NCBI RefSeq assembly: GCF_947260015.1
Contig: NZ_CAMYOM010000017.1
Location: 1-44,251, forward strand
Length of the DNA: 44,251 nucleotides
Direction of reading: 5' to 3'
Origin: an uncultured Eudoraea sp.
Lineage (GTDB): Bacteria; Bacteroidota; Bacteroidia; Flavobacteriales; Flavobacteriaceae
Shown here: piece after piece, positions 1 to 44,251 of the stretch
How positions within the stretch are numbered: position 1 is the first letter of the stretch
How the letters are laid out: each line of letters starts with the position of its first letter
The notes under the pieces: generated by a model
Told to the model about the DNA's origin: nothing
Database searches by the model: none
Seen by the model: only the letters and a program-made list of their open reading frames with translations
Translations under genes and position numbers: made by a program

Positions 1-30
1 CGTTGCAGTAAAAAATCACAAGACAATAGA

Positions 31-58
31 AAAGCACCTGTAAGTAGGTGCTTTTTTT
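31..58 (+). terminator. Intrinsic terminator of the gene left of the window
   Basis: A 9-bp perfect stem (AAAGCACCT paired with AGGTGCTTT) with a 6-base loop is followed by a T run. It most likely ends a transcript entering from the left edge. No gene can be assigned to the first 30 bases. Confidence 0.8.
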
Positions 59-105
59 ATATCAAAAAATCAAAGCATTACATTCTTATTTAAAAAGGAA
101 AAACA

Positions 106-113
106 TATCTTTG
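106..113 (+). promoter_or_regulatory. Promoter -7 element of atpDC
   Basis: TATCTTTG matches the Bacteroidota -7 consensus TAnnTTTG exactly. It lies between the upstream terminator and atpD and predicts a leader of roughly 80 nt. No clear -33 TTTG is visible. Confidence 0.6.
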
Positions 114-171
114 CAGCCTGAAAAAACAATCAATTTATACTTTTTCTTAAGTTGTTTTTAAATTGGTATAA

Positions 172-1704
<1,533 letters not shown>

Positions 1705-1720
1705 TAATAATATTTAAACT

Positions 1721-1999
1721 ATGTACCTAGAAATTGTATCCCCTGAAGCTGTATTATTTGCCGGAGAAGTTATTTCTGTGACTGTACCCGGAGTTAATGG
1801 GGAATTTCAGATGCTTACAAACCATGCACCAATAGTTTCAATACTTCAAGAAGGTGAGGTGAAGATTCAGGGAGATATTCAGATTGAGGAAGAATATGAA
1901 GATAAGTTTACCAAAGATTCAAATGGTAAAACCATTCTCCATATTAATAGCGGTACAATAGAATTAAATGATAATAAATTAATAGTTCTTGCAGATTAA
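1721..1999 (+). CDS. atpC: F1 ATP synthase subunit epsilon (short form)
   Basis: Epsilon subunit of the F1 central stalk. At 92 residues it holds only the N-terminal beta-sandwich (LEIVSPEAVLFAGEVISVTV, then NGEFQMLTNHAPIVSIL). It lacks the C-terminal two-helix domain that inhibits ATP hydrolysis in E. coli epsilon of about 138 residues. It is co-transcribed with atpD (16-bp gap) and followed at once by a terminator. The short form appears common in Bacteroidota, so it is probably not a truncation. It implies that inhibition by the epsilon C-terminal domain is absent. Confidence 0.93.
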   Translation: MYLEIVSPEAVLFAGEVISVTVPGVNGEFQMLTNHAPIVSILQEGEVKIQGDIQIEEEYEDKFTKDSNGKTILHINSGTIELNDNKLIVLAD

Positions 2000-2021
2000 A
2001 GTACTTTGAAAATATAAATAA

Positions 2022-2050
2022 AAAAAGCCATACATGTTGTATGGCTTTTT
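2022..2050. terminator. Bidirectional terminator between atpC and the GNAT gene
   Basis: A 13-bp stem (AAAAAGCCATACA paired with TGTATGGCTTTTT) with a 3-base loop has A and T runs on either side, so it can act for both converging transcripts. It touches the stop codon of the minus-strand gene. Confidence 0.9.
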
Positions 2051-2583
2051 TATTTCAGGGCTAATATATGCCATTTCCTTCCATTGGAATTATAAGTTTT
2101 AAGTTCGATGAAACCAACCGCAAAGTGTGCGTTAAGTGAACGTTTATTTAATGCATCTACTTCAGTAATAATGCAATTGTAATTTGTCTTGTTGACAACT
2201 TGCATTTTCTTGTAAAGATTTTGAAATATGCCCATTTTTCGATATTCTTTTTGAATACAAACCTGTCCCATTACCAAGTATTTTTCACCAGGGGGCAAGA
2301 CAGAATTAATTTCTTTAAACATAGGTTTTAGTATATCTATTTCATTGCCAAATTTAGGATGCATACACAAGGCATATCCAATAACTTTATCATTTTCCTT
2401 AGCAATAATATGCGGGCATACCTTATTCATACGCTCCAATAAGTCCAGGGTATGAGTAACGGTTACATAACCTTCCTGTTCCATTTCTTTCATAGATAAT
2501 ACGTTTGGACTATTTTCTCTCTGCAAAGAGAGAATTTGTTCCATTTCCAATCTGCTCTGCACCCGGCCTATTTGAATTGTCAT
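2050..2583 (-). CDS. GNAT family N-acetyltransferase
   Basis: A 177-residue protein with a GNAT fold. The central strand and acetyl-CoA loop are seen at about residues 105-125 (MGQVCIQKEYRKMGIFQNLY), a variant of the Q/R-x-x-G-x-G/A pyrophosphate loop with G-I-F in place of the second glycine. The C-terminal part (ALNKRSLNAHFAVGFIEL) is the usual N-x-x-S/A...GF motif that closes the active site. The acceptor cannot be told from sequence. It is divergent from the biotin operon with a 60-bp intergenic region, so the two promoters probably share that region. Confidence 0.85.
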   Translation of the reverse strand: MTIQIGRVQSRLEMEQILSLQRENSPNVLSMKEMEQEGYVTVTHTLDLLERMNKVCPHIIAKENDKVIGYALCMHPKFGNEIDILKPMFKEINSVLPPGEKYLVMGQVCIQKEYRKMGIFQNLYKKMQVVNKTNYNCIITEVDALNKRSLNAHFAVGFIELKTYNSNGRKWHILALK

Positions 2584-2631
2584 TGTTTGGAGTTTCTAAG
2601 ATTCAATATACTATTTAAATATAGGATATAT

Positions 2632-2639
2632 TACATTTG
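2632..2639 (+). promoter_or_regulatory. Promoter -7 element of the biotin operon
   Basis: TACATTTG matches TAnnTTTG exactly. It ends 4 bases before the ATG at 2644, so the predicted transcription start falls at or within a base or two of the start codon. The bioF mRNA would then be leaderless or nearly so. Confidence 0.5.
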
Positions 2640-2643
2640 TGAT

Positions 2644-3813
2644 ATGGGTAACTTACCTGAAAAATTACAAAAGAAATTAATAGAGCGGGAGGAAATAAAT
2701 ACCCTAAGAGCTTTACCAGAAAATATTCGGGGAATTGATTTTTCATCCAATGATTACTTGGGTATTGGACAGAACAATACCGTTTTTGAAAAGGCCATTA
2801 GCATTCTTTCTGAAAAAGGGATTGCTAACAATGGTGCTACAGGTTCAAGGTTGCTTACGGGAAACGGTATTTTATTTAGTGATGCGGAAGAATTTCTTAG
2901 GAATTTACACCAGGCAGATTCGGCCTTGATTTTTAATTCCGGATATGATGCAAATATTGGACTTTTTTCATCAGTTCCTCAAAGAGATGATATAATATTA
3001 TACGACGAGTTTATTCATGCCAGCATTAGAGATGGCATTAAAATGAGTAATGCCCGGAACTATAAGTTTAAGCATAACGATCTTAAAGACTTATTATCGC
3101 ACATTCTGCCAGGACAAGAAAAAAACACTAATAACCAAAGGGAAATATATATAGTTACTGAATCTGTTTTTTCAATGGATGGAGATTCGCCAGACCTGAA
3201 AGCTTTGTCCGCATTATGCAGGAAATACAAATGTCACCTGATTATTGATGAAGCGCATGCAATCGGCTTATTTGGTTCAAATGGCTGCGGCATGGTTCAG
3301 GAAATGGAACTGCAGGAAAATATTTTTGCCAGGATAATCACTTTTGGTAAGGCCCTGGGATGCCATGGTGCAGCTATTTTGGGAAGTGCAGACCTGAATA
3401 AATATTTGATAAATTTTGCAAGAAGCTTTATCTATACTACCGGGTTGCCGCCTCACACTGTAGCAACTATTATAGCGGCATATCAGTTTATGACAGGCTC
3501 TGCAGGGCTTAAAGAAAGAGAATTGCTTCATGAAAATATAGCATTGTTTAATCAGGAAAAGGAGCGTTTGGGTATTTCATCTTTTTTTATTCCCAGTTCT
3601 TCGGCCATTCATTCCTGTATTATTAAAGGCAATAAAGAAGTAAAGAAAATAGCACAAATAATTCAAAATAATTCTTTTGACGTTAGACCTATTTTATCTC
3701 CTACCGTACCTAAAGGAGAGGAACGTTTACGTTTTTGTTTGCACAGCTTTAATTCAAAAGAGGATATTTGCATTATATTACAAAACTTGGCAATTGCAAT
3801 TAAAAAGATATGA
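2644..3813 (+). CDS. bioF: 8-amino-7-oxononanoate synthase
   Basis: PLP enzyme that condenses pimeloyl-ACP/CoA with L-alanine to give 8-amino-7-oxononanoate, the first ring-forming step of biotin synthesis. The 389-residue protein has the alpha-oxoamine synthase features: FSSNDYLG near the N-terminus, GATGSRLLTGN, the cofactor aspartate block HLIIDEAHAIGLFG, and the Schiff-base lysine K236 in ITFGKALG. The ATG at 2644 fits the family start better than the upstream in-frame ATG at 2536, which lies inside the divergent GNAT gene and upstream of the predicted promoter. The stop overlaps the next ATG by 4 bp, showing an operon. Confidence 0.95.
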   Translation: MGNLPEKLQKKLIEREEINTLRALPENIRGIDFSSNDYLGIGQNNTVFEKAISILSEKGIANNGATGSRLLTGNGILFSDAEEFLRNLHQADSALIFNSGYDANIGLFSSVPQRDDIILYDEFIHASIRDGIKMSNARNYKFKHNDLKDLLSHILPGQEKNTNNQREIYIVTESVFSMDGDSPDLKALSALCRKYKCHLIIDEAHAIGLFGSNGCGMVQEMELQENIFARIITFGKALGCHGAAILGSADLNKYLINFARSFIYTTGLPPHTVATIIAAYQFMTGSAGLKERELLHENIALFNQEKERLGISSFFIPSSSAIHSCIIKGNKEVKKIAQIIQNNSFDVRPILSPTVPKGEERLRFCLHSFNSKEDICIILQNLAIAIKKI

Positions 3814-4196
3814 ATCAGGAATTTTATACGCTTGGTGCATTTGAGTATGCTGCTGATGTACAAATTATTAAGGGGAAACTTGAGTCTGAAGGTATTCAGG
3901 TCTTTTTAAAGGACGAAAACACTATAAATACAGATCCTTTGATAAGTCAGGCTATTGGAGGGGTTAAGTTACAGGTCCACTCAAAAGATAAAGACAAAGC
4001 AATAAATATATATAATGAAATAAGAAGTTATGCTATGGACAACCATGGGAATCTTATTACATGCCCAAATTGCAGAGCACAAAGATCTGAAGTATACCAT
4101 AGCAGAAAGGGCATAATTAATAAGCTATTTCCATTTTTAGAAAAGAAAAAATACAAATGTCTGAAATGTAATATGATTACCCAACCACAGCGCTGA
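3810..4196 (+). CDS. DUF2007-like protein with C-terminal zinc ribbon
   Basis: A 128-residue protein in two parts. Residues 1 to about 75 match the DUF2007 'putative signal transducing protein' pattern (F/Y-x-x-A-x-V-I-x-K-G-x-L-E-S-E-G-I, then GGVKLQVHSKDKDKA). Residues 85-120 form a four-cysteine ribbon: C85-P-N-C88 and C117-L-K-C120. It overlaps bioF by 4 bp and abuts bioD (TGA directly followed by ATG), so it is translated as part of the biotin operon. Its function is unknown; the metal site is inferred from cysteine spacing. No transmembrane segment is seen. Confidence 0.85.
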   Translation: MNQEFYTLGAFEYAADVQIIKGKLESEGIQVFLKDENTINTDPLISQAIGGVKLQVHSKDKDKAINIYNEIRSYAMDNHGNLITCPNCRAQRSEVYHSRKGIINKLFPFLEKKKYKCLKCNMITQPQR

Positions 4197-4814
4197 ATGA
4201 AACGAATTTTTATAACCGGAATATCTACAGATGTTGGGAAAACCATTGCTGCGGCTATTGTGACCGAGTCTCTAAATGCCGATTACTGGAAACCTGTACA
4301 AGCAGGAGATTTGACGAATACAGATAGTAATAAACTCGCTGAACTTATCTCTAATGAAAAAACTAAAATTCACAAGAGTAGCTACGAATTAAAAACTCCT
4401 ATGAGCCCTCATGCGGCTGCAGAAATAGATAATCTCACAATTGATACAAACCAAATTATAGAACCACAAACTACAAATCATCTTGTAATTGAAGGAGCAG
4501 GAGGTTTACTGGTGCCTTTAAACGAAAAGGAGACCATTTTAGATATAATTAAAGCTAATTATCTGGTAATAGTAGTTTCGAGGCATTATTTAGGAAGTAT
4601 TAACCATTCTTTGTTAACCATTGAAAGCTTAAAGCAAAAAGGGTTTAATGTGGCTGTTATATTCAGTGGTAATGAACATCCAGGCACGGAAGACATTATA
4701 ATACGAAAGACAGGGGTAAAAGTAATAGGCAGGATTGAGGAGGAAACTAATTTCGATAAACCCCTTATTAAACAATATGCTGCAAAATTCTATCCAATGC
4801 TGCAAACACTTTGA
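4197..4814 (+). CDS. bioD: Dethiobiotin synthetase
   Basis: ATP-dependent carboxylase that closes the ureido ring of 7,8-diaminononanoate to give dethiobiotin, the third of the four late biotin steps. The 205-residue protein begins MKRIFITGISTDVGKT with the P-loop G8-T16 typical of BioD. It has the YWKPVQAGD substrate block, the LKTPMSPHAAAE block, and the EGAGGLLVPLN motif. Start and stop touch the neighbouring genes' frames (TGA-ATG with the DUF2007 gene). A 64-bp gap with no recognisable signal separates it from bioA. Confidence 0.95.
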   Translation: MKRIFITGISTDVGKTIAAAIVTESLNADYWKPVQAGDLTNTDSNKLAELISNEKTKIHKSSYELKTPMSPHAAAEIDNLTIDTNQIIEPQTTNHLVIEGAGGLLVPLNEKETILDIIKANYLVIVVSRHYLGSINHSLLTIESLKQKGFNVAVIFSGNEHPGTEDIIIRKTGVKVIGRIEEETNFDKPLIKQYAAKFYPMLQTL

Positions 4815-4878
4815 GTGCTGTTATGATGAAGTCTAATCAAAGGTCAGGCACTGAAACTGACATTTATAATCTGAAATA

Positions 4879-6162
4879 TTGAAAAACCTAACAGAAAGAG
4901 ATAAAAAACATTTGTGGCACCCCCTTACGCAGCATAAGATTAATTCTGATATGCTTGGTATAGTGAAGGCTAAAGGGGTTATTCTGTACGATGAACATGG
5001 TAGTGAATACATTGATGGTATTGCTTCCTGGTATACTTCAATGTTCGGACATTGTAATGAATATATTTTAGAAAAGGTACAAAAGCAAATGGAGGTACTG
5101 GATCAGGTAGTATTTAGCGGTTTTACCCATGAACCTGCCGTAAGACTATCGGAAGAATTAATAAAAATATTACCCTCTAATCAACAGAAAATATTCTTTT
5201 CTGACAATGGCTCGACGGCTACAGAGGTAGGAATTAAAATGGCCTTACAATATCATTTTAATCAGGGTAATAGACAAAAAGTACTTCTCGCATTTGAAGA
5301 GGGTTTTCACGGGGATACTTTTGGGGCTATGTCTGTCTCGGGACTTTCCGTTTATAATGGTCCGTTTGAAGATTATTTCATTGAAGTAGAACGTATTCCG
5401 ACCCCGACAAAAAAGAATATAGGAGATATTTTATTTCAACTTACTGAAAGACTTAAGCAAAACGATATAGCGGGATTTATCTATGAACCTTTGGTACAGG
5501 GAGCAGCGGCTATGAAGATGCACGATGCAGAAGGTTTGAATATGATTCTTGACTTGCTCAAAAAACACGAGGTCCTGCTAATTGCAGATGAGGTCATGAC
5601 CGGATTTGGTAAGACAGGGAAGTATTTTGCCTCAGATCATATCCCTGTTAAGCCCGATATCATATGCCTTTCTAAAGCACTTACTGTCGGTTTAATGCCT
5701 ATGGGTGTAACTTCATGCACTCAGCAGGTCTATGACGCATTTTACAGCACAGATATTTCTAAAGGCCTTTTCCATGGCCATACTTATACGGCAAATCCAT
5801 TGGCTTGTGTAGCGGCCCTGGCTGGCATTGAATTACTGCAATCTGAACAAATTCAAAAGGATATCCAACGAGTCATTGAATCTCATCAGGAGTTTGGATT
5901 GAAAATTAAGGAACATCCGAAGGTGGCTGAAATTCGTCAGTGTGGAATCATCTTTGCACTGGACTTGAATATTAAAATGGAACGTTACGGTAGTTTACGT
6001 GACCGGCTGTTTAATTTTTTTATGGAGCATGGTCTGTTTTTACGTCCATTGGGGAATACTATCTATATTTTGGCTCCCTATATTATTACCGATACCCAGT
6101 TAAAACAGATTTATGATACAATTGAGCTTGCACTAGATACAGTAATATCGGATTTACCATAG
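4879..6162 (+). CDS. bioA: Adenosylmethionine-8-amino-7-oxononanoate aminotransferase
   Basis: PLP class III aminotransferase that converts 8-amino-7-oxononanoate to 7,8-diaminononanoate, usually with S-adenosylmethionine as amino donor. The 427-residue protein carries HLWHPLTQH and SWYTSMFGHCN near the N-terminus. The cofactor aspartate is in LLIADEVMTGFGKTGK and the Schiff-base lysine is K266 in CLSKALTVG. HGHTYTANPLAC follows. Start is TTG; no ATG fits the family N-terminus. The C-terminus meets a convergent gene with only 3 bp between stops and no terminator, so read-through antisense to that gene is likely. Confidence 0.95.
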   Translation: MKNLTERDKKHLWHPLTQHKINSDMLGIVKAKGVILYDEHGSEYIDGIASWYTSMFGHCNEYILEKVQKQMEVLDQVVFSGFTHEPAVRLSEELIKILPSNQQKIFFSDNGSTATEVGIKMALQYHFNQGNRQKVLLAFEEGFHGDTFGAMSVSGLSVYNGPFEDYFIEVERIPTPTKKNIGDILFQLTERLKQNDIAGFIYEPLVQGAAAMKMHDAEGLNMILDLLKKHEVLLIADEVMTGFGKTGKYFASDHIPVKPDIICLSKALTVGLMPMGVTSCTQQVYDAFYSTDISKGLFHGHTYTANPLACVAALAGIELLQSEQIQKDIQRVIESHQEFGLKIKEHPKVAEIRQCGIIFALDLNIKMERYGSLRDRLFNFFMEHGLFLRPLGNTIYILAPYIITDTQLKQIYDTIELALDTVISDLP

Positions 6163-6165
6163 ATT

Positions 6166-6594
6166 CTAGTCCCAGTCATCACTCATTAGATCTACTTCTT
6201 CATTATCCTGGATAACAACCCTTATTTCCTGATAAGTCCACTTATCACCTTTAGCGGTGGCTTTAATGAACAAAGTGCCACTTTCCTTGGGGCCGGTAAT
6301 AGGTACTTTCATATTGGCACTTTTTTCATCATTATTTAAATTAAAATTACCTTGAATCATGCCATTTTTTTCAATAGGAGAACCCATTAGTTCAATTATT
6401 TCAGGGTCTGCATTAATTTTTTCAATGGCATATTCCATGGGAATAGAATCATCCATAATTGAAGTAACACCAAAAAATATAGAAGCAATAGTAACCCCTA
6501 TAAGAATAAGAATAGTCAAACATCCGCCAACAGGAACAACCCATGGCCAATTTCTTTTCCACCAACTCGGCTGAGGTATCAATTCATTGTTCAT
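6166..6594 (-). CDS. Coa1-like single-pass membrane protein
   Basis: A 142-residue protein with a basic/tryptophan-rich N-terminus (PSWWKRNWPWV), one transmembrane helix at about residues 20-42, and an external domain. The layout and the motif INADPEIIELMGSPIEKNG resemble the Coa1 family (cytochrome oxidase complex assembly protein 1), which in Bacteroidota occurs in proteins of unknown role. An assembly role is inference only. It lies antisense within the biotin cluster, convergent with bioA (3-bp gap) and divergent from the ketoacyl synthase (66-bp gap). Confidence 0.8.
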   Translation of the reverse strand: MNNELIPQPSWWKRNWPWVVPVGGCLTILILIGVTIASIFFGVTSIMDDSIPMEYAIEKINADPEIIELMGSPIEKNGMIQGNFNLNNDEKSANMKVPITGPKESGTLFIKATAKGDKWTYQEIRVVIQDNEEVDLMSDDWD

Positions 6595-6660
6595 TGTTTT
6601 TTATATTGTTTTTGCACTTTCAAGGTAAGAACTTTTATTTTTACTTTAAATACTCATTCC

Positions 6661-7824
6661 TTGACTCAACCTATTACGATTACATCAATTGCTTCCATCT
6701 CCTCTTTGGGAATTAATACAGAGGATATTTGGGCCAATTATAAACATTCAAATCACCTCTTAAAAGAAGTAACTTTTGATGGTAAGACTGCATGGGTATC
6801 ATCATTATCTGAATCAGAAAAATCAGAAATAAAGGTGCTTAGAAGTAGCAATTCCAAGTATCAAAGCCTGGATGATAGTGTCCTTTATGGTATTTTTACT
6901 GCCAGGAGAGCTGCAGCAAATGCAGGCTGGGAAGAAAATGATAATTTTGGAATTAATATTGGTTCTTCCCGAGGAGCAACCGGACTTTTTGAAAAATATC
7001 ACAAGGAGTTTTTGCAAAATGGCACTACCGCCGTATTGACCTCGCCGACAACCACCCTGGGTAATATTTCTTCCTGGATAGCCCATGACCTTAAGACAAA
7101 GGGCCCCAATATTTCACACTCTATAACCTGTTCTTCGGCTCTTCACGCCATATTAAATGGTGTGGCGTGGATTAGAAGTGGGATGACGAAAAAGTTTCTA
7201 GTAGGCGGCAGTGAAGCACCATTGACTTCTTTTACTATTGCCCAAATGAGGGCACTTAAGATATATGCGCAGGAGGATAAAAGCGATTATCCCTGTAGAG
7301 CTCTTGACCTTAGTAAAGGTCAGAATTCTATGGTACTTGGAGAGGGTGCAGGTGTTGCTTGTCTGGAATATGGAATTCAGAAAAGATCCCTTGCTATCAT
7401 TGAAGGAATTGGATTTGCCACAGAACCATTGGAACATAATATTTCTCTTTCGGCAGACGCCCGATGTCTTCAGGATTCAATGCTTATGGCACTTGATAAA
7501 CTAAACCCTAAAGAAGTAGATGTTATTGTGATGCATGCTCCGGGCACCATTAAAGGTGATAAAGCTGAATTTACTGCAATTCAGGAAATTTTCGGCAATT
7601 CCATACCTGCACTTACCACCAATAAATGGAAAATAGGACATACTTTTGGTGCATCCGGAATCCTAAGTTTAGAAATGGCAATTTTAATGCTACAGCACCA
7701 AAGCTTTATAGGTGTTCCTTTTATGAAGTCTAATTCGCCACAGAAAATAAACAGAGTACTTATAAATGCGGTAGGTTTCGGCGGAAACGCAGTTAGTATT
7801 TTATTAAAAAATACCAAAAATTAA
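6661..7824 (+). CDS. Beta-ketoacyl-ACP synthase (FabB/FabF-like) in the biotin cluster
   Basis: Condensing enzyme of the thiolase fold, 387 residues, a little shorter than FabF (about 410). The catalytic residues are present: nucleophile C157 in SITCSSALHA, H292 in VMHAPGT, K322 and H327 in the K-W-K-I-G-H-T-F-G-A-S-G block corresponding to KSMTGHLLGAAG of FabF. The GEGAGV and GFGGN motifs are also there, so it should be active in decarboxylative condensation. It starts with TTG. Its place between bioA and bioB suggests that it serves pimeloyl-thioester synthesis rather than bulk fatty acid synthesis. That role is inferred from context; it is FabF-like, not the KASIII-type BioZ. Confidence 0.9.
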   Translation: MTQPITITSIASISSLGINTEDIWANYKHSNHLLKEVTFDGKTAWVSSLSESEKSEIKVLRSSNSKYQSLDDSVLYGIFTARRAAANAGWEENDNFGINIGSSRGATGLFEKYHKEFLQNGTTAVLTSPTTTLGNISSWIAHDLKTKGPNISHSITCSSALHAILNGVAWIRSGMTKKFLVGGSEAPLTSFTIAQMRALKIYAQEDKSDYPCRALDLSKGQNSMVLGEGAGVACLEYGIQKRSLAIIEGIGFATEPLEHNISLSADARCLQDSMLMALDKLNPKEVDVIVMHAPGTIKGDKAEFTAIQEIFGNSIPALTTNKWKIGHTFGASGILSLEMAILMLQHQSFIGVPFMKSNSPQKINRVLINAVGFGGNAVSILLKNTKN

Positions 7825-7882
7825 CCTACAAAAATCATCGTAATTAAGATTTGATTTATCGAATTTTTTACGGATTAAAGAT

Positions 7883-7890
7883 TATTTTTG
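7883..7890 (+). promoter_or_regulatory. Promoter -7 element of bioB
   Basis: TATTTTTG matches TAnnTTTG in the 89-bp gap before bioB and ends 23 bases before its ATG. It would give bioB its own transcript besides read-through from the ketoacyl synthase gene. The -33 region shows no clear TTG. Confidence 0.45.
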
Positions 7891-7913
7891 ATGTTTAAAT
7901 AAAATTCTTACAT

Positions 7914-9014
7914 ATGGCTGTAGAAAGACATAACTGGACAAAACAGGAAATTCTTGAAATATATAATAAGCCCTTGATGGAATTATTATACGAAGCAGCC
8001 ACTGTACATCGCAAGTTTCATGATCCGAATACCGTTCAGGTATCTACTTTACTATCTATTAAGACCGGCGGTTGTCCTGAAGATTGTGGTTATTGTCCCC
8101 AGGCAGCACGTTATCACACAGATATTGAAAACAATGACTTGATGACTGTACGTCAGGTAAAGGCGCAAGCATTGCGCGCAAAAGAATCGGGGAGTTCAAG
8201 GGTTTGCATGGGAGCTGCATGGCGTAATGTAAAGGATGGACAGGAGTTTGAACAGGTTTTAGAAATGGTAAGAACAATCAATAAACTGGAGATGGAGGTT
8301 TGTTGTACCTTAGGAATGTTAACTGAAAACCAGGCAAGACGTTTGGCAGAAGCAGGTCTTTATGCTTACAATCACAACTTGGACACGTCTGAAGATTATT
8401 ATAAGGATGTAATTTCAACAAGGGCTTTTGACGATAGATTAAAGACCATTGAAAATGTCAGGAAAAGCAACGTAACCGTTTGCAGTGGCGGTATTATAGG
8501 AATGGGCGAAAGGCTGGAAGACAGAGCAGGAATGTTGGTAGCGTTATCTACATTAAATCCTCAGCCGGAATCTGTGCCTATTAATGCACTTGTAGCCGTA
8601 GAAGGCACCCCAATGGAGGACATTGACCCTATTTCCATTTGGGATATGATAAGGATGGTTGCTACAACCCGAATTGTTATGCCTAAAACCCAGGTAAGAT
8701 TATCCGCCGGGAGAACGGAAATGACCAGGGAAGGACAGGCAATGTGCTTTTTTGCAGGAGCCAATTCGATTTTTGCAGGTGATAAGTTATTGACAACACC
8801 AAATCCTGATGTAAATGAAGATTTGGATATGTTTAAGCAATTAGGTCTTATTCCCCAAAAACCTTTTGTTAAGGCACCGCAACCAAAGACTGTGGAAGCA
8901 ACTGAATCTAAGCTGCAACCAATTGGAGAAAAACCAAAATGGTCAAGACCGGAACACAAGATAGAGCGTAATGAGCTTGCTAAGGTTAAATCCAAACATA
9001 ATGGAAGGTCCTAG
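7914..9014 (+). CDS. bioB: Biotin synthase
   Basis: Radical SAM enzyme that inserts sulfur into dethiobiotin to form biotin. The 366-residue protein has the SAM-cluster motif C54-x3-C58-x2-C61 in TGGCPEDCGYCPQ, followed by the BioB blocks VCMGAAWRNV, EVCCTLGML, YNHNLDTSEDYY and VCSGGIIGMGE. VRLSAGR carries the arginine that ligates the second cluster, and FFAGANSIFAGDKLLTT follows. The C-terminal 45 residues after about 320 are lysine/proline-rich and go beyond the E. coli length (346). Confidence 0.98.
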   Translation: MAVERHNWTKQEILEIYNKPLMELLYEAATVHRKFHDPNTVQVSTLLSIKTGGCPEDCGYCPQAARYHTDIENNDLMTVRQVKAQALRAKESGSSRVCMGAAWRNVKDGQEFEQVLEMVRTINKLEMEVCCTLGMLTENQARRLAEAGLYAYNHNLDTSEDYYKDVISTRAFDDRLKTIENVRKSNVTVCSGGIIGMGERLEDRAGMLVALSTLNPQPESVPINALVAVEGTPMEDIDPISIWDMIRMVATTRIVMPKTQVRLSAGRTEMTREGQAMCFFAGANSIFAGDKLLTTPNPDVNEDLDMFKQLGLIPQKPFVKAPQPKTVEATESKLQPIGEKPKWSRPEHKIERNELAKVKSKHNGRS

Positions 9015-9081
9015 AAAACGCTAAACTAGAATAGCTTTTATCAACTTTTTTAACTTTAAAGTTTAAAATACATCTGAGATT

Positions 9082-9939
9082 TTGCAATTAAAGGATATAC
9101 CAAGAGTAAAAACCATTAGCAGGGAGGATTTTATAAAAAACTATTACAAGCCTCAGAAACCTGTAGTAATTGAAAAACTCATAACAGATTGGCCTGCGTA
9201 TTCTAAATGGAATTTTGAGTACATGAAACAGGTCGCAGGTGATATTACAGTGCCTCTATATGACGACAGGCCAGTTGATTATAAAGACGGATTTAATGAG
9301 CCTCACTCAAAAATGAAGATGGCTGACTATATCGACCTTATTAGACAGCAGCCAACGAAATACAGAATATTTTTATGGAATTTAATCAAGGAAGCACCAC
9401 AACTTCAAAATGATTTCTCCTATCCAGATTTTGGACTTCGATTCATGAAGGGACTTCCGATGTTATTTTTTGGCGGGACGGATTCGCATACATTTATGCA
9501 TTATGATATTGATCTTGCTAATATTTTCCATTTTCATTTCGAGGGTAAAAAGGAATGTATTCTTTTTCCACAGACTCAGAATAGATTTCTCTATAAAGTG
9601 CCTCATTCACTAATTACACATGAAAGTATAGATTTTTCTAACCCAAATTTAAATGAATGGCCTGCTTTAGAACTGGCTAACGGATATAAGACGCAATTGA
9701 ATCACGGTGAAGTTCTATATATACCGGAAGGTTTTTGGCATTATATGAAATATATTACACCAGGGTTTTCAATGAGTTTGCGCGGGATTGCCCATAACTC
9801 CAAAAATCTTGGAAAAGCAGTATACAATGTCTTTGTAATGAGACATTTTGATAATCTTATGCGAAGAATAAAAGGACAGCAATGGATTGACTGGAAAAAT
9901 GATCAGGCAATAAAAAGGACGAACAGGATATTCTCCTAA
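9082..9939 (+). CDS. Cupin-like (JmjC-type) 2-oxoglutarate/Fe(II) dioxygenase family protein
   Basis: A 285-residue cupin_8/JmjC-like protein. The N-terminal block KPVVIEKLITDWPAYSKW is typical of the family. The metal triad reads H140-x-D142 in TFMHYDIDLAN and H220 in IPEGFWHYMKY, so iron binding looks intact. Relatives hydroxylate protein side chains or, in some lineages, small molecules; the substrate here is unknown. The start is TTG, and no in-frame ATG sits near the family start. It lies 67 bp after bioB in the same direction with no terminator in between, so co-transcription is possible, but it is not a known biotin gene. Confidence 0.85.
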   Translation: MQLKDIPRVKTISREDFIKNYYKPQKPVVIEKLITDWPAYSKWNFEYMKQVAGDITVPLYDDRPVDYKDGFNEPHSKMKMADYIDLIRQQPTKYRIFLWNLIKEAPQLQNDFSYPDFGLRFMKGLPMLFFGGTDSHTFMHYDIDLANIFHFHFEGKKECILFPQTQNRFLYKVPHSLITHESIDFSNPNLNEWPALELANGYKTQLNHGEVLYIPEGFWHYMKYITPGFSMSLRGIAHNSKNLGKAVYNVFVMRHFDNLMRRIKGQQWIDWKNDQAIKRTNRIFS

Positions 9940-10034
9940 TTTCATATTCAGCGTGATTTCAAAATAAAAATTATTCACCTCTTTATCTTTTCTTTCTATT
10001 TATGATTATGTTTACATTACTTTAATTGTATTTA

Positions 10035-11201
10035 ATGCATCTTGTCGAAGTAAAGTCCCATCCCGATTGTAAAAGATTCGTTTTGTTCCCAGTTGATCTT
10101 TACAAAAATCAAAAACAATATATAAGACCTCTTGATAAGGATATTGCAGATATTTTTGATCCTGAAGTCAATAAAAACTTTGAACGCGGTAATTGTATCC
10201 GATGGCTTTTATTAAAAGATGATAAAATTATTGGTCGTATTGCAGCATTTATTTTGAGAAAAACTTCTGCAAAAGGCGAAACCCAAACTTTTGGAGGGAT
10301 AGGATTTTTTGAATGTATTAATGATCAAAATGCTGCTAATACATTATTCGATATAGGTAAAAAGTGGTTATTAGACGGGGGAGTTGAGTTTATGGATGGG
10401 CCAATAAATTTTGGAGCAAGAGACAAATGGTGGGGGCTCCTAACCAAAGGATACGAACTGGAACCCAATTATCAATGCAATTACAACTTTCCTTATTATA
10501 AGGCACTGTTTGAAAACTATGGCTTTCAGACATATTTTGAGCACTATACCTTTTTAAAAGTAATTAAGGAGGATGTGAATCCCAGATTAGAGCGAAAGGC
10601 CTCAATTGTAAATAGTAATCCCGATTATACATTTGATCATTTCAAAATGGAAAAGTTTGAAGAACATGCAGATAGTATAATAGATATGTATAACAAAGCA
10701 TGGGTCAATCATGAAGGAGTCTCTACTATTTCCAGGGAACAAGGACATTTACTTATGAAAAAATTGAAACCAATTATTGACGAAAAAATAATATGGTTTG
10801 CCTATTATAAGGGAGAGCCGGTAGCCTTCTACATAAATATTCCGGAAGTGAATCAATGGTTCAAATATGTCAACGGGAAGTTAGATCTTATCGGGAAATT
10901 AAAATTTGTGTGGCATAGATGGCGAAAAAGAAATAAAAAAATGTTGGGATTTGTATTTGGGGTTGTGCCGGAGCATCAGGGTAAAGGACTGGATGGCGGA
11001 ATAATTCATGCATTTCATAATATGGCAAAAAGCCTATCCAACCAATATGAAGTTATTGAAATTAATGGAATTGGTGATTTTAATAGAAAAATGATTATTG
11101 TAGTAAAGCAGGTAGGGGGTGAGATTTGTAAAATACATACCACCTATCGATACTTATTTGATAGAACAATACCTTTCGAAAGAATGAAGGCGATAAAATA
11201 G
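10035..11201 (+). CDS. GNAT-like acyltransferase family protein, substrate unknown
   Basis: A 388-residue protein. The C-terminal half shows a GNAT-type cofactor loop in GFVFGVVPEHQGKGLDGGII (about residues 305-325), preceded by a strand with KGEPVAFYINIPE. The N-terminal half has DDKIIGRIAAF and GGIGFFECINDQ, which is the pattern of a second GNAT-like strand, and the conserved GPINFGARDKWWGLL block. It may therefore be a tandem GNAT fold. I chose ATG 10035 over the TTG three codons upstream. The gap to the cupin gene is 95 bp. No function is assigned. Confidence 0.75.
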   Translation: MHLVEVKSHPDCKRFVLFPVDLYKNQKQYIRPLDKDIADIFDPEVNKNFERGNCIRWLLLKDDKIIGRIAAFILRKTSAKGETQTFGGIGFFECINDQNAANTLFDIGKKWLLDGGVEFMDGPINFGARDKWWGLLTKGYELEPNYQCNYNFPYYKALFENYGFQTYFEHYTFLKVIKEDVNPRLERKASIVNSNPDYTFDHFKMEKFEEHADSIIDMYNKAWVNHEGVSTISREQGHLLMKKLKPIIDEKIIWFAYYKGEPVAFYINIPEVNQWFKYVNGKLDLIGKLKFVWHRWRKRNKKMLGFVFGVVPEHQGKGLDGGIIHAFHNMAKSLSNQYEVIEINGIGDFNRKMIIVVKQVGGEICKIHTTYRYLFDRTIPFERMKAIK

Positions 11202-11210
11202 AACTATAAA

Positions 11211-11870
11211 TTATGCCAATTCTTCTTTTTTACCTTTCACCTTAGCCGGAGGCATAGTTCCAAAGACTTTATCCCAGAGGGTGTTTGAAACACCGAAAGC
11301 TTTATCAGGATATCTGTAATGGTGAAGGCTATGATGCTGCCATATATTCTTGAATCTCTTTGGAGGTCGCATAACATGTGTGGCCCTGTGAACAAACGAA
11401 TACATTAGATATCCAGAAAAGAATCCCGGGAAGAAGCCAAAGGATAGTTGAGATATTCCAAGAACCCAGAAAATACAATAAAAGAGAAGGAATAATACGC
11501 TTGCCATTATTAATCCCGGAACAGGAGGCATTAACAATCGTTCTTCATCTCTGGGATAATGATGATGTGAACCATGCATGATAAAATGAAAACGCTGAGA
11601 CCATTTTGCTTCAGTAACCCAATGGAAAACAAAGCGATGTAACATATATTCCGCAAATGTCCAAACGAACACACCAGCGATAAAAAGCCCGATAATCTCA
11701 ATAGGAGATAAACCTATTTTTATATATGCCAAGGAAATCATTGCTATAATGGCAATTCCATAAACAATGATATTTTGAATTGGATTGGTTTTGGTAAGAC
11801 TTTCCAAAAATGGATTTTTGAATATTCTTGCCTGACCGTGATGAAACTCTGTAGTGACTTTTGGCTTCAT
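11211..11870 (-). CDS. Fatty acid hydroxylase / sterol desaturase superfamily membrane protein
   Basis: A di-iron membrane hydroxylase of 219 residues from the ATG at 11870. Two to four hydrophobic segments flank the histidine clusters HRFVFH, HGSHHHYPRDEE, HRATH and HHSLHHYRYPD. This set matches the fatty acid 2-hydroxylase (Scs7/FA2H-like) branch of the superfamily. A likely product is 2-hydroxy fatty acids, which flavobacterial lipids often contain; this is inference. The start at 11870 is preferred because the predicted promoter lies between it and an upstream in-frame ATG at 11918. It converges with the GNAT-like gene (9-bp gap). Confidence 0.88.
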   Translation of the reverse strand: MKPKVTTEFHHGQARIFKNPFLESLTKTNPIQNIIVYGIAIIAMISLAYIKIGLSPIEIIGLFIAGVFVWTFAEYMLHRFVFHWVTEAKWSQRFHFIMHGSHHHYPRDEERLLMPPVPGLIMASVLFLLFYCIFWVLGISQLSFGFFPGFFSGYLMYSFVHRATHVMRPPKRFKNIWQHHSLHHYRYPDKAFGVSNTLWDKVFGTMPPAKVKGKKEELA

Positions 11871-11888
11871 ATCTTTAAATTTAAGCGG

Positions 11889-11918
11889 CAAAGTTACGAA
11901 ATACTGTCCTAAATACAA
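11889..11918 (-). promoter_or_regulatory. Promoter of the fatty acid hydroxylase gene
   Basis: On the minus strand TTG (11916-11918), 19 bp, then TAACTTTG (11889-11896): both halves of the Bacteroidota promoter at normal spacing. The transcript would start about 15 bases before the ATG at 11870, which settles the start choice. Confidence 0.75.
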
Positions 11919-11954
11919 GTATTTTGTTTTAGGAACGATAATATTTTTAATATT

Positions 11955-12431
11955 TTAAGATATAAGTTCAGAAATTTTTGAATAGACCAAATTTGTTTCC
12001 CAGCCGCGATATAATAAATAGTCTGCCAATTTTTTTCTCCGTTTTTGCAAATTCCCTTCTTTAATTTGAATTAATCTTTTTCTGGCTATCAAATCTAATT
12101 TTTCTACATAATCTTCTTCATCTATCTCTTCCATAGCCAGTTTTATGTTGAATTTTGATATGTTTCGTCGTTGCAATTCTGAGACAATTTTTCGTTTGCC
12201 CCAATTTTTGATATTAAATTTTCCTCTGGCATAACTCCTTGAAAATCGTTCTTCATTCAAAAAGTCATTTTGAATTAAATGAGTGGTTATTAGATCTATT
12301 GCTTCCGGGATCATTCGCATTGTCCGTAATCTTGTTATTACCTCCAAATGGCAACGCTCCTGATAAGCGCAATAACTTTCTGCCTTTTTTTTGGCTTCAT
12401 TTATTGTATAAGTTTTTTCAGAATAATTCAT
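11955..12431 (-). CDS. recX: Regulatory protein RecX
   Basis: RecX binds RecA filaments and limits recombinase activity. The 158-residue protein is made of three-helix RecX repeats. It shows the family blocks YCAYQERCHLEVITRL, HLIQNDFLNEERFSRSYARG, KWGKRKI-like NWGKRKIVSELQRRNIS, and the C-terminal YLLYRGWETNLV. The length is normal. recA is not in the window. The fatty acid hydroxylase downstream has its own promoter in the gap, so the two are probably separate units. Confidence 0.92.
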   Translation of the reverse strand: MNYSEKTYTINEAKKKAESYCAYQERCHLEVITRLRTMRMIPEAIDLITTHLIQNDFLNEERFSRSYARGKFNIKNWGKRKIVSELQRRNISKFNIKLAMEEIDEEDYVEKLDLIARKRLIQIKEGNLQKRRKKLADYLLYRGWETNLVYSKISELIS

Positions 12432-12493
12432 ATTAAGGATAATGACAACAGTTTTATTAAGAAGCTATGCATAAATTCTAATTTTAACTTCTA

Positions 12494-14893
12494 TTACTTA
12501 GAGGCTGTTTTAACTTCAATGATCGGGTCCTGGGAAAGATAGAATATTTGATTTTCAGTTATGATTATTTCTGCATTACCCTTTACTATTTCATAATTAG
12601 CATTTTCTATTTTTGGAAGCACTATTTCCAAAGTCCAATCATTTTTGGATTGAGTTACTCTTACTGTGGTTATTTTATCTTTTTTCTCAAAGAAAACCGA
12701 AATTTTGTTTTCTGCAATAATCACATTTTCTAAAGTTGCTGAATTCCATTCTTCGGGCATTTGAGGCATAATCTGAACTTTTTTTTCCGATGCTTTGGGT
12801 CGGATTCCAAAAAATTGATGAATTATAGGAATTGCAAAACTGTAGATATTCCAGGCTTGAGTAATCATTCCATAATCAGGGGAAACTTCATAAATACTAC
12901 CAGGAAGGGCATAACTAAAGGTGCGGGTCATCCTTTTAAGATAATTCAAGGCCTTATCGGGCCTGCCATAGTTATTTTCTGCAATGGCCTGAACACCTGT
13001 AGGCAGGGTCATTACGGCACCCGTATATGAAAATTTTTTACTTCCTTTAAAGGAACCGTCATCAGAACCTGCAGAGGCATCTCTATCTATACCTGTCACA
13101 AAAACACCAAAAGGATTTACAAATTTCTCAGATGTTTGCAGCGCTTTAATTGCTTTCTCATTCTCTGCAATTTTCATTTCCATTGGTGTATTTACTACCC
13201 AGTTATGATGAAGAACAAATGGCCTGAGTTCCTTAGAAGGATTATTGAGGATAGATTTTTTAGTCTCTTCCAATTCTTCAATCGCCCACGGCTTATTTAG
13301 GGTATCTGCTCTAATTATAGCATCGTCTATTAAATGCAAGGCCTGTTTATCTGTACCAATAAAGTCTGCATAGGAGTTAAATTCTTCAGCCCAAAAGTCT
13401 ATATTAATTTTGTCTTTTAAAGTGCGAGCTATCTTTCCATAATCTGAGGCTAATGAATCCTCTTGCAGTTCCTTTGCCATTTTAGAAGCATCAGCAAAAG
13501 CTTTTTGAGTATAAACAGCTACATCTATCATTTCACTATTCAGGCCGTGTATTTCCATCATGCCGAAGCCATCGGGAAAAAGATTATTGTTAGAATCATT
13601 TTCAGACATTAACCAGTTTAGTCCTTTCTTAACTGTTGGGAAATATTTTTCCAAAAATTGTAAATCTCCGTTCCATAGATATGTCTGCCATATTAATGAT
13701 GCAAACTGGGGGGTTTCGTTTATGTTACCCCGATTAAAAACGGTGCCATTTGTAGACATTTCGTGAAGGATTCTACCATTGCCATTAACTGCTTTTGAAA
13801 CACTATCCAGGAGGTGAATTGTTTTATAAACGATATCTGTTTGACCGATTGCCATATATCCTTGCAGGGCGTATTCACTATCTACCCCAAACCACCATGG
13901 ATAATCAGGAATGCCTGCAGTTATTCCTCTTCCAATTTCAGGAACATCCCTAATTAACCAATCACAATTGTATTTTAACCATTCAAATGCATTTTGTAAT
14001 TCCTTATCCGGAATTGTCAGCTTCGATTGTTCTGCAAGTTGACTATACCGTTGTTTTTTAGTTATAAGGTAATCAGCACATTTATTTTGAATGGAATCAT
14101 AGGTAGCCAATGCTTGTTTTTTGGAATTATAAGAACCAGCTATGGTAAAATTTATTATTTTAATTTCATTAGGTTGAAGGGAAATCTTATAAGTCAAACT
14201 ACCTGATATCCCCAGACCCTGATGAATACTTTTTTCAAAACTGTATTCAGATGGTCGCATATGTGTGCCAAAAATGACATACCATGGATTTTTGCTGTCT
14301 TTTATAAGCCATGCATTAGAATTTATTAGAAATTCAGCCTCGTCTTCACTATCTATCATCCCTGTTCGCTCTCCTAGCCAAACAGGTCTTAAATCGGAAA
14401 ATCCGCTGAATATAAAGTCAAAGTTTTGTGTTTTGTCTGTTAGGCTTTTCAATTTATATTGAATGAGAATCCCCTCCTTGCCATCAGGCACAAATTGAAA
14501 GCGTTCAATTTGCAGGTTATTTTCACTGAGATTATACGTATGTTTATTTGCATAAGGATAGTTAACAAAGGAAGTTGCCGCATCTAGTTTTAAACTTTGA
14601 TCTGGCCTATCCAGCGTTACCTCAAACCCATCCATTAATTTTATAGGGTGATCCCAGATACCGCCCATTTCACCTTTAACATGCCATCCCAAATCGGGGA
14701 AAGATCCATTTTGGTGGCCCACCATATAAACCCGATCCCCCGCTGTAACATATGGAGAATTTAAATAGTCACTTTTACCATTTATAAAAGGACTGTCTTT
14801 AATTATTGCAGAAAGATCATTATTGTCAGTGGCGGAATTACAAGAAATAATCAGTAAAAATATTAGTAAAATTATACTGACCTGATTTTTCAT
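12494..14893 (-). CDS. Six-hairpin glycosidase-like lipoprotein (glycogen-debranching-like)
   Basis: A 799-residue SPII lipoprotein; the lipobox I-I-S-C places the lipidated cysteine at residue 18. An N-terminal beta-rich domain (to about residue 280) is followed by an (alpha/alpha)6-type catalytic region. That region has GIPDYPWWFGVDSEYALQGY, the pattern of amylo-alpha-1,6-glucosidase/GH63-like enzymes, with acidic residues in WWFGVDSE and in FPDGFGMMEIHG as catalytic candidates. A beta-sandwich forms the C-terminus. Bacteroidota homologues are often called glycogen debranching proteins, but an outer-membrane lipoprotein more likely acts on external or periplasmic oligosaccharides. It stands alone, without SusC/SusD partners. 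Confidence 0.75.
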   Translation of the reverse strand: MKNQVSIILLIFLLIISCNSATDNNDLSAIIKDSPFINGKSDYLNSPYVTAGDRVYMVGHQNGSFPDLGWHVKGEMGGIWDHPIKLMDGFEVTLDRPDQSLKLDAATSFVNYPYANKHTYNLSENNLQIERFQFVPDGKEGILIQYKLKSLTDKTQNFDFIFSGFSDLRPVWLGERTGMIDSEDEAEFLINSNAWLIKDSKNPWYVIFGTHMRPSEYSFEKSIHQGLGISGSLTYKISLQPNEIKIINFTIAGSYNSKKQALATYDSIQNKCADYLITKKQRYSQLAEQSKLTIPDKELQNAFEWLKYNCDWLIRDVPEIGRGITAGIPDYPWWFGVDSEYALQGYMAIGQTDIVYKTIHLLDSVSKAVNGNGRILHEMSTNGTVFNRGNINETPQFASLIWQTYLWNGDLQFLEKYFPTVKKGLNWLMSENDSNNNLFPDGFGMMEIHGLNSEMIDVAVYTQKAFADASKMAKELQEDSLASDYGKIARTLKDKINIDFWAEEFNSYADFIGTDKQALHLIDDAIIRADTLNKPWAIEELEETKKSILNNPSKELRPFVLHHNWVVNTPMEMKIAENEKAIKALQTSEKFVNPFGVFVTGIDRDASAGSDDGSFKGSKKFSYTGAVMTLPTGVQAIAENNYGRPDKALNYLKRMTRTFSYALPGSIYEVSPDYGMITQAWNIYSFAIPIIHQFFGIRPKASEKKVQIMPQMPEEWNSATLENVIIAENKISVFFEKKDKITTVRVTQSKNDWTLEIVLPKIENANYEIVKGNAEIIITENQIFYLSQDPIIEVKTASK

Positions 14894-14924
14894 AATTATT
14901 TTTTTGACTATTACCTGTTAAGAA

Positions 14925-14953
14925 CAAATTTATGAATAACAGTTAAAATTCAA
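14925..14953 (-). promoter_or_regulatory. Promoter of the glycosidase-like lipoprotein gene
   Basis: Minus-strand TTG (14951-14953), 18 bp, then TAAATTTG (14925-14932), a good two-part Bacteroidota promoter. It leaves a leader of about 27 nt before the ATG at 14893. Confidence 0.7.
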
Positions 14954-15034
14954 TAAAAACAGGTTTTCAAATTACCTTTAGTGCGATACAAATTTTTTAC
15001 GATTGGTATTTTGTGACAGTTCCCTTTATGTCAA

Positions 15035-15070
15035 AAAAAAAGCGACTCCCTTTTGGAAGTCGCTTTTTTT
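15035..15070 (-). terminator. Terminator of the RNase E/G gene
   Basis: A 13-bp stem pairs an A7-GCGACT arm with AGTCGC-T7 around a 10-base loop. It overlaps the stop codon of the minus-strand gene. The arms end in A and T runs, so it could act in both directions. Confidence 0.85.
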
Positions 15071-16625
15071 ATCTAATGGTTTTGCCATCTTTATCTTTAA
15101 AATGGTATTCGAGATATGTATAAACATCTCTTGGCTGAATTTTTACCCATTTCTTATGTTCCATAAACCATTTGGAACGATGTGAGGGGAATCCTTTAGT
15201 CAAATAAGCGGCGATAAAAGGATGTGTATTCAGCACAATTCTTTTATCCCTTGCAGGTCCTTTCATTAATCTTTCAAGATCTACATTTATTTTTTCAACT
15301 AAAACTATTGGAGCCTCTACTTCCTGGCCCTGGCCACTGGGATTTACCTCAGTTGTTTTAATATTTACTTCGGGACGTACCCTTTGCCTGGTAATTTGTA
15401 TAAGACCAAACTTGCTGGGAGGCAATATTTTATGTTTGGCTCTGTCTTCTTTCATCTCATCCCTAAGGTGATTAAAAAGTTTTCTTCTGTGGTCGGCTTT
15501 TACCATGTCTATGAAATCAACAACAATGATTCCGCCCATATCTCGCAAACGTAACTGTCTTGCAATTTCTGAGGCGGCCGAAATGTTGACTTCCAAAGCA
15601 GTATCTTCTTGATTTTTTGCTTTGTTGGAGCGATTACCACTATTCACATCTATTACATGAAGAGCTTCGGTATGCTCTATCACCAAATAGGCACCTTTGC
15701 TCATGGATGCGGTTCGCCCAAAGGAAGTCTTGATCTGCCTTTCGATACCAAATTTTTCAAAAATTGGTACAGAAGAATTATACAACTTAACTATGGATTC
15801 TTTTTTTGGTGCAATCTCTTGCACATAATCTTTAATCTGGTCATAAAGCGTCTCATCATCAACGTGGATACCGCTGAATGAATCGTTAAAAACATCTCTT
15901 AATATTGAGGAAGCTCTATTTAGCTCAACCAAAACTTTGGAAGGTGTCGGCGCTTTATACAATTTCTTACACATTGCTGTCCATTTGTTCAGCAAGTTCT
16001 GAAGATCTTTATCTAATTCTGCTACTTTTTTGCCTTCTGCAACTGTTCTTATAATTACCCCAAACCCTTTAGGTTTAATACTTTTTACTAACCTTTTTAG
16101 CCTGTCTTTTTCTTCATTGCTTCCTATTTTTTGTGATACGGAAACACGATCTGAAAAAGGCACCATAACCAAATATCGTCCGGCTATGGAAAGTTCCGAA
16201 CTAATTCGGGGGCCTTTGGTAGAAATGGGTTCTTTAACAATTTGCACTAAAAGAGACTGATTGGCTTTAATTACATTATTAATGCTACCATGTTTATCAA
16301 TATCTTTTTCAAATGGAAAATTTTTAAGGGAAAAATCTTTTAATTTCCCGGTACTCACTAATTTAATAAACTTCAACATGCTGGACAATTGCGGTCCAAG
16401 GTCATGATAATGTAAAAATGCATCTTTTTCGTAACCTACGTTAACAAAAGCCGCATTGAGACCGGTAACCGGTTTCCTGACTTTGGCGATTAAAATATCA
16501 CCAACATTGAAATTATTATCGTCTTCATCTTTATGAAGTTCTATGAGTTTTCCATCATTTAATAAGGCAAAATCAACGGTATCAGAATTGGATCTTACGA
16601 TTAATTCTCTATTCACCTGATTCAA
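15069..16625 (-). CDS. rng: Ribonuclease E/G family endoribonuclease
   Basis: Single-strand-specific endoribonuclease of rRNA and mRNA processing, 518 residues, RNase G-like in lacking the long RNase E scaffold tail. An S1 domain is at about residues 35-150 (GDILIAKVRKPVTGLNAAFV). The catalytic aspartates are D326 in HVIDVNSG and D370 in VVDFIDM, spaced 44 apart against 43 in E. coli RNase E. The zinc-link CPxC that joins subunits in E. coli RNase E is missing: the place after RQRVRP carries N428-P-S-G instead. It lies in a minus-strand group with the small basic protein and HU. Confidence 0.93.
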   Translation of the reverse strand: MNQVNRELIVRSNSDTVDFALLNDGKLIELHKDEDDNNFNVGDILIAKVRKPVTGLNAAFVNVGYEKDAFLHYHDLGPQLSSMLKFIKLVSTGKLKDFSLKNFPFEKDIDKHGSINNVIKANQSLLVQIVKEPISTKGPRISSELSIAGRYLVMVPFSDRVSVSQKIGSNEEKDRLKRLVKSIKPKGFGVIIRTVAEGKKVAELDKDLQNLLNKWTAMCKKLYKAPTPSKVLVELNRASSILRDVFNDSFSGIHVDDETLYDQIKDYVQEIAPKKESIVKLYNSSVPIFEKFGIERQIKTSFGRTASMSKGAYLVIEHTEALHVIDVNSGNRSNKAKNQEDTALEVNISAASEIARQLRLRDMGGIIVVDFIDMVKADHRRKLFNHLRDEMKEDRAKHKILPPSKFGLIQITRQRVRPEVNIKTTEVNPSGQGQEVEAPIVLVEKINVDLERLMKGPARDKRIVLNTHPFIAAYLTKGFPSHRSKWFMEHKKWVKIQPRDVYTYLEYHFKDKDGKTIR

Positions 16626-16738
16626 TTTATATTCGTCACCTATAAAATAGGCCGAATGGATTAAACAATAGTTGTCACAGGTTGTATAAACCCGTTGAAA
16701 TTCTTTTTTGGAATTTCTATGTCAATGAACGTATAAAA

Positions 16739-16766
16739 TGAAAAAGCAGTTATCTAACTACTTTTT
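16739..16766 (-). terminator. Terminator hairpin of the small basic protein gene
   Basis: On the minus strand an 11-bp stem (one G-U pair) with a 4-base loop and a T run covers the stop codon at 16758-16760. It separates the small gene from rng, 113 bp downstream. Confidence 0.7.
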
Positions 16767-16847
16767 CTTGTGGCGGTTAGCTCTCCTTCGTTTTTTTCGT
16801 TTGTGGGTAGCTACCTTATGTCTTTTTCTTTTTTTACCACTCGGCAT
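16758..16847 (-). CDS. 29-residue very basic protein, probable ribosome-associated protein
   Basis: Reads MPSGKKRKRHKVATHKRKKR and then eight or nine more mostly basic residues before TAG. 21 of its 29 residues are Lys, Arg or His and there is no acidic residue. ATG at 16847, stop followed by a terminator, and a 25-bp gap to HU upstream. The composition is that of tiny ribosomal proteins such as THX or bS22. A protein of this kind has been reported in the Flavobacterium johnsoniae ribosome under the name bL38; I recall this and cannot check the identity. Antisense reading frames over the same stretch look spurious. Confidence 0.75.
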   Translation of the reverse strand: MPSGKKRKRHKVATHKRKKRRRANRHKKK

Positions 16848-16872
16848 GAAAATATACTTTTTGTTACTGTTA

Positions 16873-17163
16873 TTATTTTATTTGTACGTTGCTTTTTACT
16901 CCTTCTACAAAGACCTTGGCAGGTTTAAATGCCGGAATGTTGTGAGCCGGTATTTTGATAGTAGTATTTTTAGAAATATTTCTACCGGTTTTTTCCGCTC
17001 TAGTTTTGATAATAAAACTGCCAAATCCTCTGAGATAAACATTATCTCCATTTTCTAAGGAAGATTTTACTTCTTCCATAAAACTTTCAACAGTTGCTTG
17101 TACATCTCCTTTTTCTATACCCAGTTTTTCTGAGATTCTCGATACAATGTCCGCTTTCGTCAT
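16873..17163 (-). CDS. HU/IHF family DNA-binding protein
   Basis: Histone-like dimeric DNA-bending protein of 96 residues. MTKADIVSRISEKLGI is the usual N-terminal helix, VYLRGFGSF the core strand, and GRNISKNTTIKIPAHNIPAF the beta-arm with the proline (IPA) that intercalates into DNA. The ending FKPAKVF is typical. It is the first gene of the minus-strand group leading to the basic protein and rng, and has its own promoter. Confidence 0.95.
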   Translation of the reverse strand: MTKADIVSRISEKLGIEKGDVQATVESFMEEVKSSLENGDNVYLRGFGSFIIKTRAEKTGRNISKNTTIKIPAHNIPAFKPAKVFVEGVKSNVQIK

Positions 17164-17200
17164 TTTAATATTTTAGTTTTCTGTAAGTTTTTCAAGCCTG

Positions 17201-17208
17201 CAAATATA
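17201..17208 (-). promoter_or_regulatory. Promoter -7 element of the HU gene
   Basis: Minus-strand TATATTTG, an exact TAnnTTTG match, 37 bases before the HU start. No TTG is seen at the -33 position. Confidence 0.55.
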
Positions 17209-17262
17209 TAAATTAAATTCATTCTTTCATCTTAATCAACTAATTTTAAGTATATAAACTCT

Positions 17263-17270
17263 TACTTTTG
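17263..17270 (+). promoter_or_regulatory. Promoter -7 element of mutY
   Basis: TACTTTTG matches TAnnTTTG. It ends 18 bases before the ATG at 17289 and lies in the divergent region shared with HU. Confidence 0.55.
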
Positions 17271-17288
17271 CTCCTTAGTATTTAAGTG

Positions 17289-18335
17289 ATGATGTTTTCA
17301 AAAATAATTCTACTTTGGTATTCTGAAAACAAAAGGTCACTTCCCTGGAGAAATACAACCGACCCATACAGGATATGGCTTTCAGAAATAATGTTGCAAC
17401 AAACACGAGTTGCTCAAGGAACGCCATACTATATTAAATTTATTGAACAATTCCCAACTGTTTATGACCTGGCGGATGCGAGTGAAGAAAAAGTTTTAAA
17501 ACTATGGCAGGGGCTTGGATACTATTCACGTGCCAGAAACCTGCATTTTACCGCCAATAAAATAGTTGAAGAATACAATGGGAACTTTCCTGATACTTAT
17601 GAAGAATTATTGAAATTAAAAGGGGTAGGAGATTATACAGCAAGCGCGATAGCGTCTATAAGTTATAACCGACCAGAACCGGTTGTGGATGGTAATGTTT
17701 ACAGAGTATTATCAAGATATTTTGGGGTTGATATGCCAATAAATGCTTCAGAAGGAATAGCATATTTTAAAAATCTGGCCCGGAATGTTTTGAGCTCAGA
17801 GAATATAAGAGATTATAATCAGGGAATTATGGAATTCGGGGCTATACAGTGTGCTCCTAAAAAGCCTCTTTGTTTATCCTGTCCATTAAATGAGACTTGT
17901 GTGGCACTTCAGACAAATAGTGTTGATAAATACCCTGTAAAATTAAAAAAGGCGAAAGTAAAAAAGCGATTTTTTAATTATCTGGTAGTTTTGGATGAAG
18001 ATAGAAATACGCATCTCATAAAAAGATCGGGAAAAGATATTTGGCAGAATTTGTATGAATTCCCGCTATTAGAGGCCCGGGAGGAAATAGGCTTAAAAGA
18101 GGTAAAACAAAGATTGCCGGAAATTCTGACTCTGGAAGAACCCCCCCTCATATATGAGTCCTCGGATAAAACTATCGTACATAAATTGTCTCATCAGCAT
18201 TTGTATACGAAATTTTGGATAGTGAAAACATCAGATAGTTTAGCAGATGGATTGTCGCCTGCGGAGTTGGATAAATATCCTGTACCAGTTTTAATTGCCG
18301 ATTTTATAAAAACCCTCAAAAATTCGTACTTTTGA
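17289..18335 (+). CDS. mutY: A/G-specific adenine glycosylase
   Basis: Base-excision enzyme that removes adenine mispaired with 8-oxoguanine. The 348-residue protein has DPYRIWLSEIMLQQTRV, then the helix-hairpin-helix LKGVGDYTASAI, and the catalytic aspartate D134 in VVDGNVYRVLSRY. The [4Fe-4S] loop is C-x6-C-x2-C-x5-C in CAPKKPLCLSCPLNETC. The C-terminal NUDIX-like domain recognises 8-oxoG. GTG 17286, ATG 17289 and ATG 17292 are consecutive codons; I chose 17289, uncertain by one codon either way. It heads the mutY-ssb-gldE-gldD cluster known from Flavobacterium. Confidence 0.95.
   Translation: MMFSKIILLWYSENKRSLPWRNTTDPYRIWLSEIMLQQTRVAQGTPYYIKFIEQFPTVYDLADASEEKVLKLWQGLGYYSRARNLHFTANKIVEEYNGNFPDTYEELLKLKGVGDYTASAIASISYNRPEPVVDGNVYRVLSRYFGVDMPINASEGIAYFKNLARNVLSSENIRDYNQGIMEFGAIQCAPKKPLCLSCPLNETCVALQTNSVDKYPVKLKKAKVKKRFFNYLVVLDEDRNTHLIKRSGKDIWQNLYEFPLLEAREEIGLKEVKQRLPEILTLEEPPLIYESSDKTIVHKLSHQHLYTKFWIVKTSDSLADGLSPAELDKYPVPVLIADFIKTLKNSYF
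18327..18334 (+). promoter_or_regulatory. Promoter -7 element of ssb inside the mutY end
   Basis: TACTTTTG overlaps the mutY stop codon and ends 16 bases before the ssb ATG, which would allow ssb to be transcribed independently of mutY. Confidence 0.4.
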
Positions 18336-18350
18336 TATAATAAAAATATT

Positions 18351-18818
18351 ATGAGCGGAACATTGAATAAAGTGATGCTAATCGGGCATCTGGGAGACGA
18401 AGTAAAAATGCATTATTTTGATGGTGGTAACTGTATTGGTAGATTTCCTGTCGCCACAAATGAGTCTTATACCAATAAGCAAACCGGAGAAAAGGTTATC
18501 AATACAGAGTGGCATAATATTGTTGTGCGTAATAAGGCAGCAGAAATATGTGAAAAGTACCTTAGTAAGGGAGATAAAATATATGTGGAAGGTAGATTGA
18601 AAACCCGCCAATGGCAAGGAGAGGATGGTAATAACAGATACACGACGGAGATTCATGTACAGGACTTCACGTTTCTTTCAACCAAGAAGGAAAGTACGGC
18701 TAATGTTTCCGCCAATACTCCAAAGATTAAACCAAATTCCGAAGCAAACCAACCAAATTCCACTAAGGAAATACAGCCTGTAAATGAGCAGGTACAGGAT
18801 GATGATTTACCATTCTAA
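18351..18818 (+). CDS. ssb: Single-stranded DNA-binding protein
   Basis: OB-fold protein that coats single-stranded DNA in replication and repair. The 155-residue protein begins SGTLNKVMLIGHLGDEVKMH and has the conserved strand block NTEWHNIVVRNKAAEI and YVEGRLKTRQW. A disordered linker rich in N, P and Q follows from about 112. It ends in the acidic tip DDDLPF, the docking peptide for repair and replication partners. It lies 15 bp after mutY and 23 bp before gldE. Confidence 0.97.
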   Translation: MSGTLNKVMLIGHLGDEVKMHYFDGGNCIGRFPVATNESYTNKQTGEKVINTEWHNIVVRNKAAEICEKYLSKGDKIYVEGRLKTRQWQGEDGNNRYTTEIHVQDFTFLSTKKESTANVSANTPKIKPNSEANQPNSTKEIQPVNEQVQDDDLPF

Positions 18819-18841
18819 ACAAATAAAGTAAATTTTGACTA

Positions 18842-20170
18842 TTGGATCCTGACCCCCTTGGTTTATTTTTTAATTTTTTAGTAATTGATGGCACTTTCGC
18901 CTTAAAAGGTGTAATGCTATTAGTGCTTTTAATTTGTTCAGGCCTTATTTCAGGTGCTGAAGTAGCTTTTTTTGGCTTGTCCCAAACCGATTTAAATGAA
19001 ATAGAAGAAAATAAGACAGCCAGAGGGAAAATAGTGGTTAAGTTATTAGAGCGTCCAAAAAAACTTCTGGCAACAATCCTGATCTCTAATAATGCTATTA
19101 ATATTGGGATTGTCCTTTTGTTTAATTCCATAGGAGACACCATATTTTCCAAAATTAACTATCAATTATTTGGATTAATATCTGTGCGTTTTTTGTTGGA
19201 AGTTTTGGTAGCTACTTTTTTAATTTTAATGTTTGGTGAAATTCTTCCTAAGATCTACGCGAATAGAAATAGATTTGAGTTTTCACTTTTTATGGCTTAC
19301 CCTTTAAAGCTTCTTGATATACTTTTAACACCTCTTAGTTCTCCGATGCGTTCGGCAACTATATTTATGCATAACAGACTTGCAAAACAAAAATCCAGTC
19401 TAAATGTAAATCAACTTTCACAAGCACTTGAACTTACTTCAGAAGGGGACACCACGAAAGAGGAACAAAAAATTTTGCAAGGAATTGTATCCTTTGGCAA
19501 TACAGACACAAAACAGGTGATGAGACCGCGTATTGATATCTTCGCTCTTAGTGAGGACATGAAATTCACAGAAGTTTTGGAAGAAATTAAGCAGCATGGA
19601 TATTCGCGTATTCCTGTATTTTCAGAGAATATGGATAACGTTTTAGGAGTCCTATATGTTAAGGATTTACTCCCGTATATAGACAGGAAAAATTTTAATT
19701 GGTTAAAGCTAATCAGGGAGCCATATTTTGTACCTGAAAACAAAAAACTTGATGACCTCCTTTTAGAATTCCAGGATAAAAAAAACCACCTTGCAGTGGT
19801 TGTGGACGAGTATGGCGGGACTTCAGGGATTGTTACTTTAGAGGATGTAATTGAAGAAATTGTTGGTGATATCTCTGACGAATTTGACGATGAAGACTTG
19901 ATTTTCTCCAAACTGGACGACTTTACTTATATTTTTGAGGGGAAAACAACATTAAAGGACTTCTACAGGGTAGCAAAAATTGAAAATGAGGAGGACTTTG
20001 AAGCACAAAAGGGTGAATCTGAAACCATTGCGGGATTTGTGTTGGAAATAGCAGGGAGTTTTCCTAAACGCGGAGAAATTGTGACTTATATGGACTACCA
20101 GTTTTTGGTGGAGAGTCTTGATAAGAAACGATTAAAGCAAATTAAAGTTACCTTACCTAATGAATACTAA
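18842..20170 (+). CDS. gldE: Gliding motility protein GldE (CNNM/CorC-type)
   Basis: Inner-membrane protein required in Flavobacterium for gliding and type 9 secretion, together with GldD. The 442 residues hold a DUF21/CNNM membrane domain (hydrophobic segments at about 20-40, 75-100 and 115-140). A CBS pair follows (VMRPRIDIFALSEDM, then HLAVVVDEYGGTSGIVTLED), then a CorC/HlyC domain (about 355-440). Start is TTG: the MDPDPL N-terminus agrees with the family and no ATG is available. It overlaps gldD by 11 bp, as in Flavobacterium, which supports the GldE rather than generic hemolysin name. Confidence 0.92.
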   Translation: MDPDPLGLFFNFLVIDGTFALKGVMLLVLLICSGLISGAEVAFFGLSQTDLNEIEENKTARGKIVVKLLERPKKLLATILISNNAINIGIVLLFNSIGDTIFSKINYQLFGLISVRFLLEVLVATFLILMFGEILPKIYANRNRFEFSLFMAYPLKLLDILLTPLSSPMRSATIFMHNRLAKQKSSLNVNQLSQALELTSEGDTTKEEQKILQGIVSFGNTDTKQVMRPRIDIFALSEDMKFTEVLEEIKQHGYSRIPVFSENMDNVLGVLYVKDLLPYIDRKNFNWLKLIREPYFVPENKKLDDLLLEFQDKKNHLAVVVDEYGGTSGIVTLEDVIEEIVGDISDEFDDEDLIFSKLDDFTYIFEGKTTLKDFYRVAKIENEEDFEAQKGESETIAGFVLEIAGSFPKRGEIVTYMDYQFLVESLDKKRLKQIKVTLPNEY

Positions 20171-20717
20171 GTCATATTTAATTATTCTAATATTCTTCAC
20201 ATTTTTGATTTCATGTGATGATAACGTCCTTCCAAAACCAAAGGCAATGCTTCGTTTAGAATACCCAGATTCTCTTGTAGAATTGCTGGTTACAGAGAAA
20301 TTCCAATTTGAGCATAATTCTCAGGCGCAAATAAAAAAGAATAAAAACTTTGCTGTTACTTTAGATTACCCTTTGATGAAAGGGTCTATTTTTATAACCT
20401 ATAAAGAAGTGAACAGTAATTTGGAAAAGTTATTGGCAGACGCGCAAAAACTGTCCTATGAACATGTGGTAAAGGCCGATAACATTACTGAACAGCCTTT
20501 TATTAATGAAAAAGACAGAGTGTATGGTATGTACTACGAAGTATTGGGGGATGCCGCATCACAGGCACAATTTTATGTAACAGACAGTACTCAACATTTT
20601 GTAACAGGTTCACTTTATTTCAGAGCGAAACCCAATTATGATTCTATTTATCCAGCTGCCATTTATTTACAAAAAGATATAAGGACAATTATGGAATCTC
20701 TTCGTTGGAAAGAATAA
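20160..20717 (+). CDS. gldD: Gliding motility lipoprotein GldD
   Basis: A 185-residue lipoprotein with lipobox F-L-I-S-C and predicted lipidated C19. GldD is needed for gliding motility and the type 9 secretion system in Flavobacterium johnsoniae; its molecular role is not well defined. The blocks PKPKAMLRLEYP just after the lipid anchor and HFVTGSLYFRAKPNYDSIYP near the end are GldD-like, and the 11-bp overlap with gldE confirms the assignment. Confidence 0.92.
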   Translation: MNTKSYLIILIFFTFLISCDDNVLPKPKAMLRLEYPDSLVELLVTEKFQFEHNSQAQIKKNKNFAVTLDYPLMKGSIFITYKEVNSNLEKLLADAQKLSYEHVVKADNITEQPFINEKDRVYGMYYEVLGDAASQAQFYVTDSTQHFVTGSLYFRAKPNYDSIYPAAIYLQKDIRTIMESLRWKE

Positions 20718-20757
20718 ATTAAGCCTATAGTTCTGCCATTGAAAAGACTTGTAATCT

Positions 20758-21693
20758 ATGTACAAAAAACAACTTCTCGACTGCCATATTAGGATAAAAC
20801 CATATATACATCGCACACCGGTATTAACTTCCCGTTTATTGAATGACCTTTCCGGAGCTGAATTGTACTTTAAATGTGAGAACTTTCAAAAAATGGGTGC
20901 CTATAAAATGCGTGGCGCCACCAACGCCATATTGTTATTATCAGATAAAGAAAGGGCCAATGGTGTTGTTACACATTCATCAGGGAATTTTGCCCAAGCA
21001 CTTTCACTAGCAGCTCAGAGCCTTAACGTTAAGGCATATATCGTAATGCCATCAAATGCGCCTGAGGTTAAAAAAGTAGCTGTAAGTCAATACGGCGGTA
21101 ATATTATAGAATGTGCCCCAACAATAGAGTCTCGTTCGTCTGCAGCGAACAAGATAGCCAGCGAAAAGGGGGCGACTTTTATCCACCCTTCAAACGATAT
21201 GAATGTTATAATTGGGCAAGGGACTGCAGCCATGGAGCTATTGGAAGACTTTCCCGGATTGGATTACATATTTGCTCCTATTGGTGGAGGGGGATTGATA
21301 GCAGGTACGGCTTTGGCAGCAGATTATTTTGGGGATATTTGCAAAGTTGTTGGTGGAGAACCTTATGAGGCAGATGATGCTTACCGTTCCTTTCATAGCG
21401 GTGAGATTGAATCAAATCGTACCACAAACACTATTGCAGATGGTTTAAAAACAGTATTGGGAGACAAAACCTTTCCAATAATTAAAAAATACGTACACGA
21501 TATTATACGTGTCACTGAAGATGAAATAGTTATTGCAATGCGCTTAATCTGGGAACGTTTAAAGATCATAGTGGAACCTTCCAGTGCTGTTGCACTTGCA
21601 GCTTTGATTCGAGAAAAGGATAACTATCACGGGCAGCGAATAGGGATTATTATTTCAGGGGGCAATGTAGATTTGAATAATTTGCCTTTTTAA
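20758..21693 (+). CDS. Threonine/serine dehydratase-like PLP enzyme
   Basis: Fold-type II PLP enzyme, 311 residues. The Schiff-base lysine is K50 in GAYKMRGATNA, the phosphate-binding serine loop is SSGNFAQA, and the glycine loop is GGGGLIAG. The C-terminus ends SGGNVDL, as in threonine ammonia-lyases and serine racemases. It lacks the C-terminal ACT/regulatory domain of biosynthetic IlvA (about 500 residues), so it is the short catabolic or racemase-like type. Threonine, serine or a hydroxylated aspartate could be the substrate; sequence alone does not decide. It follows gldD by 40 bp without an obvious terminator. Confidence 0.88.
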   Translation: MYKKQLLDCHIRIKPYIHRTPVLTSRLLNDLSGAELYFKCENFQKMGAYKMRGATNAILLLSDKERANGVVTHSSGNFAQALSLAAQSLNVKAYIVMPSNAPEVKKVAVSQYGGNIIECAPTIESRSSAANKIASEKGATFIHPSNDMNVIIGQGTAAMELLEDFPGLDYIFAPIGGGGLIAGTALAADYFGDICKVVGGEPYEADDAYRSFHSGEIESNRTTNTIADGLKTVLGDKTFPIIKKYVHDIIRVTEDEIVIAMRLIWERLKIIVEPSSAVALAALIREKDNYHGQRIGIIISGGNVDLNNLPF

Positions 21694-21696
21694 GGC

Positions 21697-22116
21697 CTAT
21701 TCCAATAATTCTTCTGCATTTTCAATACTGCTGTTGATTTGTAGCTTTAATGCTTTAACCTTCTCTTCTTCCTCATTTAACCACTCTTGTTTTTGTTCGG
21801 TAAGTGCAGCGCCATTGAGGATTTCATCTGAAGTGAAACGATCTCCAAAACCTTTCATCCAATCCATCATAGATTTATGAGCTGTCTGTAAATCTTTCAT
21901 GGCCTTCTCATATTCAATCCCGGTTTCTGTGGAGTCTACTTTTGGTTTAAGTTCTGAAACAAGCTTACCAATTGTCCCCATTTTGGGCATCACTTCGTCA
22001 TGGATTGCCATAACTTCTTTCATTTGTGAAGGGGTTTCAGATTTCTTTTCTTCTTCCTTACACGATAAAAATAAGACCAATGTTAGAGCGGTAAAAAATG
22101 TATATTTTATTTTCAT
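21697..22116 (-). CDS. Small helical lipoprotein, function unknown
   Basis: A 139-residue protein with a lipoprotein signal (lipobox L-F-L-S-C at about residues 15-19). The mature part is short and highly charged, predicted all-helical: KEEEKKSETPS linker, then helices with heptad-like spacing to LKLQINSSIENAEELLE. Similar Bacteroidota proteins carry the uninformative label 'viral A-type inclusion protein'. It converges with the dehydratase gene, the stops being 3 bp apart. Confidence 0.75.
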   Translation of the reverse strand: MKIKYTFFTALTLVLFLSCKEEEKKSETPSQMKEVMAIHDEVMPKMGTIGKLVSELKPKVDSTETGIEYEKAMKDLQTAHKSMMDWMKGFGDRFTSDEILNGAALTEQKQEWLNEEEEKVKALKLQINSSIENAEELLE

Positions 22117-22187
22117 AATAGCCGGTTTTTAAGACTGTAAAATTAAGAAAAACTAAGGCCTTATTCCATCAAAAAATAATACAAGTT

Positions 22188-22457
22188 GAAAAATTTCTGA
22201 ATTCACCGGTATATATAGTGGTCTTATATGTGCTTGGAACCTCTATTGCCAAGGTGCTGTTTAATGAACTAATCCACATATCATCCCCTGTTTTTTGGGT
22301 TTTGGCCAACTATTTATTACCCGTAACAGGTGTTTTTCGGGGTCGGTTGTATGGGAAAAACTTTGTATTACAACAGTTCCTCGCTGCTTGCATACTAATA
22401 TTTGGCGTGTACTTAGTTAACAGAAAAAAAAACAAAATAAAATCTATTTTTGTGTAA
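22188..22457 (+). pseudogene. Remnant of an EamA/DMT-family transporter (C-terminal end only)
   Basis: One frame here reads VVLYVLGTSIAKVLFNELI, then HISSPVFWVLANYLLPVTGV and the ending QQFLAACILIFGVYLVNRKK. This is the pattern of the last two or three transmembrane helices of EamA permeases (LFN-LI-SSP-F-YL-P-G, then GVYL-NRKK). Only about 75-85 of the usual 290-300 residues are left. The diagnostic W-G-x-L-x-G-E is changed to R-G-R-L-Y-G-K. No upstream half is found in the 100 bp before the next gene. It is most simply a decaying gene; the left limit is approximate. Confidence 0.65.
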
Positions 22458-22518
22458 CATTGGCATCAAAGTATACTCTTTGGTACAAAGTAGGTATTAA
22501 CTATAAAAATTACACATC

Positions 22519-23271
22519 ATGCAAAGAATAATTAAGACAGGAGTGTTAGTTGCACTCATTTTTACAGGATTACCACAATTATTTGGTCAATCTGCGACCA
22601 TTGCCATAGAGCCTTTTACCAAAGTTATTATCAGTCCGCACATAGAAGTTAATTTACAGGAAGGGGATCAGGAGAATGTGGTTCTTGAGAATGCAGAAGT
22701 GCCTCGGGAGAAAATTAATGTTGAAGTGGTAAACGGTACCTTACGTATATATTTGGACGATGCCAAGATGTATACCAAGAGCAAAAAAGTAAAAGATGAG
22801 GAATGGTCGGGAAGGCAAGACATTTACAACGGTACAATGGTTACAGCAAATATTACCTATAAAAAACTAGAAAATTTATCTGTGAGGGGTGAAGAGACTA
22901 TAAGATGCAGCAGCCGGATTGAGCAAAACGACTTACAATTAACAATTTATGGGGAATCAAAAGTTTATTTAAATGAGGTCTCATTACAAAAGTTTTCTGT
23001 CGCCATATATGGCGAAAGCTATCTGGAAGTTGAAAGTGGTTCAGTCAATCACCAAAAATATAAAGCCTATGGTGAAAGTGAGGTAAATACACTCAAGATG
23101 GATAATTCATCCACTAAAATTACCGCCTATGGTGAAAGTGAATTTAAGGTAAATGTTTCAGACAAATTGAAAGTAACATGCTATGGGGAAACTGAAATAG
23201 AATATAAAGGAAATGCGGAAGTAGATACAGGTATTGTTATAGGTGAGGCGTCCATTCGAAAAATTGGTTAG
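22519..23271 (+). CDS. DUF2807 (head GIN domain) secreted protein
   Basis: A 250-residue exported protein: signal peptide to about residue 24 (ends QLFGQ), then a DUF2807-type beta-helix. The motif Y-G-E-S/T occurs at residues 144, 164, 184, 204 and 222, that is, with an almost exact 20-residue period, as expected for one turn of a right-handed parallel beta-helix. DUF2807 proteins are annotated as putative autotransporter adhesin heads, but their function in Bacteroidota is not established. It is a single gene with a strong terminator after it. Confidence 0.88.
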   Translation: MQRIIKTGVLVALIFTGLPQLFGQSATIAIEPFTKVIISPHIEVNLQEGDQENVVLENAEVPREKINVEVVNGTLRIYLDDAKMYTKSKKVKDEEWSGRQDIYNGTMVTANITYKKLENLSVRGEETIRCSSRIEQNDLQLTIYGESKVYLNEVSLQKFSVAIYGESYLEVESGSVNHQKYKAYGESEVNTLKMDNSSTKITAYGESEFKVNVSDKLKVTCYGETEIEYKGNAEVDTGIVIGEASIRKIG

Positions 23272-23304
23272 TACTTAACTTCAATTACAATTCAATTAAT
23301 ATAG

Positions 23305-23340
23305 AGAGGACCCGCCATTTAGCGGGTCCTCTTTTCTTTT
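23305..23340 (+). terminator. Terminator of the DUF2807 gene
   Basis: A GC-rich 10-bp stem (GAGGACCCGC paired with GCGGGTCCTC) with a 6-base loop is followed by TTTTCTTTT. It is the strongest hairpin in the window and faces the convergent M16 gene. Confidence 0.93.
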
Positions 23341-23360
23341 ATGGATATCCTTAGGAGTGA

Positions 23361-25439
23361 TTATTCAAAATCTTCCGCGGTTACTTCTACATTAATAACT
23401 GCCTCAAGTAATTTGGTCTCTATCATTTGTGGTCCCATAGAACCCACTTTAAGCGAAGGAAATTTTATTCCATCCACTTCCTGATAGTCTTTATAATTAA
23501 CCTCCTGGTTCTGGGTTTGCCCATTCATAGTGATTACCGTGGTCTCCTTTACCTTTAATCCAGATTCGACATCATAAAAATAGGTAGCCTGAACAATTTC
23601 TCCGGGAACTTCTATTTTGTAGGCGGTTTTACCATCTACATCTTCCGTGCCTGTAAGTTTTGCTTTTGTACTTAAAGCGATTCCCTGTTCAGGAAAAATT
23701 CCAATAGCAGCTTTCATATCCTGCTGCATTTCCGGGGGTAAAGGAACTTTGTTGCCACCCTGTTTCATAAATAATTCATCTCCTTTTGCAATAACACCCA
23801 TCATTGGGGCATCATTCATAAAGGTAGTTTGTACATATTTGTCGGCAGTTCTTTTTTCCTCAGTTTTAATAATTGATCCCATAGCAGATCCTTCGTAAAC
23901 CAGTTTTAAGGATTGAATCTTCTCCACTTCAGCTTTTCCCCCGATCGCCTCAAAATACGAGTCTAAGACAGTCTGTACATTAACTCCTTCGGGTAAAGCA
24001 ATATCATAATTTGGTTTTTCTACAGCTTTGGCGTACTTATCATAATACTTCACAGGAACCATTCTGCCATTAAAAGGAACTTTTTCGAGATTTTCCAAAA
24101 CTTCACTTCCTTTTCCTGCAACGACAACCCTTGCATTGTTTATATGGAAGTATTTCTGAGCAGCTTTCTGCACGTCTTCAACGGTAATTGCATTTATACG
24201 TTCTAAATAGGTCTTATAAAAATCTTTGGGTAAGCCTTCTGTTTCAATATTTAATGCATAACGGGCTATAGTGGAAGGCTGCTCTAAAGCCATAACAAAA
24301 TTCCCTACATATAGTGCTTTTGCGTCCTTTAGTTCTTTTTCAGTAACAGGCTCTTTAGTTATTCTGTCTACTTCTTTTAAGATTTCCACCACAGAACTAT
24401 CCGTTACGGAGTTACGAACACTGGTTCCTGCCCTGAACCTTGATGGAGCGTATTTATCATTACCGACACTTGAGTAAGCACTATAGGTATAAGCTTTATC
24501 TGATCTGAGATTTTGAAAAATACGAGCTTGAGGTCCGCCGCCTAATATGCGATTGGCCATTAATGCTGCAAGATAGTCCTCGCTATTCATTTTTAGATTT
24601 ACCAGGTTTTCAACAGTAATTTCGGATTGTACTGCATTTGGAACATCTACAAAGTTTATCTGGGTATATTGGACATCCAAAGGTTCTGAGTATCCTAGTG
24701 AAGGGGGTGACGCCTTAACCCAATCATCAAAATTTTTGGTCACTAATTCTTTTACCTCAGTAAATTTTACATCGCCGATCACTACCAGATAAGCATTGGC
24801 AGGAACAAATAATTCCTGATAAAACCTTTCCACATCTGCGAGCTTAACATTATTTACGGTCTCTTCAGTAATAAACTCACCATAAGGATGATTTGTACCA
24901 TAAGCTAACGCAAGTTGTACCCTGCTTGCAATTGCCGGCACATTTTTTTCTTCTGTCTTTAAACCCGTGATAAGTCTATCTCTTTCCTTATCAAAATCTT
25001 CCTGGGTAAAATTGGGGTTAATAGCGGCATCTGCCATTAGCTCTAAGATTCTGGAAAAATATTTGGACAACCCACTTGCAAAGGCACTTTGAGAACCAAA
25101 ATTTATCGTTGCTCCAAGAAAATCAACCTCTTCATTAAAATCATCTTTAGAAATTGATGTGGACCCATTTCCTAATAAACTTGATGTGAGACTTGAAACT
25201 CCTGCCTTTTGTCCTTCGGCAATTGGGGGGTTGTCAATAGTGAGTTGCATAGAAACCCTTGGCAATTTATGATTCTCTACTACCAAAACTTTAAGTCCGT
25301 TCGTGAGTTCGAAACGTTGAGGATCTTCCAGTTTAATTTCAGGTGCCGGACCTGGTTTAGGAATTACAGTCCTGTCTACTTGTGCCTGTATAGTCATGGT
25401 CATAAAAACCAAACCAAATATTGTATATAATTTTTTCAT
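23361..25439 (-). CDS. Non-catalytic M16 peptidase-like subunit with an extra C-terminal domain
   Basis: A 692-residue exported protein (signal peptide ending about IQAQ). Residues 50-470 have the M16 fold, but the zinc motif HxxEH is absent: the position after EGQKAG reads VSSLTSSLLGNG. The R/Y substrate pair region (RSDKAYTYSAYSSVG) is kept. It should therefore be the non-catalytic partner of the M16 peptidase upstream. From about residue 490 (VLDSYFEAIGGKAEVEKIQS) a further domain of roughly 200 residues resembles LolA-type periplasmic lipoprotein-carrier folds. The start at 25439 lies 5 bp after the stop of the upstream gene; an earlier TTG would overlap it. Confidence 0.85.
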   Translation of the reverse strand: MKKLYTIFGLVFMTMTIQAQVDRTVIPKPGPAPEIKLEDPQRFELTNGLKVLVVENHKLPRVSMQLTIDNPPIAEGQKAGVSSLTSSLLGNGSTSISKDDFNEEVDFLGATINFGSQSAFASGLSKYFSRILELMADAAINPNFTQEDFDKERDRLITGLKTEEKNVPAIASRVQLALAYGTNHPYGEFITEETVNNVKLADVERFYQELFVPANAYLVVIGDVKFTEVKELVTKNFDDWVKASPPSLGYSEPLDVQYTQINFVDVPNAVQSEITVENLVNLKMNSEDYLAALMANRILGGGPQARIFQNLRSDKAYTYSAYSSVGNDKYAPSRFRAGTSVRNSVTDSSVVEILKEVDRITKEPVTEKELKDAKALYVGNFVMALEQPSTIARYALNIETEGLPKDFYKTYLERINAITVEDVQKAAQKYFHINNARVVVAGKGSEVLENLEKVPFNGRMVPVKYYDKYAKAVEKPNYDIALPEGVNVQTVLDSYFEAIGGKAEVEKIQSLKLVYEGSAMGSIIKTEEKRTADKYVQTTFMNDAPMMGVIAKGDELFMKQGGNKVPLPPEMQQDMKAAIGIFPEQGIALSTKAKLTGTEDVDGKTAYKIEVPGEIVQATYFYDVESGLKVKETTVITMNGQTQNQEVNYKDYQEVDGIKFPSLKVGSMGPQMIETKLLEAVINVEVTAEDFE

Positions 25440-25443
25440 TTTC

Positions 25444-26769
25444 TTAGTTATCAATTTTTTCTTCTGGCAGGTAATAAATGATTACCCTTTGATTAGGTTT
25501 TAAGTATTTCTCAGCGACTTCATTGATTTCCTGCCGCGTAATTGAACGATAAATGTCAATTTCTTTGTTTATTAATTCAGTATCTCCATACAACATATAA
25601 TATCTAGCCAAAGAATTTGCGATACCTTGTACACTGGAATTAGAGTTTACAAAATTATTCTCGAATTTATTTTGCAGTTTTTGAAAGTCATTTTCAGAGA
25701 TAATTTCTTCGCGTACCTTAGCAATTTCTTCTTCCATTTCAGTGACCAATACTTTGGGACTAGTTTCTCCAACAGGAAGTGCATAAACTAAATACATCCC
25801 GTAATCCTCTTGTGGAATTTTAAGAGCACCTACCTGTAAAGCTTGTTTTTGCTCATCAACTAGTTTTTTGTACAATTTGGAACTTTTACCATCACTGAGG
25901 TAGGTTGAGATCATGTCCAGAACATAAGCATCCCTTTGTGTAAATCCCGGAGTGCGATAAGCAATAAGTGATGCCGGTATTTGTATATTAGGATCATAGG
26001 CCTGGGTTTGCACTTCTTTTACAATAGGTTCTTCTTTTGGATAATCCCTGACTATTGTTTCTCCTTTCGGTATATCCGCAAAATAATCCCTGATCATCTT
26101 TTTTGTTTCAGCTATTTCAATATCGCCAGCTACAACCAGGACTGCATTATTAGGGGCATAGTACTTTTTATGATATGCAATTACGTCTTCTAGGGTAGCC
26201 GCATCCAAATCTTCCATATAACCAATATTTGGATCCTTATAAGGATGAACACTAAAAAGGCTTTTTCCTAAGACGGGAAGTAATTGTCCATAAGGAGAAT
26301 TGTCATACCTAAGCCTCTTTTCTTCTTTTACTACTTCTTGTTGAGTATCTACGCCTGTTTGATCAATAATAGGATGAAGCATGCGCTCAGATTCCATCCA
26401 TAAACCTAATTTTAAACTATTTGATGGAAATACTTCATAGTAATAAGTTCTGTCCTGAGAAGTATTGGCATTATTCTGGCCTCCATTGGCACGAACAATT
26501 TTAAATCCATCTCCCCGTTTCATATTTTTTGTGCCTTCAGTCGTTAGTAGATGTTCAAATAAATGTGCAAATCCAGTACGGCCTTCAGTTCGGTCCTTAC
26601 CTCCAACATGGTACATCACAGATGTGGTCACCACTGGCGCAGTATTATCCTGATGAAGAATAACATGAAGCCCGTTATCCAGGTTGTACTCTTCATAAAT
26701 TACTTTCTGCGCACTAATTGTCATAAAAGCCAGGAGTGCTAACAGTGCTGTGTAAAATTTTCTTTTCAT
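25444..26769 (-). CDS. Secreted M16 family zinc peptidase (catalytic subunit)
   Basis: A 441-residue peptidase with a signal peptide (cleavage after about ISAQ). The inverted zinc motif H69-L-F-E72-H73 lies in GFAHLFEHLL, and the downstream glutamate is in VVKEEKRLRYDN. RTYYYEVFPSNSL and the second M16 domain follow. Predicted periplasmic or outer-membrane-facing endopeptidase that works with the non-catalytic subunit 4 bp downstream, comparable in layout to mitochondrial processing peptidase alpha/beta. Its substrate is unknown. Confidence 0.93.
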   Translation of the reverse strand: MKRKFYTALLALLAFMTISAQKVIYEEYNLDNGLHVILHQDNTAPVVTTSVMYHVGGKDRTEGRTGFAHLFEHLLTTEGTKNMKRGDGFKIVRANGGQNNANTSQDRTYYYEVFPSNSLKLGLWMESERMLHPIIDQTGVDTQQEVVKEEKRLRYDNSPYGQLLPVLGKSLFSVHPYKDPNIGYMEDLDAATLEDVIAYHKKYYAPNNAVLVVAGDIEIAETKKMIRDYFADIPKGETIVRDYPKEEPIVKEVQTQAYDPNIQIPASLIAYRTPGFTQRDAYVLDMISTYLSDGKSSKLYKKLVDEQKQALQVGALKIPQEDYGMYLVYALPVGETSPKVLVTEMEEEIAKVREEIISENDFQKLQNKFENNFVNSNSSVQGIANSLARYYMLYGDTELINKEIDIYRSITRQEINEVAEKYLKPNQRVIIYYLPEEKIDN

Positions 26770-26885
26770 AAATTTTAAATTAACGGATTGGTTTATACTT
26801 GTTTTTACAGGCTTTTAAAGAGTTGCTAATATAATTTTTTTGGGTTTATGAGAAAGAAAACTCTTCTTCTTTAACAAGAATTTAT

Positions 26886-26907
26886 ATGATAATTGCGCAA
26901 TTATCAT
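26886..26907. promoter_or_regulatory. Perfect 22-bp palindrome, probable operator
   Basis: Half-site ATGATAATTGC is followed directly by its exact reverse complement, with no spacer. It lies in the 172-bp region between the divergent M16 operon and the DUF4199 gene, 35 bp before the latter. With no loop and no T run it looks like a binding site for a dimeric protein, not a terminator. Confidence 0.55.
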
Positions 26908-26941
26908 TATTTTAAAGGAGACAAGAAGAAAAACAAAAAAA

Positions 26942-27397
26942 ATGAAACGAATTGCGCTCCCTGTACGCTTTGGTATTGCGACAAGTGGCTGTCTTATTGC
27001 ATATTTTTTGATTTTATCGCTTTTTGGTTTACATACCAACGTGTTTTTTAGTCTTTTTAATGGCGTGATTACGGGTTTCGGAATATATGAAGCCATAAAA
27101 TATTTTAGACTTCAGGAAAAACACAACTTCAACTATGGAGTAGGCTTTAAAGCAGGAATGGTAACTGGTGTCGTGGCAACGTTGATTTTTACTTTCTTTT
27201 TTGCTTTATACTCTACTGAGATCAATACAGGCTTTTTAAAAGAACTTTCAACCAGTTGGTTTAATAATTTCAAAAACTTTGAAGGGATCGTATTCTTCAC
27301 AGTTGCAATTATGGGATTTGCAACTACGCTGGTACTGACACTTACTTTTATGCAGCTGTTTAAAACTCCAAAGAAGCTCGAGAAAAAATCTGTTTAG
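26942..27397 (+). CDS. DUF4199 family membrane protein
   Basis: A 151-residue integral membrane protein with four predicted transmembrane helices (about residues 10-32, 34-54, 70-95 and 118-142). The layout and the FNYGVGFKAGMVTGVVATLI block match DUF4199, a Bacteroidota family of unknown function. Start ATG at 26942 follows an A-rich stretch. It lies between the 22-bp palindrome and the rplU promoter. Confidence 0.82.
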   Translation: MKRIALPVRFGIATSGCLIAYFLILSLFGLHTNVFFSLFNGVITGFGIYEAIKYFRLQEKHNFNYGVGFKAGMVTGVVATLIFTFFFALYSTEINTGFLKELSTSWFNNFKNFEGIVFFTVAIMGFATTLVLTLTFMQLFKTPKKLEKKSV

Positions 27398-27432
27398 AAT
27401 AAAAAAACTCTTGTGATTTCCCAATTTAGCAG

Positions 27433-27440
27433 TATATTTG
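27433..27440 (+). promoter_or_regulatory. Promoter -7 element of rplU-rpmA
   Basis: TATATTTG is an exact TAnnTTTG match, with TTG 16 bp upstream (27414-27416). It predicts a leader of about 77 nt for the ribosomal protein operon. Confidence 0.65.
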
Positions 27441-27521
27441 CACCCGCCTTTAGAGCGCCTTTGGTATTTAATATGCTAAAAAGCTCATTTAAAGGGAAAT
27501 AAAAATATTTAATATTAAGCT

Positions 27522-28118
27522 ATGTATGCAATTGTAGAAATAGCAGGGCAGCAATTTAAAGTTGCAAAAGACCAAAAAGTATACGTTCACCGTTTACAGG
27601 AAGACGAAGGAAAAAAAGTTTCTTTTCACAACGTCCTTTTATTGGAAGATGGTAACAACATTACAATTGGCGCCCCAGCTATAGACGGAGCCGCAGTAGA
27701 GGCTAAAGTCGTTAAACACCTTAAAGGTGACAAAGTAATTGTCTTTAAAAAGAAAAGACGTAAAGGATTTCAAAAGAAAAATGGGCATCGCCAGTATTTA
27801 ACGGAGTTGGTTATTGAAGGGATTGTAGCCAAAGGTGCTAAGAAAACGGCAGCTAAGACCGAAACTAAAAAAGAAGCTCCTGTAAAAGCAGCACCAGTTA
27901 AAAAGGCAGCACCAAAAGCTGAAGCCCCTAAGGCTAAAGTTGAAAAAGCGAAGGAAGCTCCTAAAGCTAAAGTTGAAAAAGCGAAAGTATCTCCTAAAGC
28001 AGAAGTTGATTTAAGCAAAAAGACAGTAGCAGAATTAAAGGAAATGGCCAAAGCCAAAGGAATCTCCGGGATTTCTTCTATGAAAAAGGCCGATCTTATT
28101 GAGGCATTAAATAAATAA
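27522..28118 (+). CDS. rplU: Ribosomal protein L21 (bL21) with C-terminal Rho_N-like extension
   Basis: Large-subunit protein bL21, 198 residues against the usual 103 or so. Residues 1 to about 107 are ordinary L21 (MYAIVEIAGQQFKVAKDQ, KKRRRKGFQKKNGHRQYL-like block). Then comes a Lys/Ala/Pro linker with an 11-residue repeat (APKAKVEKAKE, repeated once). The end, TVAELKEMAKAKGISGISSM and onward to LIEALNK, has the helical pattern of the Rho N-terminal (Rho_N/SAP-like) domain, which binds nucleic acid. The extension is in frame and uninterrupted. It heads the rplU-rpmA operon. Confidence 0.95.
   Translation: MYAIVEIAGQQFKVAKDQKVYVHRLQEDEGKKVSFHNVLLLEDGNNITIGAPAIDGAAVEAKVVKHLKGDKVIVFKKKRRKGFQKKNGHRQYLTELVIEGIVAKGAKKTAAKTETKKEAPVKAAPVKKAAPKAEAPKAKVEKAKEAPKAKVEKAKVSPKAEVDLSKKTVAELKEMAKAKGISGISSMKKADLIEALNK
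27928..27985 (+). repeat. 33-nt tandem repeat inside the rplU linker
   Basis: A 25-base stretch containing GCTAAAGTTGAAAAAGCGAA occurs twice, at 27928-27952 and 27961-27985, with one mismatch. The 33-nt period equals 11 residues of the linker and may allow slippage changes in its length. Confidence 0.75.
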
Positions 28119-28163
28119 GTTAATAACTAATACCGGCCCAGGCTTGGTATAAAAAATAATATC

Positions 28164-28424
28164 ATGGCACATAAAAAAGGTGTAGGTAGTTCTAAAAACG
28201 GTAGAGAATCAGAATCGAAACGCTTAGGGGTTAAGATTTTTGGGGGACAAGCTGCTATTGCAGGAAATATTATTGTAAGACAGCGTGGTACCAAGCACAA
28301 CCCCGGTAATAATGTTTACCTTGGAAAAGATCATACATTGCATGCAAAAGTAGATGGACTTGTAAAGTTTCAAAAGAAAGCAGGCGGAAAATCTTATGTT
28401 TCTATAGAGCCTTTTGAGGCATAA
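28164..28424 (+). CDS. rpmA: Ribosomal protein L27 (bL27)
   Basis: Large-subunit protein near the peptidyl transferase centre, 86 residues. It starts [20 protein letters not shown] and has [20 protein letters not shown], both diagnostic of bL27. The N-terminus begins directly with AHKKG, so no Firmicutes-type cleavable leader is present. It follows rplU by 45 bp and is followed by a terminator. Confidence 0.98.
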
Positions 28425-28447
28425 TACTCAATTGAATAACTCAAAAT

Positions 28448-28480
28448 AAAAACCCATTATGTTTTCATAATGGGTTTTTT
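28448..28480. terminator. Bidirectional terminator of rplU-rpmA and ahcY
   Basis: A 14-bp perfect stem (AAAAACCCATTATG and its complement) with a TTTT loop has a T run on the plus side and a T-rich tail on the minus side. It lies between the convergent rpmA and ahcY. Confidence 0.92.
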
Positions 28481-28505
28481 GTATTTCTAAATTAAGCTTA
28501 GTCCT

Positions 28506-29822
28506 CTAATACCTGTAATAGTCGGGCTTATAAGGGCCTTTAACTTCAACTCCAATATAAGATGCCTGCTCTTCTCGCAATTCTGTGAGTTCAGCACCCA
28601 AACGTTCCAAATGCAGTTTCGCAACCTTTTCATCTAAATGCTTAGGAAGCATATATACCTTATTTTCATATTTATCATTATGTTTCCATAACTCTATTTG
28701 TGCGAGTGTTTGGTTTGTAAACGAATTGCTCATAACAAAACTTGGATGACCGGTGGCACATCCTAAATTAACCAATCGTCCTTCGGCAAGCACTATAATG
28801 TCTTTCCCATCAATAGTATATTTATCTACCTGCGGCTTAATCACATCTTTGGTATTACCATAATTGTCATTTAACCAGGCCATATCTATTTCGTTGTCAA
28901 AATGGCCAATATTGCAAACAATAGCTTTATCACGCATGGCTCTAAAGTGTTCTTCCTTGAGGATATCCTTATTTCCGGTAGCCGTAATTACAATGTCGGC
29001 ATTACTAACTACTGTTTCTAGTCTTTTTACCTCATATCCGTCCATAGAGGCCTGCAGAGCGCAGATGGGATCTATTTCAGTAACTGTAACAATAGCTCCT
29101 GCTCCTCTGAATGAAGCTGCCGTGCCTTTTCCAACATCTCCATAACCTGCAACAACAACTCGTTTTCCCGCGAGCATAGTATCCGTGGCCCTTCTAATCG
29201 CATCTACTGCACTTTCCTTGCAACCATACTTATTGTCAAATTTTGATTTGGTGACCGAATCATTCACATTTATGGCCGGCATTGGCAATACCCCATTTTT
29301 GAAACGCTCATAAAGTCGGTGGACTCCGGTAGTTGTTTCTTCTGAAAGACCTTTAATTCCGGATGTTAGTTCTGGAAATAGATCCAATACCATATTTGTA
29401 AGATCGCCTCCATCATCCAGTATCATATTAAGCGGCTTGCGTTCTTCACCAAAAAACAGTGTTTGCTCTATACACCAGTTAAATTCCTCTTCATTCATGC
29501 CTTTCCATGCATAAACAGGTACGCCGCTTGCTGCTATGGCCGCAGCAGCATGATCCTGAGTGGAGAAAATATTACATGAACTCCATGTAACTTCTGCCCC
29601 AAGAGCAGTAAGGGTTTCTATAAGTACTGCTGTTTGTATGGTCATATGAAGACAACCTGCAATACGGGCACCCTTAAGTGGTTGTTCTTTTTTGTACTCT
29701 TCACGTAAGGCCATAAGCCCGGGCATCTCGGCTTCAGCCAATTCTATTTCTTTTCTTCCCCATTCCGCCAAGCTAATGTCCTTGACTTTAAATGGAACGT
29801 ATGGTATTGTATTGGTTTGCAT
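28506..29822 (-). CDS. ahcY: Adenosylhomocysteinase
   Basis: NAD-dependent hydrolase that splits S-adenosylhomocysteine into adenosine and homocysteine, clearing the product of SAM-dependent methylations. The 438-residue protein has the substrate blocks [16 protein letters not shown] and [14 protein letters not shown]. The catalytic/ligand stretch [13 protein letters not shown], the NAD loop [20 protein letters not shown], and the C-terminal [19 protein letters not shown] and YKPDYYRY are all present. Complete and unmodified. It is a single gene divergent from the phosphopantetheinyl transferase. Confidence 0.98.
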
Positions 29823-29878
29823 ATCTTTTTTATTTTTTTACATTCGTCCTACAGAAATTCTTTTACAATTTCAAAAGG

Positions 29879-29886
29879 CAAAGATA
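29879..29886 (-). promoter_or_regulatory. Promoter -7 element of ahcY
   Basis: Minus-strand TATCTTTG matches TAnnTTTG and lies 56 bases before the ahcY start. The site is about 20 bp from the start of the divergent gene. Confidence 0.55.
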
Positions 29887-29906
29887 ATGATAACTTAAAA
29901 TATTGT

Positions 29907-30545
29907 ATGCCTCTTTACAAAACTATAACAGTAAACCCATATACCAAGGTATACATTTGGAAGATTACAGAGTCTGAGAAAGAACTTTCCTTAAATATTG
30001 AGCTTACTAATAATTGCCAGCTTAGAGTGAACAGTATGAAGTCTGAATTGCATAGGAGAGGGTTTTTAAGCATACGCCACTTAATGGGGTTAGCGGGTTA
30101 TGTAGATAGTGATCTTTTTTATGACCTGGCGGGAAAGCCACATCTGAAAGACGGTAATCATATCTCCATTACACATTCATATCAATTTACAGGAATAATT
30201 GTAAGTCAGATAGATGAGGTTGGGATTGATATCGAGAAACAAAGGGATAAAATAATCCGTATTGGGCATAAGTTTACTACTACAGAGGCATATGCCAATA
30301 TTAAAAACGCAAAAGAAATCGTTAAAAAACTAACAATTATATGGGGCGCCAAAGAGTCCCTTTATAAGATATATGCCACCCATGGGCTGAGTTTTATAAA
30401 TCATATTTATATCGATGATTTTATAAACATCGATAATACTACGAAAGGTATTATCAGATATGACGGGTGCATATCTGAGTACGATATTTCTTTTCTGGAA
30501 TTTGAAGAATTTACCTGTGTATATGCAATCAAAAAAGAAGGTTAA
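29907..30545 (+). CDS. 4'-phosphopantetheinyl transferase superfamily protein (Sfp-type)
   Basis: Transfers the phosphopantetheine arm of CoA to carrier proteins. The 212-residue protein has the Sfp motifs in order: GKPHL with HISITHS, the metal site EVGIDIEKQ, and WGAKESLYK. It is the only clear holo-synthase in the window and may serve acyl carrier protein. The ATG at 29907 is preferred to an upstream in-frame start at 29817 that would run across the ahcY promoter. The gap to the thiamine-binding protein gene is 33 bp with no terminator, so it may lead that operon. Confidence 0.88.
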   Translation: MPLYKTITVNPYTKVYIWKITESEKELSLNIELTNNCQLRVNSMKSELHRRGFLSIRHLMGLAGYVDSDLFYDLAGKPHLKDGNHISITHSYQFTGIIVSQIDEVGIDIEKQRDKIIRIGHKFTTTEAYANIKNAKEIVKKLTIIWGAKESLYKIYATHGLSFINHIYIDDFINIDNTTKGIIRYDGCISEYDISFLEFEEFTCVYAIKKEG

Positions 30546-30578
30546 AATAAAGATTGGCTGGATTTTAATTTACAAATT

Positions 30579-30839
30579 ATGAATATATCTGTTGAACTGA
30601 CCTTAACTCCGTTACAGGATAATTATGAAGAGCTAATTATAGGTTTTATTAAAAAAATAAGGACCTCCGGTTTTACCGTCTTGGAAAATCCTTTAAGTAC
30701 GCAGATTTATGGAGATTATGATGATATAATGAAACTGCTTATTAAAGAAATTAAAATTACTTTGGAATTAGTGGAAAATGGTTTAATGTATATCAAAATT
30801 GTAAAAACAGACCGAAGCAATTATGAGCCAGATTTTTGA
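30579..30839 (+). CDS. Thiamine-binding protein (YkoF/MTH1187-like)
   Basis: An 86-residue protein of the ferredoxin-like Thiamine_BP (PF01910) type. It starts MNISVELTLTPLQDNYEELI and has the signature SGFTVLENPLSTQIYGDYD, where the central N-P-L-S-T-Q/I-x-G turn is characteristic. Relatives bind thiamine or its hydroxymethylpyrimidine part; there is no enzyme motif. It overlaps the PnuC-type transporter gene by 17 bp, so the two are translated together. With the TPP riboswitch 2.8 kb downstream, thiamine is the likely ligand. Confidence 0.82.
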   Translation: MNISVELTLTPLQDNYEELIIGFIKKIRTSGFTVLENPLSTQIYGDYDDIMKLLIKEIKITLELVENGLMYIKIVKTDRSNYEPDF

Positions 30840-31461
30840 TTGGGTTTTTGCTCAATACCAGGATACACCTGCGTTCCTAATCATCCTTGAAATGATAGGT
30901 GTTGTTTTCGGATTTTTAAGTGTGTGGTATGCAAAAAGAGAAAATATCCTTGTATTTCCTACCGGAATAATCAACACAGGGATCTTTGTATATATTCTTT
31001 GGGTATATGGGCTATTGGGAGACATGCTTATAAACGCGTATTATTTTTCCATGAGTATTTTAGGCTGGTACTTATGGACGAGAAAAGTAGATGCCGACCA
31101 TTTTATCCCAATAACAAAAACGAACAAGCAAGAGAAAAAATGGTCCGCACTCCTGTTTATTGGAGCGGTTGTTTTTGTTATTCTGGTGTATTCCTTGTTC
31201 GATAAATTTAATAGTTGGACGGCCTATGTGGATACCCTTACAACGGCCATTTTCTTTGTAGGGATGTGGCTTATGGCCAAAAAAAAGCTCGAAAATTGGA
31301 TCTATTGGATTATTGGTGATGTAATTACAGTTCCTTTATATTTGTATAAAGGACTTATTTTTACATCACTGCAATATTTATTATTTACCATAATCGCCAT
31401 TTATGGTTATATGGCATGGAAGAAAAACTTAAACAAAAGCCCGCTAACCTTATTAAAGTAG
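30823..31461 (+). CDS. PnuC-family vitamin transporter (probably PnuT-type, thiamine)
   Basis: A 212-residue integral membrane carrier with about seven hydrophobic segments. The PnuC family signature is seen in GFLSVWYAKRENILVFPTGI and in NAYYFSMSILGWYLW. PnuC proteins move nicotinamide riboside, and close relatives move riboflavin (PnuX) or thiamine (PnuT), with trapping by a downstream kinase. The neighbours point both ways: a thiamine-binding protein and a TPP riboswitch on one hand, a NadR-like kinase on the other. I favour thiamine. It overlaps the kinase gene by 46 bp. Confidence 0.85.
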   Translation: MSQIFDWVFAQYQDTPAFLIILEMIGVVFGFLSVWYAKRENILVFPTGIINTGIFVYILWVYGLLGDMLINAYYFSMSILGWYLWTRKVDADHFIPITKTNKQEKKWSALLFIGAVVFVILVYSLFDKFNSWTAYVDTLTTAIFFVGMWLMAKKKLENWIYWIIGDVITVPLYLYKGLIFTSLQYLLFTIIAIYGYMAWKKNLNKSPLTLLK

Positions 31462-31979
31462 TTCTGTTTGGTCCTGAATCAACAGGTAAGACTACCTTGG
31501 CCCGGGAACTTGCAAATCATTATCAAACTACATGGGTCCCTGAATATGCGCGTGAATATTTGCAGGAAAAATGGAATAAAGAACAAACTACTTGTGAACC
31601 TCATGATTTGATACCTATTGCAGAAGGCCAAATTAGTTTGGAAAATGACTTGACGGAAAAAGCAAATAAACTTCTTATTTGTGATACAGATCTTTTAGAA
31701 ACTAAAGTATATTCTGAAGCATATTACCTTGGTTATTGCGATCCTGTATTAGAAAAATACGCTTTGCAGAATACATATGATCTTTATTTGCTAACTTCCA
31801 TAGATATTCCCTGGGAAAAAGACGATCTTCGGGATAAACCTAATGAACGCGAACGCATGTTTCTTTATTTTAAGGAAACATTGGAAAAGTATGATAAGAA
31901 TTTTGTTATTTTAAATGGGGATAATGGAAAAAGGCTTGCACTGGCCATTAAATCTATCGATAAACTACTCCACAAATGA
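31416..31979 (+). CDS. NadR-like P-loop kinase (nicotinamide riboside kinase fold)
   Basis: A 187-residue P-loop kinase. The Walker A motif GPESTGKT is at residues 19-26. VPEYAREYL follows, with the arginine typical of the NadR C-terminal kinase domain, then the CDTDLLETKVYSEAYYLG block and the lid region DDLRDKPNERERMF. NadR kinases phosphorylate nicotinamide riboside. The N-terminal repressor and adenylyltransferase domains of enteric NadR are absent. The only possible start lies 46 bp inside the transporter gene, meaning tight coupling of uptake with phosphorylation. Substrate could be nicotinamide riboside or thiamine. Confidence 0.88.
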   Translation: MEEKLKQKPANLIKVVLFGPESTGKTTLARELANHYQTTWVPEYAREYLQEKWNKEQTTCEPHDLIPIAEGQISLENDLTEKANKLLICDTDLLETKVYSEAYYLGYCDPVLEKYALQNTYDLYLLTSIDIPWEKDDLRDKPNERERMFLYFKETLEKYDKNFVILNGDNGKRLALAIKSIDKLLHK

Positions 31980-33517
31980 TTGAGTTTTCACCAATGGATT
32001 TACAACAACTAGAGGAAAAGGGAATCTCAAAAGAAAAGGTTCTGGATCAGATTGAGACCTTTAAAGAGGGGATACCATTTGTAAGGTTGGAAAAGGCCGC
32101 AATAGTTTCGGATGGGATTTTGAAATTAAGTAAAGCGCGGGAGAAAAAGTTAGTCAGTAAGTTCGAAGAACTAAAAGGGCTTTTAAGTTTACTCAAATTT
32201 GTTCCTGCTTCTGGCGCTGCATCAAGAATGTTTAAATCCCTCTTTAACTTTTTAGAGCATTATGATCCTGACGCCGAAGATCTGGATACCTATGTAGACA
32301 GAATAAATGAAACGGATTTAAAGACTTTTTTTAAACAAATTAAAAAATTTCCCTTTTACGAGATTGTTCAAAAACGAATAAAAAACAAAGCCAGTTCAGC
32401 AAATGACATCAAATATCGTTTTGTAAGTGAAATGTTATTGAAAGAAAACCTTAATTATGGTTTTTACCCGAAAGGACTTTTACCCTTTCACAATTACGTG
32501 AAATTTACTGCTACTCCTTTTGAAGAACATTTAAAAGAAGCTTCGAGCTATGCCGTTGTAAACAATACGGCAAAATTACATTTTACTATTTCAGAACAAC
32601 ACCAATCCTTATTTTCTCAAGAATTTAAAACAGCTGGTCCCAGGGTATCAAAAGCTGCAAAAACGGAATTTGAAGTTACATATTCAAATCAAAAACCCTC
32701 TACAGATACTATAGCGGTAACTCCGGATAATGAGCTGTTTAAGAAGGATGATGGGTCATTATTATTTAGACCTGGTGGCCATGGAGCACTTCTTGAGAAC
32801 TTAAATGAACAAAATGCAGATATTATCTTTATTAAAAATATTGACAATGTAGTAGTACCTAAACACGAAGCTGAACTGGCAACTAGCAAGAAAGTACTTG
32901 CCGGCTTGCTTCTGGAATTACAACAAAAAGCATTTGCTTATGCAGATCAGCTGGAAAGAAATGACATTAATGGTGAACAATTACACGAAATCAAAACATT
33001 TTTAGAAAATGATCTCAATGTTAGGTTTTTAGAGAGTTTTTCAAGTTTTAGCATCGCGGAGCAATTGGAAATATTAAAAGACAAGATCAACAGACCTATC
33101 CGTATTTGTGGGATGGTTAAGAATGAAGGTGAACCAGGTGGAGGTCCTTTTTGGATAAGAGACGTACATGATCATATTTCACTGCAAATCGTAGAATCTG
33201 CCCAGGTGGATACTTCCGATGAAAGTCAGATGGCTATTTTAAAGAATTCAACACATTTTAACCCGGTCGACCTTGTATGTGGAGTAAGAAATTTTAGAGG
33301 TGAGAAGTATAATCTCTTGAACTTTGTTGATACAAAACAGGGGTTTATCTCACAAAAAACAGAAGATGGCAAAGAACTAAAGGCCCTTGAATTACCAGGA
33401 CTTTGGAACGGGGCTATGGCCTTTTGGAATACAATATTTGTTGAAGTTCCCTTACTCACTTTTAATCCGGTAAAAACAGTAAACGACCTTTTAAAGCCAG
33501 CACATCAGGTAACTTAG
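31976..33517 (+). CDS. DUF4301 family protein, possible nucleotidyltransferase fold
   Basis: A 513-residue cytoplasmic protein of the Bacteroidota family DUF4301; function unknown. It overlaps the kinase gene by 4 bp (ATGA). Two stretches recall sugar-phosphate uridylyltransferases. VPASGAASRM (residues 76-85) sits where a nucleotide loop would be expected. PGGHGALLENL (266 onward), followed by FIKNIDNV with D290 and N291, resembles the P-x-G-H-G...N-x-D-N signature of UDP-sugar pyrophosphorylases. GMVKNEGEPGGGPFW lies at about 380. The resemblance is by eye and needs a profile comparison. Confidence 0.8.
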   Translation: MIEFSPMDLQQLEEKGISKEKVLDQIETFKEGIPFVRLEKAAIVSDGILKLSKAREKKLVSKFEELKGLLSLLKFVPASGAASRMFKSLFNFLEHYDPDAEDLDTYVDRINETDLKTFFKQIKKFPFYEIVQKRIKNKASSANDIKYRFVSEMLLKENLNYGFYPKGLLPFHNYVKFTATPFEEHLKEASSYAVVNNTAKLHFTISEQHQSLFSQEFKTAGPRVSKAAKTEFEVTYSNQKPSTDTIAVTPDNELFKKDDGSLLFRPGGHGALLENLNEQNADIIFIKNIDNVVVPKHEAELATSKKVLAGLLLELQQKAFAYADQLERNDINGEQLHEIKTFLENDLNVRFLESFSSFSIAEQLEILKDKINRPIRICGMVKNEGEPGGGPFWIRDVHDHISLQIVESAQVDTSDESQMAILKNSTHFNPVDLVCGVRNFRGEKYNLLNFVDTKQGFISQKTEDGKELKALELPGLWNGAMAFWNTIFVEVPLLTFNPVKTVNDLLKPAHQVT

Positions 33518-33612
33518 TTTAAGGAGATATGTTTATTTGAAAAAAAGTTTTTTTCTTATTTTATCGAATTTTAATTATGAAGCTTTTATTATGAAAAACG
33601 GAACTACCATCG

Positions 33613-33620
33613 TAACTTTG
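33613..33620 (+). promoter_or_regulatory. Promoter -7 element of the TPP riboswitch / TonB receptor transcript
   Basis: TAACTTTG matches TAnnTTTG exactly and ends 13 bases before the conserved aptamer core, so the transcript would begin right at the edge of the aptamer. The preceding 95 bp after DUF4301 are AT-rich with no gene. Confidence 0.6.
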
Positions 33621-33771
33621 TTTCATCTCAAAAGGGGTGCGAACTCCTGACAAAAAGTATTCTATAAATCTGGTTACATTAAACACGATTTTTACAATGC
33701 TTTCAGGATAAGCTGAGATTATACCCAAGGAACCTGGGCAGGTAATGCTGCTAAGGGAGGCGAAAGTCGCC
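33621..33771 (+). ncRNA. TPP (thiamine pyrophosphate) riboswitch
   Basis: The conserved Thi-box segments occur in order: GGGGTGC (33634-33640), GCTGAGA (33712-33718), ATACCC (33721-33726), GAACCTG, then GCAGGTAATGCTGC and AAGGGA. P2 is GGGGT with ACCC. P3 is TCCTGA (33645-33650) with TCAGGA (33703-33708) and holds a 52-nt insertion, long for this class. P5 is GCAG with CTGC. A small hairpin GGCGA-AAG-TCGCC at 33759-33771 follows the core and may be part of the expression platform. It lies 85 bp before the TonB receptor gene, which it should turn off when TPP is abundant. Confidence 0.92.
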
Positions 33772-33855
33772 ATTTGGATTTATTTCTGTCTCTTCAGAAA
33801 AAGAAAAAATCATAAAAATTAGAATAGAACCCCTCTTATTCGTCTTGAACTACGA

Positions 33856-36027
33856 ATGAAGGCTGTTATACTAATTTTTTTCATGATTTGTATTGGTGCA
33901 AAATCCTATACTCAACAACAAGAATCTGACACTACTGCCCTTAAGAAAATTGTTTTGGACGAGGTTTTTGTTTCTGCCATAAGAGTTACTAAAGAAACTC
34001 CTGTAACGTTTTCCAATTTAACAAAGGAAGAAATAATGCCAAGGAACCTGGGACAGGATATTCCTGTTCTTATGAATTTTTTGCCTGCGGTAGTTACAAC
34101 TTCCGATGCCGGGGCCGGAGTAGGCTATACAGGGATACGCGTTAGAGGAAGTGATGCAACTCGTGTAAATGTTACTATTAATGGAATACCTTATAACGAT
34201 TCTGAATCACATGGCACATTTTGGGTAAATATGCCCGATTTTGCATCTTCAACAGAAAGCCTGCAATTACAGCGGGGAGTTGGCACATCAACAAATGGAG
34301 CAGGGGCTTTTGGTGCAAGTTTAAATATATTGACAGATGCTACCTCGATGGAAGCCTATGGGCATATATCATCTTCTTATGGCAGCTTTAATACACTTCG
34401 CAACAATATCAAGTTCAGTACAGGATTGTTAAATGAACATATTGAAATTTCCGGGAGATTATCCAGAATAACATCTGATGGCTATATTGACAGGGCTTCA
34501 TCTGAACTGGATTCCTATTTTTTACAGGGTTCTTATGTTGATGATAACACCTTAATAAAAGCACTCCTTTTTGGAGGACACGAAGTTACTTACCAGTCAT
34601 GGTTTGGCATTGATGCAGAAACTCTTGCAACTGACCGGACTTTTAACCCGGCCGGAATATATACCGATGAAAATGGTAACACTCAATTTTACGACAGGGA
34701 AGAAGATAATTATAAACAAGATCATTTTCAACTACTCTGGAATGAAACCATATCACCTTTATGGAGCACAAATATTGCATTTCACTATACCAAAGGACGT
34801 GGTTACTTTGAGCAGTTTAGAGAAGACGATGATTTTGAAACCTATGGATTTTCACCAATAGTGGTTGATGGAGAGTTAGTGAATACCACAGATTTAATCC
34901 GCCGTCGTTGGCTTGATAATGATTTTTACGGAACTGTATTTTCTGCCAAATATGAAAAAGACAAAATAAACCTTATCATTGGTGGAGGGTGGAATTCCTA
35001 TAATGGAGATCATTTTGGTGAAGTAATCTGGGCGCGTTTTGCAGGAAATAGTATGATCAGAGATAGATATTATGATGATGATTCCAAAAAAACAGACTTC
35101 AATGTTTTTGGAAAAATAAACTATAAGATTTCTCAAAATTGGAAGCTTTTTGGAGATCTACAATTTAGAACTGTGCGATACAACGCAAACGGCGATGAAA
35201 CTGGATTGGTAGATGATAGATTTAATTTCTTTAATCCTAAAGTTGGTGTCACCTATGATCTTAATAATTCAAATAATTTATATCTCTCCTTTGCGGTAGC
35301 AAATCGTGAACCTAACAGGAATGATTATGAGAATGGCAATCCTAAACCAGAAAAACTGAATGATTTTGAATTGGGATGGCGTTATGTCTCACCTTCTGTT
35401 CAGCTAAGCACTAATATATATTACATGAGGTATAAAGATCAGTTAGTATTAACCGGAGAACTCAATGACGTAGGGGCTCCACTACGGGCCAATGTTGGTG
35501 ACAGTTATCGTCTTGGTCTTGAAGTTGATGCCAGTATAAGCATTGGTAAGCGCTTCAAATTACAACCCAATATAGCACTAAGCACAAATAAGAATATTGA
35601 TTTTCTTTTTGAGAGAGATGGGGAGTTAGAAAATTTAGGGAATACGAATATTGCCTTCTCTCCAGATATTGTGGCAGGTAATATTCTTAGTTACTTGCCC
35701 AATGAAAAATTTCAAATGTCGTTACTTACGAAATATGTTGGAAAACAATTTATGGGTAATATTGATGCGGAAGGCTCTGTTCTTGAGGACTATTCACAAA
35801 CAGATTTTAATATACAATACACTTTCCATACAAATTCATTCATAAAAAGCATCGTACTCACAGGACTGATTAATAATGTTTTTGACGCCCGCTATGTATC
35901 AAACGGCTACTTTTTTACTTATGATGACGATTTTTCCAATCCGGGAACTATAACCACAATTGAAGGCGCCGGGTATTACCCACAGGCCGGAATAAACTTT
36001 CTATTGGGAGCAACGTTTAACTTCTAA
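33856..36027 (+). CDS. TonB-dependent outer membrane receptor, predicted thiamine transporter
   Basis: A 723-residue receptor: signal peptide to about residue 19, a short N-terminal stretch with a TonB-box-like VLDEVFVSA, and a plug domain at about 55-165 (RVRGSDATRVNVTINGIPYN, then GAFGASLNILT). The 22-strand barrel ends in LLGATFNF with the terminal phenylalanine. It has no CarboxypepD-like N-terminal domain and no SusD partner, so it is the vitamin/siderophore type rather than SusC. The TPP riboswitch directly upstream makes thiamine or a phosphorylated thiamine the likely cargo. Confidence 0.93.
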   Translation: MKAVILIFFMICIGAKSYTQQQESDTTALKKIVLDEVFVSAIRVTKETPVTFSNLTKEEIMPRNLGQDIPVLMNFLPAVVTTSDAGAGVGYTGIRVRGSDATRVNVTINGIPYNDSESHGTFWVNMPDFASSTESLQLQRGVGTSTNGAGAFGASLNILTDATSMEAYGHISSSYGSFNTLRNNIKFSTGLLNEHIEISGRLSRITSDGYIDRASSELDSYFLQGSYVDDNTLIKALLFGGHEVTYQSWFGIDAETLATDRTFNPAGIYTDENGNTQFYDREEDNYKQDHFQLLWNETISPLWSTNIAFHYTKGRGYFEQFREDDDFETYGFSPIVVDGELVNTTDLIRRRWLDNDFYGTVFSAKYEKDKINLIIGGGWNSYNGDHFGEVIWARFAGNSMIRDRYYDDDSKKTDFNVFGKINYKISQNWKLFGDLQFRTVRYNANGDETGLVDDRFNFFNPKVGVTYDLNNSNNLYLSFAVANREPNRNDYENGNPKPEKLNDFELGWRYVSPSVQLSTNIYYMRYKDQLVLTGELNDVGAPLRANVGDSYRLGLEVDASISIGKRFKLQPNIALSTNKNIDFLFERDGELENLGNTNIAFSPDIVAGNILSYLPNEKFQMSLLTKYVGKQFMGNIDAEGSVLEDYSQTDFNIQYTFHTNSFIKSIVLTGLINNVFDARYVSNGYFFTYDDDFSNPGTITTIEGAGYYPQAGINFLLGATFNF

Positions 36028-36064
36028 GGTTGCCCATCAGTAATTGGAATGTAATACCTTGTTT

Positions 36065-36502
36065 TCAGTTGGAAATTACAACTGTTGTTCCATCAAATGA
36101 AGTGTTGTAAAATAAAAGGTCATAATAACGTTTCCCGTCATCAGGCCGGTCTAATTGTTGTCCGGTAAACAAAATATATTCAAAATCTTCGCATGAACAA
36201 ATTACCGTTTGACTATTAAGATCCATTGTAGAACAGGCATTTGGCGCGTGATTTGGGCAACTGGCTTCCCAGGCAAAAAATTGGTCAAAACCCGTATTAA
36301 TGACAAAAACACCTCTTATTCCAACGCCCTGGTTTCCAATGAATATAGCATTCCCCGTGTTAGATAAGGGACTATATAGTGGTAAATTAAGATTAGCTTC
36401 AAATCTGAAGCCAACTTCCGGCAAATAAGGATTGCGGTTTTCTTCATCTTTACCACAGGCCAGTAGTACAATAAACACAAACCAAAGGCAAATTCTTTTC
36501 AT
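36065..36502 (-). CDS. Rieske-like lipoprotein with altered cluster motif
   Basis: A 145-residue lipoprotein (lipobox L-L-A-C, cysteine near residue 16). The C-terminal half resembles a Rieske domain: ASCPNHAPNAC, then VICSCEDFEYILFTGQ. The usual ligands C-x-H...C-x2-H are not present in that order. Instead there are C82-x2-H85-x4-C90 and C102-x-C104. The protein may bind a metal differently or may have lost its cluster. No redox partner is adjacent. It is convergent with the TonB receptor and divergent from greA. Confidence 0.7.
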   Translation of the reverse strand: MKRICLWFVFIVLLACGKDEENRNPYLPEVGFRFEANLNLPLYSPLSNTGNAIFIGNQGVGIRGVFVINTGFDQFFAWEASCPNHAPNACSTMDLNSQTVICSCEDFEYILFTGQQLDRPDDGKRYYDLLFYNTSFDGTTVVISN

Positions 36503-36555
36503 ATAATAATAGAATTCAATTAAGCTATCTTAAACAAAATTGAACAAAAAATATG

Positions 36556-36563
36556 TATATTTG
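36556..36563 (+). promoter_or_regulatory. Promoter -7 element upstream of greA
   Basis: TATATTTG matches TAnnTTTG. The predicted transcription start, 4-5 bases further on, coincides with the first base of the hairpin at 36568. The leader before the greA ATG would be about 185 nt. Confidence 0.6.
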
Positions 36564-36567
36564 CGTT

Positions 36568-36593
36568 AAATCCTCTTTAAAAAAGAGGATTTT
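36568..36593 (+). terminator. First hairpin of the greA leader
   Basis: An 11-bp perfect stem (AAATCCTCTTT and its complement) with a 3-base loop and a short T run lies at the very 5' end of the predicted transcript. So near to the start it might protect the RNA 5' end as well as, or instead of, stopping transcription. Confidence 0.6.
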
Positions 36594-36678
36594 CTTATCA
36601 GTTAAACCTCATTTTGATTAATTACCCCACATAATGTGTTTATCTTAAATTAGTTAAATCAAAATGGTAGTTTAAACT

Positions 36679-36707
36679 AATCCTGCGTTTTCGTAGGATT
36701 TATTGTT
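36679..36707 (+). terminator. Second hairpin of the greA leader, terminator-like
   Basis: A 9-bp stem (AATCCTGCG with CGTAGGATT, one G-U pair), TTTT loop, then TTATTGTTT. Termination here would release a leader RNA of about 135-140 nt and reduce greA expression. It ends 46 bp before the greA ATG. Confidence 0.6.
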
Positions 36708-36752
36708 TAATGATTTTGGGCATACTTTTTATGTTCAAATAATAAGGAAGTT

Positions 36753-37229
36753 ATGAGTAATGTATCATATTACACTGCTGAAGGATTAAAAAATCTCAAA
36801 GAAGAATTAAATCACCTGAGAGATGTTGAAAGACCTAAATCTTCACAGGCAATCGCTGATGCCAGAGATAAGGGTGATTTATCGGAAAATGCCGAGTATG
36901 ATGCAGCTAAGGAAGCGCAGGGATTACTGGAATTAAAGATATCTAAAATGGAGGAGACTTTGTCTAATGCCAGATTAATTGATGAATCTCAGCTAGATAC
37001 TTCTAAAGTACTCGTGCTTTCGACTGTAAAACTTAAAAACCAACAAAATGGTATGGTTATTAGTTACACTCTTGTAGCTGAAAGTGAAGCGGACTTAAAG
37101 TCCGGGAAAATTTCTGTTACTTCACCAATTGGCAAGGGCCTTCTTGGTAAAGAAGTAGGCGACGTTGCCGAAATTACAGTGCCAAATGGCACGCTAAAAT
37201 TTGATATTCTTGAAATAAGCAGGAATTAA
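36753..37229 (+). CDS. greA: Transcription elongation factor GreA
   Basis: Binds the RNA polymerase secondary channel and promotes cleavage of backtracked RNA. The 158-residue protein has an N-terminal coiled coil with the acidic tip DARDKGDLSENAEYDAAKE, in which the Asp/Glu pair acts in cleavage. The C-terminal FKBP-like domain ends with SPIGKGLLGKEVGDVAEI and PNGTLKFDILEI. Length is normal. It has a long structured leader with two hairpins and a terminator directly after the gene. Confidence 0.97.
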   Translation: MSNVSYYTAEGLKNLKEELNHLRDVERPKSSQAIADARDKGDLSENAEYDAAKEAQGLLELKISKMEETLSNARLIDESQLDTSKVLVLSTVKLKNQQNGMVISYTLVAESEADLKSGKISVTSPIGKGLLGKEVGDVAEITVPNGTLKFDILEISRN

Positions 37230-37251
37230 AAAACTTTAATTCTTTATATTT

Positions 37252-37280
37252 AATCCTGTCAATATTGATAGGATTTTTTA
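37252..37280 (+). terminator. Terminator of greA
   Basis: A stem AATCCTGTCAA paired with TTGATAGGATT (one G-U pair) is followed by T6. The AATCCT/AGGATT base of the stem repeats that of the second leader hairpin. Confidence 0.85.
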
Positions 37281-37292
37281 TTTAACCCATAA

Positions 37293-37691
37293 TTGATTGT
37301 GGAAAGTATTTTTACTAAAATAATAAATGGCGATATACCATCTTACAAAATTGCCGAAGACGATAATTTTTTTGCCTTCCTGGATATTAATCCCAATGCA
37401 AAGGGGCATACCTTATGTGTGCCTAAGAAAGAAGTAGATAAAATAATGGATATGGATGAAGCTCTATATTTGGGGTTAATGAGATTTTCCAGAAGCGTGG
37501 GTAAGGCTATTGAAGCAGCTATAGACTGCAAACGAGTGGGAATTACAGTAATAGGTTTGGAAGTGCCCCATGTGCATGTGCATCTAATTCCCTTAAATAA
37601 GATGGCAGATGCAACCTTTATGAACAAAATTCAGTTATCACCAGAAGAATTTGAAGATATTGCCAGGAAAATACAATCTAAAATGCAATGA
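37293..37691 (+). CDS. HIT family nucleotide hydrolase/transferase
   Basis: A histidine-triad protein of 132 residues. The active-site motif HVHVHLIPL (H-x-H-x-H) is intact, and the N-terminal SIFTKIINGDIPSYKIAED and the DINPNAKGHTLCVPKK block are typical of the Hint/HinT branch. These enzymes hydrolyse purine nucleotide phosphoramidates. Start is TTG at 37293; GTG at 37299 is an alternative. The gene begins just after the greA terminator, so read-through may be its main source of transcript. Confidence 0.92.
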   Translation: MIVESIFTKIINGDIPSYKIAEDDNFFAFLDINPNAKGHTLCVPKKEVDKIMDMDEALYLGLMRFSRSVGKAIEAAIDCKRVGITVIGLEVPHVHVHLIPLNKMADATFMNKIQLSPEEFEDIARKIQSKMQ

Positions 37692-38034
37692 TACCGGTTT
37701 GGAATAGGTAGAATAATACCCCGGCAATAACAATAGGCGACAGTACAAGAATATAAAATAATGCAGTGAATTTAGTGCTAGCTTTTTCCGGATTGACCAT
37801 TTTTTGGTAATACTCAAATATGCGCTCAATATCTTCAGTCCACTTTACCGGGTAAATAATACTTTCACATGTATTGCATTTAATTTGATGACTAACTTTT
37901 GGGGTAATCTTATGATAAAGTCTTCCAAATAAATGCTTTTGATAAAACGTAATTTTCATGTCCTGATTAAAGCATTCAGGGCAATTATTCGTAATGTCGG
38001 CCTCTTTAATAACAACTAATTTTTCTTTTGCCAT
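37678..38034 (-). CDS. Membrane-anchored zinc-ribbon protein, function unknown
   Basis: A 118-residue protein with a four-cysteine ribbon, C18-P-E-C21 and C53-N-T-C56, followed by a helical linker and one transmembrane segment at about residues 90-114, so the ribbon is probably cytoplasmic. Its start codon overlaps the stop of the histidine kinase gene (TAATG), implying translational coupling. It converges with the HIT gene, the two ends overlapping by 14 bp. The context suggests a link with the kinase; no function is assigned. Confidence 0.8.
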   Translation of the reverse strand: MAKEKLVVIKEADITNNCPECFNQDMKITFYQKHLFGRLYHKITPKVSHQIKCNTCESIIYPVKWTEDIERIFEYYQKMVNPEKASTKFTALFYILVLSPIVIAGVLFYLFQTGIIAF

Positions 38035-39185
38035 TATTGCTGATCTGATTTTATTGATATCTGCATTATAGTTCCTTCCTTGCTCGAAGAAAGTACTTTT
38101 ATCTTTCCTTTATGATACTCCTCAATTATTCTTTTAACAAGGGATAGGCCTAAACCCCAGCCTCGTTTTTTTGAGGTGTAACCAGGATTAAAAATCGAAT
38201 TGAAGTCTCCTTTCGCTATTCCATGTCCGGTATCTGAAATTAATATATTAACATATCTGCCGTCCGGAACAATTTCGATGGCAATATTACCTTTACCTTT
38301 CATGGCGTCAATTCCATTTTTGACCAAATTCTCAATGGTCCAATTATATAATGAACGGTTTAATAGAACGGGAAGTTGTTCAACCTTAGAATTAAAAGTA
38401 AAATGAATAAGTTTAGAACTTCTGAGTTTTAGATATTCAAAGGCACTCCTGGTTTCTTTAACAATGTCGTGTTCTTGAAGTTTGGGGAGTGAACCTATTT
38501 TAGAAAAACGTTCTGTTATGTTCTGTAATCTTCCGATATCTTTCTCAATTTCTTTGGTAATATCCGGGTTTACTTGTTCGCTCTTCAATAGTTCATTCCA
38601 ACCAAGAAGTGAGGTTAGCGGGGTACCAATCTGGTGGGCAGTTTCCTTTGCCATTCCCGCCCATAGTTTGTTTTGTTCAGATGCTTTATTGGTTTTAAAG
38701 AAAAAGAAGATAACCGCAGCAAACAGAAAAATAATTAATAAAAGGGCAATAGGGTAGTATTTTAATTTATTTAATACTTCCGAATTACCGTAATAGAGTG
38801 TAGCTAATTGCTCATCGTTATAATCAATAGAAATAGGTGTGTTTTCTGCTTCAAATTTTTTTATCTTTTTCTTTAAATAAATTGTATCAACAACTATTTC
38901 TTCGGGCATGTTGTTGGTTCTTATGGATCCATCCATATTTACCAGAATCATTGGAGTTGAAGTATTGTTTTGAAAGATTTTAACGTGTAGATTTCCCAGA
39001 TCTCTGCCTTCTGAAGACTGCAATAATTCGGACTGAGCTGTGGCCCATATCTCCATTTTATGGCGCTCTTCTTCCTTGAATTTTTTAAAAAAACTATTGG
39101 TATTCCAAAGAATAAGACTCACAATAACAAAAGATGCTATTAATAGAAATAGATTAGAAGTCTTCTTTTGGGAATTAAAATTCAT
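38034..39185 (-). CDS. Sensor histidine kinase, orphan
   Basis: A 383-residue membrane kinase with two transmembrane helices (about 11-29 and 143-163) around a small extracytoplasmic sensor of some 110 residues. The H-box is AKETAHQIGTPLTSLLGW with phospho-acceptor H184; N-box ENLVKNGIDAMKG, G1 DTGHGI and G2 GWGLGLSLV follow. No response regulator gene is in the window, so the partner must be elsewhere. It is co-transcribed with the zinc-ribbon membrane protein. The signal is unknown. Confidence 0.93.
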   Translation of the reverse strand: MNFNSQKKTSNLFLLIASFVIVSLILWNTNSFFKKFKEEERHKMEIWATAQSELLQSSEGRDLGNLHVKIFQNNTSTPMILVNMDGSIRTNNMPEEIVVDTIYLKKKIKKFEAENTPISIDYNDEQLATLYYGNSEVLNKLKYYPIALLLIIFLFAAVIFFFFKTNKASEQNKLWAGMAKETAHQIGTPLTSLLGWNELLKSEQVNPDITKEIEKDIGRLQNITERFSKIGSLPKLQEHDIVKETRSAFEYLKLRSSKLIHFTFNSKVEQLPVLLNRSLYNWTIENLVKNGIDAMKGKGNIAIEIVPDGRYVNILISDTGHGIAKGDFNSIFNPGYTSKKRGWGLGLSLVKRIIEEYHKGKIKVLSSSKEGTIMQISIKSDQQ

Positions 39186-39279
39186 CCTTTCGGTTAATTA
39201 GCATTAAAGATAACTGAAATTGGCCTAAAATGTTGTGTTCTACAAGCGAGTTAAAGTTTTAAATGGGACACAATTTATA

Positions 39280-39287
39280 TACCTTTG
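39280..39287 (+). promoter_or_regulatory. Promoter -7 element of the flavin reductase gene
   Basis: TACCTTTG matches TAnnTTTG and ends only 5 bases before the ATG at 39293, predicting a leaderless or nearly leaderless mRNA and excluding the upstream in-frame ATG at 39263. Confidence 0.5.
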
Positions 39288-39292
39288 TTTTG

Positions 39293-40204
39293 ATGCAAAA
39301 AACTATATCCCTAATACCTTCTGAGATTACTACCGGGCAGTTACACTCTTACCTTTTAGGTGCTGTTGGGCCGAGGCCCATAGCTTTTGCAAGTACTATG
39401 GACGAAAAAGGAATTCCAAACCTTTCACCCTTTAGCTTTTTTAATGTGTTTAGCGCTAATCCACCTATATTGATTTTCTCACCCGCCAGAAGAGTACGGG
39501 ATAATACTACTAAGCATACACTAAATAATGTGCTTAAAATAAAAGAAGTGGTTATCAATATTGTAAATTTCGAGCTGGTTCAGCAGATGTCTTTGACCAG
39601 TACGGAATATGATCAAAATGTAAATGAATTCATAAAGGCTGGATTAACCATGTTAGACTCAGATTTGGTTAAACCATTCAGGGTTTCTGAATCTCCAGTC
39701 CAGTTTGAATGTAAGGTTACAAAGGTTGAGGCTTTAGGCAAGGAAGGGGGAGCTGGTAATCTGGTTTTTGCGGAAGTTGTTAAAATTCACATCCGGGAAT
39801 CAATTTTAGATGAAAACGGCTCAATTGACCAATTTAAAATTGATCAGGTTGCCCGAATGGGAGGTAATTGGTATAGCAGGGCTAATAAGGGCATGTTTGA
39901 GGTTCCAAAACCACTTTCCAAGCTCGGAATGGGGGTTGATAATATACCTGAAGAAATAAGATTGATAAAAATGCTTACAGCCAACGATTTGGGCTTATTG
40001 GGAAATGTTGAAAGAATCCCCGATAATAATGATCTCGATGAATTTATAGCAACAAATGATCAAATTCGGTCAATTGTCAAAAACAAGGATACAAGAGAAT
40101 TACACAGAATAGCAAGAGAATATTTAGATAATAATAAGATACTTTCTGCATGGAAAGTATTGCTAATAAATACTGAATTAAATGGAAATACAAGGAAAAA
40201 TTAA
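39293..40204 (+). CDS. Flavin reductase family protein (FMN-binding split barrel)
   Basis: A 303-residue protein whose first about 200 residues form the FMN-binding split barrel of the flavin reductase family (LGAVGPRPIAFASTMDEKGI, then LSPFSFFNVFSANPPILIFS, and GAGNLVFAEVVKIHI). The remaining 100 residues are helical, without a known motif. It may reduce flavin with NAD(P)H or act as an FMN-binding oxidoreductase; the substrate is unknown. It overlaps the DUF3127 gene by 23 bp. The ATG at 39293 fits both the family N-terminus and the promoter. Confidence 0.87.
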   Translation: MQKTISLIPSEITTGQLHSYLLGAVGPRPIAFASTMDEKGIPNLSPFSFFNVFSANPPILIFSPARRVRDNTTKHTLNNVLKIKEVVINIVNFELVQQMSLTSTEYDQNVNEFIKAGLTMLDSDLVKPFRVSESPVQFECKVTKVEALGKEGGAGNLVFAEVVKIHIRESILDENGSIDQFKIDQVARMGGNWYSRANKGMFEVPKPLSKLGMGVDNIPEEIRLIKMLTANDLGLLGNVERIPDNNDLDEFIATNDQIRSIVKNKDTRELHRIAREYLDNNKILSAWKVLLINTELNGNTRKN

Positions 40205-40559
40205 AATGATTGATGAGACTAAAACCTTTGGTAATAACGGTTTTAGAAAAAGAGAGGTGGTTATTACAACAGAAGAACAGTATCCCCAACATATATTGGT
40301 AGAATTTGTTCAGGATAAATGTGACTTGCTTAATAAGCACAAAGTTGGAGAAACTGTAAAAATTAACATTAACCTGAGAGGAAGAGAATGGACAAACCCT
40401 CAGGGGGAGGTTAAATATTTTAATTCTGTTCAAGGATGGCGAATTGAAACTTTACAACCCGATCAAGGGGATAGTGGAATTCCACCGGTGCCTCCTATTG
40501 AGGCATTTGAACCGGCTGAAGAACTAAATGAAGAAGATCACGACGATCTGCCATTTTAG
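40182..40559 (+). CDS. DUF3127 family protein with an SSB-like C-terminal tip
   Basis: A 125-residue protein. Residues 1-90 match DUF3127, predicted to be an OB-like beta barrel (MEIQGKIKMIDETKTFGNNG, then FRKREVVITTEEQYPQ, and INLRGREW). A proline/glutamate-rich tail follows and ends DDLPF, nearly the same as the DDDLPF of the SSB in this window. This suggests single-strand nucleic acid binding and interaction with SSB partners; that is inference. Its start lies 23 bp inside the flavin reductase gene, and aat follows after 64 bp. Confidence 0.85.
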   Translation: MEIQGKIKMIDETKTFGNNGFRKREVVITTEEQYPQHILVEFVQDKCDLLNKHKVGETVKININLRGREWTNPQGEVKYFNSVQGWRIETLQPDQGDSGIPPVPPIEAFEPAEELNEEDHDDLPF

Positions 40560-40623
40560 ATAGAATCCCTTTTCAGCTGCAGATTATTTTTAAGTTGACG
40601 GGTAATTTTAAGAACTGTTAAAC

Positions 40624-41286
40624 TTGAATAACAACAATAGCGATATTTACTTTTTAACAAAGCTGTTAGAGTTTCCTCCGGCGGATAATGCTAATGGGGA
40701 TGGATTGCTGGCAGTGGGGGGGGATTTATCTCCTGAAAGATTACTACTGGCATATAAATCAGGGATATTTCCCTGGTTTAATGACGATTCTTTGATCTTA
40801 TGGTGGAGCCCGGATCCCAGGATGGTCTTATTCCCTCGTAAGATTCGGATTTCTAAAAGTATGCGACAAATTTTATCGGGTACGCGCTTCACTTTTACCA
40901 GGGATAAATGCTTTGGTGAAGTTCTGGAAGCCTGTGCCGAAATAGAGAGAGCAGGGCAGGAAGGAACCTGGATTACCAATAGTATGAAAGAGGCCTATTT
41001 ACGATTGCATGATCTGGGGTTTGCCAGGTCTTATGAGGTTTGGGAAGATAAGAAATTAGTAGGTGGGCTTTACGGTATTGATCTTGGACACGTATTTTGT
41101 GGTGAAAGTATGTTTTCTAGGGTGAGCAATGCATCTAAATTTGCATTTATTAAATTGGCAAGGGATCTTGAAGAACAGAGCTATAAATTCATAGATTGTC
41201 AGGTTTATACCAAGCATTTGGCAAGCTTAGGGGCAGAAGAAATCCCGAGGAAGGAATTCTTAAAATTATTGCAGGACAGTATTTAG
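40624..41286 (+). CDS. aat: Leucyl/phenylalanyl-tRNA--protein transferase
   Basis: Attaches Leu or Phe to proteins with N-terminal Lys or Arg, marking them for ClpS-ClpAP degradation (N-degron pathway). The 220-residue protein has the Aat blocks FPPADNANGDGLLAVGGDLS, LLLAYKSGIFPWFNDD, WWSPDPRMVLFP and SYEVWEDKKLVGGLYG. The catalytic/substrate region GHVFCGESMFSRVSNASK and the ending IDCQVYTKHLASLGAEEI follow. Start is TTG. ClpS is not in the window. Confidence 0.95.
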   Translation: MNNNNSDIYFLTKLLEFPPADNANGDGLLAVGGDLSPERLLLAYKSGIFPWFNDDSLILWWSPDPRMVLFPRKIRISKSMRQILSGTRFTFTRDKCFGEVLEACAEIERAGQEGTWITNSMKEAYLRLHDLGFARSYEVWEDKKLVGGLYGIDLGHVFCGESMFSRVSNASKFAFIKLARDLEEQSYKFIDCQVYTKHLASLGAEEIPRKEFLKLLQDSI

Positions 41287-41431
41287 GGCCCGAAGAATAA
41301 GGTGTCTGGTTTGAGTCCATCAAGTTTGGTATATGATATATTTAGACTACAGAATTACAACAAGAATAATTATAGCATAGCTTGTATTTTGTGGAATCTC
41401 ATAGGAGCAAATAGAAATTGTTTATTCCTCA

Positions 41432-42022
41432 CTAATAAAGGACATGATCATAGTTGGCCGGAAGAGATTCCCTCATTTTTATAAAATCTCCCTCCGCCCC
41501 AAATAATATTTCATAGTCCGCATGCTCGTCATGTATTTTACCCCTTACCAATAATTCATAATTTAAGGAAGGAATCAAAAGATTTTGGAATGCATTATTT
41601 AAGGTAGTTTCGACATTCTGATCAGAGGCGATAGGATATTGTTGTTGAATCTTTCTGATTTTAAACTTATTAAACTTTTCATTTAGGAACTTTGTGATCT
41701 TTGACCATGAATCTTCAGGGACATCCACTTCCTTAATTAGAATTTCAATAACCTCAAGTTTGCCCGATTCATCAAATTCAATACTATAATACAATTTATC
41801 CTTTTTAAACTTGGCTTCATAACTAATTTTAGAAGTATCTGTTTCCTTATAAAAACGAAGCTTTTTAGCATTCTGCAGTTTCACTTTGATGAAATCATGT
41901 GCAGCTTCCGGGAATTGATTTTTTTTAATTCGATGTTCGCGCTCAACCTTTATTTGAGAGAGGCCTGTTGAAAACTGAAATAAGGCCATAATTAATAGTA
42001 GTAAAAATCTATACTTCATCAT
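41432..42022 (-). CDS. Exported protein, function unknown
   Basis: A 196-residue protein with a signal peptide (hydrophobic to about residue 22, cleavage near STGLSQ). The mature part is lysine-rich and alternates short strands and helices (KKLRFYKETDTSKISYEAKF, then GKLEVIEILIKEVDVP), recalling PepSY-like periplasmic proteins. No catalytic motif is seen. It overlaps tag by 14 bp, so the two are co-translated. The 145 bp between it and aat hold no gene that I can support. Confidence 0.75.
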   Translation of the reverse strand: MMKYRFLLLLIMALFQFSTGLSQIKVEREHRIKKNQFPEAAHDFIKVKLQNAKKLRFYKETDTSKISYEAKFKKDKLYYSIEFDESGKLEVIEILIKEVDVPEDSWSKITKFLNEKFNKFKIRKIQQQYPIASDQNVETTLNNAFQNLLIPSLNYELLVRGKIHDEHADYEILFGAEGDFIKMRESLPANYDHVLY

Positions 42023-42572
42023 ATCTAAAACAATTTACTTCGTGATCATTAACCATTCCTGTTGCCTGCATATGGGCATAAACCACGGTACTTCCAACAA
42101 ACTTAAACCCACGCTTCTTTAAGTCCTTGCTCAAAGTATCTGAAAGTGATGTTTTTGCCGGGGCATCCCTATAATCTACAAAACTATTTTTTATGGGTTT
42201 ATCCTTTACAAAACCCCAGATATATTTGCTAAAACTTCCAAATTCTTTTTGTACTTCAATAAAAGCCTGGGCATTGGTAATTGTAGCTCTAATTTTGAGT
42301 TTGTTTCGAATGATTCCGGCATCCTTTAGCAAGGTATCAATTTTGGGTTGTTGGTAGGTCGCAATTTTGTTGTATTCAAAATTGTCAAAAGCCTTTCTGA
42401 AATTTTCCCGTTTCTTAAGAATTGTCAGCCAGCTTAACCCGGCCTGAAAAGTTTCCAATACAAGAAACTCAAATAGCGTCGGATCATCTTTTACAGGAAC
42501 GCCCCATTCTTCATCATGATAGGCTTCGTATAGGTCATTACCCAGACACCAACCACATTTATGCACTTCCAT
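42009..42572 (-). CDS. tag: DNA-3-methyladenine glycosylase I
   Basis: Removes 3-methyladenine from alkylated DNA. The 187-residue protein has the Tag signature: KCGWCLGNDLYEAYHDEEWG at the N-terminus, FEFLVLETFQAGLSW, and GFKFVGSTVVYAHMQATGMV. The zinc ligands of E. coli Tag correspond to C6, H19, H177 and C181 and are all kept. It is transcribed away from the tetR promoter region and preceded immediately by a hairpin-forming inverted repeat. Confidence 0.96.
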   Translation of the reverse strand: MEVHKCGWCLGNDLYEAYHDEEWGVPVKDDPTLFEFLVLETFQAGLSWLTILKKRENFRKAFDNFEYNKIATYQQPKIDTLLKDAGIIRNKLKIRATITNAQAFIEVQKEFGSFSKYIWGFVKDKPIKNSFVDYRDAPAKTSLSDTLSKDLKKRGFKFVGSTVVYAHMQATGMVNDHEVNCFRYDEV

Positions 42573-42605
42573 AATGCCGAATCTTTTATATAAAGATATG
42601 GCATT
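42573..42605. promoter_or_regulatory. Inverted repeat abutting the tag start codon
   Basis: AATGCC, 2 bases, ATCTTT, a 5-base centre, AAAGAT, 2 bases, GGCATT: a 12-bp interrupted dyad ending exactly next to the tag ATG. On the minus strand it contains TATCTTTA, one base off the -7 consensus, so it may be an operator over the tag promoter. Confidence 0.5.
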
Positions 42606-42660
42606 AATCGGAATTGAATTACTTACGAATGGTCATTTGTAAGGTGCTCCTAGCAATAAG

Positions 42661-42717
42661 ATAGTAATACTTTCGTTAAAAAATAGTTAAACTATTAGTT
42701 AATGATAGTAATACTAT
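42661..42717. promoter_or_regulatory. Three tandem TetR-type operator dyads
   Basis: Dyads of the form ATAGT-3 bp-ACTAT lie at 42661-42673 (one mismatch), 42683-42695 (perfect, extending to 15 bp at 42682-42696) and 42705-42717 (perfect). Their centres are exactly 22 bp apart. The third abuts the tetR -7 element, so binding should block transcription of the tetR-ABC operon. Confidence 0.75.
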
Positions 42718-42725
42718 TATATTTG
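42718..42725 (+). promoter_or_regulatory. Promoter -7 element of the tetR-ABC operon
   Basis: TATATTTG matches TAnnTTTG and directly follows the third operator dyad. The -33 region falls within the operators. Confidence 0.65.
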
Positions 42726-42747
42726 CCCAATATTTAAATCAAAGTTT

Positions 42748-43434
42748 ATGGAAAGTTTATTCCATTCTATGCGGATTACGATTAATGATAAATTATATAT
42801 AAAGGACCCTGAATCTTCCAATTTAGGGAAACGAATTGTTGAGGAAAGCATTCTCATGATTAATGACATTGGTTTCGAGAGTTTCACTTTTAAAAAATTG
42901 GGTCAAAAGATCGGATCCAATGAAAGTTCCATTTATCGATATTTTGAAAATAAACATAAACTATTACTTTATCTGGCTTCCTGGTATTGGGGTTGGCTTG
43001 AATATCAGTTGGTTTTTGCAACAAACAATATCCCTGATACCAATTCTAAACTCGAAAGAGCCATAGAAATTATGACACAGGCAACAGAAATTGATTTGGC
43101 ATTTACTCATATTAATGAAGTTCTACTTAATAAAATTGTAATTAATGAATATTCTAAGTCTTATCTGACAAAAGAAGTAGATCAGGAAAACAAGGAGGGA
43201 TATTTTGTAATCTACAAAAGGTTGGTCAATAGAATGAGTCTTATGATAAGTGAAGTAAATGCGGATTACCCGTATTCCTCAAGTCTTGCAAGTACCATTA
43301 TTGACGGTGCTTTACATCAGTATTTTTTAATGGATCACTTTTCCTCTTTGACAAGTTGCAATAAGACGACAACGCCCACGGAGTATTTTAAACACCTAAC
43401 GTTTAACACCTTAAATATTAAAAGCAATGGCTAA
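42748..43434 (+). CDS. TetR family transcriptional regulator
   Basis: A 228-residue regulator. The N-terminal helix-turn-helix is at about residues 28-72 (ESILMINDIGFESFTFKKLG, then SNESSIYRYFENKHKLLLYL, the Y-R-Y-F recognition helix). The C-terminal domain is long and has no ligand motif that I recognise. ATG 42748 is taken; ATG 42769 is an alternative. It overlaps the ABC exporter gene by 8 bp, so it probably represses its own operon through the three upstream dyads. Confidence 0.88.
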   Translation: MESLFHSMRITINDKLYIKDPESSNLGKRIVEESILMINDIGFESFTFKKLGQKIGSNESSIYRYFENKHKLLLYLASWYWGWLEYQLVFATNNIPDTNSKLERAIEIMTQATEIDLAFTHINEVLLNKIVINEYSKSYLTKEVDQENKEGYFVIYKRLVNRMSLMISEVNADYPYSSSLASTIIDGALHQYFLMDHFSSLTSCNKTTTPTEYFKHLTFNTLNIKSNG

Positions 43435-44251
43435 AAATATTCTTAGTGCCTGGCAGCGTTTAATTGGACTATTAAAGCTTGACAAGCGAGATATTCTTCA
43501 AATATTTTACTATGCAATATTTGCAGGGGTAGTCAATTTATCCCTTCCTTTAGGGATACAAGCCATAATAAACCTGATCCAGGGAGCCCAGGTAAGTACT
43601 TCCTGGATAATTTTGGTAATACTTGTAACATTAGGTGTCGCTTTTGTTGGTGTCCTGCAATTAATGCAGATACGGATTATTGAAAATGTGCAGCAAAAAA
43701 TATTCACCAGATCTGCATTTGAGTTTGCTTACCGATTCCCAAAAATAAAGATGAATCAGCTGCTTAATTTCTATCCTCCGGAGTTAGCTAATCGCTTTTT
43801 TGATACCTTAAATGTGCAGAAAGGCCTTTCCAAAATATTAATTGATTTCCCGGCAGCTTTATTACAGATAATTCTGGGTTTACTTTTACTCTCATTCTAT
43901 CATCCTTTTTTTATCATTTATGGGATTCTGTTACTACTACTAATATACATAGTATTCAAATTTACTGCACAAAGAGGCCTGGAGACCAGCTTAGATGAGT
44001 CAAAAAATAAATATAAGGTTGCGCATTGGATACAAGAGGTAGCACGATCGATAGTTAGTTTTAAGTTATCCGGAAAAACCAAATTGGCTATGAACAAAAC
44101 TGACGTTTTAGTGTCTGACTATCTTGGCGCCAGGGAAAGTCACTTTAAAATATTGGTGATTCAGTTTATTCAGATGATTGGTTTTAAAGTTCTGGTTACC
44201 CTTGGCCTATTGCTTATAGGGGGGATTCTTGTCCTTAATCAGGAGATGAAT
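43427..44251 (+). CDS. ABC transporter with transmembrane domain, partial at the right edge
   Basis: An open frame of 275 codons from ATG 43427 to the end of the window, no stop reached. It begins MAKNILSAWQRLIGLLKLDK and holds a type I exporter transmembrane domain: helices at about residues 30-50, 60-80, 142-160, 162-180 and 255-272. The loop between the second and third helices has RSAFEFAYRFPKIKM, like peptidase-free HlyB/LapB-type exporters. The ATP-binding domain lies beyond the edge. The coupling with TetR and the type of domain suggest a drug or peptide efflux, or type I secretion, operon. Confidence 0.85.
   Translation, partial: MAKNILSAWQRLIGLLKLDKRDILQIFYYAIFAGVVNLSLPLGIQAIINLIQGAQVSTSWIILVILVTLGVAFVGVLQLMQIRIIENVQQKIFTRSAFEFAYRFPKIKMNQLLNFYPPELANRFFDTLNVQKGLSKILIDFPAALLQIILGLLLLSFYHPFFIIYGILLLLLIYIVFKFTAQRGLETSLDESKNKYKVAHWIQEVARSIVSFKLSGKTKLAMNKTDVLVSDYLGARESHFKILVIQFIQMIGFKVLVTLGLLLIGGILVLNQEMN

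Follow-up and report, generated by a model that had tools for sequence, protein, structure and literature searches.

The genome of this uncultured Eudoraea raises the question of what converts thiamine to thiamine monophosphate (TMP). Thiamine pyrophosphokinase (TPK) is the enzyme known to convert imported thiamine in a single step. Our searches of the genome yielded no match to TPK and none to ThiE, and they located ThiL at G000:C9:57944-58936; thus, the step from thiamine to TMP is a gap. Here, we analyze a stretch of 44,251 nucleotides (the window), in which a first-pass annotation had recognized a probable thiamine salvage locus of six features. All six are present on the + strand in the order described there, and we add one small hairpin:

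30579..30839, + strand: small thiamine-binding-like protein of PF01910/YkoF type, which opens the gene set
30823..31461, + strand: PnuC/PnuT-type carrier
31416..31979, + strand: NadR-like P-loop kinase, NMNAT domain absent; proposed thiamine kinase
31976..33517, + strand: DUF4301 protein, UDP-sugar-pyrophosphorylase fold predicted
33623..33775, + strand: TPP riboswitch aptamer with a long P3 arm (RF00059 match)
33759..33771, + strand: small hairpin GGCGA-AAG-UCGCC at the 3' end of the aptamer match, read from the sequence
33856..36027, + strand: TonB-dependent receptor (PF00593 and PF07715, both above cut-off)

The first four genes are joined by overlaps of 17, 46, and 4 nt. The carrier scores above the PnuC family cut-offs (PF04973, 180.4 bits; TIGR01528, 110.5 bits) and matches PDB 4qtn (E=1.6e-7). 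Its only NCBIfam equivalog above cut-off is the nicotinamide riboside transporter, TIGR01528; from the context of the locus, we infer that it is a PnuT, i.e., a thiamine-specific PnuC. The thiamine-binding-like protein falls just below the cut-off of PF01910 (23.8 bits; cut-off 24.9) and below that of PF07615 (19.4 bits; cut-off 21), with a weak match to 2ibo in the PDB (E=0.013). It may have a role in the locus, as may the DUF4301 protein.

At the Rfam gathering score (RF00059 cut-off, 54.3 bits), no riboswitch is reported in the window. With permissive filters, RF00059 matches 33623-33775 at 28.3 bits (E=0.0011); model positions 1-105 are aligned, P1 and part of P3 include non-standard pairs, and 65 nt of the P3 arm are not displayed in the alignment. 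In a genome-wide search, this is the sole TPP match of the genome at E<=1 (24.5 bits). Low RF00059 scores are usual in the family: a match lies above the cut-off in 44 of 149 genomes and at E<=0.1 in 148. A model built from 28 relatives, with the window excluded (R1), matches 33687-33775 at 50.7 bits (E=5e-15). The core motifs GGGGUGC, CUGAGA, ACCC, GAACCU, UAAUGC, and AGGGA are present in the window along with the helices, and the core is nearly invariant across the 28 relatives. Seven close relatives (one of them partly N) retain the aptamer and the P3 arm, in which TCCTGA pairs with TCAGGA (33645-33650/33703-33708 in the window). The small hairpin is also kept in close relatives, with one compensatory change from C-G to U-A (L038). 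We take the element to be a TPP riboswitch on the strength of its core, structure, and context rather than its score, and predict that it binds TPP.

To describe the setting of the kinase, we used the 141 kinase loci of other family genomes, leaving out the window's own. The gene order and riboswitch placement are widely conserved: PnuC lies directly 5' of the kinase in 137 loci, the thiamine-binding-like protein is recognized 5' of it in 102, and an R1 riboswitch lies 3' on the same strand in 124, including 16 without DUF4301. A TonB receptor homolog starts within 1.1 kb past the riboswitch in 123 of these 124. The first-pass annotation had proposed that carrier-kinase pairs found apart from TPP riboswitches would speak against a thiamine function, and what we find is the opposite. 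It had also cautioned that the upstream genes are not themselves behind the riboswitch. This is borne out, as no riboswitch precedes them in the window and all 124 family matches of R1 are downstream of the kinase; regex hits upstream of the carrier and kinase genes in two relatives (L057 and L074) were false when read. Outside the family, the link between kinase and riboswitch is found again in two other families, with riboswitches above the Rfam cut-off in both a kinase-riboswitch-receptor (G210) and a PnuC-kinase-riboswitch-receptor (G309) locus, and PnuC adjoins the kinase in 12 of 20 loci. Adjacency by itself is weak evidence, because genes for AHCY, PPTase, a Rieske-like protein, and GreA likewise show wide synteny. 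A defense-system reading of the locus gave weak noise only.

One family genome (G121) is an exception in kind. It has TPK and no kinase match, and a TPP riboswitch (RF00059, 53.0 bits; R1, 29.1 bits) lies immediately before its PnuC gene. This arrangement ties the PnuC carrier family to thiamine.

The distribution of the kinase and TPK was compared in a family sample of 149 genomes and a phylum sample of 296 genomes. Within the family, the kinase is found in 142 genomes, ThiL in 148, and TPK in 11 (138 have no TPK match). TPK occurs in five of the seven kinase-less family genomes versus 6 of the 142 others (Fisher p=1.6e-5, which ignores descent). ThiE gives no match at E<=0.001 in 92 family genomes; of these, 88 carry the kinase, three carry TPK only, and one carries neither (G079, 81% complete). 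One TPK-bearing genus of 17 genomes (g127) was set aside in the phylum counts: TPK is found in all 17 and the kinase is absent from three, so both occur in 14. The remaining 279 phylum genomes include none with both genes, 51 with the short kinase only (eight of them outside the class), 131 with TPK only, and 97 with neither (Fisher p=7e-17, uncorrected for kinship). Genomes with NadR-size frames, 10 in all, are left out of this count; if all hits are counted, both genes occur in 15 genomes. The class alone, again minus g127, has 0 genomes with both, 43 with the kinase only, 11 with TPK only, and 2 with neither (p=5e-10; the Fisher test ignores descent), and according to our tree, these last two carry short-type kinases. 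The six family genomes that have both genes include one, G127, that is also counted in g127. Five genomes (G100, G145, G230, G431, and G297) have TPK and no kinase and retain the carrier, DUF4301, riboswitch, and receptor.

The first-pass annotation had suggested that the NadR-like kinase and DUF4301 together take the place of TPK. For the kinase, this is supported, because TPK and the kinase exclude each other outside one genus and the five loci from TPK-bearing genomes lack the kinase alone; the kinase appears to stand in for TPK, and such a swap seems to be common among relatives. For DUF4301, the suggestion is not supported: it is not directly 3' of the kinase in 23 of the 141 family loci (at least three of which end at a contig edge), and it occurs without the kinase in 14 TPK-bearing genomes outside the class.

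Altogether, family conservation and TPK exclusion support and extend the thiamine salvage reading, and we consider it likely that the kinase makes TMP, from which ThiL then makes TPP. Thiamine or a phosphate ester would enter through the outer-membrane TonB receptor, whose synthesis would be controlled by the TPP riboswitch. The PnuC-family carrier would move thiamine over the inner membrane, and the NadR-like kinase would convert it to TMP, so that it is trapped inside. ThiL, encoded elsewhere, would attach the second phosphate, and the resulting TPP would in turn shut the riboswitch. This proposal rests on the gene order, the riboswitch, their conservation, the lack of a TPK or ThiE match in the genome, the presence of ThiL, and TPK exclusion outside one genus; from these, we infer the substrates of the receptor, carrier, and kinase as well as the direction of regulation.

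The family relationships of the kinase raise an alternative. The window kinase matches AAA_28 (146.1 bits) and, over profile positions 162-319 only, NadR TIGR01526 (109.9 bits, below the cut-off of 341.15). Profile searches found in it no NMNAT domain, no TPK catalytic domain (PF04263), and no match to ThiK (TIGR02721). Its closest solved structures are nicotinamide riboside kinases, the RNK domains of NadR (PDB 9x6f, 1lw7, 8x7f, and 6gye), which have the same P-loop and fold (profile E between 1e-25 and 1e-12). NadR has NMNAT and DNA-binding domains, whereas the window kinase has neither and is tied to thiamine loci, and the lid region reads WxxDDLR in the window kinase but W-x-x-D-G-L-R in three aligned NadR sequences. 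The carrier and kinase could thus import and phosphorylate nicotinamide riboside in the style of PnuC and NadR, with the thiamine receptor a neighbor by chance, as the homology to RNK domains and the carrier's score above the PnuC equivalog cut-off would suggest. We consider this unlikely. Besides the missing NMNAT domain, the riboswitch is linked to the kinase in most family loci and in two other families, in G121 a TPP riboswitch immediately precedes PnuC, and exclusion with TPK is not expected of a NAD enzyme. Furthermore, six genomes (G195, G289, G328, G344, G001, and G218) encode, in addition to the short kinase, a separate protein that matches both NadR domains, so they do not have the short kinase as their sole NadR. 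In our tree, a split of modest support (92/68) also divides the short kinases of the family and most others from the bulk of the NadR-size domains; the tree includes two of the eight out-of-class kinase-only genomes, neither of which joins the other short kinases.

A further reading gives DUF4301 a catalytic part: the short NadR-like kinase would be a new non-orthologous thiamine kinase family in most of the class, and the nucleotidyltransferase-like DUF4301 would add a nucleotide to a thiamine phosphate. The product would be a thiamine nucleotide, in analogy to the synthesis of NAD from nicotinamide riboside by NadR. The DUF4301 protein matches PF14134 (721.6 bits, above cut-off), occurs as a fusion with the kinase in some genomes, and has no PDB homolog by sequence up to E=1. 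Its structure model (pLDDT 94.1) resembles UDP-sugar pyrophosphorylases in predicted fold (PDB 3r3i, 6tn3, and 1jv1; Foldseek E ~1e-11 to 1e-8, best 3r3i at E=1.3e-11), and the listed matches share ~9-16% identity with it at TM-scores of 0.36-0.54; UDPGP PF01704 scores 19.2 bits (cut-off 22), a likeness in fold only. Around DUF4301 in other classes and families, the neighboring genes follow no common theme: five of seven mapped loci gave 10 flanking proteins, eight with an assigned family (carboxyltransferase halves, RelA/SpoT, PagL, ArsC, amylase, STAS, and PALP) and two with none. DUF4301 is dispensable; its absence directly downstream in the 23 kinase loci noted above and this lack of a theme lead us to reject the idea that the thiamine step requires it. 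We regard the nucleotide reading as improbable.

Two further alternatives keep the thiamine context and change the reaction. Given that the kinase seems to replace one-step TPK, and that ThiL is too widespread in the family to discriminate, the kinase might transfer pyrophosphate directly to thiamine, making ThiL unneeded; however, its structural relatives, the NadR RNK domain and thymidylate kinase, are monophosphoryl transferases, and ThiL is retained even where no ThiE match would supply TMP, which makes this highly unlikely. That the substrate is a thiamine precursor (hydroxymethylpyrimidine or hydroxyethylthiazole) we regard as very improbable, for although precursor salvage is described as common in gut genomes (PMC6593275), nearly all ThiE-less family genomes have the kinase and could not join the precursors without ThiE (YjbQ is named as a ThiE alternative in PMC5613172), and the exclusion is with TPK, whose substrate is thiamine.

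Returning to the proposed salvage locus, the leader between the aptamer and the receptor contains two elements that may bear on how the riboswitch acts:

33829..33837, + strand: candidate anti-aptamer strand, complementary at 8/9 positions to the aptamer strand AAAAGGGGU at 33630-33638
33838..33857, + strand: hairpin AUUCGU...ACGAAU (inverted repeat I10), overlapping the receptor start codon at 33856-33858

The first corresponds to inverted repeat I3 (89%), and the equivalent place in family leaders, near -34 from the AUG, pairs with the aptamer at a mean of -9.7 kcal/mol. An equivalent start-codon hairpin is found in 87 of 101 element-carrying leaders, compensatory changes included. Equilibrium folding of the 101 leaders gave this hairpin a mean probability of 0.95-0.97 whether P2, the anti-aptamer pairing, or nothing was enforced; in the free ensemble, the mean probability was 0.31 for the anti-aptamer pairing (~0 in the window) and 0.18 for P2. 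No switching was seen, and we rejected an equilibrium model of it. In an alifold analysis of 107 leaders, the only helix was GAAUAA/UUAUUC, nearly invariant and almost without covariation. The leader element is thus conserved and complementary to the aptamer, a candidate switching strand whose mechanism equilibrium folding does not explain. TPP riboswitch action in Bacteroidota is called uncertain in PMC5613172, and the element offers a testable lead on it.

Family names alone would place the NadR-like kinase among the vitamin B3 enzymes, yet it appears to fill the TPK gap. If this is true, the B1 and B3 needs predicted from genomes of the class require correction, the PnuC proteins adjoining the kinase should rather be called PnuT, and a first functional context is provided for DUF4301. 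PMC8552899 portrays Flavobacteriales as potential B1 auxotrophs and consumers of B1 in coastal plankton. Titles and abstract openings in the open-access literature searched yielded no proposal of a NadR-like thiamine kinase or of a function for DUF4301; a single paper there mentions DUF4301.

Among known systems, the thiamine transport genes of Bacteroides given in PMC5613172, OMthi (BT2390), pnuT (BT2396), and tnr3 (BT2397), share with the window a TPP riboswitch, a TonB receptor, and a PnuT-type carrier. The third gene there is tnr3, termed a thiamine pyrophosphorylase in that paper, where the window has the NadR-like kinase instead, and unlike in Bacteroides, the carrier and kinase of the window sit 5' of the riboswitch. 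A single family genome (G016) is ordered riboswitch-receptor-PnuC-TPK. ThiK of enterobacteria (TIGR02721) catalyzes the reaction that we propose, thiamine to TMP followed by ThiL, but it is a family unrelated to the window kinase: none of the 24 genomes searched has a ThiK match above cut-off, and the single distant match to the ThiK superfamily in the window's own genome (33.5 bits; cut-off 299.45) lies elsewhere from the kinase.

The locus comprises four overlapping genes followed by a TonB receptor gene, with a TPP riboswitch in the 338-base gap that separates the receptor from DUF4301:

30579-33517, + strand: genes for a protein resembling a small thiamine-binding protein (TBP), a PnuC-family carrier, a NadR-like kinase and a DUF4301 protein
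33856-36027, + strand: TonB receptor

The frames of the four upstream genes overlap by 17, 46 and 4 nt, in order. The kinase, which we propose turns thiamine into TMP, is 187 aa long; an uncultured Eudoraea has a kinase with 94% identity to it, and the window's host is a flavobacterium near Eudoraea. We infer the specificity of the PnuC-family carrier from its context. The riboswitch, the sole TPP match in its genome at E<=1, scores 28.3 bits vs the Rfam curated score of 54.3 and thus falls under the cut-off, with its core present and a long P3 arm. By R1, a model built on 28 relatives with the window excluded, it scores 50.7 bits, and riboswitch and P3 arm are kept in seven close relatives.

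In the best 80 of 521 kinase relatives in named genomes, PnuC always immediately precedes the kinase and DUF4301 immediately follows it, with TBP recognisable upstream in 71; the sample is biased because it holds the kinase's nearest relatives. The broader sample consists of 149 Flavobacteriaceae genomes, 142 of which match the kinase profile, and we fetched all of these loci but the window's own. Gene order and riboswitch placement, which the first-pass annotation suggested checking, are conserved in most loci of the family: PnuC is immediately 5' of the kinase in 137 of 141 loci, and R1 has a match in 124 stretches, in every case 3' of the kinase and on its strand. TBP lies upstream in 102 loci, DUF4301 directly 3' in 118 and a homologous receptor 3' on the kinase strand in 123; the receptor match begins <=1.1 kb past the riboswitch in 123 of the 124 R1 loci. 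Among the 17 stretches without an R1 match, the contig ends <=3.4 kb from the kinase in seven, and ~9.5 kb is visible in ten. Adjacency alone is little proof, because genes for AHCY, a PPTase, a Rieske-like protein and GreA, which lie at 28506-30545 and 36065-37229 in the window and flank many family loci, are also widely syntenic.

The riboswitch lies 5-9 kb past the kinase in 32 of the 124 loci; one of these (L287, 7196-11077) encodes a sigma-54 response regulator and a hybrid histidine kinase by Pfam. By identity to the window protein, carriers in the PnuC slot form two sets, at about 40-55% (e.g. L040, L048) and 60-80% (e.g. L041, L045), while the neighbouring kinase stays similar across both, a possible sign of gene replacement or a shift in specificity. 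Outside the family, PnuC adjoins the kinase in 12 of 20 fetched loci. An Rfam scan of 12 of the 20 found over-cut-off riboswitches in two genomes, in the order kinase-riboswitch-receptor (G210) and PnuC-kinase-riboswitch-receptor (G309).

The window's own genome has ThiL, and searches of it gave no match to thiamine pyrophosphokinase (TPK) or ThiE. A 375-aa frame there (G000:C5:170442-171071) has a weak ThiK-superfamily match (33.5 bits vs a cut-off of 299.45). Across the 149 family genomes, ThiL is found in 148, TPK in 11 and ThiE, at E<=0.001, in 57, of which 36 exceed the ThiE cut-off. The 92 without a ThiE match divide into 88 with the kinase, three with TPK only and one with neither (G079, 81% complete). 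Of the seven kinase-less genomes, five carry TPK and the other two are G020, with a ThiE match, and G079; kinase and TPK occur together in six of 149.

For the phylum sample (296 genomes), we counted kinase hits in frames <290 aa plus all family hits. Short kinase and TPK occur together in 14 genomes, all in genus g127, where 17 of 17 genomes carry TPK. Without g127, no genome has both, 51 have the kinase only (8 of them outside the host's class), 131 TPK only and 97 neither, a count that disregards the longer, NadR-size frames of 10 genomes. With every kinase hit counted, 15 genomes have both, 60 the kinase alone, 133 TPK alone and 88 neither (p=1.7e-9, descent ignored). The class without g127 gives 0, 43, 11 and 2, respectively. 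The two "neither" genomes, G218 and G259, had their kinase frames disregarded as NadR-size, yet their kinases are short-type by tree (L372, L355); once they are counted, all 73 class genomes of the phylum sample have the kinase or TPK. TPK-only genomes are spread over several of the class's families, which makes more than a single swap between kinase and TPK likely.

Loci without the kinase bear on the proposal that it takes the place of TPK. Five genomes with TPK (G100, G145, G230, G297, G431), in which the kinase profile search found no match, keep PnuC, DUF4301, riboswitch (R1) and receptor on one strand. Loci that lack only the kinase, in genomes that carry TPK, are the pattern that functional replacement would predict. 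In G431, where the kinase is missing, DUF4301 is broken: L380 5855-7344 reads in two pieces, with a stop inside the hit of one. The family member G016 (L316, 4293-8234) has the order riboswitch-receptor-PnuC-TPK, and a search there for the NadR-like kinase found no match. G121 also has TPK and no kinase profile match; in L377 (4081-4839), its TPP riboswitch (RF00059, 53.0 bits) is directly 5' of a PnuC gene (202 aa; PF04973, 172 bits), and inspection of the stretch showed no receptor, DUF4301 or TPK of this type. The gene past this PnuC has only sub-cut-off acyl-CoA dehydrogenase matches.

The nearest solved relatives of the kinase by profile search are NadR RNK domains; Foldseek on the model of a kinase-DUF4301 fusion gives the same answer, followed by thymidylate kinases. 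In a 59-domain tree with some long-branched rows, the 25 kinases of the family group together (97/96), and 18 of the 20 short kinases from other families cluster with them at modest support (92/68). NadR-size domains fall apart from the short-kinase group, L372 excepted, and two short kinases from f37, a family outside Flavobacteriaceae, group with a protein in a NadR-size frame. In L372 (666-2159, G218), one open frame encodes a short-type kinase together with an aldose 1-epimerase domain. Six short-kinase genomes also carry a protein matching both TIGR01526 domains, under its strict cut-off. PMC6593275 names ThiK, ThiM and ThiN as signature enzymes of thiamine salvage, and its text on these enzymes does not include a NadR-like kinase.

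A conserved leader element, GAAUAAU-nn-CCyCUUUU(U)AUUCG...CGAAUG, is located between the aptamer and the start codon of the receptor gene and is represented in the window by:

33822-33858, + strand: leader element
33829-33837, + strand: candidate anti-aptamer strand, which can pair with 33630-33638
33838-33857, + strand: start-codon hairpin

A search of both strands of the 141 stretches (3.6 Mb) for the pattern gave 106 occurrences. Of these, 93 are no more than 160 bases ahead of the receptor match; another 12 start 183-344 bases ahead of it and, when read, are soon followed by a start codon; and one (L266) is behind a riboswitch at the stretch end, with no receptor in view. The pattern was not found in the 30 loci with the strongest TPP hits. 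The CCyCUUU segment complements the aptamer strand AAAGGGG, with a mean duplex energy of -9.7 kcal/mol at -34 from the AUG vs about -1 to -2 elsewhere. At least seven Watson-Crick bases could join leader and aptamer in 46 of 114 leaders vs 2.9% of mononucleotide shuffles; the commoner form, CCUC (52 of 101 leaders, chosen by the pattern), needs one G-U pair. In 87 of the 101, AUUC is part of a hairpin that overlaps or adjoins the start codon; at four positions of the stem the standard pairs differ between leaders (mean z -3.6). Equilibrium folding leaves this hairpin unchanged between states, and switching by the leader is therefore a conjecture.

DUF4301 sits with thiamine genes in the family, and it is kept in the five loci above that lack only the kinase. 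It was not found beside the kinase in 23 of 141 family loci. Outside the class, it occurs in 14 TPK-bearing, kinase-less genomes, with no shared neighbours among the loci examined. Its confident structure model (pLDDT 94.1) is similar to the pyrophosphorylases of UDP-glucose and of UDP-GlcNAc, with a best E of 1.3e-11, TM of 0.36-0.54 and a large rmsd. Kinase and DUF4301 share a single open frame in four of 141 family loci and in 14 of 17 g127 genomes (733-800 aa), with G127 in both counts. The fusion of a kinase with a nucleotidyltransferase-like protein is reminiscent of Bacteroides FKP and of NadR, and this likeness is the root of an unlikely reading in which DUF4301 would put a nucleotide on a thiamine phosphate, much as NadR makes NAD.
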